From contig NZ_CP025113.1 in NCBI RefSeq assembly GCF_002831585.1, positions 2,991,001 through 3,055,000 on the forward strand: 64,000 bases of DNA, given 5' to 3'. The notes beneath the pieces are model-generated. The model was given only the letters and a program-made list of their open reading frames with translations. It had not been told where the DNA came from and did not search any database. This DNA comes from Bradyrhizobium sp. SK17. GTDB taxonomy: Bacteria > Pseudomonadota > Alphaproteobacteria > Rhizobiales > Xanthobacteraceae. The translations under genes and the position numbers were made by a program. Shown here piece by piece: positions 1 to 64,000 of the stretch (the first letter of the stretch is position 1; every line of letters begins with the position of its first letter).

Positions 1-83
1 AGCCATGGCCCAAGCTGAGGATCATCCTCCACGACCAGAACGCGCACCGTATTCTCCCAAGCATGAGACGCGGCTTGTTCCAT
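1..83 (-). CDS. Response regulator, N-terminal fragment (cut by window edge)
   Basis: Read on the minus strand from the ATG at 83, the 27 visible codons include the stretch VRVLVVEDDPQLG. This is the first beta strand and acidic pocket of a receiver domain, as in OmpR-type two-component regulators. The paired acidic residues (E-D-D) would bind Mg2+ near the phospho-acceptor aspartate, which lies outside the window. About 13 residues precede the strand, slightly more than usual, so the true start could be internal. The output domain and any partner kinase are not visible. The gene is divergent from the glycosyltransferase at 766. Confidence 0.72.
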   Translation of the reverse strand, partial: MEQAASHAWENTVRVLVVEDDPQLGPW

Positions 84-765
84 TACGGACGGATTACAAT
101 AAGATTACGGCCGGCAGGAAAGATGCAATATTTCATCTCAGTATATTGACTCAATTGATGTTTTTCCGAGGATCTGTCGACCGTTCCGGGCCGGGAAATG
201 ATGCGATGGAGGCCCGATCGAGGGACGTCCGGGCGTCAGGCGATCGCCGAAACGCCGTCGATCTCGCTCGACCTCTTCCGCGGCGGCCGGATTTCAGATG
301 CTTGCCGGGGCGCGTCGCGCCCTGCTGGTGACCTGCACGCGTGAGCAGCAGCGGTTCGACCAATTCGATGAGCGAGAATGGAATCGTGGTCGTCATGCTG
401 ATCAGCGTGAGTGCGCCGGCAGCTTGCTATCGCGGCGCCGCCGATCGCGCCGATCGCGCCGATCGCCAAAGCGTCGATGACCTTGCGCCGACTGCCGCCT
501 CGTAACCAGCGCGAGCTCCGGACACCAATGCTCGATGGGCGGTCGGTGACATGAGCAGCGTGGCGCGTCTTCGCATCCGTGCCTCCTCCGTGAAACTTGT
601 TCGCTAGAGGCATCGATCAACATTACCAGCAAATGACAGCGATCGGTGACGACGCAACGGCGGCGACTTGGGCCGCGCAACGTCAGACTACCGTAATGCT
701 CGCTGTGAAGAGCATGTCGATGGAAGTCGCCGACATGGCGTTAGCGATACGAGAACGAAGACTTC
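84..765. other. Divergent intergenic region, possibly with a decayed gene
   Basis: No convincing gene is present. Short open frames exist on both strands but are Arg/Ser-rich and look like chance ORFs in GC-rich DNA. On the minus strand a hydrophobic Gly/Ala-rich stretch (about 425-480) and a hydrophobic stretch in another frame (about 345-425) would form one membrane-like segment if joined by a frameshift. This may be a gene remnant, but I cannot name a family. The promoters for the response regulator and for the gene at 766 should lie here. Confidence 0.35.
443..469. repeat. Short 9-bp tandem repeat
   Basis: Two exact copies and one partial copy of the 9-mer GATCGCGCC lie in tandem in the intergenic region. 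The unit is a multiple of three, so slippage would not shift a reading frame. No function is evident. Confidence 0.6.
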
Positions 766-2415
766 ATGCCGTTAGATTTTGCGTTGTCTGCGATGGCCAA
801 GCGGTCGGATCGCTGCCCCGCGCGTTGGCGCCGCCCGTTCGACCGGTGGCTGGAGGGAGTCGAAGCCGGGTGGTCGATAGCATTGTTGCTCGCCTGCTTC
901 GTCGGCATCTGGATGGTCTATCTGGTCCTGGCCTATCACGGCGCCGGCCTGCATCCCGACGTGCTGGAGACCTGGACGTATGGACGGCATTTCGCATGGG
1001 GATATCCCAAGCACCCGCCGTTGATGGGGTGGATGACCGGCGCGTGGACCTCGGTGTTTCCGCTGACCGACTGGTCGTTGCAGCTCATGGCGATGACAAA
1101 TGCGGCGTTGGCATTGTGGTTCGTCGACCTGATTGCAAGACGGTTTACCAGTGGGCACAAGCGCCTGATCGTGCTGCTCCTGTTGATGCTGACCCCGGCG
1201 TACCAGTTTCATGCGCAGCGCTTCAATGCCAACGCGGTGTTGCTCGCGGTCTGGCCCCTTGCGACGTACTGCTTCCTCCGCGCCTTCGAAACGAGGACGC
1301 CGCTCTGGGCGGTTGCCGCCGGCCTGACCGCGTCCCTCGCGATGCTGGGCAAGTACTACTCGATCTTTCTGGTGGCGAGCTTCGCGTTGTCGGCGATGAT
1401 CCATCCCGCGCGACGGGCCTATTTCAGCTCCGCTTCACCCTGGATATCGGCCGCGGTCGGTCTGCTTGCGCTGTTTCCGCATCTCCACTGGCTGGTGACG
1501 ACAGGCGCGGAGCCCATCCGCTATGCAGCGACCCATGTCCGGGCCGATCTGTTCGCGTCGCTGCGAGATGCGGCCAATTTCCTGCTGGGCCTCGCTGCGG
1601 CGGTGAGCGTGTCGGCTGCGACCTGGGTGTTGATTGCAGGCTATCGAATAAGACGCTTTTCCCGGGACTATTCGGCGTCGGATCCGAACCTGAAGTTGCT
1701 CTGCCACATCGCGATCGGCACGACCGTGCTTCCCGTCATCACATCGATATTCCTGCGCACCGACTTGCCGTCGCTTTGGGCACTTCAGGGACTGTTCCTG
1801 CTTGCCGTGCCGGTCGTTTGCAGCACGCGCTACCGGATCGAGCGCTTCTATGCGGTCAACGCAACGCTGCTCGTCGCCGGAATAGCGATCGTTGCCGCTG
1901 TGATCGCGGCCCCGGTTCATGCGCTCTACCGCAACAGCCATGGCTATGAGGAAGGACGCAGCTTCTACCACCAGGCAGCAGACCAACTCACCCGCTTGTG
2001 GCACGAACAGATGGGGGTCCCTCTGTCGATCGTCGGAGGCAACGATAGTCTCGGGCTTGCGGTGGCGTTCTATAGCTCCGATCACCCGCACTACGGCGAC
2101 CCATTCGCCCACGAATATTCATTGGCGTTGCCTCGCGAGGTGAGACCGGAGCGCGGCTGGGCCGCGCTCTGCTTCGACGACCAGGACGATTGTCTCGAAT
2201 GGACCGAGCAAATGGCGGCCCAGGCCGGAAGCTATCTCAAACGCGAATTGTCCGTCCAATCGAGCCTGTTTGGAATTCCGGGCGTCAAGCGCAACATCGT
2301 CGTGTTCCTGGTGGCGCCGCTTCGCGAGCCGGACAGCGCAGCGTCAAGCCTCGCCATCATGCAGGGCGGGACCAGGATGCGTGTCTCCGCAGGCAGATTC
2401 ACCGCAGCCCGCTGA
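766..2415 (+). CDS. GT39-type membrane glycosyltransferase
   Basis: A 549-residue polytopic membrane protein of the ArnT/PMT-like (GT-C fold) type. These enzymes transfer a sugar from a polyprenyl-phosphate donor to lipid or protein on the periplasmic side. After an N-terminal helix (about 36-57) comes a loop with acidic residues D65 and E68, matching the catalytic acidic pair expected in the first periplasmic loop, then KHPPLMGW (82-89), a typical family motif. Many further hydrophobic segments follow to about residue 400, then a soluble C-terminal domain. The ATG at 766 has only a weak ribosome site; Met at 793 is an alternative. Substrate unknown. A second GT39 gene lies at 6447. Confidence 0.85.
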   Translation: MPLDFALSAMAKRSDRCPARWRRPFDRWLEGVEAGWSIALLLACFVGIWMVYLVLAYHGAGLHPDVLETWTYGRHFAWGYPKHPPLMGWMTGAWTSVFPLTDWSLQLMAMTNAALALWFVDLIARRFTSGHKRLIVLLLLMLTPAYQFHAQRFNANAVLLAVWPLATYCFLRAFETRTPLWAVAAGLTASLAMLGKYYSIFLVASFALSAMIHPARRAYFSSASPWISAAVGLLALFPHLHWLVTTGAEPIRYAATHVRADLFASLRDAANFLLGLAAAVSVSAATWVLIAGYRIRRFSRDYSASDPNLKLLCHIAIGTTVLPVITSIFLRTDLPSLWALQGLFLLAVPVVCSTRYRIERFYAVNATLLVAGIAIVAAVIAAPVHALYRNSHGYEEGRSFYHQAADQLTRLWHEQMGVPLSIVGGNDSLGLAVAFYSSDHPHYGDPFAHEYSLALPREVRPERGWAALCFDDQDDCLEWTEQMAAQAGSYLKRELSVQSSLFGIPGVKRNIVVFLVAPLREPDSAASSLAIMQGGTRMRVSAGRFTAAR

Positions 2416-2549
2416 GGGGCGGGAGCCCATTCGTCTTGGTCGGCTGCTCCGATCCTTGCGAAGGCGATGGGACGGTAAGCTTGCGGTAATCGACGCGCGC
2501 TTTACCGGCAGCCGGGTCAAGGGCGTCATATCACGAAGGACAACGGTCC

Positions 2550-2870
2550 ATGTTCACTCGGTTCGTTTGCATCTGCCTCGGTGTTTGCATCGTCGGTGCG
2601 ACCGCGCTCGCGCAGACATCGCCATCCCCAACCGGTTCAACCCGCCCGGCACCTGCGACACGGCAGCCGGTCAGTCAGGCTGAGAAGATCAACCTCAATA
2701 CCGCTCCGGTCAGTGAGCTGGTGAAGCTTCCCCACCTCAGCGCGCGTGGCGTCACTGCCATCACGGAGGCGAGGACGAAGTCCAAGTTCAAGGACTGGAA
2801 TGATTTCGTGGGTCGACGGGTCGTGCCGCGATTTGTCAGGAGCGAGATCAAGGACCTCGTCACATTCTAG
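2550..2870 (+). CDS. Secreted ComEA-like helix-hairpin-helix protein
   Basis: A 106-residue protein with a signal peptide (hydrophobic 6-20, probable cleavage after ATALAQ near 22), a Ser/Thr/Pro-rich linker, and a C-terminal helix-hairpin-helix region opening with KINLNTAPVSELVKLP (about 46-61). The INLNTA start is the hallmark of ComEA-type DNA-binding modules. Such exported proteins are proposed to bind DNA in the periplasm, but no competence genes are nearby, so a DNA-uptake role is unproven. The start has AAGGA upstream. Confidence 0.85.
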   Translation: MFTRFVCICLGVCIVGATALAQTSPSPTGSTRPAPATRQPVSQAEKINLNTAPVSELVKLPHLSARGVTAITEARTKSKFKDWNDFVGRRVVPRFVRSEIKDLVTF

Positions 2871-2949
2871 CGGATCTCCACCGGCCGCGCGTCGATCGTC
2901 CGGCGATCAGAAGCCGCGGTTGCTGAACTCAAACAAGGATATGCGTGAA

Positions 2950-3279
2950 ATGAAACGAGTAGCTGTTTTCACCGCGGTCGCGGTCGTCGCGATGGCGTGT
3001 CTTGGCTCGACCGACGCCACGGCGGGTGACCGGCGGGCGGGCGCCGTGGCCGCCGGCATCGTTGGCGGCCTGGCCGTCGGCGCTTTGTTGGGCTCCACCA
3101 TGAGTGCCAGGGCCGCTCCCGTCTATGTCTACGAGAGGGACTATTATTCGCCGCCGCCCGTCGTCCACTACCATCGTCACGTCTACGAATATGGCGACGA
3201 CTATCCCAGCGGATATGATCATGGTTATGCCTATGGGTACCGGGAAGGGTACTCGGATGGCTATTGGGACAACGAATAG
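2950..3279 (+). CDS. Small exported Gly/Tyr/His-rich protein
   Basis: A 109-residue protein of unknown function. It has a signal peptide (MKRVAVFTAVAVVAMACLG), then a glycine-zipper-like hydrophobic stretch (AAGIVGGLAVGALLG), then a Tyr/His/Asp-rich tail with repeated YG/GY pairs. AAGGA at 2935-2939 sits about 10 bases before the ATG at 2950, which favours this start over the ATG at 2941. The Cys in the signal region is not followed by a standard lipoprotein +2 context, so lipidation is uncertain. The layout is typical of small envelope proteins in rhizobia. Confidence 0.7.
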   Translation: MKRVAVFTAVAVVAMACLGSTDATAGDRRAGAVAAGIVGGLAVGALLGSTMSARAAPVYVYERDYYSPPPVVHYHRHVYEYGDDYPSGYDHGYAYGYREGYSDGYWDNE

Positions 3280-3407
3280 CTGCACGGCCACGCCTACCGA
3301 CCATGAACAGCCGAGCCTGCAATTGATCTTCGGCGCTGCCGCCCGGGTGGCGATTGCCGGCTCGGCTTGTCGCCACCGGATCGAATGACTATCGTCGTTC
3401 GGTGGAT

Positions 3408-4334
3408 ATGGGTACGGAAGCGCGGGGCAGGGCGATGCGCGGTCGGACTGACGGTTTCACCTTCGGATCGAAGATGGATGTGGTGACCTGGCCGGCCATC
3501 GCGATCATCCTCGCGGCGGGCGTTGCCTTCTCCTGGAATCCGACGCCGATGGCGCAGTTGCTCGCAGCCCTCTTCGTCGCGTGCGGGATCGTGCACGCTA
3601 TCGCCTGCTACGGAACGAAGTCGGCGCTGGTTTTCGTCGCGATGTCCGTCGGGGTCGGATTCGCGATGGAGAATATCGGTACCACCACCGGCTTCCCGTT
3701 CGGCCGATATCATTTCGAGATCGGATCCGACCTCATGAAGGTCGGATCCATCCCGTTCATCGTCGGCCCGATGTGGTTCGGTGCGGGCTATTTCTCCTGG
3801 GTGGTCGCCGCGACGCTGCTCGGCGGCGTCGATCGCCGGCTGGATCGCCGGTTCAACGTGATCGTGTTGCCGGTCGTCGCGGCATTCGTCACAGCGCAGT
3901 GGGATCTGGTGATTGATCCGCCCAGCGCGACGATCGCCAAGGCATGGATCTGGCATGAGGGCGGAGCCCTGTTCGGCGTGCCGCCTTCGAATTTCTTCGG
4001 TTGGCTGCTGACGTCATGGCTGTTCTTCCAGGGCTTTGCCCTGTACCTGCACCTTCGCGACGATCCGGCCGGACCCGATCAGGTCGCCGACCGCAGGCTT
4101 CGCCTCGTCGGCATCCTGTTCTACGTCTGCGGCGGCATCACGCATGTCGTGCCGTGGATGTTGGGTCAATCCGGTGACATCGCGGACGCCGCGGGCCAGT
4201 CCTGGCGCTTGCAGGATATCCGTGGCGCGACCGTCGTGATCATGGTGTTCACCATGCTCTTTACGTCGCTGCTGGCGCTGATCCGATTGCTGGACCGTGC
4301 GCGTCCCGACGAAAGGCCGCGCGTCAGTAATTGA
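3408..4334 (+). CDS. CruF-like carotenoid biosynthesis membrane protein
   Basis: About 308 residues with seven or more hydrophobic segments. The motif FPFGRYHF followed by a GPMWFG-like segment matches the carotenoid biosynthesis protein family (DUF422), which includes the CruF-type 1',2'-hydratases of acyclic carotenoids. In that family it adds water to a carotenoid end group in the membrane. No other carotenoid genes are nearby, so the substrate is unknown. Starts at 3408 and 3435 are both possible; the latter has a GGGGCAGGG ribosome site. The stop overlaps the convergent gene that ends at 4324 by 11 bases. Confidence 0.75.
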
Positions 4335-5517
4335 TCCGCAGGCCGATGCCGCCGTGCAGCGTATTGCCGACCGGCTGCGGTCCCGCGGTGCCGTTGAGGA
4401 ACAGGTCGGCGATCCAGCCCTTGGTGATGCGGAAGCCGACCCGGCCGCCATATTCGAACCAGCCCTGGTTGCCGATCGTCGGCACCACGGTCCCTTCGCC
4501 GGTGACGGTGGCCACGATGCCGGAACGGGTGGCAAAGGATTGCACCCAGCCGCCGTTGATATTGGCTTCGACGTTCGACCCGAACAGATGCGTCCATTGG
4601 CCGCCGATCTTGACCAGACTGGTGCGGTCGGTGCCGTCCGCAATGCTGGCATCGAATGGATTGAAGGCGACGGTGGGATCGCTGTAGCCCTTGACCCGCT
4701 GCCACAGCTGCCAGACCTCGACGGATGCCGCGACCTCGTCGCGCGCCGACAGCCGGCTGATCCAGCCCGCGCGGCCGTAGACGCCGTAATTCTCGCTCGA
4801 GGTCTGGCCGGTCACCGACACCGGGCCGAGGCTCGTCGTGTAGCTGCGGGTGTAGCGCACCTTCTCGGATGGCGAGAGGATGGTGCCGATGTCAAAGAAC
4901 GGGCGCGACGAGCCCCAGTCGACGAAGTCGTAGCGCAGCGCGAAGGCGCCGATCGGCGCGCTGGTGACGTTGTAGCCGCCCTCGCCATACTGTGTGTAGG
5001 CAATGCCGGCAAGCAGCGACAGATTCGGCGTGATGGTCTTGCGGCCATGAATGCCGGCCGAGAACGAGCCGGCCGAGCCGAAGGCGCTGATGCAGTCGTC
5101 GCAATTGATCTGTTCATTGACGCCGAGCAGCACCGTGCCGAGCACGCGGTTGGTGATCATCTGATTGAAGCGCTGGTCCGCGAGCCCGTTGATCGAGTTG
5201 CCGCTCGACGGTGCGCCGGTGATCGGCGTCGGTGTCGGCGAAGGGCTCGGCGTTGGCGTTGGCGTCGGGGTTGCGGTGGGGGTCGGAGTAGGCGTCGGCG
5301 TCGGTGTCGGCGTGGACGTCGAGCAGTTCGACGACGGCAATAGTGATTCCGAGGGGACCGACGTGCAGTTCGACGTAGGCGTGGATGTCGACGTTGGGGT
5401 CGGTGTCGGCGTCGGCGTCTGAGCATGGGCCACTGTGGCGAACGCCTGTAGCATTGCGAGCGACAACGCCGTCGTCAGAGCGATCGACAGGCCCAGGTGA
5501 CGGAGACCGCGTGCCAT
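4324..5517 (-). CDS. Outer-membrane beta-barrel protein with Thr-Pro linker (autotransporter-like)
   Basis: A 397-residue exported protein. A signal peptide (cleavage near AHAQ, residue 33) is followed by a long Thr-Pro repeat linker (about 34-101) with two short Cys-containing islands. A C-terminal domain of about 290 residues has alternating amphipathic strands and ends in a hydrophobic/aromatic residue pattern (final INY), as in outer-membrane barrels. The barrel resembles autotransporter beta domains, but no classical passenger is present. The ATG at 5517 lies two bases after the stop of the FecR-domain gene, so the two are almost certainly co-transcribed. Function unknown. Confidence 0.75.
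5218..5418 (-). repeat. Thr-Pro coding microsatellite
   Basis: An imperfect hexanucleotide-like repeat encoding Thr-Pro dipeptides (two blocks split by a Cys/Ser-containing island) in the beta-barrel gene. Such repeats can change copy number in frame and alter linker length between isolates. Confidence 0.85.
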
Positions 5518-5519
5518 GC

Positions 5520-6218
5520 TCACCGTCCGCACAGCATGCCGGTGGGATCAGCGCCGGCCGGCATTGCATCCGCGTATTGCGTGACCGCGCAAAGGCCGGC
5601 GGCTGCGTTGCAGGTCGCAGCGAAGGTCCATGGCGGGTTGTTGGTCTTCTGGATCGTGCTGCGGCCGCCGCTCGATGTGATGATCGCGGTGTCGCCGGGC
5701 TGCGTCAGGTCGATGCACTGCCGGCTCGTGGTGCAGACGGTCGATGCGCCTTCCTGCAGCACGACGATCGTCTGGCCGCGCTGCGAGCGGATATCGAGCA
5801 CCGTGCCGCGAACGCCGATGGTCGCCAGCGGCGTGGTGATCTTGTAGGCGGCCTTGTCCGAATGGCCGGTGACGAAGCGGAATGCACCTGACGTCAGTCG
5901 GATCGCGACATCACGATAGTGATGCTCGTCGTCGAACACGGTGCGATCGAGCTTGAGCGATGCATTCGGCCCGAGCGAGAGGTTGGTGCTGTCGGCCATC
6001 ACCAGTCGCGCGGCGCTTTCGAGACCGGTGCGCACCGTTTCATCACGCAGCAATGCGTCACCGACATTGATCGGCGTGACCGAGGCCGCGACGCGAAGCA
6101 CCTCGTTCTTCACCATCGCCGCTTCACCGACGCGCGATTGCGCCTGAGCAGGATGCGCCGTCAACGCGACGGCGAGACCGAGTGCAAATACCGAGAAAAA
6201 GCTGTTACGCGAATTCAT
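5520..6218 (-). CDS. Exported FecR-domain protein
   Basis: A 232-residue protein with a clear signal peptide ([14 protein letters not shown]... cleaved after AQAQ near 27). A FecR-like domain (about 45-150) follows: [16 protein letters not shown], then a glycine-poor beta region, then [15 protein letters not shown]. FecR domains usually occur in anti-sigma/signal proteins, but there is no sigma factor or transmembrane anchor here, so this is a secreted or periplasmic form. Four Cys residues in the C-terminal third may form disulfides. Met at 6218 is chosen because it starts the signal peptide; the open frame extends upstream to 6359. It is the first gene of a two-gene operon with the beta-barrel gene. 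Confidence 0.8.
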
Positions 6219-6446
6219 CTGCAATACCGATCGAATTTCGCCGACACCGTACCGGATCGCAGATGCAGCTGATATTGTATAATTGTCACAAGCTTTGCTG
6301 AGTTGAGCTTGATGGTTAGTGTCGATGGACTTGCGAATGTTCACCGTTGCGGAGATCAAGGTGAGTTCCGATCACACTCGTCTCACACATCGCGTTCGTA
6401 GCTCACACTTCGCTCACACATCTTCCTCTCGCAGCGTGCCCGTCCT

Positions 6447-7751
6447 TTGAACATCGCATCCGAATCCCATTCTGTTCTGCGACGTCCTGTCACGCGCACG
6501 GCGATCGTCGCGACAATCATCTTCATCGTCGCCCATATCGTGCTGTTGCTCGGGATCACGCTGCCCGACAAGCTCTACTTCGACGAGGTGCACTACGTCC
6601 CGGCGGCGCGCCAGATGCTGTTGCCGGTGCTGCAAGAGCCGATCCTCAATCCGATGCATCCGCCGCTCGCCAAGGAGATCATCGCGCTCTCGATCAGGAC
6701 GTTTGGCGACGTGCCGCTGGGATGGCGCTATCCTGCGGCGCTGTTCGGTGCGCTCGCGCTGGTCGCCGTCTATCTCGGCGGGCTCGCGCTGTTTGAGTCG
6801 CAGGAGCGCGCGATTGCCGCGGCCTTGCTTGCCTTCTTCAACCAGATGCTGTTCGTGCAGTCGCGGATCGCGATGCTGGATATATTCGCGCTCACCTTCT
6901 CTGTGTTCGCGATCGCGGCCTTCGTGCACGGCTTCAGGCAGGCGCGGCCGCAATCTGCCTTCGCGCTGGCGGGGCTTGCGGCGGGTCTTGCAAGTGCCTG
7001 CAAATGGAGCGGGCTGTTCGTGCTCGCGACCTGCATCGCGATCGTCGTGGCGATCCGCCTGCTGCAAGGCTGGCGCGCGCGCTTTGCCGACGCCGATGCG
7101 GCGGACTGGTACCGCCCGGAGCTGTGGCCGGATTTCCGGCTGGCTCACTTCGTCGTCTGTTTCGTGCTGATCCCGTCGGTGGTCTATCTCGCGAGCTTCG
7201 TGCCGCTGTACGGCCTCTCGTTCTCTGGTCTCATCGAGGCGCAACGCCGCATCTTCGCCGACAACACCACGACCGCGATCGCGGGCCATACCTATATGAG
7301 CTCGTGGCCGTCATGGCCGTTGCTGGTGCGCCCGGTGTGGTATCTGTTCGAGAAGGTCGGCGACGACAGGTTCGCGGCGATCGTGTTTCTCGGCAATCCC
7401 CTGGTGCTGTGGCCGGCATTGATCGCGCTGATCGTCGCTCTGCGCGACTGGATCGTCGAGCGCCGTCGCGATGCGTTTCTCGTGCTGGCGTTCTATCTCG
7501 GCCCGTATCTCGCCTGGGCGTTGCTGCCGCGCACGCTCGGCTTCATCTATTACTATCTGCCGGCGGCGACCACCGCGAGCTTCGTGCTGGTCTATGCGTT
7601 GACGCGCAAGCGCGCGCCGCGCTGGTTGTTGTGGGCGTTCGTGGCGGTCGGATGCGCAGGATTCATCGCGATGCTGCCGGTCACGGCCGCGATCATCGGG
7701 ACGTCGATGGCGACCTTCAATCGGCTGATGCTGTTCCAGAACTGGATCTGA
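6447..7751 (+). CDS. Dolichyl-phosphate-mannose-protein mannosyltransferase-like (GT39)
   Basis: A 434-residue polytopic membrane protein. KLYFDEVHYVPAARQML at about 41-57 holds the acidic catalytic pair (DE) and following H-Y of the PMT family, and NPMHPPLAKEII is the second family motif. About ten hydrophobic segments follow. PMT-like enzymes move mannose or another hexose from a polyprenyl phosphate to protein or lipid on the outer face of the inner membrane. No in-frame ATG precedes the conserved region, so the TTG at 6447 is the best start. Acceptor unknown. Confidence 0.85.
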   Translation: MNIASESHSVLRRPVTRTAIVATIIFIVAHIVLLLGITLPDKLYFDEVHYVPAARQMLLPVLQEPILNPMHPPLAKEIIALSIRTFGDVPLGWRYPAALFGALALVAVYLGGLALFESQERAIAAALLAFFNQMLFVQSRIAMLDIFALTFSVFAIAAFVHGFRQARPQSAFALAGLAAGLASACKWSGLFVLATCIAIVVAIRLLQGWRARFADADAADWYRPELWPDFRLAHFVVCFVLIPSVVYLASFVPLYGLSFSGLIEAQRRIFADNTTTAIAGHTYMSSWPSWPLLVRPVWYLFEKVGDDRFAAIVFLGNPLVLWPALIALIVALRDWIVERRRDAFLVLAFYLGPYLAWALLPRTLGFIYYYLPAATTASFVLVYALTRKRAPRWLLWAFVAVGCAGFIAMLPVTAAIIGTSMATFNRLMLFQNWI

Positions 7752-7804
7752 ATTGTCCCGAATCGCCTGCCGCGCGAGGCAGGCGGTCCGATATTGCGGG
7801 GCGG

Positions 7805-8437
7805 CTACTGCTGCGCGGTCTTGGTGTCCATGTTGACGACCTGCACGCGACGATTGGTCGGATCCATCGGTGCGTTCGGGTCCTTCGGCCGGGTCTTGCC
7901 GTAGCCGACGGTCACGAGGTCGGACCCGTTGAGGCCGTAATGCTCGACCAGATATTTCTTGATGGTATCGGCGCGGCGTTCCGACAGGTCCTGGTTATAG
8001 GCCTCGCCGCCGATCGCGTCGGTGTGGCCGGCGAGCACGAAGGTCGAGCCCTTCATGCTGGTATCGGACAGCGCCTTGCCGAGCTCCTGCACCGCCTGGG
8101 TCGAGCCCTTGCTGATGTCGGCCGAGTTGTAGTCGAAGTGAATCTCCAGATCGATCTTCGGCTTGCTGGCCGCGATGTCGGCGATCTCCTGGCGTTCGCC
8201 AAGCGATAGCGAGCGGCTCTGCCGGTTGCGAACGGTGTTGAGGAAGCTCGCTTCCTTGGCGGAGGCGGCCGGGTCGACCTGGGGGCCGGCCGAGAGGCCG
8301 CGGGTGGCGGACTTCGGCTTCAGCGCATTGAGGATCTGGGCAGCCGGGACGGTGTCGCTGCCGGCCAGTGCGACGCCCGCCGTCAGCGACAGCGCGGCGC
8401 CGATTGTCAAAACAGACAAGGTGAGGGAGCGGGTCAT
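7805..8437 (-). CDS. OmpA-family outer-membrane/peptidoglycan-binding protein
   Basis: A 210-residue protein. It has a signal peptide (MTRSLTLSVLTIGAAL..., cleaved near ALAG) and a C-terminal OmpA-like domain from about 105. The domain shows IHFDYNSADIS, LAGHTDAIGGEAYNQDLSERRA and GYGKTRP, with the D and R residues that bind meso-diaminopimelate. It lacks an OmpA barrel, so it is probably a periplasmic anchor between envelope and peptidoglycan. CAAGGACC sits about six bases before the ATG at 8437, which fixes the start; the open frame continues upstream without support. Confidence 0.87.
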   Translation of the reverse strand: MTRSLTLSVLTIGAALSLTAGVALAGSDTVPAAQILNALKPKSATRGLSAGPQVDPAASAKEASFLNTVRNRQSRSLSLGERQEIADIAASKPKIDLEIHFDYNSADISKGSTQAVQELGKALSDTSMKGSTFVLAGHTDAIGGEAYNQDLSERRADTIKKYLVEHYGLNGSDLVTVGYGKTRPKDPNAPMDPTNRRVQVVNMDTKTAQQ

Positions 8438-8573
8438 GGTTCGGTCCTTGAAATGTAGGGCTAGCCAATGCGGCTTGCTGTCGTTTTGATGCTGGGAACC
8501 TAGACCCGGTTCAAAGTCCCAAATGTGATTTGGGTCACGCTCGGGGTTTGGACGCCGTCGGGAGGGAGGAGCC

Positions 8574-8816
8574 ATGGCCCACGCCAATCGCGTCCTGCGC
8601 TCGATCAATGACGAGGGTGCGACGCGCTGCGTCGATCTCTTCGTTCGCCCGGACGGGACGATCGGCTTCGAGGAGTATCGGCGGGATGTCGAAGACGGCC
8701 GCGGCTGGTTTGCGGTTGGCGGTCATTCGTCGCGGGTCTTCCATGAGGAGGGCGCCGCCCTCGAGGCGGCGATGCGCGAAATTCCCTGGCTGCGACAGGC
8801 AGTCCGGGCCGAATAG
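8574..8816 (+). CDS. Small conserved-type hypothetical protein
   Basis: An 80-residue soluble acidic protein of unknown function. A strong GGGAGGGAGGA ribosome site precedes the ATG. The compact sequence (hydrophobic core LFVRPDGTIGFEEYRRD, then GRGWFAVGG) looks like a small alpha/beta fold. It is divergent from the OmpA-like gene. No family recognised. Confidence 0.65.
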   Translation: MAHANRVLRSINDEGATRCVDLFVRPDGTIGFEEYRRDVEDGRGWFAVGGHSSRVFHEEGAALEAAMREIPWLRQAVRAE

Positions 8817-8918
8817 CCGAACCGCTGCGCCGGCGCGCGGAAGCCTGCACGATCACGCGGCTGATTTGCGCCGTTCGGCTCTCCACAGCGGCGCGAATCT
8901 CACTACATTGCTGACGCA

Positions 8919-10082
8919 ATGCCCCGCGCCGCCGAACCGCTTTCGTTGAACAATGCCGCCGCCCGCCACATCTGGCTGCGGGCGCAACGGCTCGATACCA
9001 GCGTGCCGTTCGGGGAAGGGGCCGCTGCGGTGGCGGCGGCGGTCGACCATCTCGGCTATGTGCAGATCGACACCATCAACGTGATCGAGCGCTGCCATCA
9101 CCACATCCTGTTCACCCGCATCCCGGACTACCGCCGCGCCGACCTCAAGCAGGCGCAGAGCCAGGACAAGAGCGTGTTCGAGTACTGGACGCACGCGCTG
9201 TCCTATGTGCCGTCCAAGGACATCGGAATCTTCCTGCCGGCGATGAGGGCGCATAAGCGCGACGGCCACAAATGGTTCGCCTCGGTCACGCCGGCGGACA
9301 CGCGCAAGATCATGCGGCTGTTGCGCGCCGGACCGCTGACCATCCGCGACATCGACGACGACGTGCTGACCGAGAAGGAGCACCTCTGGCAGAGCCGGAA
9401 ACCGTCCAAGCGGGCGCTGCAACTTGCCTTCTATGGCGGCGTGGTGACGGTCTCCGAGCGCGCCGGCATGCTGAAGACCTACGAGCTGATGGCCCGGCAT
9501 TTCGGCTGGGACAAACCGCCGAAGCCCGCGCCGGCTTCGGCCAGGATCGCGTATCTGCTCGACCGCGCCTTGCGTTCGCAGGGCATCGTCAGCCTCGACT
9601 CGATCTGCCATCTCGACGCGCCGAGCAAGCAGGCGGTGCGCGGCCTGATCGAGGCGCGCGTCCGCCGCAAGGAGCTGGTCCGGATCGCGCTCGACGGTGC
9701 CGGCAAGCAGGAGCATTGGGCGCGGCCCGAGGTGCTCGAAGCGACCGGCGAGGGCGATCCCGCGCTGGTTCACATCCTGTCGCCGTTCGATCCGCTGGTG
9801 ATCCAGCGCAAGCGCACCGAGCTGTTCTTCGGTTATGGCCATAGGTTCGAGGCCTATGTGCCGAAGGAGAAACGCCTGTTCGGCTATTTCGCGCTGCCGG
9901 TGCTGGTCGGCGACGACATCGTGGCCGCGCTCGACCTCAAGACCGACCGGCAGAACAGGAAACTGCTGATGCAGAAATGGAGCTGGATCGGCAATGGGAA
10001 GAAGCAGGCGGGGCGCAAGGAGCTGAAGCGCCGGATCGAGGAAGAGCTCGGCCGCTTCGAGCGATTCCAGTTGGCGGAGTAA
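8919..10082 (+). CDS. ycaQ: AlkZ/YcaQ-type DNA glycosylase (winged-helix protein)
   Basis: A 387-residue soluble protein of the HTH_42 (YcaQ/AlkZ) family, whose members remove bulky or crosslinked alkylated bases from DNA. The conserved QxD catalytic motif is visible as Q49-I50-D51 in YVQIDTINV, followed by the typical RCHHHILFTRIPDY. Downstream, tandem winged-helix regions and a C-terminal segment with HILSPFDPLVIQRKR and GYGHRFEAYVPKEKR complete the usual family length. The exact substrate (interstrand crosslinks as in E. coli YcaQ, or other lesions) cannot be told from sequence. A palindromic repeat follows the stop. Confidence 0.85.
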   Translation: MPRAAEPLSLNNAAARHIWLRAQRLDTSVPFGEGAAAVAAAVDHLGYVQIDTINVIERCHHHILFTRIPDYRRADLKQAQSQDKSVFEYWTHALSYVPSKDIGIFLPAMRAHKRDGHKWFASVTPADTRKIMRLLRAGPLTIRDIDDDVLTEKEHLWQSRKPSKRALQLAFYGGVVTVSERAGMLKTYELMARHFGWDKPPKPAPASARIAYLLDRALRSQGIVSLDSICHLDAPSKQAVRGLIEARVRRKELVRIALDGAGKQEHWARPEVLEATGEGDPALVHILSPFDPLVIQRKRTELFFGYGHRFEAYVPKEKRLFGYFALPVLVGDDIVAALDLKTDRQNRKLLMQKWSWIGNGKKQAGRKELKRRIEEELGRFERFQLAE

Positions 10083-10098
10083 GTCCGTCTCTCACATT

Positions 10099-10184
10099 CG
10101 TCATTGCGAGCGAAGCGAAGCAATCCATTTCACCGCGTATGCCGAGCGGTGGATTGCTTCGTCGCTTCGCTCCTCGCAATGACG
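10099..10184. repeat. Dispersed palindromic repeat, family A
   Basis: Two long inverted arms begin CGTCATTGCGAGCGAAGC and end CTCCTCGCAATGACG. Once folded they form a hairpin of about 28 bp with a short loop. A second copy lies at 13266-13380 and a piece recurs near 18053-18082. It resembles REP/BIME elements that are common between genes in Bradyrhizobium. Confidence 0.85.
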
Positions 10185-10298
10185 TCGTGGAAAGTGCAAA
10201 AGTTCCGCATTCCGCCTGTGTGCTATGAGTTTTTGCCATTGCTGAAGGCCGGGCCAGCCAATATTCCTCAAGGCAAGCAATCGCCTTGGGGGAAACAG

Positions 10299-11624
10299 AT
10301 GAGCCAGACCGCAACCCTTACGCCTGACCGCGGCGCCCGCAGCGAAGTCGAGACCTCGACGATCCGAGCGATCTCCTGGCGGCTGATCCCGTTCCTGATC
10401 CTGGCCTACTTCTTCTCCTATCTCGACCGCGTCAATCTGAGCTTCGCGGCGCTGACCATGAACTCCGAGCTGAAGTTCTCGCCGGTGGTGTTCTCGTTCG
10501 GCGCCGGCATCTTCTTCATCGGCTATTTCATCTTCGAGGTGCCGAGCAATCTGGCGCTGGAGCGATTTGGCGCCAGCCGATGGATCGCCCGCATCATGGT
10601 GAGCTGGGGCATCCTCTCGGCGTTGATGGCGGCGGTCTATGACGAGCACAGCTTCTATGCGCTGCGCTTTTTCCTCGGCGTGGCCGAGGCCGGCTTCTTC
10701 CCCGGCATCATCCTCTATCTCACCTACTGGTATCCGGCCGAATATCGCGCCCGCTTCCTCGCCGCGTTCGCGATCGCCGTCCCGGTCTCCACCGCGATCG
10801 GCGCGCCAATCTCGGGCCTGCTGCTCGGGCTCGACGGCGCCATGGGACTGAAGGGCTGGCAGTGGCTGTTCATCATCGAGGGCATCCCCTCGGTGCTGCT
10901 CGGCATCGTCACCTGGTTCTATCTCACCGACCGGCCGGAGCGGGCCGATTGGCTCTCGGTCGAGCAGAAGGCATGGCTGAAGGCGAAGCTCGATGCCGAG
11001 GTGGCGGCCAAGCAGGCGGCCAGGCACTTCACGCTGTTCGAGGCGTTGTGCTCGCCGAAGGTGCTGGCGCTCAGCGCGATCTATTTCGGCTTCGTCGCGG
11101 CACTCTATGGCATGCAGTTCTGGCTGCCGCAGATCGTCAAGGCGTTCGGCCTCAGCAATGCGCAGACCGGCTTCGTCACCGCGATTCCCTATGTGTTCGG
11201 CACCATTGCGATGATCCTGTGGGCGCGCCGCTCGGACGCCACGCGCGAGCGCGTGTTTCATGTCGGCGCGCCGCTGCTGCTGACCGCGCTGGCGCTCGCG
11301 GTCTCCAGCTACATCTCCGATCCGACCTTGACCATGGTCGTCCTGACGGTCGCCGCGATCGGCGTGTTTTGCACCTTCGCGGTGTTCTGGACGCTGCCGA
11401 CCGCCTGGCTGTCCGGCACCGCGGCCGCCGGCGCGATCGCGCTGATCAACTCGATCGGCAACCTCGCCGGTTTCCTCGGGCCCTATCTGATCGGCTGGGT
11501 GAAAGAGAGCACCGGCAACACATCGACCGGCCTTTTGGTGCTGTCGTTGCTGCCGCTGATCGCCGGCCTCCTGGTGTTCCTCGGCAGCCACGAGACCAAG
11601 ACCGAGTTCGCGAGCGCGAAGTAG
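10299..11624 (+). CDS. MFS transporter, anion:cation symporter (ACS) type
   Basis: A 441-residue protein with twelve predicted membrane helices. FFSYLDRVNLSFAALTM at the first helix and ALRFFLGVAEAGFFPG are hallmarks of the ACS family, which imports organic anions such as tartrate, phthalate, hexuronates or allantoate with protons. A central cytoplasmic loop (around 215-250) splits the two six-helix halves. The ATG at 10299 has GGGGGAAACAG directly upstream; in-frame sequence before it is part of repeat A and not coding. Substrate unknown. The gene appears to stand alone. Confidence 0.87.
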   Translation: MSQTATLTPDRGARSEVETSTIRAISWRLIPFLILAYFFSYLDRVNLSFAALTMNSELKFSPVVFSFGAGIFFIGYFIFEVPSNLALERFGASRWIARIMVSWGILSALMAAVYDEHSFYALRFFLGVAEAGFFPGIILYLTYWYPAEYRARFLAAFAIAVPVSTAIGAPISGLLLGLDGAMGLKGWQWLFIIEGIPSVLLGIVTWFYLTDRPERADWLSVEQKAWLKAKLDAEVAAKQAARHFTLFEALCSPKVLALSAIYFGFVAALYGMQFWLPQIVKAFGLSNAQTGFVTAIPYVFGTIAMILWARRSDATRERVFHVGAPLLLTALALAVSSYISDPTLTMVVLTVAAIGVFCTFAVFWTLPTAWLSGTAAAGAIALINSIGNLAGFLGPYLIGWVKESTGNTSTGLLVLSLLPLIAGLLVFLGSHETKTEFASAK

Positions 11625-11647
11625 AAAACATATGCGTGGTTCGTCCG

Positions 11648-11662
11648 CGTAGGAATCCTACG
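11648..11662. repeat. Perfect 15-bp palindrome after the MFS gene
   Basis: CGTAGGAATCCTACG is a perfect inverted repeat (7-bp arms) between the MFS gene and the convergent small membrane protein. It could be a weak bidirectional terminator stem or a protein-binding site; there is no clear U-tract. Confidence 0.45.
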
Positions 11663-11688
11663 ATCGCTCCGATCGACGATGCGTCTGA

Positions 11689-11970
11689 TCAAATCGGATA
11701 GCGCCACTTCAGCGCGCGTCGGACCAAGAAGATCGCGACCAGCGTGGCGCCAACTGCCGCAAGCCACGCCCACATCAGGGGGCCACCCCGCGCCAGCGCG
11801 TAGTGCTCGCTGAATGTCAGGGCCACCAGGACGGCGACGAGCCCTGTGCCCGACCAATAGAGCGGCGAGCGCAACATTCCAGTCGCGGCGTGTTCGGCGG
11901 CGCGCTCGCGCGCTCGGCCGACGGACCAGATCAAGAAGCCGGCGTAACCAAGAGCCAGGATCCACGACAT
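11689..11970 (-). CDS. Small hypothetical membrane protein
   Basis: A 93-residue protein with three hydrophobic segments (about 2-16, 42-55, 65-83) and a basic C-terminus. No family recognised. GAGG about 9 bases before the ATG at 11970 supports this start over the ATG at 11985. It is convergent with the MFS gene and divergent from the RND efflux operon, so its 5' side shares the 12.0-12.15 kb region. Confidence 0.55.
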   Translation of the reverse strand: MSWILALGYAGFLIWSVGRARERAAEHAATGMLRSPLYWSGTGLVAVLVALTFSEHYALARGGPLMWAWLAAVGATLVAIFLVRRALKWRYPI

Positions 11971-12075
11971 CGCCCAACCTCGCATGCCCGTGCTTCAGGG
12001 ACAGTAAAGGGGGGCCGCGAAAGTCGAGATATCCGGCGAGGGAACTCCGGTCGCGGGCTCTCGCTCACGAACAGG

Positions 12076-12120
12076 TTATCACTGACGAATATTGACAATC
12101 GTCAGTGATAAATTGATAGT
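12076..12120 (+). promoter_or_regulatory. RND operon promoter with overlapping perfect inverted-repeat operator
   Basis: Arms TTATCACTGACGA (12076-12088) and TCGTCAGTGATAA (12099-12111) form a perfect 13-bp inverted repeat around a 10-base centre. A candidate -35, TTGACA (12092-12097), lies in the centre and a candidate -10, GATAGT (12115-12120), follows after 17 bases, so a repressor here would block RNA polymerase. An extra half-site TCGTCAG sits at 12130-12136. The likely ligand is the TetR regulator encoded at 16575, at the end of the same operon; that link is inference. Confidence 0.7.
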
Positions 12121-12153
12121 CTTCATCAGTCGTCAGCCCGATGGAGATCCCAG

Positions 12154-13260
12154 ATGTTCGTTCGTTCCGTTTTGTCGAGCTATTACAGGCTCTTGACCGG
12201 AGCATCGCTGGCCTTTGCCGTGTTCGCGCTGACCGGCTGTAACGAAAAAGCCGCCGAGAAGGCCGACCCGGGACGCCCGGTTCTGGTGGCGACGGTCCAT
12301 TACGAGGCCGAAACCCCCGAGCGCAGCTTTGTCGGCACCGTCAAGCCCAGGATCGAAGCCGACATGGGCTTTCGGGTTGCCGGCAAGGTGGCCAAGCGGC
12401 TGGTCGAGGTCGGACAGACAGTCGACGTCGGCCAGCCCTTGGCCACCCTCGACGAGGTCGATCTGAAGCTCCAGGCCGAGCAGGCGGAGGCCGAATTTCG
12501 CGCCGCCACCGGCGTGTTGGCGCAGGCAGCGGCTGCCGAGCAGCGCGCGATCGACCTGAAGGCCAAGGGCTGGACCACCGACGCGCAGCTCGATTCCGCC
12601 AAGGCCGCCGGTGACGAGGCCCGGGCGCGGCTGAACCGCGCCGAGCGCTCGGTCGAGCTGACCAAGAACTCCCTCTCTTATGCAACGCTGGTGGCCGACA
12701 CCCGGGGTGTCGTCACAGCGACCATGATCGAGCCCGGCCAGGTGGTTGCCGCGGGCCAGGCCTCGATCCGTGTCGCCCGACTTGGTGAGAAGGAAGCCGT
12801 CGTCGCGATCCCAGAGACGCTTCTTGCTCGTGCCAGGTCGGGCGTTGCCACGGTGACGCTGTGGTCGGACGCGAAGAAGACCTATGCCGCCAGGCTGCGC
12901 GAGGTCGCGCCGCAGGCCGATCCCGCCACCCGCACCTATCTCGCGAAATTCTCACTGCCGGATGCCGACGACGCCGTGTCGCTCGGCATGACCGCAACCT
13001 TGACCTTGGCCGACAAGGCAAGCGAGCGCGTCGCCAAATTGCCGCTGTCGGCGCTCTACAGCCAGGGCGGCGATCCCTCGCTCTACATCGTCGACGACAA
13101 GGGCGACATCGCGCTGAAGCCGGTCAAGGTGAAGGCCTATGAGAGCAATTGCGTCGTGATCTCCGGCGGCGTCGACGACGGTGCCAAGGTGGTCGCCCTC
13201 GGTGTGCAGAAACTCGATCCGAGCCAGAAGGTGCGGGTCGTGTCGTCGCTGTCGTTCTAG
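12154..13260 (+). CDS. RND efflux periplasmic adaptor lipoprotein
   Basis: A 368-residue membrane fusion protein of the HlyD/AcrA type that couples an RND pump to an outer-membrane channel. A lipobox LTGC places the lipidated Cys at 29. The lipoyl half-motifs (MGFRVAGKVAKRLVEVGQTV and VADTRGVVTATMIEPGQVV) flank an alpha-helical hairpin (about 105-170), followed by the beta-barrel and membrane-proximal domains. It starts the operon with the pump at 13416 and the TetR gene at 16575. No outer-membrane channel gene is present, so a shared TolC-like protein is expected. Confidence 0.9.
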   Translation: MFVRSVLSSYYRLLTGASLAFAVFALTGCNEKAAEKADPGRPVLVATVHYEAETPERSFVGTVKPRIEADMGFRVAGKVAKRLVEVGQTVDVGQPLATLDEVDLKLQAEQAEAEFRAATGVLAQAAAAEQRAIDLKAKGWTTDAQLDSAKAAGDEARARLNRAERSVELTKNSLSYATLVADTRGVVTATMIEPGQVVAAGQASIRVARLGEKEAVVAIPETLLARARSGVATVTLWSDAKKTYAARLREVAPQADPATRTYLAKFSLPDADDAVSLGMTATLTLADKASERVAKLPLSALYSQGGDPSLYIVDDKGDIALKPVKVKAYESNCVVISGGVDDGAKVVALGVQKLDPSQKVRVVSSLSF

Positions 13261-13265
13261 TCCCG

Positions 13266-13380
13266 CGTCATTGCGAGGAGCCCGCGACAAAATTGCAAAG
13301 CAATTTTGCGCTGAAGCGACGAAGCGATCCACGTCGCCGTACACTGAAGAATGGATTGCTTCGCTTCGCTCGCAATGACG
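13266..13380. repeat. Dispersed palindromic repeat, family A, inside the RND operon
   Basis: The element opens with CGTCATTGCGAGGAGC and closes with TCGCTCGCAATGACG, like the copy at 10099. An inner hairpin is formed by AAAATTGC and GCAATTTT. It fills the gap between the adaptor and pump genes, so it will be transcribed and could alter mRNA stability or relative expression of the two subunits. Confidence 0.85.
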
Positions 13381-13415
13381 ATTGAAGTCGAGACGATTTG
13401 GACCTGGAGAGTTCG

Positions 13416-16400
13416 ATGAAGCGCTTCAACCTTTCGGCCTGGGCGGTCAGTCACCCGACGCTGGTGCTGTTCCTGATGATCATCCTCGGCGCCGCCGGCT
13501 TCTTCTCCTACGAGAAGCTCGGCCGCGCCGAGGATCCGTTCTTCACCGTCAAGGTGGTGAACGTCTCGGTGATGTGGCCGGGCGCGACCTCGCAGGAAAT
13601 GCAGATGCAGGTCGCCGATCCGATCGAGAAGAAGCTGCAGGAGCTGCCGTTCTTCGACAAGGTGCAGACCTATTCCAAGCCGGGCTTCACGGCGATGCAG
13701 GTCTCCTTCAAGGATTCGACCTCGCCGAAGGATGTGCCCTATCTTTTCTATCTGCTGCGCAAGAAGCTGGTCGACGTGCAGGGCGAGCTGCCCTCCGGCA
13801 TCCTCGGCCCGGTGGTCAACGACGAATTCTCCGACGTCGATTCGATCCTCTATATGATGACCGGCGACGGCGCCGACTATGCGCAGCTCAAGAAGGTCGC
13901 CGAGGGCTTCCGGCAGCGGCTGCTGAAGGTGCCTGGCGTCACCAAGATCGACCTCTACGGCACCCAGGACGAGCGGATCTTCGTCGAGTTCTCGCATGCC
14001 AAGCTGGCGACGCTCGGCATCACGCCGCAGGCGCTGTTCGATTCCCTTGCCAAGCAGAACAATGTCACTCCGGCCGGCACCGTCGAGACCTCGTCGCAGC
14101 GCGTGCCGCTGCGCGTCACCGGCGCGCTTGATGGCGTCAAGGCGGTGGCCGAGACGCCGGTCGAGAGCAACGGCCGCGTGTTCCGGCTCGGCGATATCGC
14201 GACCGTCAGCCATGGCTATGTCGACCCACCGACCTTCAAGGTCCGCCAGGAAGGCAAGCCCGCGCTCGGCATCGGCGTCGTCACCGCCAAGGGCGCCAAC
14301 ATCCTCGAGCTTGGCAAGGAGGTCCAGAAGGCGACCGCCGAGTTCCTGAAGGCGGTGCCGCAAGGCGTCGACATCCAGCAGATCGCCGACCAGCCCAAGG
14401 TGGTCGAGCACGCCGTCGGCGAGTTCGTGCACTCCTTCGTCGAGGCGCTCGCGATCGTGTTGTTCGTCTCGTTCGTCGCGCTCGGCTGGCGCACCGGCAT
14501 CGTGGTGGCGCTGTCGGTGCCGCTGGTGCTCGGCATCGTCTTCATCGTGATGAACGCGATGTCGCTCGACCTGCACCGCATCACGCTCGGTGCGCTGATC
14601 ATCGCGCTCGGCCTTCTGGTCGACGACGCCATCATCGCGGTCGAGATGATGGTGGTGAAAATGGAACAGGGCTGGGACCGCATGAAGGCGGCGTCCTTTG
14701 CCTGGGAATCCACTGCGTTTCCGATGCTCACGGGGACGCTGGTCACGGCCGCTGGCTTCCTCCCCATCGGCTTTGCCAATTCGGCGGTCGGCGAATATGC
14801 CGGCGGCATCTTCTGGATCGTGGCGATCGCGCTGGTCGCCTCGTGGTTCGTCGCGGTGATCTTCACGCCCTATATCGGCGTCAAGCTGCTACCGAACATC
14901 AAGGTGCACCAGAACCACGATCCGCACGCGATCTACGAGACGCGGATGTATCGCGGCCTGCGCAGCGTGGTGCAGTGGTGCGTCGATCACCGCATCAAGG
15001 TGGTGGTGGCGACCGTCGGCGTGTTCGTCGCCTCGATCATCGGCTTCGGCCATGTCCAGCAGCAATTCTTCCCGCTGTCGGAGCGGCCCGAGCTGTTCCT
15101 GCAACTCCGGCTGCCCGAAGGCACCGCCTTCAACGTCACCGAAAAGGCGGTGAAGCAGGCCGAAGGGTTGTTGAAGGACGACCAGGACATTCAGACCTAC
15201 ACGTCCTATGTCGGCCAGGGTTCGCCGCGCTTCTGGCTCGGCCTCAACCCGCAGCTGCCGAACGAGGCTTTCGCCGAGATCGTGATCCTCGCCAAGAACG
15301 TCGAGGCGCGGGAGCGCGTCAAGGCGAAGATCGAGCAGGCCGCCGCCGACGGCGCGCTGAACCAGGCGCGGGTCCGGGTCGACCGCTTCAACTTCGGTCC
15401 GCCGGTCGGCTTCCCGGTCCAGTTCCGCGTGATCGGCCCCGACGCCAACAAGGTGCGCGACATCGCCTATCAGGTGCGCGAGGTCATGCGTCAGAACAAG
15501 AACGTCAAGGACGTCCAGCTCGACTGGAACGAGCAGTCGCCCTACCTGAAGCTGGTGGTCGATCAGGATCGGGCCCGCGCGCTCGGCCTGACCCCGCAGG
15601 ACGTCTCGCAGGCGCTGGCGATGCTGATCTCGGGTGCGCCGGTCACCACCATCCGCGACGGCATCGAGAAGGTCGGCGTGGTCGCCCGTGCGGTGCAGTC
15701 CGAGCGGCTCGATCTCGGCCGGGTCGGCGACCTCACCATCACGTCACGCAATGGCGTGGCGGTGCCGCTGCAGCAAATCGCAAAAATCGAATACGCGCAT
15801 GAGGAGCCGATCCTGTGGCGGCGCAACCGCGACATGGCGATCACGGTGCGGTCCGACGTCGTCGACGGCGTGCAGGCACCCGACGTCACCAACCAGATCT
15901 CGCCGAAGCTGAAGGACATCCAGGATCATCTCGAGCCGGCCTACCGGATCGAGCCGGGCGGGGCGTTCGAGGAATCCGCCAAGGGCAATGCGTCGATCTT
16001 CATCCTGTTCCCGGTGATGGTGATGGTGATGCTGACGCTGCTGATGATCCAGTTGCAGAGCTTCTCGCGCCTGACGCTGGTGTTCCTGACCGCGCCGCTC
16101 GGCATCGTCGGCGCCTCGCTCGGGCTCAACGTCGCCAACCAGCCGTTCGGCTTCGTGGCGCTGCTCGGCCTGATCGCGCTCGCCGGCATGATCATGCGCA
16201 ACACGGTGATCCTGGTCGATCAGATCGAGAGTGACGTAGCCTCCGGCCTGACCCGGCGCGAGGCGATCGTCGAGGCCACCGTCCGGCGTGCCCGGCCGGT
16301 GGTGCTGACCGCGCTCGCCGCGATCCTGGCCATGATCCCGCTGTCGCGCTCGGCGTTCTGGGGTCCGATGGCGATCACCATCATGGGCGGTTTGTTTGTT

Positions 16401-16553
16401 GCGACTTTCCTGACCTTGCTGTATCTGCCGGGCCTTTACGCCCTCTGGTTCCGCAAGACCCTCGAGGAGAGCGGCGGCGAGCATGCCGATACTGCGCCGC
16501 AGCATGCCGGCGATGCGCAACACGCATTTCCGCTTGCTGAGGCGGCTGAATAA
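13416..16553 (+). CDS. RND-family efflux pump permease
   Basis: A 1045-residue inner-membrane proton-driven exporter, the usual length for AcrB-like pumps. One N-terminal helix precedes a large periplasmic loop, then helices 2-6, a second periplasmic loop and helices 7-12. The TM4 proton-relay aspartates are visible as D403-D404 in GLLVDDAIIAVEMM. The ATG at 13416 (GGAGA about 7 bases upstream) is preferred to an upstream TTG at 13398. Sequence alone does not show whether it exports drugs, metals or native metabolites; the absence of CzcA-like metal motifs favours organic substrates. Confidence 0.92.
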   Translation: MKRFNLSAWAVSHPTLVLFLMIILGAAGFFSYEKLGRAEDPFFTVKVVNVSVMWPGATSQEMQMQVADPIEKKLQELPFFDKVQTYSKPGFTAMQVSFKDSTSPKDVPYLFYLLRKKLVDVQGELPSGILGPVVNDEFSDVDSILYMMTGDGADYAQLKKVAEGFRQRLLKVPGVTKIDLYGTQDERIFVEFSHAKLATLGITPQALFDSLAKQNNVTPAGTVETSSQRVPLRVTGALDGVKAVAETPVESNGRVFRLGDIATVSHGYVDPPTFKVRQEGKPALGIGVVTAKGANILELGKEVQKATAEFLKAVPQGVDIQQIADQPKVVEHAVGEFVHSFVEALAIVLFVSFVALGWRTGIVVALSVPLVLGIVFIVMNAMSLDLHRITLGALIIALGLLVDDAIIAVEMMVVKMEQGWDRMKAASFAWESTAFPMLTGTLVTAAGFLPIGFANSAVGEYAGGIFWIVAIALVASWFVAVIFTPYIGVKLLPNIKVHQNHDPHAIYETRMYRGLRSVVQWCVDHRIKVVVATVGVFVASIIGFGHVQQQFFPLSERPELFLQLRLPEGTAFNVTEKAVKQAEGLLKDDQDIQTYTSYVGQGSPRFWLGLNPQLPNEAFAEIVILAKNVEARERVKAKIEQAAADGALNQARVRVDRFNFGPPVGFPVQFRVIGPDANKVRDIAYQVREVMRQNKNVKDVQLDWNEQSPYLKLVVDQDRARALGLTPQDVSQALAMLISGAPVTTIRDGIEKVGVVARAVQSERLDLGRVGDLTITSRNGVAVPLQQIAKIEYAHEEPILWRRNRDMAITVRSDVVDGVQAPDVTNQISPKLKDIQDHLEPAYRIEPGGAFEESAKGNASIFILFPVMVMVMLTLLMIQLQSFSRLTLVFLTAPLGIVGASLGLNVANQPFGFVALLGLIALAGMIMRNTVILVDQIESDVASGLTRREAIVEATVRRARPVVLTALAAILAMIPLSRSAFWGPMAITIMGGLFVATFLTLLYLPGLYALWFRKTLEESGGEHADTAPQHAGDAQHAFPLAEAAE

Positions 16554-16574
16554 TTGAACATTGAGCAGGCCAAC

Positions 16575-17183
16575 ATGACACTGATCTCGGAACATAGCGA
16601 AACCGACACCCGCGAACGGATTCTCGTGGTGGCGGAGCGCTTGTTCCGGCAGATCGGCTACCTGAAGACCACGGTCGCCGACATCGCCAAAGAGCTGCGG
16701 ATGAGCCCCGCCAACGTGTACCGCTTCTTCGATTCGAAGAAGTCGATCCACGAAAGTGTGGCGCGCAGGCTGATGGGCGAGGTCGAGGTCGAGGCGCAGC
16801 GCATCGCGCGATCGGAGGGGCCAGCGGCGACGCGCTTGCGCCAGATGATGACGACCATCAATCGCATGAACACCGAACGCTATGTCGGCGATTCCAAACT
16901 GCACGAGATGGTCGAGATCGCGATGCAGGAAGATTGGGACGTCTGCGTCGCCCACATGGAACTGATCGGCCAGACGATCGGTGAGGTGATCGCGCAGGGC
17001 GTGGCCTCGGGCGAGTTCGAGGTCGAGGATCTCGAGGTCGCCGCGCTGTGCGCCTGCACGGCGATGATGCGGTTCTTCCACCCGCAGATGATTGCCCAAT
17101 GCGCGGAAAAGCCGGGCCCGACCATCGACCAGATGATCGATTTCGTCATCGCCGGCCTGTCGCCGCGCGCCCGCGCTCATTGA
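16575..17183 (+). CDS. TetR-family regulator of the RND operon
   Basis: A 202-residue repressor. The N-terminal helix-turn-helix (about 15-60) contains ERILVVAERLFRQIGYLKTTVADIAKEL-type residues ending in SPANVYRFFDSKKS, a classical TetR recognition helix. The C-terminal ligand-binding domain is all alpha. It begins about 20 bases after the pump stop (TTG at 16554 is an alternative start), so it is the third operon gene and is probably autoregulated through the inverted repeat at 12076-12111. Confidence 0.88.
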   Translation: MTLISEHSETDTRERILVVAERLFRQIGYLKTTVADIAKELRMSPANVYRFFDSKKSIHESVARRLMGEVEVEAQRIARSEGPAATRLRQMMTTINRMNTERYVGDSKLHEMVEIAMQEDWDVCVAHMELIGQTIGEVIAQGVASGEFEVEDLEVAALCACTAMMRFFHPQMIAQCAEKPGPTIDQMIDFVIAGLSPRARAH

Positions 17184-17194
17184 GCTGTCCGGGC

Positions 17195-17208
17195 TGACGT
17201 TTTCGTCA
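17195..17208. terminator. Short inverted repeat after the TetR gene
   Basis: TGACG-TTTT-CGTCA (extendable to a C/G pair) forms a small stem-loop 12 bases after the TetR stop. It could end the RND operon, although the T-tract lies in the loop rather than after the stem. The CGTCAGT arm matches part of the operator at 12099-12111, so a regulator site is the alternative. Confidence 0.4.
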
Positions 17209-17273
17209 GTTGACTTCCTTGTCGTTCCGGGGCGATGCGTAGGCATCGAACCTGGAACGACGAGGGGCCGCCA

Positions 17274-17897
17274 GTGACCGCGAAAGACCTGCATTTCTAC
17301 GAGCCGAAGAACGGCCACGGCCTGAAGCACGATCCGTTCAACGCGATCGTGGCGCCGCGCCCGATCGGCTGGATCTCCTCGCGCGACGAGGCCGGCAACG
17401 TCAACCTCGCGCCCTACAGCTTCTTCAACGCGTTCTGCTACGTGCCGCCGATCATCGGCTTCTCCTCCACTAACTGGAAGGACAGCGTCGCCAACATCCA
17501 GGACACTGGCGAGTTTGTCTGGAACCTGGCGACGATGGATCTCGCCAAGCACATGAATGCGACCGCGGCGCATGTCGCGCGCGACGTCGACGAGTTCAAG
17601 CTGGCGGGGTTGACGCAGATCGCCGGCAAGCTCGTCAACGTGCCGCGCGTCGCCGAAAGCCCGGTGTCGTTCGAATGCAAGGTGAGCCAGATCATCCAGT
17701 TGCAGGGCGCCGACGGCAAGAAGGCCGAGGCCTGGCTGACGCTCGGCGAGGTCGTCGCCGTCCACATCGACAAGGCCTTCATCAAGGACGGCGTCTACCA
17801 GACCGGTCTCGCGCACCCGATCGTCCGTGCCGGCAGGCGAGGGGACTATTTCGAGATCAAACCGGAAAACATGTTCGAGATGATCCGGCCGGATTGA
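17274..17897 (+). CDS. Flavin reductase family protein
   Basis: A 207-residue protein with the split-barrel FMN-binding fold. NAIVAPRPIGWISSRDEAGNVNLAPYSFFNAF is the family signature, followed by PPIIGFSS and TGEFVWNLAT. Related proteins use FMN to supply reduced flavin to monooxygenases or act on other small molecules. The GTG at 17274 has GAGGGG about 7 bases upstream and is preferred over the ATG at 17235. No monooxygenase lies beside it, so the partner is unknown. Confidence 0.85.
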   Translation: MTAKDLHFYEPKNGHGLKHDPFNAIVAPRPIGWISSRDEAGNVNLAPYSFFNAFCYVPPIIGFSSTNWKDSVANIQDTGEFVWNLATMDLAKHMNATAAHVARDVDEFKLAGLTQIAGKLVNVPRVAESPVSFECKVSQIIQLQGADGKKAEAWLTLGEVVAVHIDKAFIKDGVYQTGLAHPIVRAGRRGDYFEIKPENMFEMIRPD

Positions 17898-17908
17898 TCG
17901 CTTTCCTT

Positions 17909-18080
17909 CTCCCTTGCCCCGCTCTTGCGGGGAGAGGGTTGGGGTGAGGGGCTGCTTCCGCGAGTTGCGAACGTCGTGAGACCTGTGCTCCCTCACCCGG
18001 ATCGCATCTTGCGATGCGATCCGACCTTTCCCCGCAGGCGGGGCGAGCTGAGGGACGTCGCTTCGCTCCTCGCAGTGACG
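17909..18080. repeat. Dispersed palindromic repeat mosaic, family B
   Basis: A run of hairpins rich in CTCCC/GGGAG and CCCCGC/GCGGGG, followed by a perfect 10-bp stem (GGATCGCATC with GATGCGATCC at 17999-18022) and a piece of repeat A at the right end. A related element lies at 41003-41112. This accounts for nearly all of the 318-base gap between the flavin reductase and the SMP-30 gene. Confidence 0.75.
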
Positions 18081-18215
18081 GAAGCGGGAACCACAACAAT
18101 GTGAAATTTCCGCGCGTGGTGATGAAAAACCGTCACTCGCAACCTCGGCGCGAGCAGTCTAACCTCCCGCGTGCCAGGCCGGATCAACGGCCGGCCGACA
18201 GAGTGGGAGGATGCG

Positions 18216-19514
18216 ATGACACGCCAACAGCAGCGCGATCCAGACGAAGCGCAACGCGATCCACACGTATCACGACGAACGCTGGTCCAGGGGCTCGCGG
18301 TTGCCGCCGCTGCCACCGCCACGGGAGCTCGCGGCGCGCTGGCGCAGAACGCGCCGGCTCCGGTCGGGCCACCGACGACGATCACCAGCCCGCCGCGCGA
18401 CTTCAGTCCGCGCGGTGCGCCGACCACCTATTTCTGGGACCCCGACGTCATCGCGGTCGATCCGGCCTTCAACGACCTTGCCCAGCCGAACACCTCGATC
18501 AAGCGGCTTTACACCGGCGTGTTGTGGGCGGAAGGCCCGGCCTGGAGTTCGCAGGGCCGCTATCTGCTTTGGAGCGACATTCCCAACAACCGGCAGATGC
18601 GCTGGTCGGAGGACGACGGCCATGTCAGCGTCTTCCGTATGCCGTCGAACTACTCGAACGGCAATTCGTTCGACTTCCAGGGGCGTCAGCTGTCCTGCGA
18701 ACATCTCACCCGCCGCGTCGTGCGCTACGAGAACGACGGCACCGCGACCGTGCTTGCCGACAGCTACAACGGCAAGAAGCTGAACTCGCCGAACGACATC
18801 GTCGCGCATCCGGACGGCAGCTACTGGTTCACCGATCCGCCCTACGGCGGCCAGCTCTACGAGGGCGAGCCCGATGCGGCCGGCGGCCCGGGCAATTCGG
18901 CCGGCAAGCTCAATCCGCGGATCGGCCAGCCGCCGGGTTTCGCGCCGTTCAAGCGCGAGCTGCCGACCAATTGCTATCGCATCGACCCGTCCGGCCGCAT
19001 CGATCTCGTGGTGGCCGAGGATCAGGTGCCGGACCCGAACGGCATCTGCTTCTCGCCCGACTACAAGAAGCTCTATGTGGTCTCGACCGGCAAGGGACCG
19101 GGCGACACCGGTCCCGGCGGCAAGGGCGACGTGTTCGTGTTCGACGTCGGCGCCGACAACAAGCCTGTCAACGGCAAGCGGTTCAGCGATTTCACGATCG
19201 ACGGCGTGAAGTGCGGGCCGGACGGCATCCGCTGCGACGTCAACGGCAATGTCTGGTGCTCGAGCAATGCCGGCCGCGCCGTGGGTTATAACGGTGCGAC
19301 CTGCTGGTCGCCGGAAGGCAAGCCGCTCGGCCGCATCCGGCTGCCCGAGGTCTGCGGCAACATCACCTTCGGCGGCCCCAAGCGCAACCGCCTGTTCATG
19401 GCGGCAAGTCAGTCGCTCTACGCGGTCTATACCGCGACCCAGGGGCAGGGCCGGCCTAGCTTGCGGGAGGCTTGGCGTCGGCGTAATCCGCCGGCGCCAT
19501 CCCCTGCTACCTGA
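18216..19514 (+). CDS. Tat-exported SMP-30/gluconolactonase family protein
   Basis: A 432-residue predicted periplasmic protein. SRRTLVQGLAVAAAA is a twin-arginine signal peptide. The body is a six-bladed beta-propeller of the SMP-30/gluconolactonase/LRE type: LWAEGPAWSS, LNSPNDIVAHPDGSYWFTDP and DPNGICFSPDYKKLYV carry the expected metal-binding E, N and D residues. Relatives hydrolyse sugar or aromatic lactones. GGGAGG precedes the ATG at 18216. The last ~20 residues are Arg/Pro-rich and unlike the family; a one-base change near 19446 would give a stop at about 19460 instead. Confidence 0.83.
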   Translation: MTRQQQRDPDEAQRDPHVSRRTLVQGLAVAAAATATGARGALAQNAPAPVGPPTTITSPPRDFSPRGAPTTYFWDPDVIAVDPAFNDLAQPNTSIKRLYTGVLWAEGPAWSSQGRYLLWSDIPNNRQMRWSEDDGHVSVFRMPSNYSNGNSFDFQGRQLSCEHLTRRVVRYENDGTATVLADSYNGKKLNSPNDIVAHPDGSYWFTDPPYGGQLYEGEPDAAGGPGNSAGKLNPRIGQPPGFAPFKRELPTNCYRIDPSGRIDLVVAEDQVPDPNGICFSPDYKKLYVVSTGKGPGDTGPGGKGDVFVFDVGADNKPVNGKRFSDFTIDGVKCGPDGIRCDVNGNVWCSSNAGRAVGYNGATCWSPEGKPLGRIRLPEVCGNITFGGPKRNRLFMAASQSLYAVYTATQGQGRPSLREAWRRRNPPAPSPAT

Positions 19515-19674
19515 TTGTCGCAGCTCAACTTTCGGAACTCAACGCGCGGCCTGCCGTTAACAAACGGCGGCTTGGCCGCGTCAATTTCGCTTTATTTGCA
19601 GGGCGAAGTGTTCACCCGCGACCGGCACTTTCCGATAATATCAGCTATCCGCGCCGATCCATGAGGACCCCACC

Positions 19675-21942
19675 ATGAGCTTCCGCCGCGATTACCTTTC
19701 CAAGCCGATCTTCTCCTGGGCGCGTGGCGTGCTGCCGACGATGTCGGACACCGAGCGCGAGGCTCTGGAAGCCGGCGACGTCTGGTGGGACGCCGATCTG
19801 TTCACCGGCAATCCCGACTGGTCGAAACTGCTGGCCTATGCGCCGGCGAAACTGACCGACGAGGAGAGCGCTTTCCTGCACGGTCCGGTCGACGAGCTCT
19901 GCAAGATGCTCGACGAGTGGAAGATCAACTGGGAATGGCGCGATCTGCCGCCCGAGGTCTGGGCTTTCATCAAGGCCAAGAAATTCTTCGGCATGATCAT
20001 TCCGAAGGAATTCGGCGGCCTCGGCTTCTCGCCCTATGCGCATTCCGAAGTGGTGCGCAAGATTTCCTCGCGCTCGCTGACCGCGGCCGTCACCGTGATG
20101 GTGCCGAACTCGCTCGGGCCGGGCGAATTGTTGATGCGCTTCGGCACCAGGGAGCAGCAGGACAAATGGCTGCCACGGCTGGCCGCCGGCCAGGACATTC
20201 CCTGCTTCGGCTTGACCAGCCCGGAGGCCGGCTCCGATGCCGCCTCGATGATCGACAGCGGCATCATCTGCAAGGGCAATTTCGAGGGACGCGAAGTCAT
20301 CGGGCTGAGGCTGAACTGGCACAAGCGCTACATCACGCTCGGTCCGGTCGCGACGCTGCTCGGGCTCGCGTTCAAGGCCTATGATCCGGATCACCTGGTC
20401 GGTACCCAGGACGAACTCGGCATCACGGTCGCGCTGATCCCGACCCATCTGCCCGGCGTCTCGATCGGCCGCCGACATCTGCCGGCGATGCAGGTGTTCC
20501 AGAACGGCCCGAACTGGGGCAAGGACGTCTTCATCCCGCTCGACTACATCATCGGCGGCCAGGAGCGCCTCGGCCAGGGCTGGAAGATGCTGATGACGGC
20601 GCTTGCCGCCGGCCGCGGCATCTCGCTGCCGTCGCTGTCGGCCGCCGGTGCGGCCTACGCCGCGCGCACCACCGGCGCCTATGCCCGCATCCGCGAACAG
20701 TTCGGCATTTCGATCTCCAAGTTCGAGGGCATCGAGGAGCCGCTGGCGCGCATCGCCGGCACCGCCTATCTGCTCGACGCCGCGCGGCGCCTGACCTGCG
20801 CCGCGCTGAACGAGGGGCATCATCCCGCCGTCATATCGGGGATCATGAAGCTCCACGCCACCGAGCGGATGCGGATCGCGATCGACGACGCGATGGACAT
20901 CCATGGCGGCAAGGCCGTGATCGACGGGCCGCAGAATTATCTCGGCGGGCTCTACCGCTCGGTGCCGGTCGGCATCACGGTCGAGGGCGCCAACATCCTG
21001 ACCCGCAATCTGATCGTGTTCGGGCAAGGTGCGATCCGCGCGCATCCCTATCTGTTGCAGGAGATGAACGCGCTCGGTGAGACCGATCGCGACAAGGGCC
21101 TGACCGCGTTCGACACCGCGTTCTGGAAGCATGTCGGCCACAGCTTCGCGACCATGTTCCGCGCCTGGGGCCGCAGCTGGAGCTTCGGCCTGTTCGCACC
21201 GGCGCCGGATGCCGGCGACGCGACCGAGTTCTATCGCCAGCTCTCGCGTTATTCGTCGGCGTTCGCGCTGTGCGCCGACATGGCGCTGCTGACCCTCGGC
21301 GGCGCGCTGAAGCGCAAGGAGATGCTCTCGGCGCGGTTCGGTGACATCCTCTCGGAGCTGTATCTGCTGTCCGCTGCGCTGAAGCGCTGGCAGGACGAGG
21401 GCCGACAGAAGGACGATCTTCCCGCACTCGAATGGTGCATGGCATCGGGCTTCAAGACCATCGAGAATCGTTTCGCGGAAATCCTCGCCAATCTGCCCAA
21501 CCGCCCGGTGGCATGGCTATTGAAATTCCTGATCCAGCCGTTCGGCGCCCGCGTCACCGGTCCGTCGGACCGTGTCGTGCAGCAATGCGCCCAGCTCGTG
21601 CTGTCGCCATCGGCGGCGCGCGATCGCCTGACGCCAGATCTCGCCTTTGTCGACGACGACGGCGGCATCGCGCGGCTGGAGAAGGCCTTCCGCCTGGTCA
21701 CCGCGGCCGAGGATGCCGCCAAGCAGCTGCGTGCGGCGCGGCTTCAGGACTGGAAGGAGGGCGTCAAGAAGGGCGTCATCACCCAGGATGACGGCGAGAA
21801 GCTCGCTGCCGCCCATGAGGCCGTCGCGAAGGTCATCGAGGTCGATGATTTTGCGCCGGAGGCGCTGTCCCCGATTTACAAGAAATCCGCCGACGTGCAT
21901 CAGTTCTTCCAGGAACTGGGTGAGCAGAGGGCGGCGAGCTGA
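19675..21942 (+). CDS. fadE: Acyl-CoA dehydrogenase FadE
   Basis: A 755-residue long-form acyl-CoA dehydrogenase for the first step of fatty-acid beta-oxidation (acyl-CoA to trans-2-enoyl-CoA with FAD). Characteristic stretches are FFGMIIPKEFGGLGFS, CFGLTSPEAGSD (FAD-binding) and VGITVEGANILTRNLIVFGQG, which carries the catalytic-base region. The C-terminal ~200 residues are the extra domain typical of FadE. The stop overlaps the fadI start by one base, and fadJ and a thioesterase follow, so this leads a four-gene operon. Confidence 0.93.
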   Translation: MSFRRDYLSKPIFSWARGVLPTMSDTEREALEAGDVWWDADLFTGNPDWSKLLAYAPAKLTDEESAFLHGPVDELCKMLDEWKINWEWRDLPPEVWAFIKAKKFFGMIIPKEFGGLGFSPYAHSEVVRKISSRSLTAAVTVMVPNSLGPGELLMRFGTREQQDKWLPRLAAGQDIPCFGLTSPEAGSDAASMIDSGIICKGNFEGREVIGLRLNWHKRYITLGPVATLLGLAFKAYDPDHLVGTQDELGITVALIPTHLPGVSIGRRHLPAMQVFQNGPNWGKDVFIPLDYIIGGQERLGQGWKMLMTALAAGRGISLPSLSAAGAAYAARTTGAYARIREQFGISISKFEGIEEPLARIAGTAYLLDAARRLTCAALNEGHHPAVISGIMKLHATERMRIAIDDAMDIHGGKAVIDGPQNYLGGLYRSVPVGITVEGANILTRNLIVFGQGAIRAHPYLLQEMNALGETDRDKGLTAFDTAFWKHVGHSFATMFRAWGRSWSFGLFAPAPDAGDATEFYRQLSRYSSAFALCADMALLTLGGALKRKEMLSARFGDILSELYLLSAALKRWQDEGRQKDDLPALEWCMASGFKTIENRFAEILANLPNRPVAWLLKFLIQPFGARVTGPSDRVVQQCAQLVLSPSAARDRLTPDLAFVDDDGGIARLEKAFRLVTAAEDAAKQLRAARLQDWKEGVKKGVITQDDGEKLAAAHEAVAKVIEVDDFAPEALSPIYKKSADVHQFFQELGEQRAAS

Positions 21943-23225
21943 TGGCGCGACCAGTCTTTATCGTCGACGGCAGCCGGACGCCGTTCCTGAAGGCGCGCTC
22001 CGGTCCCGGCCCATTCACCCCGGTCGATCTCGCCGTGCAATGCGGCCGGCCGCTGCTGGCGCGGCAGCCGTTCGCGCCCACCGCCTTCGACCAGGTCATC
22101 CTCGGCTGCGTCAACGTGATCGCCGACGAGATGAACCCGGCGCGGGTCGCGGCACTGCGGCTCGGCATGGGCGAGCAGATGACAGCCTTCACGGTGCAGA
22201 TCAATTGCGGCTCCGGCATGCAATCGATCGATACTGGATATCGGTATATCCGCGAGGGCATCTCCGATCTGATTCTCGCCGGCGGCGCCGAGGCGTTGAG
22301 CCACGCGCCGCTGGTCTGGCCGAACTCGGGCGTGCGCTGGTTTGCCGGCTTCGCCGGCGCCAAGGGCTTGGGCGCCAAGATCGCCGCGGCGCTGAAGGTC
22401 AAGCCGAGCTACTTCAAGCCGATCATCGGCCTCGAGCGCGGGCTGACCGACCCGATCACCGAGCTCAACATGGGGCAGACTGCCGAGAAGGTCGGCCATC
22501 TCTTCGGCATCACCCGCGCGCAATCCGATGCTTACGCCGCCGAAAGCCATCAGCGGCTCGCCACCGCGCAGAAGGACGGCTTCCTCAAGGGCGAGGTCGA
22601 GACCGCGTTCTCCCGTGACGGCAAGTTCTACGACCATGACGATGGCGTCCGCCCGGATTCGACATCGGAGACGCTGGCGAAGCTGAAGCCGGTGTTCGAG
22701 CGGCCCTGGGGCCAGGTCACCGCCGGCAATTCCTCGCAGATCACCGACGGTGCGTCCTGGGTGATCCTGGCGTCGGAGAAGGCGGTAGCGCAGCACGGCC
22801 TGACGCCGAAGGCCGTCATCCTCGACAGCCAATGGTCCGCGCTCGATCCCTCGATCATGGGCCTCGGCCCGGTGCTGTCGGCGAGCGCGCTGTTGAAGCG
22901 CAACGGGATGACGCTGCAAGATGTCGAGACCTGGGAGCTGAACGAGGCCTTTGCCACCCAGGTGCTCGGCTGCCTCGCGGCGTGGGCCGACGAGAGATTC
23001 TGCCGCGAGATCCTCGGGCTCGACGGCGCGGCGGGCGAGATCGACCGCGCCAGGCTGAACGTCGATGGCGGCGCGATCAGCCTCGGCCATCCGGTCGGCA
23101 CCAGCGGCAACCGCATCGTGCTGCATCTGGTCAATGCGATGAAGCGGCTCGGCACCAGGCGCGGCGTCGCCACCGAATGCATCGGTGGCGGGCAGGGCGG
23201 CGCGATGTTGATAGAGACGGTGTGA
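21942..23225 (+). CDS. fadI: Acetyl-CoA C-acyltransferase (3-ketoacyl-CoA thiolase)
   Basis: A 427-residue thiolase for the last step of beta-oxidation (3-ketoacyl-CoA + CoA to acyl-CoA + acetyl-CoA). The nucleophilic Cys is in INCGSGMQSID, the NEAFA motif follows, then GHPVGTSGNRIV with the active His and CIGGGQGGAMLIE with the second Cys. Full length. It starts inside the fadE stop codon (TGATG) and is followed after 2 bases by fadJ. Confidence 0.93.
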   Translation: MARPVFIVDGSRTPFLKARSGPGPFTPVDLAVQCGRPLLARQPFAPTAFDQVILGCVNVIADEMNPARVAALRLGMGEQMTAFTVQINCGSGMQSIDTGYRYIREGISDLILAGGAEALSHAPLVWPNSGVRWFAGFAGAKGLGAKIAAALKVKPSYFKPIIGLERGLTDPITELNMGQTAEKVGHLFGITRAQSDAYAAESHQRLATAQKDGFLKGEVETAFSRDGKFYDHDDGVRPDSTSETLAKLKPVFERPWGQVTAGNSSQITDGASWVILASEKAVAQHGLTPKAVILDSQWSALDPSIMGLGPVLSASALLKRNGMTLQDVETWELNEAFATQVLGCLAAWADERFCREILGLDGAAGEIDRARLNVDGGAISLGHPVGTSGNRIVLHLVNAMKRLGTRRGVATECIGGGQGGAMLIETV

Positions 23226-23227
23226 TC

Positions 23228-25324
23228 ATGGATTCACGGATCATGGACCTTCTCGCCGATCGCGTGCTCGAACTCGGGCCGAAGCCGACCGCCGACAGCC
23301 CCTACAGGAATTTCAAGCTGACCCGCGACGAGGACGGCATCGCGTGGCTGCTGTTCGACCGCGCCGGCGTCAGCGCCAACACGCTGTCGGCCGACCTGCT
23401 CGAAGAGCTCGACGCCATCGTCTCGGCGCTGGAAAGCCAGCGGCCGACCGGGCTCGTGGTGCGCTCAGCAAAAAAGAGCGGCTTCATCGCCGGTGCCGAC
23501 GTCAATGAATTCCGCGGCGTAAGCGATCCCGGCGCGGTCGAGACCCAGATCGGCCGGGCGCATGCGGTGATCGACCGGCTGGAGGCGCTGCGCGTGCCGT
23601 CGGTCGCGGTGATCCACGGCTTCTGCCTCGGCGGCGGCCTCGAGGTCGCGCTGGCCTGCCAGATGCGGATCGCGATCGACGATGCGAGGTTCGGTTTTCC
23701 CGAGGTGATGCTCGGCCTGCATCCCGGCCTCGGCGGCACCGTGCGGTTCACCGAGCTGGTCAACCCGATGCAGGCGATGACCCTGATGCTGACCGGCAAG
23801 ACGATCGATGCGCGCCGCGCCAAATCGCTCGGCCTGGTCGATGCGGTCACGCAGGAACGCCACGTCCGCAACGCGGTCAAGGATGCGGTGTTCGGCCGGC
23901 TGAAGCGCGCCAAGCCAGGTGCGCTCAACTCGCTGCTCAATCTTGGTCCGGTCAGGGGCTTGCTCGCCTCGCGGATGCGCAGCGAGGCCGAGAAGGCGGC
24001 GCCGCGCAAGCACTATCCGGCGCCCTATGCGCTGATCGATCTCTGGGAGAAGCACGCTGGCAATCGCACGGCGATGCTGAATGCGGAGAAGACCTCGTTC
24101 GCCAAGCTGATGGTGACGCCGACGGCGCAGAATCTGATCCGCGTCTTCTTCCTGCGCGAGCAGATGAAGAAGATGGCAGGCTCCGGCAACAAGGTTGCGC
24201 ACGTCCATGTCATCGGCGCCGGTGCGATGGGCGGCGACATCGCCGCCTGGTGCGCCAACCAGGACATGCGGGTCACGCTCGCCGACATGAAAGCCGAGCC
24301 GATCGCGGGCGCGATGAAGCGCGCCGCCGAGCTGTTCGGCAAGATCATGCGCAAGAAAATCGATCAGCGCGACGCGCTCGACCGGCTGGTCCCCGACATG
24401 GACGGCGAGGGCGTGCGCAACGCCGACCTGATCATCGAGGCGGTGCCGGAAAAGCTCGAGCTGAAGCAGAAGGTCTATGCCGGCCTCGAACCGAAGATGA
24501 AGCCGGGCGCGATCCTCGCCACCAACACCTCGAGCATTCCGTTGCAGGATCTGCGCACCACGTTGGCGCGGCCGGAGCGGCTGCTCGGGCTGCATTTCTT
24601 CAATCCGGTGTCGCGGCTGCAACTCGTCGAGGTCGTGAGCCATGACGGCACCGACGCCGCGATGCTCAAGGAGGCGCTCGCCTTCGTCGGCGCCATCGAC
24701 CGCCTGCCGCTGCCGGTGAAGAGCTCGCCGGGCTTCCTCGTCAACCGTGCGCTGACGCCCTACATGCTGGAAGCGATGATGATGCTGGACGAGAAGACCG
24801 ACCAGCGTCTGATCGACGCCGCCGCGATCGAGTTCGGCATGCCGATGGGGCCGATCGAACTGGCCGACCAGGTCGGCCTCGATATCTGCCTCGATGTCGG
24901 CGACATGCTGCGCTCGAAGTTCGGGGATACCTTGCCGCCGACGCCGGCCTGGCTGCGGGAAAAAGTCGCCAGGGGCGAGCTCGGCCGCAAGACCGGCAAG
25001 GGCTTCTACACCTGGAAGGACGGCAAGGCCGAGAAAGCGCCGCTGCCGGACACCGGCCCGAAGGTCAGCGACGAAATGATCGACCGCCTGGTGCTGCCGA
25101 TCTCGAATGTCTGCGTGGCCGCTTTGCGCGAGGGCATCGTCGACAATCCCGACACGGTCGACGGCGCGATGATCTTCGGCACCGGCTATGCGCCGTTCCG
25201 CGGCGGCCCGCTCAACTATGCGCGCAGCCGCGGCGTCGACAATATCGTGTCGACGATGCAAACCTTGATGCGCAAGTTCGGCGGACGATTTGCGCCGGAC
25301 ACCGGCTGGGAGGGCTTCAAGTGA
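23228..25324 (+). CDS. fadJ: Fatty-acid oxidation multifunctional enzyme FadJ/FadB-like
   Basis: A 698-residue fusion of enoyl-CoA hydratase (N-terminal, about 15-220) and 3-hydroxyacyl-CoA dehydrogenase (about 310-690). The hydratase part shows FIAGADVNEF, GFCLGGGLEVALAC and FPEVMLGLHPGLGGT with both catalytic Glu residues. The dehydrogenase part shows the NAD-binding VIGAGAMGGDIAAW and the catalytic-His segment LHFFNPVSRL. It performs the middle two steps of beta-oxidation. The ATG at 23228 follows the fadI stop by 2 bases; the ATG at 23243 is an alternative. Confidence 0.93.
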   Translation: MDSRIMDLLADRVLELGPKPTADSPYRNFKLTRDEDGIAWLLFDRAGVSANTLSADLLEELDAIVSALESQRPTGLVVRSAKKSGFIAGADVNEFRGVSDPGAVETQIGRAHAVIDRLEALRVPSVAVIHGFCLGGGLEVALACQMRIAIDDARFGFPEVMLGLHPGLGGTVRFTELVNPMQAMTLMLTGKTIDARRAKSLGLVDAVTQERHVRNAVKDAVFGRLKRAKPGALNSLLNLGPVRGLLASRMRSEAEKAAPRKHYPAPYALIDLWEKHAGNRTAMLNAEKTSFAKLMVTPTAQNLIRVFFLREQMKKMAGSGNKVAHVHVIGAGAMGGDIAAWCANQDMRVTLADMKAEPIAGAMKRAAELFGKIMRKKIDQRDALDRLVPDMDGEGVRNADLIIEAVPEKLELKQKVYAGLEPKMKPGAILATNTSSIPLQDLRTTLARPERLLGLHFFNPVSRLQLVEVVSHDGTDAAMLKEALAFVGAIDRLPLPVKSSPGFLVNRALTPYMLEAMMMLDEKTDQRLIDAAAIEFGMPMGPIELADQVGLDICLDVGDMLRSKFGDTLPPTPAWLREKVARGELGRKTGKGFYTWKDGKAEKAPLPDTGPKVSDEMIDRLVLPISNVCVAALREGIVDNPDTVDGAMIFGTGYAPFRGGPLNYARSRGVDNIVSTMQTLMRKFGGRFAPDTGWEGFK

Positions 25325-25767
25325 GCGAGACTCAAACGCCCGAAACTCATGTCCACGCGCCGCCGATCAGCGGCAACGAGCCGCAGGGCGATCTCTGCAT
25401 CCGCACGCTGGCGATGCCGGCCGACACCAACGCCAATGGCGATATTTTCGGCGGCTGGCTGCTCAGCCAGATGGACGTCGGCGGCGGCGTATTCGCCTCC
25501 AAGGTCGCGAAGTCGCGCACCGTGACGGTCGCGATCGACGCGATGAACTTCCGCAAGGCGGTCTATGTCGGCGATCTCGTCTCGGTGCATGCCAATCTCG
25601 TGCGGGTCGGCCGCACCTCGATCACCGTGCATCTGGAAGCCTGGGTGCTGCGCCGCCGCGAGCAGCAGTCGATCCTGGTCACCGACGGCAATTTCACCTA
25701 CGTCTCGATCGACGATCAGGGCCATCCGCAACCGATCCAGCGCGACGGCGCGACGATTGCGACGTGA
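25321..25767 (+). CDS. Acyl-CoA thioesterase, YciA-like hotdog fold
   Basis: A 148-residue thioesterase that hydrolyses acyl-CoA to free acid and CoA. MPADTNANGDIFGGWLLSQMDVGGG is the YciA-type signature with catalytic N and D residues. The GTG start overlaps the fadJ stop (GTGA), showing translational coupling. In the operon it could release CoA or prevent build-up of acyl-CoA intermediates. Confidence 0.9.
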   Translation: MSETQTPETHVHAPPISGNEPQGDLCIRTLAMPADTNANGDIFGGWLLSQMDVGGGVFASKVAKSRTVTVAIDAMNFRKAVYVGDLVSVHANLVRVGRTSITVHLEAWVLRRREQQSILVTDGNFTYVSIDDQGHPQPIQRDGATIAT

Positions 25768-25822
25768 TGCGCCGCGGTACGAATCAGGCGCCGGCTTGCG
25801 TCAACAAAACGTGTCAAAACCG

Positions 25823-25848
25823 GGCCCGGCCGTGATCGATCCCGGGCC
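25823..25848 (+). terminator. GC hairpin after the fad operon
   Basis: GGCCCGG (25823-25829) and CCGGGCC (25842-25848) form a 7-bp GC stem downstream of the thioesterase. An A-rich tract rather than a T-tract follows, so a role in termination on the plus strand is only tentative. Confidence 0.35.
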
Positions 25849-25921
25849 ACGGCGACAAAAAAGCTCAGGAACAAACCGTTCGTGATGCCGTTGTCGGCCC
25901 GGAGTCCAACCGAGGCCGATA

Positions 25922-26116
25922 ATGTCCGACAGCTATGTCATCGAAGTGAGTTCAGAGACCGCGGGTATCGTGGTGCGTGATGTGCGTGGTTACCAGTTCT
26001 TTGCGTCCTCGCGACGCTTCCTGGCCCTCGAAGGCCAGAAGTTTCGCAATGCGCGTGAGGCCGAACGCGCGGCGCGCCGTCTCGTCACTGGGCAAATTTT
26101 GCAGTTCGCGTCCTGA
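25922..26116 (+). CDS. Small hypothetical protein
   Basis: A 64-residue soluble protein. A beta-like N-terminal half (YVIEVSSETAGIVVRDVRGY) is followed by a charged helix (AREAERAARRLV). A GAGG ribosome site precedes the ATG. Small proteins of this pattern recur in rhizobial genomes, but no function is known to me. Confidence 0.6.
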   Translation: MSDSYVIEVSSETAGIVVRDVRGYQFFASSRRFLALEGQKFRNAREAERAARRLVTGQILQFAS

Positions 26117-26203
26117 ATCGACGCCACGGCTGCGGCGCGCGGTTTGCGCGCGCCGCAAGATTCTGTATTGATGCGCCCGGGCTCACGTAAACATCATCCC
26201 CGG

Positions 26204-26917
26204 ATGTCGCAGGTACGCACGGTGTCGCAGACACAAGGCAAAGCGTCGCAGACACCAGGCAAGGCGCTGCTGTTCGATATCGACGGCACGCTGGCCGATA
26301 CTGATCCGCTTCATCTTGCCGCGTTCAACCAGGTGCTCGGCCCGCACGGACATGCGTTCGATCACGCCCGCTTCGGCAAGGAATTGCAGGGCTTTTCCAA
26401 CGCGTCGATCGGCGAGCGCTTTCTTGCTCATGAACCGCCGGAACGCCGCGCCATCATCCTTGGCGAGAAGGAGCGGGTATTCCGCGAACTGGTCCGCGGC
26501 CAGATCGTGCCGGTACCGGGATTGACGGCATTGCTCGACCAGGCCGACGGCGCCGGCGTGCCGATGGTGGCGGTGACCAACGCGCCGCGCCCGAATGCCG
26601 AATTGCTGCTGTCGGGACTTGGCATCACGCACCGCTTCAAGGCGATCGTGATCGGCGACGAGTTGGCGCATGGCAAGCCGCATCCGTTGCCCTATCTCGA
26701 AGGCCTGCGGCTCGCAGGCGCCTCCGCCGAGGGCGCAGTTGCGTTCGAGGATTCGCGTTCCGGCATCCAGTCCGCCACTGCCGCCGGCATCGCGACGATC
26801 GGGATGCGCACCGGACTGAGCCATGCCGATCTGATCGCGGCCGGCGCAGTCGCCAGCGCTCGGGCATTCGACGATCCCGAATTGATCGGGCTGGTCGCAT
26901 CCATCATGGCATGGTGA
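26204..26917 (+). CDS. HAD-superfamily phosphatase (phosphoglycolate phosphatase/beta-PGM-like)
   Basis: A 237-residue HAD hydrolase. D25 and D27 in FDIDGTLADTD are the nucleophile and acid/base; the motif II region is VAVTNAPRP, the Lys is in GKPHPLPY, and the acidic motif IV is in FEDSRSGIQSA. This resembles sugar-phosphate phosphatases or mutases; substrate unknown. Three starts (26144, 26171, 26204) are possible; 26204 is chosen as the closest to the core. The N-terminal tail holds a tandem duplication (SQTQGKA-SQTPGKA). Confidence 0.82.
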   Translation: MSQVRTVSQTQGKASQTPGKALLFDIDGTLADTDPLHLAAFNQVLGPHGHAFDHARFGKELQGFSNASIGERFLAHEPPERRAIILGEKERVFRELVRGQIVPVPGLTALLDQADGAGVPMVAVTNAPRPNAELLLSGLGITHRFKAIVIGDELAHGKPHPLPYLEGLRLAGASAEGAVAFEDSRSGIQSATAAGIATIGMRTGLSHADLIAAGAVASARAFDDPELIGLVASIMAW

Positions 26918-26999
26918 ATCGGCGTTGCCGGTGTGATTGCTGCGGCGCAGCCGGCGAAGCACGTTGACCTCCGCGCCGAACGGTCGCACCATGGGCTGG

Positions 27000-27050
27000 G
27001 CATGATCCGGAGAAGTGGCAACCGGTTTTCTGAAACGATCGTGCTCCAAC
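27000..27050. repeat. Fragment of a dispersed intergenic repeat
   Basis: GCATGATCCGGAGAAGTGG followed by CAACCGGTTTTCTGAAACGA matches a repeat I recall as common between genes in Bradyrhizobium and Rhodopseudomonas. It lies just before glpR. I could not search for other copies; no second copy is visible in this window. Confidence 0.35.
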
Positions 27051-27075
27051 CAATTGCCTTTTCAAGGGGGCCGCC

Positions 27076-27906
27076 GTGGCCGGACTCTCCCATCGCCAGA
27101 CTGAAATCCTCAACATTGCACGCGCGTTCGGCCGGGTCATGGTCGAGGACCTTGCCAAGCGATTCGAGGTGTCGGCGCAGACCATCCGCAAGGACCTCAA
27201 CGATCTCTGCGACGAGCGCTCGCTGACCCGCATCCATGGCGGCGCGATCATCGCCTCCGGCGTCGAGAACCTCGCCTACGAGGCGCGCCGCTTCGTCGCC
27301 GCCGAGGAGAAGAAGGCGATCGGCGCCGCCGCGGCCGCGCGGATTCCGAACGGCTGCTCGCTGTTCATCAACATCGGCACCACCACGGAAGAGGTCGCGA
27401 GCGCGCTGACCTCGCACGAGGACCTCCTGGTCATCACCAACAACCTCAACGTCGCGATGCTGCTGTATCGCCATCCGCGCATCGAGGTGGTGGTCGCCGG
27501 CGGCACGGTGCGTCGCGCCGACGGTGCCGTGGTCGGCTCCACCGCAACGCAACTGATCGGCCAGTTCAAGGTCGATTACGCCATCATCGGCGCATCCGCG
27601 ATCGACGAGGAGGGCGCGCTGCTCGACTTCGACTATCGCGAGGTGCAGGTGGCGCAGGCGATCATCGCCAATGCGCGCAACGTCATGCTGGTGTCGGATG
27701 CGACCAAGCTCCGCCGCAGCGCGCCGGTGCGCATCGCCCATATGAGCCAGATCCAGACCTTCGTGACCGATTCGCCGCTGCCCGCCGGCCTCGCCAACAT
27801 CTGCCACAGCAGAGGCATCGAGGTGGTGGTGGCGATGGACAAGCCGTCGAGCGACATCGACGACACCGGCACAGACGTCGCACCGGCGACGCTGCGCAGC
27901 GCCTAG
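27076..27906 (+). CDS. glpR: DeoR-family regulator, GlpR-like
   Basis: A 276-residue repressor. The N-terminal DeoR helix-turn-helix (about 5-57) includes MVEDLAKRFEVSAQTIRKDLNDL and ends LTRIHGGA, a family signature. The C-terminal sugar-phosphate sensor domain has FINIGTTTEEVA and ITNNLNVA, which bind the phosphate in this family. GlpR proteins sense glycerol-3-phosphate. The same-strand glpD operon at 35.5 kb with DeoR-like half-sites is the probable target. The GTG start has AAGGGGG about 5 bases upstream. Its 3' end overlaps the convergent GntR gene by 4 bases. Confidence 0.82.
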   Translation: MAGLSHRQTEILNIARAFGRVMVEDLAKRFEVSAQTIRKDLNDLCDERSLTRIHGGAIIASGVENLAYEARRFVAAEEKKAIGAAAAARIPNGCSLFINIGTTTEEVASALTSHEDLLVITNNLNVAMLLYRHPRIEVVVAGGTVRRADGAVVGSTATQLIGQFKVDYAIIGASAIDEEGALLDFDYREVQVAQAIIANARNVMLVSDATKLRRSAPVRIAHMSQIQTFVTDSPLPAGLANICHSRGIEVVVAMDKPSSDIDDTGTDVAPATLRSA

Positions 27907-28610
27907 AGCAAAGACGTCCTTGCCAGCAACCGCTGAACCAGAACCGCTCCCGTCGCCGCGATGTGGCGTTGCAGGAGGGCGCAAGCCCGATCGATGTCGC
28001 GCTCCCGACAGAACTTGAGGATCTCGCGGTGTTCCTGCTGGGATTGCTCGATATGGTGGGTTTCTTCCCAGGTGAAACGCAGATAGCGCTCGAAGTTGAG
28101 CCGGAGCGTCGCAATCAGGCTCAAGGTGCGTTCCTTCTGCGACGGTGCATAGAGCCGTTCGTGGAACTGGGCATTCAAGGCGATGATGCGGTCGGTCGCC
28201 TTCGCCTTGTCCAGCTCGGTCAGAATGCGGTTCGCGCCCTCGAAGTCGGACTCCGACAGCAGCGGGATCGCCCATGAAAGCGCCTTGGATTCAATGGCGC
28301 TTCTGAGCTCGGTGATCTCCTGCGCTTCTTCCGCGCTCATCGAGGCGACGCTGACCCCGCGCCGCGGCTCGGCTTTCAGGAAACCTTCGCTGGTCAGCTG
28401 CCGGAAGGCCTCGCGGACGATCATCTGACTGACACCAAACCGCGTGGCGATCGCATCCTGGCGCAGTCGTTCGCCCGCAGGAATCGTCCCATGGAGGATC
28501 CGCTCGCGCAGGGCATCGGCGACCACAACGGAGGCCGAGCGGCCTTCGACCGCGTCATCGGACTGACCTCTATCCCAGGATAATTCCGGCACCACAATTT
28601 CCTCGCACAT
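27903..28610 (-). CDS. GntR-family (FCD/FadR-type) regulator
   Basis: A 235-residue regulator. The N-terminal winged helix contains ERLRQDAIATRFGVSQMIVREAFRQL; the C-terminal FCD domain has the metal-ligand pattern D/H...H...H (e.g. NAQFHERLY and EHREILKFC, with HIAATG). It is divergent from the HAD gene at 28754 and the amino-acid transport/catabolism cassette, so it probably controls the cassette through the palindrome at 28714-28726. Effector unknown; such proteins usually bind a small carboxylate. Confidence 0.88.
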   Translation of the reverse strand: MCEEIVVPELSWDRGQSDDAVEGRSASVVVADALRERILHGTIPAGERLRQDAIATRFGVSQMIVREAFRQLTSEGFLKAEPRRGVSVASMSAEEAQEITELRSAIESKALSWAIPLLSESDFEGANRILTELDKAKATDRIIALNAQFHERLYAPSQKERTLSLIATLRLNFERYLRFTWEETHHIEQSQQEHREILKFCRERDIDRACALLQRHIAATGAVLVQRLLARTSLL

Positions 28611-28696
28611 GGCCGCATCCCGCGACCCATCAACAACTTAGCCCAGCACTCGGTGACTTTCAGGCTGCCCGGCAGCAGATCACCAGTCATTTTCGG

Positions 28697-28726
28697 TTGA
28701 CGATCTAACGATAAGCGATTATCGCT
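28697..28726 (+). promoter_or_regulatory. Cassette promoter and GntR operator candidate
   Basis: TTGACG (28697-28702) and TATCGC (28720-28725), 17 bases apart, form a plausible promoter for the cassette. AGCGAT-T-ATCGCT (28714-28726) is a perfect 13-bp palindrome over the -10 region. Location between the divergent GntR gene and the cassette suggests that it is the GntR operator. Confidence 0.5.
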
Positions 28727-28753
28727 AATTTGTAACCGAAATATGGAGACGTC

Positions 28754-29482
28754 ATGCCGATACGCCTTTCTGACTTCGACGCCGTCACGTTTGACGTCTA
28801 CGGCACCCTGATTGATTGGGAGCCGTCGATCATCGGCTTTCTGTCGAAATGGGCCGCGGGTCATGGCGTGAAGGCCGGCGACCAGGACCTCCTGATGTCG
28901 TTCGATCGCGCTCGCGCCGATATCCAGAAGGAGCGGCCGGCCCATCTCTATCCCGACGTGCTGCGGCGTTGCTTCGATCGGATCGCGAAGGAATTCGCCG
29001 TCGAGCCGGACGCGACCGAGCGGGAGCAATTCGCCGCCTCGCCGCATCGATGGCCGGCCTATTCCGACAGCCATGCCGGCCTCAAGGCGCTTCAGGCGCG
29101 GGCGAAGATCGGCGCGCTGAGCAACATCGACAATGCGTCGCTTGCCAGTTCATGCGGCAAGCTGGAGATCACTTTCGATCTGGTTGTCACGGCCGAGGGC
29201 GTTGGCGCCTACAAGCCGGACTGGCCGCATTTCAATACGGCGATCGAGCGGCTCCAATCCCGTGGCATCGGGCGAGAGCGCATTCTGCATGTGGGGCAAA
29301 GTCTTCGTGCCGACATTACGCCGGCTAACCGGCTGGGCCTCAAATGCGCCTGGATCAACCGTCCCGGCCGCGCACTGGGATTAGCGGGGGAGGGCGCCGC
29401 CGAGGCTCGCCCCGATCTCACCGTCAGCAGCCTGGCCGAGCTCGTTTCGGCAATCACCGAACGCGACCCAACGCACGCTTGA
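28754..29482 (+). CDS. HAD-family hydrolase resembling type II haloacid dehalogenase
   Basis: A 242-residue HAD protein. FDVYGTLIDW (nucleophile D14), ALSNIDN and YKPDWPHF match the haloacid dehalogenase type II subfamily. However, the diagnostic S-x-N-x-x-D motif near the C-terminus is replaced by GQSLRAD, and the first acidic residue of a standard phosphatase motif (GDxxxxD) is Gln. Dehalogenation therefore should not be assumed. As the first gene of the amino-acid cassette it may act on a cassette metabolite. Confidence 0.8.
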   Translation: MPIRLSDFDAVTFDVYGTLIDWEPSIIGFLSKWAAGHGVKAGDQDLLMSFDRARADIQKERPAHLYPDVLRRCFDRIAKEFAVEPDATEREQFAASPHRWPAYSDSHAGLKALQARAKIGALSNIDNASLASSCGKLEITFDLVVTAEGVGAYKPDWPHFNTAIERLQSRGIGRERILHVGQSLRADITPANRLGLKCAWINRPGRALGLAGEGAAEARPDLTVSSLAELVSAITERDPTHA

Positions 29483-29502
29483 TCAATATTGGAGGCGGAT
29501 CG

Positions 29503-30369
29503 ATGATGAGGCCCGTTCTAGCTGCTGCGCTATGCCTGCTTTGCGCGACGACCACAGCTGCCGTCGCACAGTCGAGTGACGCGGTGTTGGACCGCATCAG
29601 GAAGAACAACTCGATATCGATTGGCTACCGCGAGGCCTCGATCCCGTTTTCCTATCTCGACGATGCCCGCAAGCCGGTCGGCTATTCGACCGATATCTGC
29701 CTCGCGGTTGTGGAAGCGGTCCGCAAGAAACTTGATCTGCCAAATCTCGCCGTCAATTGGGTGCCCGTCAATCTTCAGAACCGGGTTCCGCTGGTCGCAA
29801 ACGGTACCGTCGACATCTCCTGCGAATCCGCGGTGAACACCATCGCCCGCCAGTCGCAGGTCGATTTCAGCGTTCCCTACTTCATCTCTCACACGCGATT
29901 GCTGGTCAAAGGCGGATCAAGCATCAAGGAGGTCGAGGATCTCGACCGCCAGGTCATCGCCCTTCCGATCAATTCGGTGCCCGAGCGGCTGATCAAGGCA
30001 ATCATCGAGGAGAAGAAGCTCGACATCAAGATCGTCCCTGTGCGGGATAATTCGGAAGGGTTCCTTGCCCTGTCGACCGGCCGCGCCGACGCCTTCGCGA
30101 CCGACGACATCCTGCTCTTCGGGCTCAAGAAGACCGCGTCCAATTCGTCCGACTTCAAGATCGTCGGCCGGCCGCTGTCGTTCGATTCATATGGTCTGCT
30201 CGTCCAGAAGAACAACACCGTGTTCTTGAGCCTGGTCAACGCGACCATCGCCCGGCTGGTCCGCGCCGGCACGATGCAGAGCCTCTATGACAAATGGTTC
30301 AATCCGCTCGACGTGCCGCTGTCGGCCGATCTCGCAACGACATTCAAGATTCTGGCGATCCCCGAATAG
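29503..30369 (+). CDS. ABC transporter solute-binding protein, polar amino acid type
   Basis: A 288-residue periplasmic binding protein of family 3. A signal peptide (cleavage near AVAQ) precedes IRKNNSISIGYREASIPFSYLDDARKP, the typical opening of glutamate/aspartate and other amino-acid binding proteins, and GTVDISCESAVNT. GGAGGCGG before the ATG fixes the start. It serves the permease pair and ATPase downstream. Specificity cannot be read from sequence. Confidence 0.9.
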   Translation: MMRPVLAAALCLLCATTTAAVAQSSDAVLDRIRKNNSISIGYREASIPFSYLDDARKPVGYSTDICLAVVEAVRKKLDLPNLAVNWVPVNLQNRVPLVANGTVDISCESAVNTIARQSQVDFSVPYFISHTRLLVKGGSSIKEVEDLDRQVIALPINSVPERLIKAIIEEKKLDIKIVPVRDNSEGFLALSTGRADAFATDDILLFGLKKTASNSSDFKIVGRPLSFDSYGLLVQKNNTVFLSLVNATIARLVRAGTMQSLYDKWFNPLDVPLSADLATTFKILAIPE

Positions 30370-30388
30370 GCCCGGCTGAGGATCACTC

Positions 30389-31108
30389 ATGAACTATTCG
30401 TGGAATTGGGCTGTCCTTTTCCAGGAGCCATACCGTGGGTGGCTTCTCACTGGAATAGGCTTGACCCTGACGATCTCGATCGTCGCCTGGCTCGTTGCGT
30501 TGATCGCCGGAACCGTGGTCGGTATCGCGGCATCGCTGCCGAACCGGGCGATCCGGTCCGCGACTGCGGTCTATATCGGGGGCTTCCGCAACGTCCCGCT
30601 GCTGCTTCAGTTGTTCCTGTGGTTCTTCGTCGTTCCCGAGCTTCTTCCCCCGGCTTGGGGTCATTGGCTGAAGCGCGATCTGCCCTTCCCGGAGTTCTGG
30701 ACGTCGATCGTCGCGCTCGGCCTGTTCACGTCGGCCCGGGTCGCCGTTCAGGTCACGTCGGGAATTTCAGCGGTGCCGCGCGGGCAGCAGATGGCCGCGA
30801 CGGCGAGCGGCATGAATACGGCCCAGATCTACGGGCTCGTCCTGCTGCCGCAAGCCTTGCGTATCGTCCTGCCGCCCTTGACCTCCGACTTCCTGACGAT
30901 CTTCAAGAATTCCGCCCTGGCGCTGACAATCGGCGTCTTTGAGCTCACCGCGCAAAGCAGGCAGATCGAGAGTTACACGTTTCAAGGCTTCGAAGCGTTC
31001 ACGGCCGCAACCCTCGTCTATCTCGTGATCGCGCTGATCGTGACCGCGCTTATGCGCGGTCTGGAGCGCCGGACGGCACTGCCGACCATGATCGGAGCGG
31101 TGCCATGA
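30389..31108 (+). CDS. Amino acid ABC transporter permease (GltJ-like)
   Basis: A 239-residue inner-membrane permease of the polar amino acid family. It has about five helices, the FRNVPLLLQLFLWFF stretch, and the EAA-type coupling loop around GQQMAATASGMNTAQIYGLVLLPQALR. Its end overlaps the next permease by 4 bases (ATGA). Confidence 0.9.
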   Translation: MNYSWNWAVLFQEPYRGWLLTGIGLTLTISIVAWLVALIAGTVVGIAASLPNRAIRSATAVYIGGFRNVPLLLQLFLWFFVVPELLPPAWGHWLKRDLPFPEFWTSIVALGLFTSARVAVQVTSGISAVPRGQQMAATASGMNTAQIYGLVLLPQALRIVLPPLTSDFLTIFKNSALALTIGVFELTAQSRQIESYTFQGFEAFTAATLVYLVIALIVTALMRGLERRTALPTMIGAVP

Positions 31109-31761
31109 CCCTCGACTTCGCCGTCATATGGAGGTCGCTGCCGTTTCTGCTCGATGGCTTGCAACTCAGTCTGCTTCTGACCGTCGCGGCGATGGCCGGA
31201 GGGATTACGCTCGGCCTTGTGCTGGCCGTGGTACGCCTGTCGCGCTGGCGAGTGGCAGCAACCTTCGCGGCTGCCTACGTCAACGGTTTCCGCGCCGTGC
31301 CGCTGGTCCTGGTCATCTTCTGGTTCTATTTTCTGGTGCCGCTGGCGCTGGGGCACAGCGTCGATGCGCTGCACTCGGCGTTGATCGCCTTCACGCTGTT
31401 CGAAGCCGCATACTATTCCGAGATCATTCGGGCCGGTCTTCAAAGCGTGCGCCCGGGTCAGTGGCAGGCGGCCAGCTCGTCCGGCCTTGGTCAGATGCAG
31501 GCGCTGCGGCTCGTGATCCTTCCGCAGGCATTCCGCAACATGCTGCCGCTGATGGTCAGCCAGGCCGTGATCCTGTTCCAGGACACGTCCCTTGTCTACG
31601 TCATCTCACTCCGCGATTTCATGACGTCGGCCAGCATCGTCGCTACCCGAGACAACCGTATGGTCGAAATCTATCTGTTCGCCGCCGTCGTCTATTTCGT
31701 GATCTGCGCGATCGGCTCCCGCACGGCGTCGATCTTGAACCGGCAGAGGAGGCACGCATGA
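31105..31761 (+). CDS. Amino acid ABC transporter permease (GltK-like)
   Basis: A 218-residue second permease of the same importer. The coupling loop is around PGQWQAASSSGLGQMQALRLVILPQAF. Start and stop both overlap neighbours (ATGA), showing tight translational coupling with the first permease and the ATPase. Confidence 0.9.
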   Translation: MTLDFAVIWRSLPFLLDGLQLSLLLTVAAMAGGITLGLVLAVVRLSRWRVAATFAAAYVNGFRAVPLVLVIFWFYFLVPLALGHSVDALHSALIAFTLFEAAYYSEIIRAGLQSVRPGQWQAASSSGLGQMQALRLVILPQAFRNMLPLMVSQAVILFQDTSLVYVISLRDFMTSASIVATRDNRMVEIYLFAAVVYFVICAIGSRTASILNRQRRHA

Positions 31762-32567
31762 TCGGAGCCATCGTCAAGACGCTGTTCGAGCCGAGCGCCG
31801 AATCGCCGGTGGAAACCGAAGGAGCAGCTCCCGTTCCGATGATCGAGATCAAGGGGCTCTGCAAAAGCTTCGGAAAGCTCGACGTGCTGAAGGACTGCGA
31901 TCTCACGGTCGCGCGGGGTGAAGTGGTGATCGTGTGCGGTCCATCCGGATCCGGCAAGAGCACGCTGATCAAATGCGTCAACGGCCTCGAGCCGTTCCGT
32001 GCGGGGTCCGTGGTCGTCGATGGCGTCTCGGTCGGAAGGTCTGCGGCGGAGATGACGCGACTGCGGGCACGAATCGGAATGGTGTTCCAGCATTTCGAAC
32101 TCTATCCGCATCTGACGGTGCTTCAGAACATTTGCCTGGCCCAGGTGCACGTCCTCAAACGTCCCAGGGAGATGGCGGTCGCAAAGGCGAGGGACCTGTT
32201 GGCGCGTGTCGGGCTTCCAGACAAGGAAGACAGGTATCCGTCTCAATTGTCCGGCGGCCAGCAACAGCGCGTCGCCATCGCGAGAGCGCTGGCGGTCGAT
32301 CCTGTCGCGATGCTGTTCGACGAGCCGACATCCGCGTTGGACCCCGAAATGATCGGCGAGGTGCTGTCCGTCATGCTCGAACTCGCCCGGGAGGGAATGA
32401 CCATGGTCGTCGTGACCCACGAAATGGGCTTTGCAAAAGCTGCCGCCGATCGGGTGGTCTTCATGGACAAGGGATCGATCGTCGAAATCAACGAAACGAA
32501 ACGCTTCTTCGAAGCCCCGGTCTCGGACCGCGCCCGCCGCTTCCTCTCGCAAATCCTGGCTCATTGA
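31758..32567 (+). CDS. Amino acid ABC transporter ATPase
   Basis: A 269-residue ATPase with a short N-terminal extension before the nucleotide-binding core. Walker A GPSGSGKST, signature LSGGQQQR, Walker B MLFDEPTSALD and switch VTHEM are all intact, unlike the glycerol ATPases at 37-39 kb. It powers the polar amino acid importer. The start overlaps the upstream permease stop. Confidence 0.92.
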   Translation: MIGAIVKTLFEPSAESPVETEGAAPVPMIEIKGLCKSFGKLDVLKDCDLTVARGEVVIVCGPSGSGKSTLIKCVNGLEPFRAGSVVVDGVSVGRSAAEMTRLRARIGMVFQHFELYPHLTVLQNICLAQVHVLKRPREMAVAKARDLLARVGLPDKEDRYPSQLSGGQQQRVAIARALAVDPVAMLFDEPTSALDPEMIGEVLSVMLELAREGMTMVVVTHEMGFAKAAADRVVFMDKGSIVEINETKRFFEAPVSDRARRFLSQILAH

Positions 32568-32568
32568 C

Positions 32569-33573
32569 ATGACACATCTGACGGTTCCTTCGGCTGAAGA
32601 CGTTCTCGATGCGCGCCGCGCTCTCGCTGGTATCGCCGTCGAGACGCCTGTTCTGCGCTCCGAACGGCTGGACCGCCTGACCGGCGCCTCGATTCATATC
32701 AAATGCGAGAACTTGCAGCGAACCGGAGCCTTCAAGTTTCGCGGCGCCTACAACTGCCTGTCGAGGTTGGACGGCAAGCAATTCCCGGGCGGCGTGGTGG
32801 CCTATTCGACGGGAAACCATGGCCAGGCAGTTGCAACCGTCGCGAGGATGCTGGGAATCCGGGCAACGATCGTCATGCCGAGCGATGCACCGGGTGTGAA
32901 GGTCAGCAAGGTCAGGGAGAATGGCGCCGAGATCGTCCTTTATGACCGCAACACGCAATCACGCGAGGACATCGCGGCGGAGATAGCCGCAAGATCGCCG
33001 GTGGCCGTGATCCCGCCGGGCGACGATCCGTTCATCATCGCGGGACAGGGCACCGCCGTTGCGGAGGGGCTGGCTCAGATCGGATCCGCCCGTGACGTGA
33101 CGATCGTCGTGCCATGTGGTGGCGGCGGTCTCGCCGCCGGTTCCTGCCTTGCGAGCGAGGCAATGCAGGCGGGATCCGACATCTGGGCCGTCGAGCCGGA
33201 GGGGTTCGACGACACGCGGCGCTCGCTGGCGAGCGGCAGCCGAGAGGTCAATCGATTGCTGTCGGGCTCCATCTGCGATGCGTTGCTGGCACCGACGCCC
33301 GCGGAACTGCCGTTTGCGATCAACGGCAAGCGCCTTGCCCGCGTTCTGGCCGTCTCGGACGACGACGTCAGACGGGCCATCCGCTTTGCATATGAGGATT
33401 TGAGACTGGTTGCGGAGCCTGGCGGCGTCATCGCGTTGGCCTCGCTGCTCTGCGATCCGACGCTGGTGCGCGGCAGGAATGTGCTGGTCGTCGTCTCCGG
33501 TGGAAACGTCGATCCGGCCGTCTTCAAGCAGGCTCTGGATTTCGACGTCAACGAGCCGGTTCGAGCGGCGTGA
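32569..33573 (+). CDS. PLP-dependent threonine/serine dehydratase-like enzyme
   Basis: A 334-residue fold-type II PLP enzyme. K56 in GAFKFRGA is the Schiff-base Lys, STGNHGQAVA binds the substrate carboxylate, and PCGGGGLAAG is the PLP-phosphate loop. It lacks the C-terminal regulatory domain of biosynthetic IlvA, as in catabolic TdcB-like and hydroxyamino-acid dehydratases. Probable reaction: beta-elimination from a hydroxy (or similarly substituted) amino acid to a 2-enamine, which becomes a 2-oxo acid plus ammonia. The next gene overlaps its stop. Confidence 0.88.
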   Translation: MTHLTVPSAEDVLDARRALAGIAVETPVLRSERLDRLTGASIHIKCENLQRTGAFKFRGAYNCLSRLDGKQFPGGVVAYSTGNHGQAVATVARMLGIRATIVMPSDAPGVKVSKVRENGAEIVLYDRNTQSREDIAAEIAARSPVAVIPPGDDPFIIAGQGTAVAEGLAQIGSARDVTIVVPCGGGGLAAGSCLASEAMQAGSDIWAVEPEGFDDTRRSLASGSREVNRLLSGSICDALLAPTPAELPFAINGKRLARVLAVSDDDVRRAIRFAYEDLRLVAEPGGVIALASLLCDPTLVRGRNVLVVVSGGNVDPAVFKQALDFDVNEPVRAA

Positions 33574-34799
33574 CAGGAAACGAGACAAACAAGATGATCA
33601 TCGACAAGTTCACCGCGCTGGCCACCGACAACGCGCCGGGGCAGGAGGTTCGCCAGGCCGCGGGCAATATCGGCAATCTGATGCGTGGTCCAATCATTGC
33701 CGGTCGCCCCGTCGACTTCTCGCACGGCGATGTCGACGCGTTCTTGCCGACACCCGGCGCCTCCGATCGCTTCTCCGAGGCGCTGGTGGCTGGAGGCTCG
33801 CAGGCCTACACCGAATACCGAGGCTCGGTCGATATCCGCGCGGAACTGGCCGAAGCGCTCGCCGCTTTCACCGGCGCGCCCGTCTCGGCCGAGCACGGCA
33901 CGATCCTGACACCGGGTACCCAGGGCGCACTCTTCCTCGCGGTCGCCTCCCTGGTCAACGCCGGAGACAAAGTAGCGATCGTGCAGCCTGATTACTTTGC
34001 CAACCGAAAACTCGTGGAGTTCTTCGGTGGGCAGGCGATGCCCGTGTCCATGGACTATCTGAGTGGATCCGAAGAGGCGGGGCTCGACCTCGCGCAGCTC
34101 AAGCTCGCGTTTGAGGCGGGCGCTCGGGTCTTCCTGTTCTCGAATCCCAACAACCCGACCGGCGCGGTTTATTCCAGGCGCGAGATCGGGGAGATCGTCG
34201 AGCTTGCCAGGGCATTCGACGTCACGGTCATCGCCGACCAACTCTATTCGAGGCTTCTCTACGCCCGGGAAACATATACCCACATCCGCTCGGCAGGACT
34301 GCCCGAGGAGCAGGTGATCACCATCATGGGGCCGTCGAAGACCGAGTCGTTGAGCGGTTACAGGCTTGGCATCGCATTTGGCGCTCGCTGGATCGTCGAG
34401 CGGATGGAGAAGCTGCAAGCCATCGTCTCGTTGCGCGCCGCCGGCTACAATCAAGCCGTGTTCCGAACCTGGTTCCGGGAGCCCGAGGGCTGGATGGAGC
34501 AGCGGGTTCGGCAGCACGAGGCGATCCGAGATGATCTCCTGGAGGTCTTCCGAGACGGCGGCCTGCCGACGCGCCGACCGCAGGCAGGCAGCTATCTTTT
34601 TCCGAAATTGCCTCCGCTCCAGGTCGGATTGCAGGACTTCGTCCGATTGCTCCGACATCAGGCGGGCATCATCGTGACACCCGGCACCGAATTTGGTCCG
34701 TACCCGGATAGTATCAGACTGAACTTCTCTCAGGACCACGGCGCAGCGGTGGCCGCCTGCCGTCGCATCACCGAGATGGCGAAGCGCTATCGCAAGTAA
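33570..34799 (+). CDS. Class I/II PLP-dependent aminotransferase
   Basis: A 409-residue fold-type I aminotransferase. The PLP Lys is K257 in GPSKTESLSGYRLG; NPNNPTG and the substrate Arg near the C-terminus (SIRLNFS) are visible. The GTG at 33570 overlaps the dehydratase stop (GTGA); the ATG at 33594 is an alternative. Amino donor and acceptor unknown. It probably acts on the amino or keto acid handled by the neighbouring dehydratase. Confidence 0.87.
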   Translation: MTGNETNKMIIDKFTALATDNAPGQEVRQAAGNIGNLMRGPIIAGRPVDFSHGDVDAFLPTPGASDRFSEALVAGGSQAYTEYRGSVDIRAELAEALAAFTGAPVSAEHGTILTPGTQGALFLAVASLVNAGDKVAIVQPDYFANRKLVEFFGGQAMPVSMDYLSGSEEAGLDLAQLKLAFEAGARVFLFSNPNNPTGAVYSRREIGEIVELARAFDVTVIADQLYSRLLYARETYTHIRSAGLPEEQVITIMGPSKTESLSGYRLGIAFGARWIVERMEKLQAIVSLRAAGYNQAVFRTWFREPEGWMEQRVRQHEAIRDDLLEVFRDGGLPTRRPQAGSYLFPKLPPLQVGLQDFVRLLRHQAGIIVTPGTEFGPYPDSIRLNFSQDHGAAVAACRRITEMAKRYRK

Positions 34800-34805
34800 C
34801 GACGC

Positions 34806-35255
34806 ATGACCAAGCAACAGCTCCCTGCACCGCAAGGGCGCTACGTTTCGGCGAGGCGTCACGGTGACTTGATCTTCGTGTCGGGCATGACCCCACGAAG
34901 GAATGGAAAGCTCGTCCATGTGGGGCAGGTCGCGCCGGGTGCCGTGATCGAAAGCTATCGTGCCGCCGTCGAACTCGCCACGCAGAACGCTCTGCAAGCT
35001 GCAGAAGCGACGTTGGGTGACGGAGAGCGGATTGCATCGGCGTTGAGCTTGACCGTCTACATCAACGCTGCTGCGGGCTATCTGCACCACGTCCAAATTG
35101 CCGACTTTGCGTCGGGGCATTTGGAAAGCTGCCTTCCCGAAAGTCCGCTTCCGGCGCGCGCTGCGGTTGGAGTGGCGTCGTTGCCGGGAGACGCTGTGGT
35201 CGAAGTTGCGCTGGTCGCAGTAGCGGCCGTCAATCCCGAGTCGCTGCGACGCTGA
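34806..35255 (+). CDS. RidA/YjgF-family protein
   Basis: A 149-residue protein of the RidA superfamily. The family hydrolyses reactive enamine/imine intermediates such as 2-aminoacrylate, or degrades related compounds. It shows GDLIFVSGMTPRRNG, YRAAVELATQNALQAAE and PARAAVGVASLPG, in which the conserved Arg of the active site is visible. Next to a PLP dehydratase this function fits well: it would quench the enamine formed by beta-elimination. It is the last gene of the cassette. Confidence 0.87.
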   Translation: MTKQQLPAPQGRYVSARRHGDLIFVSGMTPRRNGKLVHVGQVAPGAVIESYRAAVELATQNALQAAEATLGDGERIASALSLTVYINAAAGYLHHVQIADFASGHLESCLPESPLPARAAVGVASLPGDAVVEVALVAVAAVNPESLRR

Positions 35256-35265
35256 CCGACGGTGC

Positions 35266-35361
35266 GCCATCAAGACCAACGGCGCGCGGGTCGAGATCCC
35301 TTCCAAAGGCAACCGCATCCAATCGCGGTGGAGCGCGACGTCTGATGTGAGCGCAGCATAG
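35266..35361 (+). pseudogene. Possible IS5-type transposase remnant
   Basis: Just after the RidA gene, one plus frame reads AIKTNGARVEIPSKGNR followed by a short unrelated tail and a stop. The pattern (alanine-rich helix, IPSKxNR) resembles the last conserved part of DDE transposases of the IS5 group. About 30 codons are present, with no inverted ends or intact ORF. It sits exactly at the cassette edge facing glpD, which is why it deserves attention. Confidence 0.4.
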
Positions 35362-35432
35362 GCACTCCGTCATCCCGATCCCGCCGTTCCGAAGGGCGTC
35401 CCGCCTAAGAAATCCCCAACATAAGTTCCCCG

Positions 35433-35498
35433 TTTTCGCTTTGCTTTCGTTTTGGCTTGTGATCTACTCATATTCGAAAGTAAAACCGCTAAAGCGAA
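35433..35498 (+). promoter_or_regulatory. Candidate GlpR operator region upstream of glpD
   Basis: Four related half-sites lie 25-90 bases before the glpD start: TTTTCGCTTT (35433-35442) and TTTCGTTTT (35445-35453) in one direction, CGAAAGTAAA (35475-35484) and AAAGCGAA (35491-35498) in the other. T-rich/TTCG-type repeats fit DeoR-family operators. Binding by the regulator at 27076 is inference. Confidence 0.5.
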
Positions 35499-35522
35499 GG
35501 CGGTTGCCGGGGGAAGCGTTCT

Positions 35523-37067
35523 TTGGATCGAATTTACGACCTCGCCATCATCGGAGGCGGCGTTAATGGCTGCGGCATCGCGCGCGATGCGGCGGGCCGG
35601 GGTAACTCTGTTTTCCTTTGTGAAATGAATGATTTGGCGAGCGGGACGTCGTCCTGGTCGACCAAGCTCGTGCATGGCGGTCTGCGCTATCTCGAATATT
35701 ACGAGTTTCGTTTGGTGCGCGAGGCGCTGATCGAGCGCGAGATCCTCTGGCAGATCGCACCCCACATCATCCGTCCGCTGCGTTTCGTCTTGCCGCACCA
35801 TGCCGGCCTGCGCCCGGCCTGGCTGCTGCGGCTCGGCCTCTTCCTCTACGATCATATCGGCGGCCGGCACCTGCTGCCGGCGACGCGCTCGGTTGATCTG
35901 ACGCGCGACGTCGTCGGCAAGCCGCTGATCCCGGGCCGCTACAGCAAGGGCTTTGAATATTCCGATTGCTTCGTCGACGACGCGCGGCTCGTCGCGCTGA
36001 CCGCGCGCGATGCTGCCGACCGCGGCGCCGAGATTCGCACCCGCACCCGCGCGGTCGAGACCAGGCAGGTCGACGGAGTCTGGCATGTGACGGTCGAGGA
36101 CACCACCAACGGCTCGCGCGACACCATCAAGTCGCGCGTGCTGGTCAACGCCGGCGGCCCCTGGGTCGAGCAGGTGCTGGCGTCGGGCGCCGGCGTCAAC
36201 GCGCGCGCCAAGGTGCGGCTGGTGCAGGGCTCGCACATCGTGGTGCCCAAGCTCTATGACCACGACCGCGCCTACATCTTCCAGAACGCCGACGGCCGCA
36301 TCATCTTCGTCATTCCCTATCAGGGCGATTTTTCGCTGATCGGCACCACCGACCGCGACTATGACGGCGATCCGGCCAAGGTGAAGGCGACGCGGGAGGA
36401 GATCGAGTATCTCTGCGCCTCGGCGAGCGAGTACCTTGCCAAGCCGGTGAAGCCCGAGGATGTGGTCTGGGATTATTCCGGCGTGCGTCCGCTCTATGAC
36501 GACGGCGCGAGCGAAGCCAAGGCTGCGACCCGCGACTATGTGTTCGAGCTCGATACGCCGGGCGGCGCGCCGCTGCTGTCGATCTACGGCGGCAAGATCA
36601 CGACCTACCGCCGCCTCTCCGAAGAGGCGCTGGAGCGGCTCGCGCCTTATCTCAACGGCGCGAAAGCGCAGGAGGGCTGGACCGGCAAGGCGCCGCTGCC
36701 CGGCGGCGACATGGATGTTTCCGCGGTCGCGGCGCTGACCGCCGAACTGGTTCGTACCTATCCGTTCCTCGCGCAGCCCCATGCCAACCGCCTGGCGCAT
36801 GCCTACGGCACGCGCGCCCGCAAAGTCCTCGGCAATGCAGCATCGGCCGAAGATCTCGGGCGCGCCTTCGGCGCCACCTTGACGGAGAGTGAAGTCCGGT
36901 ACCTGATGGCGAACGAATGGGCCCGGACCGCGCAAGATGTCGTCTGGCGACGATCCAAGCTGGGCCTGCGGATGACGGCGGGTGAAATCGCCGCGCTCGA
37001 AGAGTGGATGGCCGCCAACCGCGTGTCCGGTGAACGTCCCCTCCGCGAAGCGGGAGGACGGGCATGA
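35523..37067 (+). CDS. glpD: Aerobic glycerol-3-phosphate dehydrogenase
   Basis: A 514-residue FAD enzyme of the inner membrane that oxidises glycerol-3-phosphate to dihydroxyacetone phosphate and feeds electrons to quinone. The N-terminal IIGGGVNGCGIARDAAGRG binds FAD; LASGTSSWSTKLVHGGLRYLE, GTTDRDYDGDP and SIYGGKITTYRRL are GlpD signatures. The TTG at 35523 follows GGGGGAAG by about 7 bases; no better start exists. It leads the glycerol operon and overlaps glpS by 4 bases. Confidence 0.95.
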   Translation: MDRIYDLAIIGGGVNGCGIARDAAGRGNSVFLCEMNDLASGTSSWSTKLVHGGLRYLEYYEFRLVREALIEREILWQIAPHIIRPLRFVLPHHAGLRPAWLLRLGLFLYDHIGGRHLLPATRSVDLTRDVVGKPLIPGRYSKGFEYSDCFVDDARLVALTARDAADRGAEIRTRTRAVETRQVDGVWHVTVEDTTNGSRDTIKSRVLVNAGGPWVEQVLASGAGVNARAKVRLVQGSHIVVPKLYDHDRAYIFQNADGRIIFVIPYQGDFSLIGTTDRDYDGDPAKVKATREEIEYLCASASEYLAKPVKPEDVVWDYSGVRPLYDDGASEAKAATRDYVFELDTPGGAPLLSIYGGKITTYRRLSEEALERLAPYLNGAKAQEGWTGKAPLPGGDMDVSAVAALTAELVRTYPFLAQPHANRLAHAYGTRARKVLGNAASAEDLGRAFGATLTESEVRYLMANEWARTAQDVVWRRSKLGLRMTAGEIAALEEWMAANRVSGERPLREAGGRA

Positions 37068-38152
37068 GCGTCACACTGCAAAACGTCACGCGGACGGTGG
37101 ATGGCGTTCCGACCATCCGCGACGTGTCGCTGACGCTGGAGCGTGGCACGCTCAGCGTGCTGCTCGGACCGACGCTGTCGGGCAAGACCTCGATCATGCG
37201 GCTGCTGGCCGGCCTCGACAAGCCGACCACCGGCCGCGTGCTGGTCGACGGCAAGGACGTCACCGGCGCCGACGTGCGGCAGCGCTCGGTCGCGATGGTC
37301 TATCAGCAGTTCATCAACTATCCCTCGCTCACGGTCTACGAGAACATCGCCTCGCCGCTGCGGGTGCAGGGCAAGCCGAAGGCCGAGATCGAGAAGCGGG
37401 TGGCGGAAGCGGCCGCGCTGTTGCGGCTCGAGCCGTTTCTCAAGCGCACGCCGTTGCAGCTCTCCGGCGGCCAGCAGCAGCGCACCGCGATTGCGCGCGC
37501 GCTGGTCAAGGGCGCCGACCTCGTGCTGCTCGACGAACCGCTCGCCAACCTCGACTACAAGCTGCGCGAGGAATTGCGCGCCGAGCTGCCGCGGATTTTC
37601 GAAGCCTCCGGCGCCATCTTCGTCTACGCCACCACCGAGCCGTCGGAAGCGCTGCTGCTCGGCGGCGACACCGTGTGCATGTGGGAAGGCCAGGCGCTGC
37701 AAACCGGCGCGACCCCGAAGGTCTACCGCCATCCCGACACCTTGCGCGTTGCGCAGGTGTTCTCCGATCCGCCGCTCAACATCATCGGCATCGAGAAGAA
37801 GGGCGACCGGGTGATCTATGCCGGCGGCGAGCAGGCGCCGGCGGCCGGCCTCTACGCCGGCCTGCCTGATGGCACTTACCGGATCGGCTTCCGCGCCCAC
37901 CAGCTCGATGTCGGCAATTTCGCGGCCGGCCGCCACAAATTCTCCGCGACCGTGACGGTGACCGAAATCACCGGCTCGGAAAGCTTCGTCCACGTCCATG
38001 TCCACGACTCCAACTGGGTCGCGGTGCTGCACGGCGTGCACGAATATGAACCCGGGCAGGTGCTCGACGCCGCGCTCGATCCCAACGACATCTTCGTGTT
38101 CGACGCGGCCGATCGCCTCGTCGCTTCGCCCGCAACAAGTTTCTCGAAGTGA
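37064..38152 (+). CDS. glpS: Glycerol ABC transporter ATPase GlpS (degenerate Walker A, no switch His)
   Basis: A 362-residue MalK-like ATPase of the rhizobial glycerol importer: ATPase domain to about 230, then an OB-fold regulatory domain. Walker A reads GPTLSGKT (35-42), with Leu at the usual second-Gly position of GPSGxGKS. The signature LSGGQQQR (133-140) and Walker B with D157-E158 are intact. The H-switch reads ATTEPSEA, putting Thr191 where His is expected. With GlpT, whose signature is degenerate, this predicts an asymmetric ATPase pair. Confidence 0.92.
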   Translation: MSVTLQNVTRTVDGVPTIRDVSLTLERGTLSVLLGPTLSGKTSIMRLLAGLDKPTTGRVLVDGKDVTGADVRQRSVAMVYQQFINYPSLTVYENIASPLRVQGKPKAEIEKRVAEAAALLRLEPFLKRTPLQLSGGQQQRTAIARALVKGADLVLLDEPLANLDYKLREELRAELPRIFEASGAIFVYATTEPSEALLLGGDTVCMWEGQALQTGATPKVYRHPDTLRVAQVFSDPPLNIIGIEKKGDRVIYAGGEQAPAAGLYAGLPDGTYRIGFRAHQLDVGNFAAGRHKFSATVTVTEITGSESFVHVHVHDSNWVAVLHGVHEYEPGQVLDAALDPNDIFVFDAADRLVASPATSFSK

Positions 38153-38164
38153 GGGAGATGCTTC

Positions 38165-39250
38165 ATGGCCCGCATTGACCTCGTCGATCTCGCGCAGTCC
38201 TACAACGGCAATGACGCGCCGCTGGAATCCTTTGCCCTGAAGCCGGTCACCATGACCTGGCGGCAGGGCGGCGCTTATGCGCTGCTCGGGCCGTCCGGCT
38301 GCGGCAAGACCACGCTGCTCAATCTGATCTCGGGCATCGTGACGCCGTCGCGCGGACAGATCCTGTTCGACGGCAAGGACATCACGCCGCTATCGACGCA
38401 GAAGCGCAACATCGCGCAGGTGTTCCAGTTCCCGGTGATCTACGACACCATGACGGTGGGCGAGAACCTGGCATTCCCGCTGAAGAACCGCGGCGTCGCC
38501 AGGGCCGAGGTCGATGCCCGGGTCAGGCAGATCGCCGATCTGCTCGACCTCACGCCCTACCTGAACCGCAAGGCGACGCGGCTCACCGCCGATGCCAAGC
38601 AGAAGATCTCGCTCGGCCGCGGCCTGGTGCGTTCCGACGTCGCCGCCGTGCTGTTCGACGAGCCGCTGACGGTGATCGATCCCGAGCTGAAGTGGCAATT
38701 GCGCTCCAAGCTGAAGGCATTGCATCGCGAGCTCGACCTCACGATGATCTACGTCACCCACGACCAGACCGAGGCGCTGACCTTCGCCGACACCGTCGTC
38801 GTCATGCATGACGGCCGTGTGGTGCAGAGCGGCACGCCGGCCGAATTGTTCGACAAGCCGGCACATACCTTCGTCGGCTATTTCATCGGCTCGCCCGGCA
38901 TGAACATCGTGCCCGCCGAGGTCAGCGGTCACGAGGCGCGGATCGACGGCCACGTCATCGGCCTGCGCCGCAACTACGGCGTCCTGCCGGCGGGCAAGAA
39001 GATCGAGATCGGCGTGCGGCCCGAATTCGTCGATATCGCGCCGCCGGCACCGGGATTGCTCTCGGCCACCATCGAGCGGATCGACGATCTCGGTCGCATC
39101 CAGTTCGCGCGCGTGCGCGTCGGCAACACCAAACTCGCGGCGCGCGTGCCGCCGGGCTTCTCGGTCTCCGGCGATACCGCCGGTCTCGTTTTCAATCCCG
39201 CCTATGTCCACGTCTATGCCGATAGCCATTTGGTGGAAGGGGTCGCCTGA
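38165..39250 (+). CDS. glpT: Glycerol ABC transporter ATPase GlpT (degenerate signature)
   Basis: A 361-residue second MalK-like ATPase. Walker A GPSGCGKT (42-49), Walker B with D165-E166 and the switch H199 in YVTHDQTEA are canonical, but the LSGGQ position reads LTADAKQK (140-147) and the D-loop reads VIDPE. Its Walker A should therefore pair with the intact LSGGQ of GlpS to form the only canonical site. It overlaps glpP by one base. Not to be confused with the E. coli glycerol-3-phosphate antiporter, also named GlpT. Confidence 0.92.
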   Translation: MARIDLVDLAQSYNGNDAPLESFALKPVTMTWRQGGAYALLGPSGCGKTTLLNLISGIVTPSRGQILFDGKDITPLSTQKRNIAQVFQFPVIYDTMTVGENLAFPLKNRGVARAEVDARVRQIADLLDLTPYLNRKATRLTADAKQKISLGRGLVRSDVAAVLFDEPLTVIDPELKWQLRSKLKALHRELDLTMIYVTHDQTEALTFADTVVVMHDGRVVQSGTPAELFDKPAHTFVGYFIGSPGMNIVPAEVSGHEARIDGHVIGLRRNYGVLPAGKKIEIGVRPEFVDIAPPAPGLLSATIERIDDLGRIQFARVRVGNTKLAARVPPGFSVSGDTAGLVFNPAYVHVYADSHLVEGVA

Positions 39251-40152
39251 TGGACAAGACGATCAACCAAAAAGCCTGGTTCCTGGTGCTGCCGGTGTTC
39301 CTGGTGGTCGCGTTCTCGGCAGTGCTGCCGCTGATGACGGTGGTGAACTATTCGATGCAGGACACCTTCGGCAACAACCAGTTCTTCTGGAACGGCGTCG
39401 GCTGGTTCAAGGAGCTGCTTGATCCCTCGACCGATCTCGGCGGCCGTTTCCTCGCTTCGCTCGGCCGCAATCTGTTCTTCTCCGCCGTGATCCTCGCGCT
39501 CGAGGTGCCGCTCGGCATCATCGTCGCGCTGTCGATGCCGCGCGAGGGCTGGAGCGTCGCGGCCTGCCTCGTCATCCTCGCGCTGCCGCTGTTGATTCCG
39601 TGGAACGTGGTCGGCACCATCTGGCAGATCTTCGGCCGGCCCGATATCGGCCTGCTCGGCTATGTGCTGAACCACCTCGGCCTCAACTACAATTACGTCT
39701 CCAACGAGGTCGATGCCTGGGTGACCGTCATCGTGATGGACGTCTGGCACTGGACCAGCCTCGTCGCGCTGCTGTGCTACGCCGGCCTGAAGTCGATCCC
39801 CGACGCCTATTACCAGGCGGCGCAGATCGACGGCGCCTCGCGCTGGGCGGTGTTCAAGGCGATCCAGCTGCCGAAGATGAACCGCGTGCTGCTGATCGCG
39901 GTGCTGCTGCGCTTCATGGATAGCTTCATGATCTACACCGAGCCGTTCGTGGTCACCGGCGGCGGGCCCGGCAACTCGACGACCTTCGTCTCGATCGAGC
40001 TCGTCAAGATCGCGCTCGGCCAGTTCGACCTCGGCAAGGCCGCCGCGCTCTCGCTGGTCTACAACCTGATCATCCTGATCGTGTGCTGGGTGTTCTACAC
40101 CGTGATGACCAATGCCGGCTCCGAGCGTCCGGTCAAGGAAGGAGCGGCGTGA
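39250..40152 (+). CDS. glpP: Glycerol ABC transporter permease GlpP
   Basis: A 300-residue inner-membrane permease of the MalF-like family with about six helices. An EAA-type coupling loop lies around YYQAAQIDGASRWAVFKAIQL, which contacts the ATPases. It partners GlpQ. Start and stop overlap neighbours by one base each (TGATG), so the operon is tightly coupled. Confidence 0.93.
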   Translation: MDKTINQKAWFLVLPVFLVVAFSAVLPLMTVVNYSMQDTFGNNQFFWNGVGWFKELLDPSTDLGGRFLASLGRNLFFSAVILALEVPLGIIVALSMPREGWSVAACLVILALPLLIPWNVVGTIWQIFGRPDIGLLGYVLNHLGLNYNYVSNEVDAWVTVIVMDVWHWTSLVALLCYAGLKSIPDAYYQAAQIDGASRWAVFKAIQLPKMNRVLLIAVLLRFMDSFMIYTEPFVVTGGGPGNSTTFVSIELVKIALGQFDLGKAAALSLVYNLIILIVCWVFYTVMTNAGSERPVKEGAA

Positions 40153-40958
40153 TGCATTCGATCCCCGGCCGCCGCCTGATCATGGCGCTGTTCCTGATCT
40201 TCCTGCTGTTGCCGATCTACTGGCTCGTCAACATGAGCTTCAAGACCAACGCCGAGATCGTCTCGACGATGACCTTGTGGCCGCACACGCCGACGCTGCA
40301 GCACTACCGGCGCATCTTCACCGACGAGAGCTGGTATTCGGGCTACATCAATTCGCTGGAATATGTCGTCATCAACACCGTGATCTCGATCGCGGTGGCG
40401 CTGCCGGCGGCCTATGCGTTCTCGCGCTACCGCTTCCTCGGCGACAAGCATCTGTTCTTCTGGCTGCTGTCGAACCGCATGGCGCCAGCGGCGGTCTACG
40501 CGCTGCCGTTCTTCAACCTGTATTCGGCGATCGGCCTGTTCGATACGCCCTGGGCGGTCGCGCTCGCGCACTGCATCTTCAACGTGCCCTTGGCGGTGTG
40601 GATCCTCGAAGGCTTCGTCTCCGGCGTGCCGCGCGAGATCGACGAGACCGCGTTCCTCGACGGCTATTCGTTCCCGCGCTTCTTCATCAAGATCCTGGTG
40701 CCGCTGATCGCGAGCGGCATCGGCGTCGCCGCGTTCTTCTGCTTTATGTTCTCATGGGTCGAACTGCTGCTGGCGCGCACGCTGACCTCGGTGCAGGCAA
40801 AGCCGATCGCCGCGATCATGACGCGCACGGTGTCGGCCGCCGGCATGGACTGGGGCCTGCTCGCCGCTGCCGGCGTGCTCACCATCATCCCCGGCGCGCT
40901 CGTGATCTGGTTCGTCCGCAACTACATCGCGCGCGGCTTCGCGCTCGGCCGGGTGTAA
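40152..40958 (+). CDS. glpQ: Glycerol ABC transporter permease GlpQ
   Basis: A 268-residue MalG-like permease with six helices. The coupling loop is around REIDETAFLDGYSFPRFFIKI. The ATG at 40152 overlaps the glpP stop. A palindromic repeat of family B separates it from glpU. Not to be confused with the glycerophosphodiesterase named GlpQ in E. coli. Confidence 0.92.
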   Translation: MHSIPGRRLIMALFLIFLLLPIYWLVNMSFKTNAEIVSTMTLWPHTPTLQHYRRIFTDESWYSGYINSLEYVVINTVISIAVALPAAYAFSRYRFLGDKHLFFWLLSNRMAPAAVYALPFFNLYSAIGLFDTPWAVALAHCIFNVPLAVWILEGFVSGVPREIDETAFLDGYSFPRFFIKILVPLIASGIGVAAFFCFMFSWVELLLARTLTSVQAKPIAAIMTRTVSAAGMDWGLLAAAGVLTIIPGALVIWFVRNYIARGFALGRV

Positions 40959-41002
40959 TTCAATGATCAATCGACGAACGAGCATCTCGATGCCGGATTT
41001 CA

Positions 41003-41112
41003 CCTCTCCCGGGGGGAGAGGTCGGATTTGGCGCGAAGCGGCAAATCCGGGTGAGGGGTTCCGCTCGATCGATAGACCGTACCCGCTCTCCCCATGGGAG
41101 AGGGGGCGTGCC
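41003..41112. repeat. Dispersed palindromic repeat, family B, inside the glp operon
   Basis: A string of hairpins: CCTCTCCC against GGGAGAGG, CGGATTTG against CAAATCCG, and CCGCTCTCCC against GGGAGAGG-type arms. It resembles the element at 17909. It lies between glpQ and glpU within an otherwise tightly packed operon, so it should be transcribed and may affect expression of glpU and glpV. Confidence 0.75.
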
Positions 41113-41136
41113 GCGCCGTGCGGAAGGAGCTGAGGC

Positions 41137-41463
41137 ATGGATAGCATCGCATGGATGGCATGGACCTGGCCGACCGCGGTCTTCTTCGTGCTGCTGGCCT
41201 GCACGCTCGGGATGATGACCTGGCTCGCGATCGCCTATCCCGAGGCGGAGCGGGTCGGCGTGCTGCGGATCCCGACCACGCGCGGCGACCGCCTGTTCGT
41301 CTCGCTGGTGCTGGCGGCGGTGATCCATTTGCTGTGGATCGGGCTCGTCGGCACCGATCCGATTTTCACCCTGCCGATCGGGGAGGGCGTTGAGATTTCG
41401 AGCCTGTGGCTCGGAACGGTAATTTCGCTTCTTTCAGCCGTGGTGATCTTTCGCACCGTCTGA
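41137..41463 (+). CDS. glpU: Small membrane protein GlpU (DUF2160)
   Basis: A 108-residue protein with about three hydrophobic segments and the conserved MAWTWPTAVFFVLLA opening of DUF2160. In rhizobial glycerol operons this gene lies between the second permease and the binding protein. It is thought to be an accessory subunit of the importer, but its exact role is unknown. Confidence 0.88.
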   Translation: MDSIAWMAWTWPTAVFFVLLACTLGMMTWLAIAYPEAERVGVLRIPTTRGDRLFVSLVLAAVIHLLWIGLVGTDPIFTLPIGEGVEISSLWLGTVISLLSAVVIFRTV

Positions 41464-41534
41464 AGAACGCGAAAAAGAGCAGATCCGGGGTCTACCCGGG
41501 CCTGGATTTTAGTCGCTGCAACCGGAGGAATCAC

Positions 41535-43316
41535 ATGCGACAATTACGAATGACTAGAGAAAGACTTTTGACGATGACCAGCGCGGTCGCGCTGGTCGCA
41601 GTATCGGTCACGCTTGTCGCGCCGGCCCGCGCCGACGAGGCGGCCGCGAAGAAGTGGATCGACAGTGAATTCCAGCCGTCGACCCTCTCCAAGGACGACC
41701 AGATGAAGGAGATGCAGTGGTTCATCAAGGCCGCTGCCCCCTTCAAGGGCATGGAGATCAACGTCGTCTCCGAAACGCTGACCGTGCACGAATACGAATC
41801 CCGCACGCTCGCCAAGGCGTTCGAGGAGATCACCGGCATCAAGGTCAAGCACGACATCATCCAGGAAGGTGACGTCGTCGAGAAGATCCAGACCCAGATG
41901 CAGTCCGGCAAGAACGTCTATGACGGCTGGATCAACGACTCCGACTTCATCGGCACCCACTTCCGTTACGGCCAGGCGGTCGACCTCACGGAGTGGATGA
42001 AGGGCGAAGCCAAGGACGTCACCGACCCGATGCTCGACGTCGACGACTTCATCGGCAAGTCGTTCACCACGGCGCCGAACGGTCACCTCTATCAGCTGCC
42101 CGACCAGCAGTTCGCGAACCTCTATTGGTTCCGCTACGACTGGTTCACCAACCCGGAATACAAGGCCAAGTTCAAGGCCAAGTATGGCTACGATCTGGGC
42201 GTGCCGGTGAACTGGTCGGCCTATGAAGACATCGCCGACTTCTTCACCAACGACGTCAAGGAGATCAACGGCGTCAAGGTCTACGGCCATATGGACTATG
42301 GCAAGAAGGACCCCTCGCTCGGCTGGCGGTTCACCGACGCCTGGCTGTCGATGGCCGGCAACGGCGACAAGGGCCTTCCGAACGGCCTGCCGGTCGACGA
42401 ATGGGGCATCCGCATGGAAGGCTGCCGTCCGGTCGGCTCGTCGGTCGAGCGTGGCGGCGACGTCAACGGCCCGGCGGCGGTCTATTCGATCGTCAAGTAT
42501 CTCGACTGGATGAAGAAGTATGCTCCGCCGCAGGCGCAGGGCATGACCTTCTCCGAGTCGGGCCCTGTGCCGTCGCAGGGCAACATCGCCCAGCAGATCT
42601 TCTGGTACACCGCCTTCACCGCCGACATGGTGAAGCCGGGCATCGCGGTGATGAACGCGGACGGTACGCCGAAGTGGCGTATGGCCCCGTCGCCGCACGG
42701 CGCGTACTGGAAGGACGGCATGAAGCTCGGTTACCAGGACGTGGGCTCGCTCACGCTCCTGAAGTCGACCCCGGTCGATCGCCGCAAGGCGGCCTGGCTC
42801 TATCAGCAGTTCATCGTCTCCAAGACGGTCAGCCTGAAGAAGAGCCATGTCGGTCTCACCTTCATTCGTGAATCCGACATCTGGGACAAGTCGTTCACCG
42901 AGCGTGCGCCGAAGCTCGGCGGCCTGATCGAGTTCTACCGCTCGCCCGCGCGCGTGCAGTGGACCCCGACCGGCAACAACGTGCCCGACTATCCGAAGCT
43001 GGCCCAGCTGTGGTGGCAGAACATCGGCGATGCGTCGTCCGGTGCGAAGACGCCGCAAGCCGCGATGGACGCGCTCGCCGCGGCCCAGGACTCGGTGATG
43101 GAACGTCTTGAGAAGTCCGGTGTGCAGGGTGCCTGCGGACCGAAGCTGAACAAGAAGGAAACCGCCGAGTACTGGTACAAGAAGGCCGAGAAGGACGGCA
43201 CCATCGCTCCGCAGCGCAAGCTCGCGAACGAGAAGCCGAAGGGCGAGACGATCGACTACGACACGCTGATCAAGTCGTGGCCGGCCTCGCCGCCCAAGCG
43301 CGCCGAAGCGAAGTAA
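41535..43316 (+). CDS. glpV: Glycerol ABC transporter solute-binding protein GlpV
   Basis: A 593-residue periplasmic binding protein, much larger than most. A signal peptide (cleaved near ARA) precedes AKKWIDSEFQPSTLSKDDQMKEM, a conserved opening of this family, and long stretches such as DGWINDSDFIGTHFRYGQAVDLTEWM. It presents glycerol to GlpPQ-ST. GGAGGAAT lies about 6 bases before the ATG. A strong terminator follows. Confidence 0.93.
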   Translation: MRQLRMTRERLLTMTSAVALVAVSVTLVAPARADEAAAKKWIDSEFQPSTLSKDDQMKEMQWFIKAAAPFKGMEINVVSETLTVHEYESRTLAKAFEEITGIKVKHDIIQEGDVVEKIQTQMQSGKNVYDGWINDSDFIGTHFRYGQAVDLTEWMKGEAKDVTDPMLDVDDFIGKSFTTAPNGHLYQLPDQQFANLYWFRYDWFTNPEYKAKFKAKYGYDLGVPVNWSAYEDIADFFTNDVKEINGVKVYGHMDYGKKDPSLGWRFTDAWLSMAGNGDKGLPNGLPVDEWGIRMEGCRPVGSSVERGGDVNGPAAVYSIVKYLDWMKKYAPPQAQGMTFSESGPVPSQGNIAQQIFWYTAFTADMVKPGIAVMNADGTPKWRMAPSPHGAYWKDGMKLGYQDVGSLTLLKSTPVDRRKAAWLYQQFIVSKTVSLKKSHVGLTFIRESDIWDKSFTERAPKLGGLIEFYRSPARVQWTPTGNNVPDYPKLAQLWWQNIGDASSGAKTPQAAMDALAAAQDSVMERLEKSGVQGACGPKLNKKETAEYWYKKAEKDGTIAPQRKLANEKPKGETIDYDTLIKSWPASPPKRAEAK

Positions 43317-43352
43317 GACGGCGTACCAGCCCACGCGATCCGCAAACCACAG

Positions 43353-43378
43353 AAGGCCGGGAGCAATCCCGGCCTTTT
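43353..43378 (+). terminator. Rho-independent terminator of the glp operon
   Basis: Arms AAGGCCGGGA and TCCCGGCCTT form a perfect 10-bp stem with a GCAA loop, followed by TTTT. It lies 36 bases after glpV and closes the glpDSTPQUV operon. Confidence 0.92.
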
Positions 43379-43482
43379 GCTTTGTCGAGGGCGGTGGAGG
43401 CCGGTTCGGGATTGTGCTCAAATACGGCGATGAGGTCATCATGCGTCCGTGTGTCGTCGCATCATGACCGGGGAGTTTCGCC

Positions 43483-44196
43483 ATGCGCATGATTTTTCGC
43501 TGCGATCCACGGCTTGCCGAGCATCTGCCGCGGCCCTACCCGGCGCGCAGTGCCTTGCCCGATTGGCTGCGCGCGATGCCGGCGAAGGCGCATTCCGAGA
43601 TCCACGACCGCGAGATCCGCACGGTCAAGCAATGCCCGCCGTTCGTCGATGCGATGGCCCATGGGGTCATGATCCCGCTGCCTTGCGACGTCAGGGTCGA
43701 GCGCGGCGCCTTCGCCTGGGATTGGGAGATTCCGGAGCCCGCAACGCAGGGCCATCCGCGCGCACCGCTCAGCTTCCATCCGGCCGCGCAGCTTGCCGGC
43801 GCGCCGTTCGCCAACGGTCAGGCCGCGCTCAAGTTCAACAGCTTCTGGACCATCGAGCTCGAGCCGGGCTGGTCGCTGTTCGCGATGCATCCGGTCAACC
43901 GCGACGACCTGCCGTTCCGCTCGATCTCGGGGCTTGTCGATGCCGACCGCTTTCATGACGGCGGGATCAATTTCCCGGCGCTGTGGACCCAGCCCGATTT
44001 TGCCGGCGTGTTGCCGAAGGGAACGCCGGTCGCGCAATGTTTCGTGGTGCCGCGCGAAGCGCCGAAGCTGGTGTTCGAACCCTTCGACGACGCGCACCGG
44101 GAAGCCTATGCGAAGGTCGTGGGCGAAGTGCTGGCCGCGCCGAATGTCTATCGCAAGCATTTCCGCGCCAAGCGCGGGCGCCTCACGTCCTCCTGA
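43483..44196 (+). CDS. Hypothetical soluble protein
   Basis: A 237-residue protein with no family I can name with confidence. It has no signal peptide or membrane segment. It is rich in Pro and aromatic residues, with recurrent motifs such as CPPFVDAMAHGVMIPLPCDV, FWTIELEPGWSLFAMHPVN and GGINFPALWTQPDF. The regular hydrophobic pattern suggests a beta-rich fold. It starts after the glp terminator and stands alone. Confidence 0.7.
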   Translation: MRMIFRCDPRLAEHLPRPYPARSALPDWLRAMPAKAHSEIHDREIRTVKQCPPFVDAMAHGVMIPLPCDVRVERGAFAWDWEIPEPATQGHPRAPLSFHPAAQLAGAPFANGQAALKFNSFWTIELEPGWSLFAMHPVNRDDLPFRSISGLVDADRFHDGGINFPALWTQPDFAGVLPKGTPVAQCFVVPREAPKLVFEPFDDAHREAYAKVVGEVLAAPNVYRKHFRAKRGRLTSS

Positions 44197-44341
44197 GCCG
44201 GCTCAAGGAAATCGTATCGGCCGAAGCGGCTTGATCTTGAATTCAGGCTGTTGCGGCGATATGGTATGCTAATGTACGATCTCGTGGCGACGCAACGTAA
44301 TCGCGTCGCGCCCCCATCTGATGGCAACAAGGCGAGCGGCA

Positions 44342-45214
44342 ATGGCGATCAGTGAATCGACAAGAACAGTGCGTGCATCCGACGGCAAGTCGATCAGCGT
44401 GTATCGCTGGCAGGCGGCGTCGCCGGTCCGGGGCATCGTGCAGATCGCGCACGGCATGGGCGAACACGCTCTCAGATATCGTCCGGTCGCGCAAGCGCTG
44501 GCGGGCCATGGCTTCACCGTCTACGCCAACGATCATCGCGGCCACGGCAAATCGGCCTCCGAAGCCGGCGAGCTCGGCGACTTCGGTTCGCAAGGTTTTC
44601 CCGGCGTGGTCGACGATATGGTGCAAGTCACCAGGACGGCGCGCGAGGAGGAAGGGACAAAGCCGATGCTGCTGCTCGGGCACAGCATGGGTTCGTTTGC
44701 CGCCCAGCTCTACATGCTCGACCACAGCGATCTCGTCGACGGCGTGGCGCTGTCCGGCTCGACCGCGCTCGACCTGCTTGGCGCTGCCGCCTCGACCGGC
44801 CGCTGGCGGTTGGAAGATCTCAACGCCGCCTTTGCACCGGCCAGGACACCGTTCGACTGGTTGAGCCGCGACCCGGCCGAGGTCGATGCGTACATCGCCG
44901 ATCCCCTTTGCGGCTTCAACGTGAACGAAGAATCCTATGAGTCGCTGTTCTCGATCGCATCGCGGCTCGCCGATCCGTCCGAACTCGGGCGTATCCGCAA
45001 GCAGTTGCCACTGTTCGTGTTCGCCGGCGACTGCGATCCGGTGAATGCCAGTCTGGCGTGGTTACGGCCCTTGATCGACCGATACCGTGAAGCGGGCCTG
45101 AAAGACGTCTCCTGGCATATTTTCGGCGGCGCGCGTCACGAGGTGCTGAACGAGACCAACCGATCCGAAGTCTTCGCGGTTTTGCAAGCCTGGATCGACC
45201 GCGTCGCCGCCTGA
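44342..45214 (+). CDS. Alpha/beta hydrolase, monoacylglycerol lipase-like
   Basis: A 290-residue soluble serine hydrolase of the Hydrolase_4 type. IAHGMGEHALRY (oxyanion region), GHSMGSFAAQLYM (nucleophile Ser), FAGDCDPVN (Asp) and GGARHEVLNE (His) complete the triad. Monoacylglycerol lipases and lysophospholipases have this layout. AAGGCGAG precedes the ATG at 44342; Met at 44321 is an alternative. Confidence 0.87.
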   Translation: MAISESTRTVRASDGKSISVYRWQAASPVRGIVQIAHGMGEHALRYRPVAQALAGHGFTVYANDHRGHGKSASEAGELGDFGSQGFPGVVDDMVQVTRTAREEEGTKPMLLLGHSMGSFAAQLYMLDHSDLVDGVALSGSTALDLLGAAASTGRWRLEDLNAAFAPARTPFDWLSRDPAEVDAYIADPLCGFNVNEESYESLFSIASRLADPSELGRIRKQLPLFVFAGDCDPVNASLAWLRPLIDRYREAGLKDVSWHIFGGARHEVLNETNRSEVFAVLQAWIDRVAA

Positions 45215-45243
45215 GCGCGCGGCGTTTTCGTGCGCCGCTCGCG

Positions 45244-46056
45244 CTATCCCTCCAGCGCCTGGCGCAACGCGCGTTCATCGAGCCACAGCCGGCCGTGCGG
45301 GGCCGAGGTCAGCGCCATCGCGATCGACCCGAACAATTGCGGGCGCAAGGCATAGGCGCGCGCGAAGGCCTGCATCGCTGCATCGGGCTTGCCACTTTCC
45401 TGGAGCGCGATCCCGAGATTGAGCGCCGCCTCCGCATAGTCGGGCCTGATCTCGAGCGCCTTGCGATAGGCGTTTTCGGCGCCGTCATGGTCGCGCAGAT
45501 CCTGCCGCGCCACGCCGAGATCGAACCACACCGAGGCCGGCGCCGCGCTCGCGGTGGCGCGCGCGAGCAGGCTCGCCGCGCCTGCGAGGTCACCATCCTC
45601 CCAGGCCATCCGGCCAAGCCGTACATTGGCTTCCTGATGCTCGGGGATGGCCTTCCGGATCGCCTCCCAGGCCTCGCGCGCCTCTGCCTTGCGGCCGGCC
45701 AGCTCCAGCGTGCGCGCCTTCTCCACGAAGATGTCGCGTTGCGGCTTCAGCACGATGGCGCGGTCGAGATGTGCCAACGCTGCATCCAATTCGCCGTCTG
45801 TGCGGGCGAGACGGGCGGCGAGCAGCCGCGCCGCAGCGTTGTCGGGGCGCTGCGCCAGGCTGGTCTCGATATGCCTGCGCGCTGGCGCGATCTCGCCTTT
45901 AGCGAACAGCACCGCGGCCAGCAGATGGCTCAGCATCGGCTCGCCGGGTTGCCGCGCAAGGCCGCGCCTGCAGAGCTCGATTGCCTCGCCGTGCCGGCCG
46001 GCGTTGAAGGCCACAGTCGCGCGTCGAACGATATCCTCGGCGTTGTCCTTGCTCAT
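45244..46056 (-). CDS. TPR-repeat protein
   Basis: A 270-residue soluble protein built of about six tetratricopeptide repeats, visible as AFNAGRHGEAIELCRRGLARQP, AALAHLDRAIVLKP, and DGAENAYRKALEIRPDYAEA. TPR proteins act as protein-interaction scaffolds. There is no signal peptide or catalytic domain. Role unknown. It is convergent with the alpha/beta hydrolase. Confidence 0.82.
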   Translation of the reverse strand: MSKDNAEDIVRRATVAFNAGRHGEAIELCRRGLARQPGEPMLSHLLAAVLFAKGEIAPARRHIETSLAQRPDNAAARLLAARLARTDGELDAALAHLDRAIVLKPQRDIFVEKARTLELAGRKAEAREAWEAIRKAIPEHQEANVRLGRMAWEDGDLAGAASLLARATASAAPASVWFDLGVARQDLRDHDGAENAYRKALEIRPDYAEAALNLGIALQESGKPDAAMQAFARAYALRPQLFGSIAMALTSAPHGRLWLDERALRQALEG

Positions 46057-46189
46057 TCCCGCGCGTGACCGTCTTCAGGTTTGCCCGATACGAGGCATGC
46101 TATGCGGCGTCAGAGTTGATGGCTAGTCCGTGCGATACCTGTCAACTGCGAGCGCGCGCACAAGCATCATGCCAGCAGGATCTGGCTAC

Positions 46190-48361
46190 TTAACCGGTCT
46201 GAAGACGATGCCAGGCGGCACCATTGACTTGTTCGCCGTCGGCCGCTTGGATTGCGGCCTGACCAGATGGCCCGCTGCCCGGAGAAATGAGCGGCACAGC
46301 AGGCGAGCGATCTCCCAACGTCCCACTTTCATGTGGATCGGTCATTGCCAGTTGGCCGCTTGATACGATCTGATGAAGCGGCGCAGGACGCCCGAATAGA
46401 TAGCCCTGTGCTTCGTCGCATCCTTCCGCGCTCAGTAAGGCGAACTGCCCTTCCGTTTCAATCCCTTCCGCCAGAATTGGGATATCAAGGCTCTTGCCGA
46501 GCGCCAGAACGGCACGAATGATCGCCTTGGCCTGTGGGCTGCATTCGATCTCCTGCATGAATGAACGATCGAGCTTGATCTTGTTGAACGGAAATGCGCG
46601 CAGCGTTTCGAGCGAAGAGTATCCCGTTCCAAAGTCGTCAAGCGCAATGCTGACGCCGAGCGCTCGGATCTGGCGCAAAATGTGCAGCGAACGATCCTTG
46701 TCCACGAATATCGTCGATTCGGTCAGTTCAAGCTCGAGCCTTTCAGGCGACAGTCCCGTATCAAGCAGAACCTCGAGAATGAGCTTGGGCAGATCGTGGT
46801 GCACCAGCTGAATCGGAGAGAGGTTGACCGCCACCTTGTATTGAGGCTCCCAGACTGCTGCCTTCGCGCAGGCGGTTCGCAGCACCCATTCGCCGATCTG
46901 CAGAATGAGACCGTTCTGCTCGGCCAACGGAATGAATTCCGACGGCGGAATAGATCCGCGCTGCGGGTGCTCCCACCGCAGCAACGCCTCGTAGCCGCAA
47001 ATTTCCCCTGTCGTGACAGACGTCTGCACCTGATAATGAATATCCAGCTGATTGTTCTCAAGTGCATCGCGCAACTCGCCGACCAGATTTCGTCGCGCAC
47101 GGACCAGGTCACCCATGGATGGGTCGTAGAAGCAGGCGGCTCGCGCAATATCCGATTTGGCGCTGTACATGGCCAAGTCTGCGTTACTGATCAAGGTAGC
47201 CTTGTCAGAGCCATTGTCGGGGTAGATCGCGATCCCGAGACTGGCCCCCGGAGCGATCTCAACGTTATCGAGCTGGATCGGTCGAGAGAAGGCGTTTTCG
47301 AGCCGTTTAACAAAATCCTCTAGAGCGGTCACATCGCGCAGTCGATGAATGGCCATGAATTCGTCGCCACCGAGCCGCGCGGCAAACTCACCTTCGCGGA
47401 GCAGGTTTGCGATGCGTTGCGCAATGACCCTCAATACCTCATCACCCGCTGCATGGCCGCGAAGATCGTTGATCTCTTTGAAGCGATCGAGGTCGATGCC
47501 AATCAGGGCGATCCTGGCGCCTGTCCTGCGGGCGAAGTCGAGTTCGTGGTCGAGCCGCGCATTAAAGCTCGCGCGATTCGGCAATCCGGTCAGGGTGTCA
47601 TTCAGCGCCATGTAGCGGAGCTGCTCGTCGGAAGCGGCGCGCGTGCTATTGTCGATCAGGTAGCTGGCGAGCCCGGCGCCGACAACTACCAGCGCCACGC
47701 CGGCGACACAAATGGCCAATGTCCACAACGCCGCTGGATCGGAAAACGAGCCGTCCATGCGCATCGGCAAGACTTGGAACGCCGTCATGCCAGTGAAGTG
47801 CAGGCTGGTGATTGCCAACGCTAGGAGGCCGGTGGCGAGATACTTGTCGACTTCAGCGGCGCGGCGCATCGCAAAGTGCAGCGCCAAGCCCGAAAGAACG
47901 ACTGAGAGCACAATCGAGGCATCCAGGTAGACCATATCCCACGACACGATCCCCTGGACCCGGTAGGCCATCATGCCGACATAGTGCATGGCGGAGATGG
48001 TCAGGCCAACAAGGCCACCTCCGATCGCGGGAATGGGCTGCGTTGAGCTGGTCGCCGCCAAGAGGAAGCCGGCGAATGTGCCGGCCATGGCCATCAAGAG
48101 CGACAGTATTGTCAGGATCGGATCAAAACCAACGGGCACGCCTGGGTCGAAGGCCAGCATCGCGACGAAATGCGTGCACCAGATCGCCGCCCCCGCGGCG
48201 ACGGCCGTAAGGAAATGCCAGCCGAGGCGCTGCGCTCCCTGGGTGTTGGATGCTCGGTAGAACAGGCGGATGACCGTCCACGAGCCTCCTGCGCAGATGA
48301 GCGCCGCAATCAGCACAAGCCAGATATTGTGTGTGAGGAAAACACAATTGAGTATTGTCAT
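46190..48361 (-). CDS. MHYT-GGDEF-EAL membrane cyclic-di-GMP enzyme
   Basis: A 723-residue protein. The N-terminal seven-helix MHYT sensor domain carries three H-x(2)-[GA]-M motifs (THFVAML, MHYVGMM, LHFTGMT), proposed to bind a metal and sense O2, CO or NO. A GGDEF domain (RLGGDEF intact, inhibitory I-site REGE instead of RxxD) and an EAL domain (YEALLRW, DDFGTGYSSL, AEGIET, QGYLFGRP intact) follow. It can potentially make and degrade cyclic-di-GMP. Met at 48361 is preferred to the GTG at 48388. No partner gene is adjacent. Confidence 0.9.
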   Translation of the reverse strand: MTILNCVFLTHNIWLVLIAALICAGGSWTVIRLFYRASNTQGAQRLGWHFLTAVAAGAAIWCTHFVAMLAFDPGVPVGFDPILTILSLLMAMAGTFAGFLLAATSSTQPIPAIGGGLVGLTISAMHYVGMMAYRVQGIVSWDMVYLDASIVLSVVLSGLALHFAMRRAAEVDKYLATGLLALAITSLHFTGMTAFQVLPMRMDGSFSDPAALWTLAICVAGVALVVVGAGLASYLIDNSTRAASDEQLRYMALNDTLTGLPNRASFNARLDHELDFARRTGARIALIGIDLDRFKEINDLRGHAAGDEVLRVIAQRIANLLREGEFAARLGGDEFMAIHRLRDVTALEDFVKRLENAFSRPIQLDNVEIAPGASLGIAIYPDNGSDKATLISNADLAMYSAKSDIARAACFYDPSMGDLVRARRNLVGELRDALENNQLDIHYQVQTSVTTGEICGYEALLRWEHPQRGSIPPSEFIPLAEQNGLILQIGEWVLRTACAKAAVWEPQYKVAVNLSPIQLVHHDLPKLILEVLLDTGLSPERLELELTESTIFVDKDRSLHILRQIRALGVSIALDDFGTGYSSLETLRAFPFNKIKLDRSFMQEIECSPQAKAIIRAVLALGKSLDIPILAEGIETEGQFALLSAEGCDEAQGYLFGRPAPLHQIVSSGQLAMTDPHESGTLGDRSPAVPLISPGSGPSGQAAIQAADGEQVNGAAWHRLQTG

Positions 48362-48555
48362 CAAAGTTACCAACCTCTGCGCGGACACATCGAGATTCCC
48401 ACGCAGGATATGTCCGCGGGGGCGCTCCGACCGACCGTAGCGACGGACTCTTTAATGCTTCCTGCAAGAGCTGCTGGCCCGGGGATCAAATGAATTCATG
48501 TCGGTGAAGTCGTTTCATTCCCCAGGGCAGCGGCAGAAGGTTGCCTGCGCAACGA

Positions 48556-49431
48556 CTACAGCTGGCGCCTGTCATTCGAACCGGCCGCGGATCGGTGCTC
48601 CAAAGTGGAACCCGCGACTTGGGCGAAGTTCCTCCGAATGATCTTTCGTACCTTAGAAATCCGGCTGTCAAAGTTGGTCGATTTATTCACAGCCATCGAA
48701 TAATTGCGTCCCGACGGAAGGAATGCCTCCTTCCAGAGAATCAATTCTCCACTCTCCAGATGCGGGCGAACCAGAAACAGCGGAAGAATGGCAACGCCAA
48801 CCCCCTGCAAGCACATCGCCAGAGCCGCGACGTAGAGTGAGCATCGCACCTGTCGCACGTCGGATGGCTGCTCGAATCCCAGGAGCGGGAGCAAAGCCTC
48901 CACGCCCTTTGTCGTAATGAATGTATTGCCGTCGGTCGATTTCGACGAAGTCACCGGCGCGACGATCTCGCTCATCAATTCCTCATACTCGAACAATCGA
49001 TAGGAATTTCCCGTCGTTATGAAGACGTCGCAATTGATTGGACTCACCACGTCGTCAATCGTTGTATTTGTCGCGACATCGACATCCAAGCCGCTTTCCA
49101 GCAGTTCCTTGACTATGCCTGGCATGATCGATGCCGAAATTGACGTGCAGCAGGTTATGCGCAGCTGGTCTAGCCTCTCCCGCGACGCATCATTGATGGA
49201 GTGTTTGATGTCCGTAAATGACTCCATCAAACGGTTCCCCAACAGCGCCCCCGTTTCCGTGAACTGAATTCCATCGACGTCGCGTACAAACAGAGTTCGG
49301 CCAACTTCTTCACTTACAATCCTGATCTGATGACTGACGGCGCTGGCGGTTATGTTGAGTTCCTCGGCCGCGCGCGAGAATGATTTCAACCGAAAAACGG
49401 CTTCGTAAACCTGATAGCGACGCAGGTACAT
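48556..49431 (-). CDS. LysR-family transcriptional regulator
   Basis: A 291-residue regulator. The N-terminal winged helix shows YEAVFRLKSFSRAAEELN followed by ITASAVSHQIRIVSEEVG, and the C-terminal part is a LysR substrate-binding domain with GVGVAILPLFLV. The DNA is visibly more AT-rich than neighbouring genes, as with the next small regulator, suggesting horizontal transfer. No target is evident; the downstream and divergent neighbours are unrelated. Confidence 0.85.
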   Translation of the reverse strand: MYLRRYQVYEAVFRLKSFSRAAEELNITASAVSHQIRIVSEEVGRTLFVRDVDGIQFTETGALLGNRLMESFTDIKHSINDASRERLDQLRITCCTSISASIMPGIVKELLESGLDVDVATNTTIDDVVSPINCDVFITTGNSYRLFEYEELMSEIVAPVTSSKSTDGNTFITTKGVEALLPLLGFEQPSDVRQVRCSLYVAALAMCLQGVGVAILPLFLVRPHLESGELILWKEAFLPSGRNYSMAVNKSTNFDSRISKVRKIIRRNFAQVAGSTLEHRSAAGSNDRRQL

Positions 49432-49893
49432 CTCGTCATCCTCATGGACATTTCAGATACGCGAGCCGCCCGACGGGGCGTTTGGCATTATTGTCGCCGG
49501 CGCGATGCCTAGCAATTTCGAGCCTGGCTCCGCAGGCAAATCGCAATCCGCATCCGCCAAGGTATACAGGCCGCAGGCGCGACCGGGGCCGTGACGGAAG
49601 GTTGGAAACAAGGGAGTCCGCGGCCGGTTCCGCGAAGGTTGACCGATGGAGTATATCCAGCGCCCGTCTGCGTGTTCCCCGATTCGGGGGTGTCCGAACG
49701 AATAAACGGGACAAAAAGTTCCTCAACGAATCCCCGCAAACCGTTTCAAGATTCGTACAATCTTGAACCGAAAGCACGGCAAATAAAATTCACACTGATG
49801 AAAATAATCTGCGCAGGCGATGTATTGAAGTTGACCAGCTACGCCGACATCAATGGTGGATGAGAACGACGCCGGTAACAAGCGCAGGCCGAT
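49432..49893. other. Gap with no supported gene between LysR and XRE-like genes
   Basis: Short ORFs on both strands lack ribosome sites and family motifs. The LysR promoter should be at its left end and that of the small XRE-like gene at its right end. Sequence becomes AT-rich from about 49780. Confidence 0.5.
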
Positions 49894-50127
49894 ATGGCGC
49901 GTAGTCGTCTTGATGAGATCGATCGGATGATCGGTGCGAATATTCGACAGCGACGCATTTTAGGCGGTCTGACGCAGGCAGCGCTCGCCGGGTTCATTGG
50001 GGTTTCGTTGCTGCAACTGCAAAGATACGAGGATGGGGCCGACGGAATTTCTGCCAGGAAACTCTGTATGATCGCTCGATTATTCGGGCTGCCGATGGAC
50101 GCCTTTTTCGTGGAGCTCGATACGTAG
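49894..50127 (+). CDS. Small XRE-type helix-turn-helix protein
   Basis: A 77-residue DNA-binding protein. IGANIRQRRILGGLTQAALAGFIGVSLLQLQRYEDGAD is an XRE/Cro helix-turn-helix, with the final hydrophobic helix MIARLFGLPMDAFF. The protein is a bare domain of the kind found in plasmid or phage addiction modules or orphan regulators. No toxin, prophage gene or antitoxin partner is visible. AT-rich relative to the chromosome. Confidence 0.8.
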   Translation: MARSRLDEIDRMIGANIRQRRILGGLTQAALAGFIGVSLLQLQRYEDGADGISARKLCMIARLFGLPMDAFFVELDT

Positions 50128-50225
50128 CATTCGACATGGTTGCACCTTGGCGATCCACTCAGGCGCCCTCTGGCTCGCAGCCGTTGAACCTGAGTCAATC
50201 AAACTAGAGTTGCTCGTTAGTGAGG

Positions 50226-51401
50226 TTACGATTCGTCTCCTCGCGCAACGGAGGAGACGGCCGCCGCGCGCATCTGCATGTGCGCTTGGTGATGCGCCAA
50301 TGTCAGTTGCTGGCTGATATGCGACAGCTCGGTCGCGGCGGCTTCGGCGGCTTCACCGGCGGGCCCGGCGACGCGGGCGAACATCTCGGCCTCATAGGTG
50401 CGAACCGCCTCGCGCCAATCCAGCGTTCCAACCAGGTGCCGTGCCAGCTCCGCCGCATCCAGCATCGCCGCGTTGACGCCTTCACCGCCGAACGGCGACA
50501 TCAGATGCGCGGCATCGCCGAGCAGGGTGATGCCCGGGCGGTTGGTCCAGTGATGGCCGACCGGCAGCGCGTGGATCGGGCGGAGGGCGAATTGGTCGTT
50601 GCTGGCGCGGAACAGATCGAGCAGGGCATCGGCCCAGCCGTCGAACTCGCCGAGCAGCGCGCTGCGCATCGCGGATGGCGAGCTGACGTCGAAGCGCCGT
50701 TCGGCCCATTCGACCGGCACGCGGAAGATCGCATAGCCGCGCAGATGCGCCCTTCCATTGCGCTGGACGATCAGGTTGCGGCCGGCGCTCTCGGCGCCCA
50801 TCTTGCCGCGGCCGACCAGCTGCGAGAGGGTAGGGTGCTTCGTATCGACCTCGTCGATGCCGAACTCGATGAAGGTCAGCCCGCTATATTGCGGCTGATA
50901 GCGTGACACCAGCGGCCGCACCCGCGACCAAGCGCCGTCGGCCCCGATTACGAGATCGAACGGACCTTCGCGTGCGCCGTCGAAGACGAGATCATAGCCG
51001 CCGTCCTCACGCGGCAGGACCTCACCCAAGCCACGGCCCCAGGCGACGGCATCCGGCGGCAGGGACTGCAGCAACAGGTCGCGGAGCGCCGTGCGATCGA
51101 CTTCGGGACGGTCGCCGGTCATGTCGTCATCCGCGAGCAGCAGCCGGCCATCGCCGGTGTAGAGCCGGCTGCCCTGGTCTTCGTAACGTGCGATGCGCAG
51201 GAATCCCTCGGTCAGCCCGGCGCGCGCCAGCGCCAGCTGGCCGCTGTCGGCATGCAGGTCGAGCGTGCCGCCCTGCGGCCGCTCGTCTGCCGAACCTTCC
51301 CGCTCGAACAGGCTTGCCTCGATCCCGGCAAGGTGCAGCAGGCGTGCGAGGGTCATGCCGCCTGGGCCGGCGCCGATAATCGCGATGCGAATGGAACTCA
51401 T
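50226..51401 (-). CDS. TetX-like FAD-dependent monooxygenase
   Basis: A 391-residue flavoprotein of the para-hydroxybenzoate hydroxylase fold. AIIGAGPGGMTLARLLHLAG (FAD), then ADGAWSRVRPLV, then GDAAHLMSPFGGEGVNAAMLDA match the TetX/FAD-monooxygenase group. It hydroxylates a small aromatic or polycyclic substrate using NADPH and O2. True tetracycline destruction cannot be inferred. It is divergent from a MarR gene, with twin operators between them. Confidence 0.85.
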   Translation of the reverse strand: MSSIRIAIIGAGPGGMTLARLLHLAGIEASLFEREGSADERPQGGTLDLHADSGQLALARAGLTEGFLRIARYEDQGSRLYTGDGRLLLADDDMTGDRPEVDRTALRDLLLQSLPPDAVAWGRGLGEVLPREDGGYDLVFDGAREGPFDLVIGADGAWSRVRPLVSRYQPQYSGLTFIEFGIDEVDTKHPTLSQLVGRGKMGAESAGRNLIVQRNGRAHLRGYAIFRVPVEWAERRFDVSSPSAMRSALLGEFDGWADALLDLFRASNDQFALRPIHALPVGHHWTNRPGITLLGDAAHLMSPFGGEGVNAAMLDAAELARHLVGTLDWREAVRTYEAEMFARVAGPAGEAAEAAATELSHISQQLTLAHHQAHMQMRAAAVSSVARGDES

Positions 51402-51423
51402 GGACACCACGCTGACATCAAGT

Positions 51424-51462
51424 TACATAGGAGACTATGTAGTATAAATAGGGACCTATGTA
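51424..51462. promoter_or_regulatory. Twin MarR operator sites in the divergent promoter region
   Basis: Two 18-bp sites share TAnATAG-N4-CTATGTA: TACATAG-gaga-CTATGTA (51424-51441) and TAAATAG-ggac-CTATGTA (51445-51462), with centres 21 bp apart (two helical turns). They lie between the TetX-like and MarR starts, so a MarR dimer pair could repress both genes. Confidence 0.85.
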
Positions 51463-51474
51463 AATGGAGAGATT

Positions 51475-51948
51475 GTGACCGATTGGGACCTGTTCGATCG
51501 TCCCGCACCGCTGGTCAACATGGCCTCGCGCGGCTTCTTGCGGCTCGGCGAGCGGCGGGTGAAGCCGCTCGGTTTCAGCATCGGGCAATTGCCGGTGCTG
51601 TATCTGCTGCGTGATGGCAAGGCGATGTCACAGCGCGATCTCGCTCGCGCCGCGAAGGTCGAGCAGCCATCGATGGCGCAAATCCTGGTGCGGATGGAGC
51701 GCGACGGCCTCATACAGCGCACGCCGATGCCGGGCGACGGCCGCAGCCAGTTGGTCTCGCTGACCAAGGCGGCGAGGGCGAGATTGCCGGCCGCGCGCAA
51801 GGCGCTCCATCGCAGCCAGGACCAGGCGCTGGCCGGCTTCAGCGCGGCCGAGGCGGCGACGTTGCTCGATCTGCTGCGGCGGCTGAACCGCAACCTCGAC
51901 CGGATGGTGGCGGAAGAGGTCGAGAGCGGGGAAGCCGTCGACGCGTAG
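51475..51948 (+). CDS. MarR-family transcriptional regulator
   Basis: A 157-residue dimeric repressor. The winged helix shows AMSQRDLARAAKVEQPSMAQILVRMERDGLIQRTPMPGDGRSQLVSLT, with the D-x-R-Q/S type wing of the family. The GTG start has GGAGAG about 4 bases upstream. It is probably autoregulated and controls the divergent monooxygenase through the twin operators; its ligand may be the monooxygenase substrate. Confidence 0.9.
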   Translation: MTDWDLFDRPAPLVNMASRGFLRLGERRVKPLGFSIGQLPVLYLLRDGKAMSQRDLARAAKVEQPSMAQILVRMERDGLIQRTPMPGDGRSQLVSLTKAARARLPAARKALHRSQDQALAGFSAAEAATLLDLLRRLNRNLDRMVAEEVESGEAVDA

Positions 51949-51975
51949 AAATCGGACATGCAGGCGCGCAACGAA

Positions 51976-52001
51976 AAGGCCGGGAGCGATCCGGCCCTTA
52001 T
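51976..52001 (+). terminator. Rho-independent terminator of the MarR gene
   Basis: GGCCGG and CCGGCC form a stem with a 7-base loop, flanked by AAAA on the left and CTTATT on the right, 28 bases after the MarR stop. It can act in both directions. Confidence 0.75.
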
Positions 52002-52026
52002 TAATCGCCATCGCAGCAAGCACTTT

Positions 52027-52132
52027 CGTCATTCCGGGGCGCGCAAGGCGCGAGCCCGGAATCCATTTCGACGCGTGTGATGCGGATCAATGGATTCCGG
52101 GTCTGCGCCTGGCGGCGCATCCCGGAATGACG
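52027..52132. repeat. Dispersed palindromic repeat, family C
   Basis: Arms CGTCATTCCGGGGCGCGC and GCATCCCGGAATGACG with inner CCGGAATCCA / TGGATTCCGG arms fold into a long hairpin. It lies between the convergent MarR and OYE genes and resembles repeats seen between rhizobial genes. Only one copy is visible here. Confidence 0.8.
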
Positions 52133-52151
52133 AGGTAGATCAAGCCCGATC

Positions 52152-53255
52152 TTACTCCGCCGCTTCCGTCGCCTTCAGCGTCGGATAGTCGGTGTAGCCC
52201 TTGGCGCCGCCGCCGTAGAAGGTCGCCTTGTCCCACTCGTTGAGCGGGGCGCCGGCCTTGAGCCGCTCGGCCAGGTCGGGGTTGGAGATGAACGGCTTGC
52301 CGAACGCGATCAGGTCGGCCGCACCTGCCTCCAGCACCTTCTCCGCCAGCGCGACGTCGTAGCCGTTGTTGGCGACATAGGCCTGCTTGAAGCGCTTGCG
52401 CAGCGAGGCGTAGTCGAACGGCGCGTTGTCGCGCGGGCCGCCGGTCGCGCCCTCGATGACGTGGATATAGGTCAACTTCAGCGCATTGAGCTGGTCGACG
52501 ATGTAGTCGAACAGCGGTTGCGGATTGGCGTCGGAGACGTCGTTGGCCGGCGTCACCGGCGAGATGCGGATGCCGGTGCGCTCGCCGCCGGCCTCGGTGG
52601 TGACCGCCTTGGAGACTTCCAGCATCAGCTTGGCGCGGTTCTCGATTCCGCCGCCATAGGCGTCGGTGCGCTTGTTGCTGCTGTCCCTGGCGAACTGGTC
52701 GAGCAGATAGCCGTTGGCGCCGTGGATCTCGACGCCGTCGAAGCCGGCCGCCAGCGCATTCGCGGTCGCCCGCTTGAAGTCCTCGATGATGCCGGGGATC
52801 TCCGACAATTCGAGCGCGCGCGGCTCGGAGACGTCGGCGAAGGTGCCGTTGACGAAGGTCTTGGTCTTGGCGCGGATCGCGCTCGGCGCCACCGGTGCGC
52901 CGCCGTTCGGCTGCAACGAGGTGTGCGAGATGCGGCCGACATGCCAGAGCTGGATGAAGATGCGGCCGCCGCGCTCATGCACGCGATCGGTGACCTTGCG
53001 CCAGGCCGCGACCTGCTCCTTCGAATAGATGCCGGGCGTGTCCTGGTAGCCCTGGCCCTGCTGCGAGACCTGACTGGCTTCGGTGATCAGAAGGCCGGCC
53101 GAGGCGCGCTGGCCATAATAGTCCACCGCGAGCGGGCTCGGCACCATGCCGGGCGGCACCGCGCGGTTGCGCGTCAGCGGCGCCATGACGAGGCGGTTCG
53201 GCAGCGTCAGCGCGCCAAGCTTGAAGGGCTCGAAGAGTTTGGTCGGTTGGCTCAT
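52152..53255 (-). CDS. Old yellow enzyme (NemA-like ene-reductase)
   Basis: A 367-residue FMN oxidoreductase. VMAPLTRNRAVPP, IFIQLWHVGRISH (FMN-binding), EIHGANGYLLDQF (substrate His-Asn pair) and RISPVTPANDVSDANP complete the family pattern. It reduces the C=C bond of activated alkenes (enones, maleimides, nitro compounds) with NADPH, in detoxification. Start at 53255 (ATG) rather than TTG at 53261. The downstream neighbour on the left is a repeat. Confidence 0.9.
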   Translation of the reverse strand: MSQPTKLFEPFKLGALTLPNRLVMAPLTRNRAVPPGMVPSPLAVDYYGQRASAGLLITEASQVSQQGQGYQDTPGIYSKEQVAAWRKVTDRVHERGGRIFIQLWHVGRISHTSLQPNGGAPVAPSAIRAKTKTFVNGTFADVSEPRALELSEIPGIIEDFKRATANALAAGFDGVEIHGANGYLLDQFARDSSNKRTDAYGGGIENRAKLMLEVSKAVTTEAGGERTGIRISPVTPANDVSDANPQPLFDYIVDQLNALKLTYIHVIEGATGGPRDNAPFDYASLRKRFKQAYVANNGYDVALAEKVLEAGAADLIAFGKPFISNPDLAERLKAGAPLNEWDKATFYGGGAKGYTDYPTLKATEAAE

Positions 53256-53341
53256 GGGCAAATGTTCCGGATGTGATGGATGCAGGAGACTTGTGCATTG
53301 TCGCGGTCAGCGCAATGGCCTGTCCATGCGCGGTTTGCAGG

Positions 53342-54202
53342 CTAGCTGCGCACGATTCCGCCCATGTGGCCGGCATCGAGGAACAGGGTGTGCGCGTTCA
53401 CGTAGGAGGATTCATTCGAAATCAGGAACAGCGCGGCATAGGCGACCTCCCAGCCGGTGCCCTGGCGGCCGAAAGGCACTGTCAGGGCGCGATCCGATCG
53501 CCGGCGGCTGGCATCGCGGCCCATCGGCGTGTCCATGAAGCCGGGCGCGATCACGTTGCAGCGAATGCCCTTGTCCTCGCCGGCCCGCGCGATCGCCCGG
53601 CCCAGTGCGATCTGCGCCGCCTTGGAGGATTCATAGGCGGGATTGCGGCCGCCGGCGCGCTGGCTCGCCATCGACGAGATCAGGATGATCGCGCCGCCCG
53701 GCGCCATCAGATCCAGCGCCTTCTGCGCGAACAACATGTGGCTGCGCACGTTGACGGCATAGTCGCGGTCCCAGGCTTCCGCCGTCATCTTGGGCAGCGA
53801 CAGGCCGGAGGAAATCCCGACATTCAGCGCCAGCCCGTCAAGCCCGCCGAGCTGTTTGGCGCAGCGTTCGACCGCGGGCGCGATCGCCGCGATGTCGGAT
53901 ACATCGACCACGTCGGTGAAGGCCTTGCCGCCTTCGCCGGTGATCTGCGCAACGGTGTTGTCGGCGGCTTCCTTGTTGACGTCGAGGCAGGCGAGCGCGG
54001 CGCCCTCGCGCGCGAACAGCACGCTCATGGCGCGGCCGTTGCCGATCGGCGGCTCCGCGTCGACGGTGGTGCGCTGTCCCGCGCCAACCACGATGATGCG
54101 CCGCCCGGCGAGGCGGCCATGGTTTTTGGCAAGCCCGAGCGCTTCGGCATGCAGCGAGGCGGAGGGATCGATGGCTTTCGGTGCGTGGGTTGTGGTCGAC
54201 AT
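53342..54202 (-). CDS. Short-chain dehydrogenase/reductase (SDR)
   Basis: A 286-residue NAD(P)-dependent oxidoreductase. The cofactor loop is VVGAGQ...PPIGNGRA with an unusual insertion of about 14 residues between the first glycine pair and GNG. The catalytic Tyr-Lys is YESSK, the Ser is in ISSMAS, and the C-terminal GFMDTP follows. Substrate unknown. Separated from the OYE gene by about 85 bases in the same direction, so possible co-transcription. Confidence 0.87.
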   Translation of the reverse strand: MSTTTHAPKAIDPSASLHAEALGLAKNHGRLAGRRIIVVGAGQRTTVDAEPPIGNGRAMSVLFAREGAALACLDVNKEAADNTVAQITGEGGKAFTDVVDVSDIAAIAPAVERCAKQLGGLDGLALNVGISSGLSLPKMTAEAWDRDYAVNVRSHMLFAQKALDLMAPGGAIILISSMASQRAGGRNPAYESSKAAQIALGRAIARAGEDKGIRCNVIAPGFMDTPMGRDASRRRSDRALTVPFGRQGTGWEVAYAALFLISNESSYVNAHTLFLDAGHMGGIVRS

Positions 54203-54320
54203 GAGCGTGCTCCCTGACGTCTTGTTGTTGTCAGGGAGCAGTAGCATGCCGGCGCGCGAGAGGCGACGTGACCGCTTGACCTTCGGCGAAGACGAAAATC
54301 CCGCGGCGGGGAATATGACG

Positions 54321-54824
54321 TCAGCTGACGCCGAGGAAGTCGCGCTTGCCGACCTCGACGCCGTTGTGGCGCAGGATGCCGTGCGCGGTCACGGCGTGGA
54401 AATAGAAGTTCGGAAACGAGAACGCGCTGAGGAATTGCTGACCCTTCAACGTCATGGTGCGCTCGGCGCCGATCGGGAAGGTGACGTCCTTGGCGTCGGC
54501 GCCGTCGAACTGCGCCGGCTTGAACGACTTCACATAGTCGATCGTCTTGGCCAGCCGCTGCTTCAGTTCGGCGAAGCTCTTCTCGGTGTCGGGCGTCGAG
54601 GGCACGTCGCTGTGCGTCAGCCGCGCGCAGCCCCTCGAAGCGTGATCGCAAACCAGTTGAATCTGCTTGGTCAGCGGCAGCATGTCCGGATAGAGCCGCG
54701 ATTCCAGCAGCACCTCGGGGGCGATTTTCTTGGCCTCGCAATGCGCCTCGGCCTTGGTCAATTCGCCGGTGAGGCTGTTGAGGATCTGAAGATAAGCGGG
54801 GACGACGGCGTCATAAAAGGACAT
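54321..54824 (-). CDS. DUF1993-family protein
   Basis: A 167-residue soluble all-alpha protein with the DUF1993 pattern: YDAVVPAYLQILNSLTGELTKAE at the N-terminus, SRLYPDMLPLTKQIQLVCDHASRG, and FSFPNFYFHAVTAHGILRHNGVEVGKRDFLG at the C-terminus. The family resembles DinB-like four-helix bundles. Function unknown. Start has GGGAGCATCAC upstream of the ATG. Confidence 0.85.
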   Translation of the reverse strand: MSFYDAVVPAYLQILNSLTGELTKAEAHCEAKKIAPEVLLESRLYPDMLPLTKQIQLVCDHASRGCARLTHSDVPSTPDTEKSFAELKQRLAKTIDYVKSFKPAQFDGADAKDVTFPIGAERTMTLKGQQFLSAFSFPNFYFHAVTAHGILRHNGVEVGKRDFLGVS

Positions 54825-54948
54825 GTGATGCTCCCTGGGTCTGATGAAAATCCGGATGTGACCGAACGGCGATGCTGCAAGTGGGGCCGCGGTTGGAAGA
54901 ATACAACTGCGGACCGCGGTAACAGTCGGTCAAATATTCTTTGTTTTT

Positions 54949-55051
54949 CCCGTCATCCTGAGGAGCGCGAAGCGCGTCTCGAAGGATGCACGGCCCCAGT
55001 CGGGCCGTCGACCCTTCGAAGCTCGCTGCGCTCGCACCTCAGGGTGACGGG
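54949..55051. repeat. Dispersed palindromic repeat, family D
   Basis: Arms CCCGTCATCCTGAGGAGC and CACCTCAGGGTGACGGG with inner GCGAAGCGC and CTTCGAAGC-type arms form a large hairpin. With repeat E it fills the gap between the DUF1993 and lytic transglycosylase genes. Confidence 0.82.
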
Positions 55052-55062
55052 GAAAGAGAGGG

Positions 55063-55145
55063 CGTAGCCCGGCGGTAGCGCAGCGCAATCCGGGGAGCCA
55101 TGTTGTTTGTCCTCCCAGATCTTACTTCGCTTCATTCGGGCTACG
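55063..55145. repeat. Dispersed palindromic repeat, family E, copy 1
   Basis: CGTAGCCCGG on the left and CGGGCTACG on the right bracket a short variable core. A second, related copy is at 58368-58439. Both flank the region of the lytic transglycosylase and the hybrid kinase. Confidence 0.7.
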
Positions 55146-55162
55146 GAATGTGAGCCGCGAGG

Positions 55163-56509
55163 CTACCGCATCCCCGGCACCGCGGCGTCCGCGGCCGGTT
55201 GGGCACGACCGCTGCCGCGCATCCGCGCCAGCAGCTCCGCGGTCGGCCAGGAATCCGCCGGCAGGCCGTACTTCATCTGCATCGCCTTCACCGCGCTGCG
55301 GCTCGCCTGGCCGAGCACGCCGTCGATCTTGCCGACATCGTAGCCCGCGCGCGCCAGCAGCGATTGCAGCTCCTTGATCTCGTTGAACGGCAGTTGCGCG
55401 ACCGGGGCGTGCGGCCGTTGCATCGGCGGCGCGCCCGCGATGCGGCTGGCGAGATAACCCGCGGTGGTCGAATAGATCAGCGAGTTGTTCCACTCGGTAT
55501 AGGCGGCGAAATTCGGGTAGGCGAGGAACGCCGGACCCAGCCGGCCCATCGGCAGCAGCAGCGAGGCCGGCAGTTCGTCGTTCGGCAACGCCTTGCCGTC
55601 GGTCGAGGTGACGCCGAGCGCGACCCATTTCGAGCGCGGCAGCTTGATCGTGAGGTCGGCCTGGTCCCACGGAAAACTCGTCGCCTGCGGCACGCGCACT
55701 TCCTGAAGCCACGGCTCGCCGCGCCGCCACTTCAGCCCGTTGGCTATGTAGTTCGCGGTCGAGCCGATCACGTCGGGGCCGCTGGCGAGCAGATTGCGAT
55801 GGCCGTCGCCGTCATAGTCGACCGCATAGTTGAAATAATGCGTCGGCAAAAATTGCGTCTGGCCGAGCTCGCCGGCCCAGGAGCCGATCATCTCGTCGGG
55901 CGAGAGATCGCCGCGCTCGATGATCTTCAGTGCCGCGATGGTCTCGCCCTGGAACATCTCGGAGCGGCGGCAGTCATAGGCCAGCGACACCAGCGACCTC
56001 AGCGTCGGCAGATTGCCCATCTGGGCACCGAAATCGCTCTCCAGTCCCCAGAACGCGGCGATCACCGCCGGCGGCACGCCATATTCCTTCTCGGCGCGTG
56101 CGAACGCGGCCGCATAGGTCCGGATGTGCTGCTGGCCCTGCTGCATGCGATAGCTTGCGGCCATGCGGCCGGCGAACTGGGTGAAGATCTGCCCGAACAC
56201 GCGCTGGCCGCGGTCGCGGTTGACGATGCCCTGGTCGTAGACCAAATAGGGCGCGGCCTCCGCGATGGTTGCCTGTGAGACGCCGGCGGCCACCGCCTTC
56301 TGCTTCAGCTCGGCGAGGAAGCGATCGAAGCTCTGGCCGTTGTGGCAGGACGCCGCCCTCGGCGTCGCCACTGCGGCCGGGCGCGCCCTGGCCGGGGCCG
56401 GCGCAGCGGGATTGGGCAGTAGCTGCTGCGCCAGGGCGGTCGTCGAGAGCGCCAGCGCCGCCGCCAACACAGCGATCACGATCGGGACGCGGGGGGAAGA
56501 TGCTGGCAT
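55163..56509 (-). CDS. Lytic murein transglycosylase (MltB-like) with PG-binding domain
   Basis: A 448-residue exported enzyme that cleaves peptidoglycan glycan strands to 1,6-anhydro muropeptides. A signal peptide (cleaved near ALAQ) and a Pro/Ala linker precede an SLT domain of MltB type: AFWGLESDFG has the catalytic Glu, followed by GELGQTQFLPTHYFNYAVDYDGDG. A C-terminal peptidoglycan-binding domain (about 380-440) holds LQSLLARAGYDVGKIDGVLG. The ATG at 56509 is the first Met before the signal peptide. It is divergent from the kinase gene. Confidence 0.9.
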   Translation of the reverse strand: MPASSPRVPIVIAVLAAALALSTTALAQQLLPNPAAPAPARARPAAVATPRAASCHNGQSFDRFLAELKQKAVAAGVSQATIAEAAPYLVYDQGIVNRDRGQRVFGQIFTQFAGRMAASYRMQQGQQHIRTYAAAFARAEKEYGVPPAVIAAFWGLESDFGAQMGNLPTLRSLVSLAYDCRRSEMFQGETIAALKIIERGDLSPDEMIGSWAGELGQTQFLPTHYFNYAVDYDGDGHRNLLASGPDVIGSTANYIANGLKWRRGEPWLQEVRVPQATSFPWDQADLTIKLPRSKWVALGVTSTDGKALPNDELPASLLLPMGRLGPAFLAYPNFAAYTEWNNSLIYSTTAGYLASRIAGAPPMQRPHAPVAQLPFNEIKELQSLLARAGYDVGKIDGVLGQASRSAVKAMQMKYGLPADSWPTAELLARMRGSGRAQPAADAAVPGMR

Positions 56510-56657
56510 CGATATCACCGGCTTGAATAGGGGGATAAGACCTCCTGCATACACCAGGGCGATACCGGGCAACAACGGGGGCATCGCCGTTAGACCAATT
56601 GGGCTTCGGCAGAGTGAGTCGTCGCCGCTATGATCAACAAGTGATTCGCGGGCAGGG

Positions 56658-58346
56658 GTGTCGGCGGATCGATCACGCCCGGAGGGACCCATATGGAGTT
56701 TTCTCGAGCGTCTCTTGGATTCGTCGACGCTTTCGCCGCACGGCATCTGCCTGTTGTGGGAGCCGGAGCTGATCTGGCTCCACGTGATTTCAGACGCCAT
56801 CATTGCCGCTTCGTACTTCTCGATCCCGTTTGCGCTGGCGATCCTCGTCTCCAAGCGGCGCGATTTCCAGTTCGGCTGGATGGCCTGGCCGTTTGCCGCC
56901 TTCATCCTCGCCTGCGGGCTGACCCATGTGTTCTCGATCTACACGCTGTGGGTTCCGATCTACGGCCTCGAGGGCCTGGTCAAGGCGTTGACCGCAATCG
57001 CCTCGATCTTCACCGCGGTGCTGCTGTGGCCGCTGATCCCGCGCATCCTCGCGATCCCGACCGAGGCGCAGCTGCACGAGGCGCATGTCGCGCTTGCCGA
57101 GGAGGGGCGGCAGCGCCAGCGCTCCGAGGTCCTGCTGGAGCGGTTCCGCGAGGCCGAGGTCAATGAGAGCAAGATCCGCCAGGCGCAGAAGATGGAAGCG
57201 GTCGGCCAGCTCACCGGCGGCATTGCGCATGACTTCAACAACATCCTCACCGTCATCACCGGCACCATCGACATCCTGTCGGATGCGGTCACCCATAACC
57301 GGCAGCTCACCGAGATCACCGGCCTGATCCGCGATGCCGCCGACCGCGGCGCATCGCTGACCCGGCATCTGCTCGCCTTCGCGCGCAAGCAGCCGTTGCA
57401 GCCGAGCGACGTCGACGTCAACGCGCTGATGGTCGACACCATCGAGCTGCTGCGGCCGACGATCGGCGATCACGTCGACATCGAATTCCGCCCGGTGCCC
57501 GATCTGCCGCGCGCGTTGGTCGATGCCAACCAGCTCGTCACCGCGATCATCAACCTCGCGCTCAACGCGCGCGACGCGATGCCGAAGGGCGGCCGGCTCA
57601 CGATCGAAGCCCGCGCCGCCGAGCTGAAGCCGTCCGACGTGCAGGGCCATGACGGGCTTGCCGCCGGCGAGTATGTCGCGATCATGCTGGCCGACAATGG
57701 CCAGGGCATCGCCGAGTCCGATCTCGCCAAGGTGTTCGAGCCGTTCTTCACCACCAAGGACGTCGGCAAGGGCACCGGCCTCGGGCTCAGCATGGTCTAC
57801 GGTTTCGTCAAGCAGTCCAACGGCCATATCGTGCTGGAGAGCGAGGTCGGCCGCGGCACCAGGGTCATGCTCTATCTGCCGCGCGCGGCGGCAGTCGCTC
57901 CGGTCGTAGTGCCCGAGCGGCGACATCCGGAGGTCCGCGGCGCGCAGGAAGTGGTGCTGGTCGTCGAGGACGACAAGCTGGTGCGCACCTATGTGCTCGC
58001 CCAGATCGACAGCCTCGGCTACACGACGCTGTCGGCCAACAACGGTGCGGAGGCGCTGGCCGTGCTCGACAGCGGCGCCCCGGTCGATCTGCTGTTCACC
58101 GACGTCATCATGCCCGGCGCCATGAATGGGCGCGATCTTGCCGCCGAAGCGCAGCAGCGGCGGCCCGGTTTGCGGGTACTGTTCACGTCGGGCTACACCG
58201 AGAATGCGATCGACCAGGACGGCAAGCTCGAGCAGGGCATCCTGTTCCTGGCCAAGCCCTACAGCCGCGCCGAGCTCGCGCGCCTGCTGCGGGTCGCGCT
58301 GCGCGACGAGGAGACGGTGATCGCGCAGCAGGAGCCGGCGGAGTAG
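56658..58346 (+). CDS. Hybrid histidine kinase with ethylene-receptor-like membrane domain
   Basis: A 562-residue membrane kinase. Three helices (about 40-128) form a domain aligned without gaps to the ETR1 ethylene-binding domain: D46, Y53, I56, P57, I83, C86 and H90 match ETR1 D25, Y32, I35, P36, I62, C65 and H69, where Cys and His bind Cu(I). Coiled coil, HisKA (H191 in GGIAHDFNN), ATPase (DNGQGIAE, GTGLGLSMVYG) and a C-terminal receiver (D482, LAKPYS) follow. There is no GAF domain as in ETR1. GTG start. Ethylene sensing is inferred. Confidence 0.88.
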   Translation: MSADRSRPEGPIWSFLERLLDSSTLSPHGICLLWEPELIWLHVISDAIIAASYFSIPFALAILVSKRRDFQFGWMAWPFAAFILACGLTHVFSIYTLWVPIYGLEGLVKALTAIASIFTAVLLWPLIPRILAIPTEAQLHEAHVALAEEGRQRQRSEVLLERFREAEVNESKIRQAQKMEAVGQLTGGIAHDFNNILTVITGTIDILSDAVTHNRQLTEITGLIRDAADRGASLTRHLLAFARKQPLQPSDVDVNALMVDTIELLRPTIGDHVDIEFRPVPDLPRALVDANQLVTAIINLALNARDAMPKGGRLTIEARAAELKPSDVQGHDGLAAGEYVAIMLADNGQGIAESDLAKVFEPFFTTKDVGKGTGLGLSMVYGFVKQSNGHIVLESEVGRGTRVMLYLPRAAAVAPVVVPERRHPEVRGAQEVVLVVEDDKLVRTYVLAQIDSLGYTTLSANNGAEALAVLDSGAPVDLLFTDVIMPGAMNGRDLAAEAQQRRPGLRVLFTSGYTENAIDQDGKLEQGILFLAKPYSRAELARLLRVALRDEETVIAQQEPAE

Positions 58347-58367
58347 GCGCGACCTGGAAGACGGATT

Positions 58368-58439
58368 CGTAGCCCGCATGAGCGACGCGACGTGCGGGGC
58401 AGTCTCCCCGCATGTCGCTGCGCTCCATCCGGCCTACGG
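58368..58439. repeat. Dispersed palindromic repeat, family E, copy 2
   Basis: CGTAGCCCGC... and ...CCGGCCTACGG arms resemble the copy at 55063. Between them lie GCGGGG/CCCCGC arms. It occupies most of the kinase-htpX gap. Confidence 0.65.
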
Positions 58440-58575
58440 ATCGCCGCACATGACCAATCGTTAATCCGCGCCGCGTCGCTGCGACGCACGGCGTGCCCTT
58501 GCGACGCTCGCGGCAAAATCACTACCTCAACGGCGTCAGTTGTGGCAGCATTCCGCCTGCCGTCAGGGAACCACG

Positions 58576-59508
58576 ATGAATTATTTTCGTACCGCGCTCC
58601 TGCTTGCCGGCCTCACCGCCCTGTTCATGGGTGTCGGCTATTTGATCGGCGGCGGCACCGGCGCCGTGCTCGCCCTCATCGTGGCGGCTGCGACAAATCT
58701 GTTCGCCTACTGGAATTCCGATCGCATGGTGCTGTCGATGTACGGCGCCCATCAGGTCGATGCGCGCACGGCGCCCGAACTCTACAATCTGGTCGCGGAG
58801 CTTGCGCAGCGCGCCGCGCTGCCGATGCCGCGCGTGTTCCTGATGGACCAGCCGCAGCCCAATGCGTTCGCGACCGGCCGCAATCCGGAGAACGCGGCGG
58901 TCGCCGTCACCACGGGCCTGATGCAGCAGCTCAGCCGCGAGGAGCTCGCTGGCGTGATCGCGCACGAGCTCGCGCATATCAAGCATCACGACACTCTGAC
59001 CATGACGATCACGGCGACGATCGCCGGTGCGATCTCGATGCTGGCTCAGTTCGGCATGTTCTTCGGCGGCAACCGCAACAACAACGGTCCCGGCATCATC
59101 GGCTCGATTGCGATGATGATCCTGGCGCCGCTCGGCGCCATGCTGGTGCAGATGGCGATCAGCCGCACCCGCGAGTACGCCGCCGACAATTTCGGCGCGC
59201 GCATCGTCGGCCAGCCGATGTGGCTGGCGTCCGCGCTGGCGAAGATCGAGAACGCCGCGCACCAATTGACCAACATGGAGGCCGAACGCAATCCGGCCAC
59301 CGCGCACATGTTCATCATCAACCCGCTATCGGGCCACGGCGTCGACAATCTGTTCTCGACCCATCCCTCGACCGCAAACCGCATCGCCGCGCTCCAGCAG
59401 CTCGCCGCCGAGCTCGGCACCCAGACCGCGCCGCGCAACACCGGCGCGACCTATCCGCAGCGCAGTCCGTGGGGCGGATCATCGGGCCAGCGCGGGCCTT
59501 GGGGGTGA
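58576..59508 (+). CDS. htpX: HtpX-like membrane zinc metalloprotease
   Basis: A 310-residue inner-membrane protease. Two N-terminal helices precede the zinc motif HELAH (H130, E131, H134), and the third ligand is in [15 protein letters not shown]. Two further helices follow. HtpX degrades damaged membrane proteins during envelope stress. The C-terminal tail is Gly/Pro-rich. The ATG at 58576 is preferred because it starts the membrane helix. Confidence 0.92.
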
Positions 59509-59557
59509 AGTCTTGAGGTTGAAGCCTCGGGGTTGAAGCTCGCGTCCGGATGCAGGC

Positions 59558-61234
59558 TCACGCCGACGCCGTAAGGAATACGTCGTCCATGAACAGCGCG
59601 TCGATGCCGGATTTGCGGAAGGTGACGATCGCGTCGGTGGGCGTGCAGACGATCGGTTCGCTGTCGTTGAACGACGTGTTGACGACGAGCGGCACGCCGG
59701 TCTCGGCGAAGAAGCAGGAGATCAGCTGGTGAAAGCGCGGGTTTGATCGGCGGCTGACGATCTGCACCCGAGCGCTGCCGTCCCGGTGCAGCACCGCGGG
59801 GATCTGATCGCGCCGCTCCGGCCGCACCGGACAGGCAAACAGCATGAATTCGTGGCTGGCCGTCAGCGGGCCGATCTCGAACCATTCCTCGGCATGCTCA
59901 GCCAGCACGCTCGGCGCAAACGGCCGGAAATCTTCCCGGTGTTTGACCTTCTGATTGAGGATGTCGCGCATGTCCGGCCGCCTCGGGTCGGCGAGCAGCG
60001 ATCGGTTGCCAAGCGCGCGTGGCCCGAACTCCATGCGGCCCTGGAACCAGGCGACGATCTTGCCGCTAGCGATCATGTCGGCGGCATCGCGCGCTGGCAT
60101 CTTGCTGCGCCGCGACTTGAGGCCGGCGGATTTGACCGCGGCGAGAATGGCTGGCCGCTTGAATCCAGGCCCGAGATAGGGCGTCGCGTTGCCGCGCTCG
60201 GGCGGGCGCTTCTGCTTGACGCAATGCACGGCATAGGCGGCGCCGATCGCGGTGCCGGCGTCGTGCGGCGCCGACGGGATGAACACATCGCTGAATTCGC
60301 CGCAGCGCCGGACCAGCTCGTTGGTCACGCAATTCAGCGCGACACCGCCGGCAAGGCACAGATTGTCGAACGGCACCCTGCGCTTGAGGCGGCGCACCGC
60401 GGCGATGACAGCGGCATCCGTCGCGGCCTGCAATGCCGCCGCCATGTCGGCATGCCGCGGCAAGATCTCGTCGTCTTCATAGCGGCCCGGACCGAACACG
60501 GCTTCCATTCGGGCATAACGCTCCGGGCTGTTGCCGAGATAATCCGGCGACACCCCGTAGTTCACCTCGTTGGCGTGCATGATCGATTGGAACTGCTCGC
60601 GATACACGTCCGGATCGCCGTAGGCGGCGAGGCCCATGACCTTCGAGGCGTCGTAATGCGAGAAGCCGAGATAGCCGCTGAACACCTCCCAGATGAAGCC
60701 GATCGAGTGCGGATACTCGAAGGTCTCGATGGTCTGGATCCGGGTGCCGATGGCCTTCGCCAGCGAGGTGCCTGCGGTCTCGCCGATCCCGTCGATGGTC
60801 AGGATCGCCGCGCGTTCGAAACCTGAGGGAAAATAGGCGGAGGCGGCGTGCGCCATGTGATGCGGCACGAAATGCAGCCGCTGTCCCAGCGATCGTCCAA
60901 GCAGTTCGTCGACGGCGCCGGGCACCTGGCCGAGCCGGAGCCGGAAGGTCTCCTCCAGTCGCGGGTCCCACCAGTCGGCGCGATACCGCTTGCGGCGCTG
61001 CCTGGGATCGAACGAGAAGCCGACATGATCGATGGCGCGTGCGGTGAGCCCGGCGTGCTTCAGGCAAAAGCGGATCGCACGTTCGGGGAGTTGGTGCGGG
61101 TTGTCGAACTCGGCCGGCTTGCCGTGCTTGATGCGGTTGAACCGCTCCTCCTCGACGGCCGCCACGAGCCTGCCGTCGACCAGCAGCGCGGCGGCGGACT
61201 CGTGATAGACCGAGTTGATTCCAAGGATGTTCAC
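59558..61234 (-). CDS. Carbamoyltransferase, NodU/CmcH/TobZ family
   Basis: A 558-residue O-carbamoyltransferase. NILGINSVYHESAAALLVDGRLVAAVEEERFNRIKHGKP and FVPHHMAHAASAYFPSG hold the family His residues, LAGGVALNCVTNELV the adenylation part, and EFGPRALGNRSLLADPRR the C-terminal signature. It transfers carbamoyl from carbamoyl phosphate to a sugar or other hydroxyl; NodU acts on Nod factor, but no nod genes are nearby, so the acceptor is unknown. GTG at 61234 has GGGAG upstream. Confidence 0.88.
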   Translation of the reverse strand: MNILGINSVYHESAAALLVDGRLVAAVEEERFNRIKHGKPAEFDNPHQLPERAIRFCLKHAGLTARAIDHVGFSFDPRQRRKRYRADWWDPRLEETFRLRLGQVPGAVDELLGRSLGQRLHFVPHHMAHAASAYFPSGFERAAILTIDGIGETAGTSLAKAIGTRIQTIETFEYPHSIGFIWEVFSGYLGFSHYDASKVMGLAAYGDPDVYREQFQSIMHANEVNYGVSPDYLGNSPERYARMEAVFGPGRYEDDEILPRHADMAAALQAATDAAVIAAVRRLKRRVPFDNLCLAGGVALNCVTNELVRRCGEFSDVFIPSAPHDAGTAIGAAYAVHCVKQKRPPERGNATPYLGPGFKRPAILAAVKSAGLKSRRSKMPARDAADMIASGKIVAWFQGRMEFGPRALGNRSLLADPRRPDMRDILNQKVKHREDFRPFAPSVLAEHAEEWFEIGPLTASHEFMLFACPVRPERRDQIPAVLHRDGSARVQIVSRRSNPRFHQLISCFFAETGVPLVVNTSFNDSEPIVCTPTDAIVTFRKSGIDALFMDDVFLTASA

Positions 61235-61406
61235 CGGCAGCTCCCAGGCACCTGACGATTGCGGAAAATTGCCCAATCTGCGCGCAACAGTGAGGCTTTA
61301 TCGAGATTGCCTGCGAAAGGTCCGGGCGCAGACAAGACGCTGGTCCGCGATCGCATCCCGACCGTCGATGAGCCCGGCCATGCCGGAACGAATGGGCCAG
61401 TAAATC

Positions 61407-62360
61407 CTACTGCGCGCTGGCAGCATCCAGTCGTTCGACCTGTTCCTTGCTCAGCTCGAGCTTGGTTGCCGCGACAAGGGTCGCGACCTGCTCGGGCTTG
61501 GTCGCGCTGGCGATCGGCGCAGTGATGGAGGGCTTTGCCATCAGCCAGGCGAGCGCGACCGAGGCCGGTTCGGCGCGCTTTTCCGCCGCGACCTCGTCGA
61601 GACAGGCGAGGATGCGCATGCCGCGCGGGTTCATGTATCTCGGAATGCTGCGTGACCCGCGCGGGCTCTTGGCGAAGTCGCTTTCCGAGCGATACTTGCC
61701 GGTCAAGAATCCGGCGGCCAGCGAGAAGAACGTGATCACGCCGACGTCGTTCTCCCGGCACACACGCTCGAGCGCGCCTTCATAGCTCGACCGTTCCGCC
61801 AGGCTGTATTCGGGCTGCATGCTCTCGTAGCGCGGCAGCCCGTTTGCCTTGGCGATATCGAGCGCGCTCTGGAGCCGCTCTGCCGAGAAGTTCGAGGCGC
61901 CGATCGCCCTGATCTTGCCGGCCTTGATCAGTTTGTCATAGGCCGCGAGCGTGTCCTCCTGCGGCGTCGTCTCGTCGTCCTTGTGGGACTGGTAGAGATC
62001 GATGGTCTCGGTCTGTAGCCGTCGCAGCGAGTCCTCGACGGCGCGCGCGATGTAGTCCGGCTTCAGTCCGACATTACCGCCGCCCATGTCCATGCCGACC
62101 TTGGTGGCGAGGATGATGCGGTCGCGGTTGCCGCGCGACTTCATCCATTTGCCGATGATGACCTCGGACTCGCCGCCGCTATGGCCGGGTACCCAGCGCG
62201 AATAGACATCCGCCGTATCCAGAAACGTCAGCCCGTGGTCCAGCACGTTGTCGAGCAGGCGAAACGACGACGTCTCGTCGACGGTCCAGCCGAACACGTT
62301 GCAGCCGAAGCAGAGCGGAGGAACGGAGAGGCCGGAACGGCCGAGCGGACGATGCTTCAT
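61407..62360 (-). CDS. Aldo/keto reductase
   Basis: A 317-residue NADPH-dependent (beta/alpha)8 oxidoreductase. The catalytic tetrad is visible: D and Y in FLDTADVYS, K in ATKVGMD, H in LYQSHKDD. PIASATKPEQVATLV belongs to the cofactor-binding C-terminal part. The family reduces aldehydes and ketones; this one resembles the YajO/AKR group. Substrate unknown. Confidence 0.9.
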   Translation of the reverse strand: MKHRPLGRSGLSVPPLCFGCNVFGWTVDETSSFRLLDNVLDHGLTFLDTADVYSRWVPGHSGGESEVIIGKWMKSRGNRDRIILATKVGMDMGGGNVGLKPDYIARAVEDSLRRLQTETIDLYQSHKDDETTPQEDTLAAYDKLIKAGKIRAIGASNFSAERLQSALDIAKANGLPRYESMQPEYSLAERSSYEGALERVCRENDVGVITFFSLAAGFLTGKYRSESDFAKSPRGSRSIPRYMNPRGMRILACLDEVAAEKRAEPASVALAWLMAKPSITAPIASATKPEQVATLVAATKLELSKEQVERLDAASAQ

Positions 62361-62530
62361 GCTTGTTCTTTCGATTATTGACTGATCGCAGGCGACGCGT
62401 AGACAGTGAGACGGATCGCGTTTGTTTGCAAGACGCAGTTCCGATCGTCATCAGGAAGGCCGGAAACAACGAGTGCGGCGCACCGAGGCGGCCATGCCAA
62501 TCTTGCCGAGCAAGGGAGAGGCTGGCGCGA

Positions 62531-62977
62531 TCAGAGGGGATCGGGCCCATAGCGGTTCGGACCGGTGGTGCCGGGGCGGCAGCCGAGCTCGACGATCATC
62601 CAGACGCTGACGGCAAGCGCAGCCAAGTCGCACACGCTCGCAATCGCACCTCCAAGCATCGCAATGGCCGCAAGGATCACAGGGCCGAGAAAGAACAACA
62701 GCAGCCACCAGCCGCTCTTGTCGCGATCGTGCAGACGCTTCTTGCTCACCGCGATTTGGGAGTTGAACATCAGGACGCCCGCGATCAACGCGACGCAGAC
62801 CGCGAGATACGGCATCAAGCTTCCCAACACGATCATGACGAACAACAGCAGGAGAAGCAGGATCACCCAGGCGATGCACGCTCTCCAGTAGCCGGCTCGC
62901 GAAATCCGCCCGTCGAAATTGAACAGCAGGTCGTGCAACTGCTCGCGACCTTCGGGTATCGGGAGCAAGTCGAGCAA
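62531..62977 (-). CDS. DUF805 membrane protein
   Basis: A 148-residue inner-membrane protein of the DUF805 family: FNFDGRISRAGYW opening, four hydrophobic segments and KKRLHDRDKSGWWLLL. The role of the family is unknown. The TTG at 62977 has GGAGG about 6 bases upstream, and no in-frame ATG precedes it. Confidence 0.85.
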   Translation of the reverse strand: MLDLLPIPEGREQLHDLLFNFDGRISRAGYWRACIAWVILLLLLLFVMIVLGSLMPYLAVCVALIAGVLMFNSQIAVSKKRLHDRDKSGWWLLLFFLGPVILAAIAMLGGAIASVCDLAALAVSVWMIVELGCRPGTTGPNRYGPDPL

Positions 62978-63123
62978 GCCGACCTCCGCTGCAATGCTTG
63001 AAGAACGCAGGCTGGTTTAACGGCCCGGATCATACCCGTTATACGGGTGTCCGCAAGCCGCGCCGGGATTGCCCATCCGCATTCCGGCAGCCGGACAGCG
63101 CCGATTACATACGTGTGCTTCGC

Positions 63124-63351
63124 TCAGCTTGGCTTCGCCGTCTCGTCGTCCCCCGATTCCTCTCCCGAGTCGGCCTTCGGCGGCCAGGCACCGCGCCGGA
63201 CCAGCGCCTCGTGCAGCAGCTTCTCGATCTGGCCCTGGCGCGAGCGGAATTCCGCGGCGGCCAGGCGATCGAGTATATCCAGCAGCGGGCTGCCGAGCCG
63301 CAGCAGGATCGGCTCCTTGTCCGGCCCCTTCGGGCGCCCGCGCTTAGGCAT
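63124..63351 (-). CDS. Small ribbon-helix-helix-like protein
   Basis: A 75-residue protein. A basic start (MPKRGRPKGPDKEPILLRLG) with one beta-like strand and two helices (LLDILDRLAAAE, QGQIEKLLHEALV) resembles small RHH DNA-binding or adaptor proteins. The C-terminus is acidic. Its start overlaps the SPFH gene's end by 8 bases, so they form an operon and may act together. Confidence 0.65.
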   Translation of the reverse strand: MPKRGRPKGPDKEPILLRLGSPLLDILDRLAAAEFRSRQGQIEKLLHEALVRRGAWPPKADSGEESGDDETAKPS

Positions 63352-64000
63352 ACAGCGTTCCGGTGTTGACGACCGGGGTGGCGTCCTTGTCGGAGACCAG
63401 CACGACCAGCAGGTTCGACACCATCGCCGCCTTGCGTTCGGGATCGAGGTCGATGTCGGTCTGCTCCTTCAGCTTCTCGAGCGCTTCCCTGACGATGTCG
63501 ACCGCGCCGGCAACGACGAGCTTGCGCGCGGCGATGACCGCGCTCGCCTGCTGGCGGCGCAGCATCACCGGGGCAATCTCCGGTGCGTAGGCGAGGTGGT
63601 TGATCCAGGCCTCGTCGATGGTCACGCCGGCCACCGCAAGCCGCTCCTTGAGCTCGACGACGAGTTCGTTGGTGACCTGATCGCCGCTCTCGCGCAGCGA
63701 CAGCGTGCGCGCGGCGACCTGGTCGTGGCTCACGACTTCCTCGGGACCGGCATGCGTAACCGCCTCGTCGAAATCATAGGGATGGCGGCCGGCGATATGG
63801 CGCAGCGCCGATTCGGTCTGCGCGCCGACGAAGTCGGCATAGTCGTCGATCTGGAAGATCGCCTTGGCGCTGTTCTCGACCCGCCAGACCACCACGGCGC
63901 CGATCTCGATCGGATTGCCGATCAGGTCGTTGACCTTCAGCTTGCCGCACTCATGGTAGCGCACTCGCTGCGACACCCTCGCGATCTTGAAGAACGGCAC
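63344..64000 (-). CDS. SPFH/band 7 protein (C-terminal part, cut by window edge)
   Basis: At least 218 residues of an SPFH-domain protein, open at the right edge. KLKVNDLIGNPIEIGAVVVWRVENSAKAIFQIDDY and VTIDEAWINHLAYAPEIAPVMLRRQQASAVIAARK are typical of the SPFH core and following coiled coil. Such proteins oligomerise at membranes and organise microdomains or proteases. The N-terminal part, including any membrane anchor, is outside the window. Confidence 0.87.
   Translation of the reverse strand: MPFFKIARVSQRVRYHECGKLKVNDLIGNPIEIGAVVVWRVENSAKAIFQIDDYADFVGAQTESALRHIAGRHPYDFDEAVTHAGPEEVVSHDQVAARTLSLRESGDQVTNELVVELKERLAVAGVTIDEAWINHLAYAPEIAPVMLRRQQASAVIAARKLVVAGAVDIVREALEKLKEQTDIDLDPERKAAMVSNLLVVLVSDKDATPVVNTGTLYA

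Follow-up and report, generated by a model that had tools for sequence, protein, structure and literature searches.

A putative Etr1-type ethylene receptor with a fused receiver domain in Bradyrhizobium sp. SK17

A hybrid histidine kinase gene and its neighbours

The window, a 64,000-nucleotide stretch of the Bradyrhizobium sp. SK17 genome, carries on its forward strand an open reading frame (56658-58346) for a hybrid histidine kinase, which is 562 amino acids long when read from its GTG; residue numbers follow this reading unless stated. A profile search with the ETR1 domain, which an earlier note on this DNA had proposed as a check, returned a full-length ETR1_N match (PF25487) at residues 37-133 (56766..57056, +), with E=2.6e-37, 127.4 bits against a cut-off of 27, and 97 of 97 profile positions covered. 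Pfam also bears out the earlier description of HisKA, ATPase and receiver domains downstream of the sensor. The HisKA dimerisation and phosphoacceptor domain (residues 183-245; 57204..57392, +) contains H191 in the motif HDFNN. The HATPase_c domain (residues 289-410; 57522..57887, +) contains NLALNARDA from residue 299, DNGQGI at 346, FEPFF at 360 and GTGLGLS at 372, which we take to be its N, G1, F and G2 boxes, and the fused receiver (Response_reg, residues 433-543; 57954..58286, +) contains D482, its probable phosphoacceptor. Thus, the kinase and receiver modules of an Etr1-type output, with the H191 and D482 motifs, stand in a single chain. No PAS or GAF domain was matched in this frame by the Pfam scan at E<=0.001. 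The earlier note had remarked on the absence of an adjacent response regulator; this carries little weight and is no surprise, because the protein has its own receiver.

An AlphaFold2 model, built from the window sequence and 25 relatives (26 sequences) as a monomer and used for helix positions alone (mean pLDDT 72, pTM 0.42), predicts with moderate confidence three long helices in the sensor followed by a further long helix. Helix 1 (residues 36-66; 56763..56855, +) carries D46, Y53, I56 and P57; helix 2 (residues 73-98; 56874..56951, +) carries I83 and the two positions equivalent to the ETR1 copper ligands, C86 and H90; and helix 3 (residues 104-132; 56967..57053, +) carries K109. The Pfam match and the helix prediction together describe the N-terminal three-helix ethylene-binding domain of Etr1-type receptors. 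In a search for a solved structure of the sensor domain, the 60 chains listed of 93 covered kinase and receiver only, from query residue 157 onward. The kinase-receiver half also resembles the NCBIfam models PRK13557 and CckA, far under their cut-offs; an identity as CckA was rejected, as the CckA-model scores of 345.4 and 278.2 bits fall short of cut-offs of 1000 and concern this half alone.

Divergently oriented upstream lies a lytic transglycosylase gene (Pfam SLT_2, with a peptidoglycan-binding domain), whose longest open reading frame spans 55163..56905 on the minus strand and whose true start, judging from a signal-peptide-like stretch, is probably near 56512. Downstream lies an M48 family peptidase gene (58540..59508, +; Pfam). 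We take the peptidase to be HtpX-like, and the further genes of the block in most comparable loci to be SDR, DUF1993 and OYE genes. Synteny extends to all 25 window-type loci, defined as distinct loci with flanks of sufficient length and a kinase at least 83% identical to that of the window: the transglycosylase gene is adjacent and divergent in 25/25, and the peptidase gene is present in 22/25. A scan for promoters and terminators found one promoter-like site at 56606-56634, where 0.3 would be expected, and no terminator.

The translation start

Comparison of 29 distinct reading frames that share the N-terminus FLERLLDSS indicates that the GTG at 56658, taken as the start in the earlier note, probably lies 11 codons before the true start. 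The conserved start of the orthologues aligns to position 56691, where the codon is ATG in 26/29 frames, GTG in 2/29 and, in the window only, ATA. Among 26 close orthologues, the window included, the position of that upstream codon holds GTG in 20 and ATG in one, while the other five have GGG or GAG there and hence no start codon; some orthologues are, moreover, frame-shifted in the stretch 5' of the ATG. A Shine-Dalgarno-like GGAGG (56681..56685, +), kept in 23 of the 26 listed close orthologues, is intact before the ATA. When residues are numbered from 56691, the ethylene-binding positions D35, C75 and H79 receive the same numbers as in AzoEtr1 of Azospirillum brasilense. The gene, with its domain order of ethylene-binding domain, HisKA, HATPase and receiver, therefore probably occupies 56691..58346 (+) and begins with an AUA start codon, or else is read in SK17 from the upstream GTG. 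Because the conserved start is ATA in SK17, expression may be weak or gene decay may be starting.

Ethylene-binding residues and orthologue conservation

For the alignment with Arabidopsis ETR1 (AtETR1) we used an N-terminal sequence of that protein whose letters were checked at eight residue numbers. Seven of these numbers came from the earlier note and the eighth, K91, a residue described as involved in receptor output, from PMC11819568. The alignment places D46, Y53, I56, P57, I83, C86 and H90 of the window protein, without gaps, on D25, Y32, I35, P36, I62, C65 and H69 of AtETR1, as the note had claimed, and K109 on K91. The window protein thus has the full set of seven residues (DYIPICH) by which Etr1-type receptors are recognized. 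The resemblance is not due to chance, because the family match is strong (2.6e-37) and the seven-residue set does not come automatically with it. All seven were found in 212 of 261 aligned domain matches, a set in which AtETR1 is included, the window copy is counted twice and several genomes appear under two locus identifiers, while 29 have a change of the histidine to arginine. Of 109 distinct copies from the genus, the window copy among them, the full set is present in 78 and the H-to-R change in 29, and two are pieces of one split copy. As 29 of 109 copies fail at these residues, the residue-level check is informative in a way that the Pfam domain alone, which would not settle the matter, is not. 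By this test, the window copy counts as intact.

Conservation among orthologues was assessed with 26 sequences, the window included, after three (L086, L087 and L252) were dropped from the 29 as too distant. The seven residues are invariant in this set. Values of dN/dS were 0.112 for the sensor domain, 0.023 for the 24 residues before it, 0.13-0.17 for the parts spanning residues 134-410 and the receiver, and about 0.65 for the linker (411-432) and the tail. Named carriers of a domain at least 89% identical include B. pachyrhizi, B. tropiciagri, B. embrapense, B. viridifuturi, B. mercantei and B. ivorense, among others; these names come from a search with the narrower of two alignments, in which the best 80 of 393 contig stretches that encode relatives were listed, and the relatives named are mostly Bradyrhizobium.

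A clade without the copper histidine

The 29 distinct genus copies with arginine at the copper histidine (H69R in AtETR1 numbering) also carry Y32F and P36A. Their loci fall within L032-L060 (for example, L053:1384-3048, L038 and L032), and most encode hybrid kinases. In the domain tree (91 sequences), the 12 H-to-R rows that were left after thinning form one clade with support 100/100 and a long stem, nested by a branch with support 99/96 in a 38-row group of the same family, the other members of which are intact. This tree rests on 106 columns, with rows more than 90% identical to a chosen row and L061 left out, and many of its forks are unresolved; the exact place of the H-to-R clade is unsure because of its long stem. 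The clade is under purifying selection, with dN/dS of 0.34 over 400 of 406 pairs, the other six having been dropped as saturated. From its sequences, it appears to be an ethylene-receptor fold retained for a different purpose. It warns that a Pfam ETR1_N label alone does not mean ethylene binding, and it offers a natural negative control.

Distribution of the domain

ETR1_N was matched at E<=0.001 in 181 of 265 genus genomes, strongly in 147 and only weakly in 34, the latter mostly with copies of the H-to-R type or fragments. Because the other 84 genomes gave no match and these 34 only weak ones, the domain is dispensable in the genus. The SK17 genome has a single copy. In wider samples, which partly overlap in their genomes, the domain was matched in 69/296 genomes of the family, 54/347 of the order and 29/398 of the phylum, with 67, 47 and 28 genomes, respectively, over the cut-off. 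The genus copies fetched for comparison, all from among the matches listed, comprised the best-scoring copies and a chosen set from the genus search, together with most of the weak group.

Several individual records differ from the common pattern. A frame with ETR1_N, HisKA and receiver at L028:1405-2496 has no HATPase_c match, and L011, L022 and L019 hold shortened copies. At L106:412-2682, ETR1_N starts at residue 364 of a 757-amino-acid stop-to-stop frame; the stretch ahead of it has no Pfam match at E<=0.001, and part of it may precede the true start. Ten IMG/VR contigs labelled viral (L173-L182) encode relatives of the domain, and in several of these the aspartate is replaced by N, G or H; the genes may belong to phages or stem from host contamination. 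A Bradyrhizobium-like ETR1_N kinase with 79% identity occurs in a record titled Frankia sp. RB7 (L217), which is perhaps mislabelled or contaminated. Finally, a Rhizobium isolated from a root nodule of Vicia cracca (L172, NZ_CP120639.1) carries on a 1.09-Mb plasmid a gene for a domain that is 44% identical and has all seven residues.

Host genes and nodulation

The genes expected of the host of a symbiosis-specific sensor, nodA, nodC and nifH, are not credibly present in SK17. In its genome, which comprises 8.29 Mb in two contigs at 100% completeness, the best NodA match had E=1.2e-6, compared with <1e-60 for strong matches in the genus, although the Pfam cut-off of 22 is lenient and this match may exceed it; NodC reached 32.1 bits, where the cut-off is 550, and nifH 24.4 bits, where it is 394. 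ACC deaminase is encoded (586 bits), and was considered as a co-occurring ethylene gene; with above-cut-off matches in 232 of 265 genus genomes, it is so widespread that it tells little about the receptor.

Across the genus, genomes were counted as nodA-positive at E<1e-60, by which 24 of 163 genomes with a NodA match, SK17 included, were counted as negative. Any match to the domain was found in 98/139 nodA-positive and 83/126 nodA-negative genomes (odds ratio 1.24, p=0.43, Fisher), and a strong match in 84/139 and 63/126 (odds ratio 1.53, p=0.11), tests that are only indicative because the species are related. A link of the receptor to nodulation is not supported by these data. Hence, the part of the earlier note that described a bacterial kinase with a plant-type site stands, on the domains, the residues and 56% identity to AzoEtr1, while its proposal that a rhizobium senses ethylene for nodulation is not supported: SK17 has no credible nodA, nodC or nifH, and the domain is not clearly enriched with nodA.

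Proposed function and competing explanations

Considering the domain, its residues, synteny, conservation and host genes together, it is likely that the window encodes a membrane-bound, Cu(I)-dependent ethylene receptor of the Etr1 type, a hybrid kinase whose probable use is in free-living root life. The protein probably senses the plant hormone ethylene. The three N-terminal membrane helices, with the seven residues needed for ethylene binding in AtETR1, would hold Cu(I) through C86 and H90, and ethylene would bind to the Cu(I); the corresponding ligands in ETR1 are described as C65 and H69 (PMC6586836). The signal would then pass along a coiled helix to the complete HisKA-HATPase core at H191, and the phosphoryl group from H191 to D482 of the protein's own receiver. 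From there it would most likely reach a response regulator encoded elsewhere by way of a stand-alone histidine phosphotransferase, a step suggested by the hybrid architecture. If AtETR1 and, as indirect evidence indicates, SynEtr1 are a guide, ethylene would lower kinase activity. Attachment, biofilm formation and colonisation in free-living life at roots, as for AzoEtr1, are likelier uses than nodulation itself.

Conservation of these residues would also fit a site for Cu(I) or a different small ligand, so the nature of the signal has to be weighed. The domain might bind Cu(I) and respond naturally to copper status, redox state, or CO or another alkene instead of ethylene, an explanation that gains from the description of the ETR1 ethylene site as a copper site of femtomolar Cu(I) affinity (PMC6586836) and from the sister clade of the genus, which keeps the domain after loss of the histidine ligand and suggests that the fold can be useful without an ethylene site. 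We consider it improbable, since conservation extends to all seven residues and is not confined to the presumed copper-holding Cys and His, and since AzoEtr1, alphaproteobacterial and 56% identical in its sensor, is reported to bind and answer ethylene (PMC11819568). Plant ethylene is a plausible signal, yet a role as a symbiosis receptor, through which a rhizobium would sense ethylene from a legume and regulate nodulation accordingly, seems very unlikely. The presence of the domain in 98/139 nodA-positive genomes, the somewhat higher share of strong matches among them (p=0.11) and the plasmid-borne domain of a root-nodule Rhizobium isolate would agree with such a role; these are offset by the lack of credible nodA, nodC and nifH in SK17, by a domain about as common in nodA-negative genomes (83/126, p=0.43) and by conserved neighbours (SLT, M48 and metabolic enzymes) among which, as far as examined, there is no known symbiosis gene.

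It is also unlikely that the gene is decaying in SK17, with its start codon already lost and little protein made. ATA does replace ATG or GTG at the conserved start in this one of 29 distinct frames, and related copies elsewhere are either shortened or without the ATPase (L011, L019, L022, L028), but behind an intact GGAGG the frame stays open for 551 codons, and 11 codons before 56691 there is a GTG in frame. Furthermore, AUA is a permitted, rare start codon in translation table 11.

The preferred reading, that of an ethylene receptor used in root life, has consequences beyond SK17. In legume symbiosis, ethylene has mostly been treated as a signal read by the plant; if the receptor is real in the 147 of 265 Bradyrhizobium genomes with a strong match, bacteria may read it too. 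Since there is no clear link to nodA, root colonisation is the first place to look. A tentative extension, which we put forward as a possibility rather than an expectation, is that the ethylene-sensing repertoire of Bradyrhizobium serves general root life outside nodulation, with intact sensor domains on at least two kinase chassis and one lineage whose receptor domain lost its copper histidine (H69R, with Y32F and P36A) and was kept for a new signal. If true, natural pairs of gain and loss within the genus could be used to test what ethylene sensing does for bacteria.

Comparison with known ethylene receptors

Among the publications listed in literature searches, none was on a Bradyrhizobium or rhizobial ethylene receptor by its title or abstract opening, and these searches brought up no binding, copper or phenotype data for a member from Bradyrhizobium; the genus name does not occur in PMC11819568. 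An earlier mention in the older literature is possible, and a first sighting is not claimed. In its sensor, the window protein is 55.7% identical to AzoEtr1 of A. brasilense Sp7 (106 columns), compared with 37% to AtETR1 (100 columns). The N-terminal 130 residues of AzoEtr1 are reported to bind 14C-ethylene saturably, and its D35A and C75A variants to fail to restore biofilm formation (PMC11819568). This binding, combined with the sensor identity, is the strongest reason to expect binding by the window protein. The Sp7 locus compared here (L171, ABSP7_p1) holds a 525-amino-acid frame with D35 that fits AzoEtr1 as described in that source (PMC11819568); among 19 plasmid records with a domain match by tblastn, seven are from Azospirillum. 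Like the window protein, AzoEtr1 is alphaproteobacterial, has all seven residues and the K91 equivalent, and shares the N-terminal motif PHG[IV]CL[LF]W. It differs in being described as a 525-residue protein with a PAS domain and a response regulator encoded by a separate downstream gene (PMC11819568), while in the window protein the receiver is fused and no PAS domain was matched.

SynEtr1 (slr1212) of Synechocystis PCC 6803 is described as a bacterial ethylene receptor with the seven residues in its binding domain (PMC11819568, PMC6682694). It is likened to the window protein by description only, and is reported to be a light receptor as well and to have a separate response regulator and a small RNA (PMC11819568). 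Arabidopsis ETR1 shares with the window protein the seven binding residues and the sensor-kinase-receiver layout, and differs by a GAF domain placed between sensor and kinase (PMC6586836), for which the window protein gave no match, and by signalling described as mainly through a histidine-kinase-independent route (PMC11819568).

Within the genus, B. japonicum and its relatives have kinases with the order EBD-PAS-HisKA-HATPase-REC, which have an extra PAS domain compared with the window protein and are encoded at other loci; within the flanks fetched, none of the seven window neighbours lies near them. Their sensor is about 80% identical to that of the window protein (80.2% for L203, which has all seven residues), while the kinase parts of this type are about 42-46% identical. 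Judged by its sequence, the window protein is thus a putative ethylene receptor of the known bacterial kind, with a hybrid layout unlike that of AzoEtr1.
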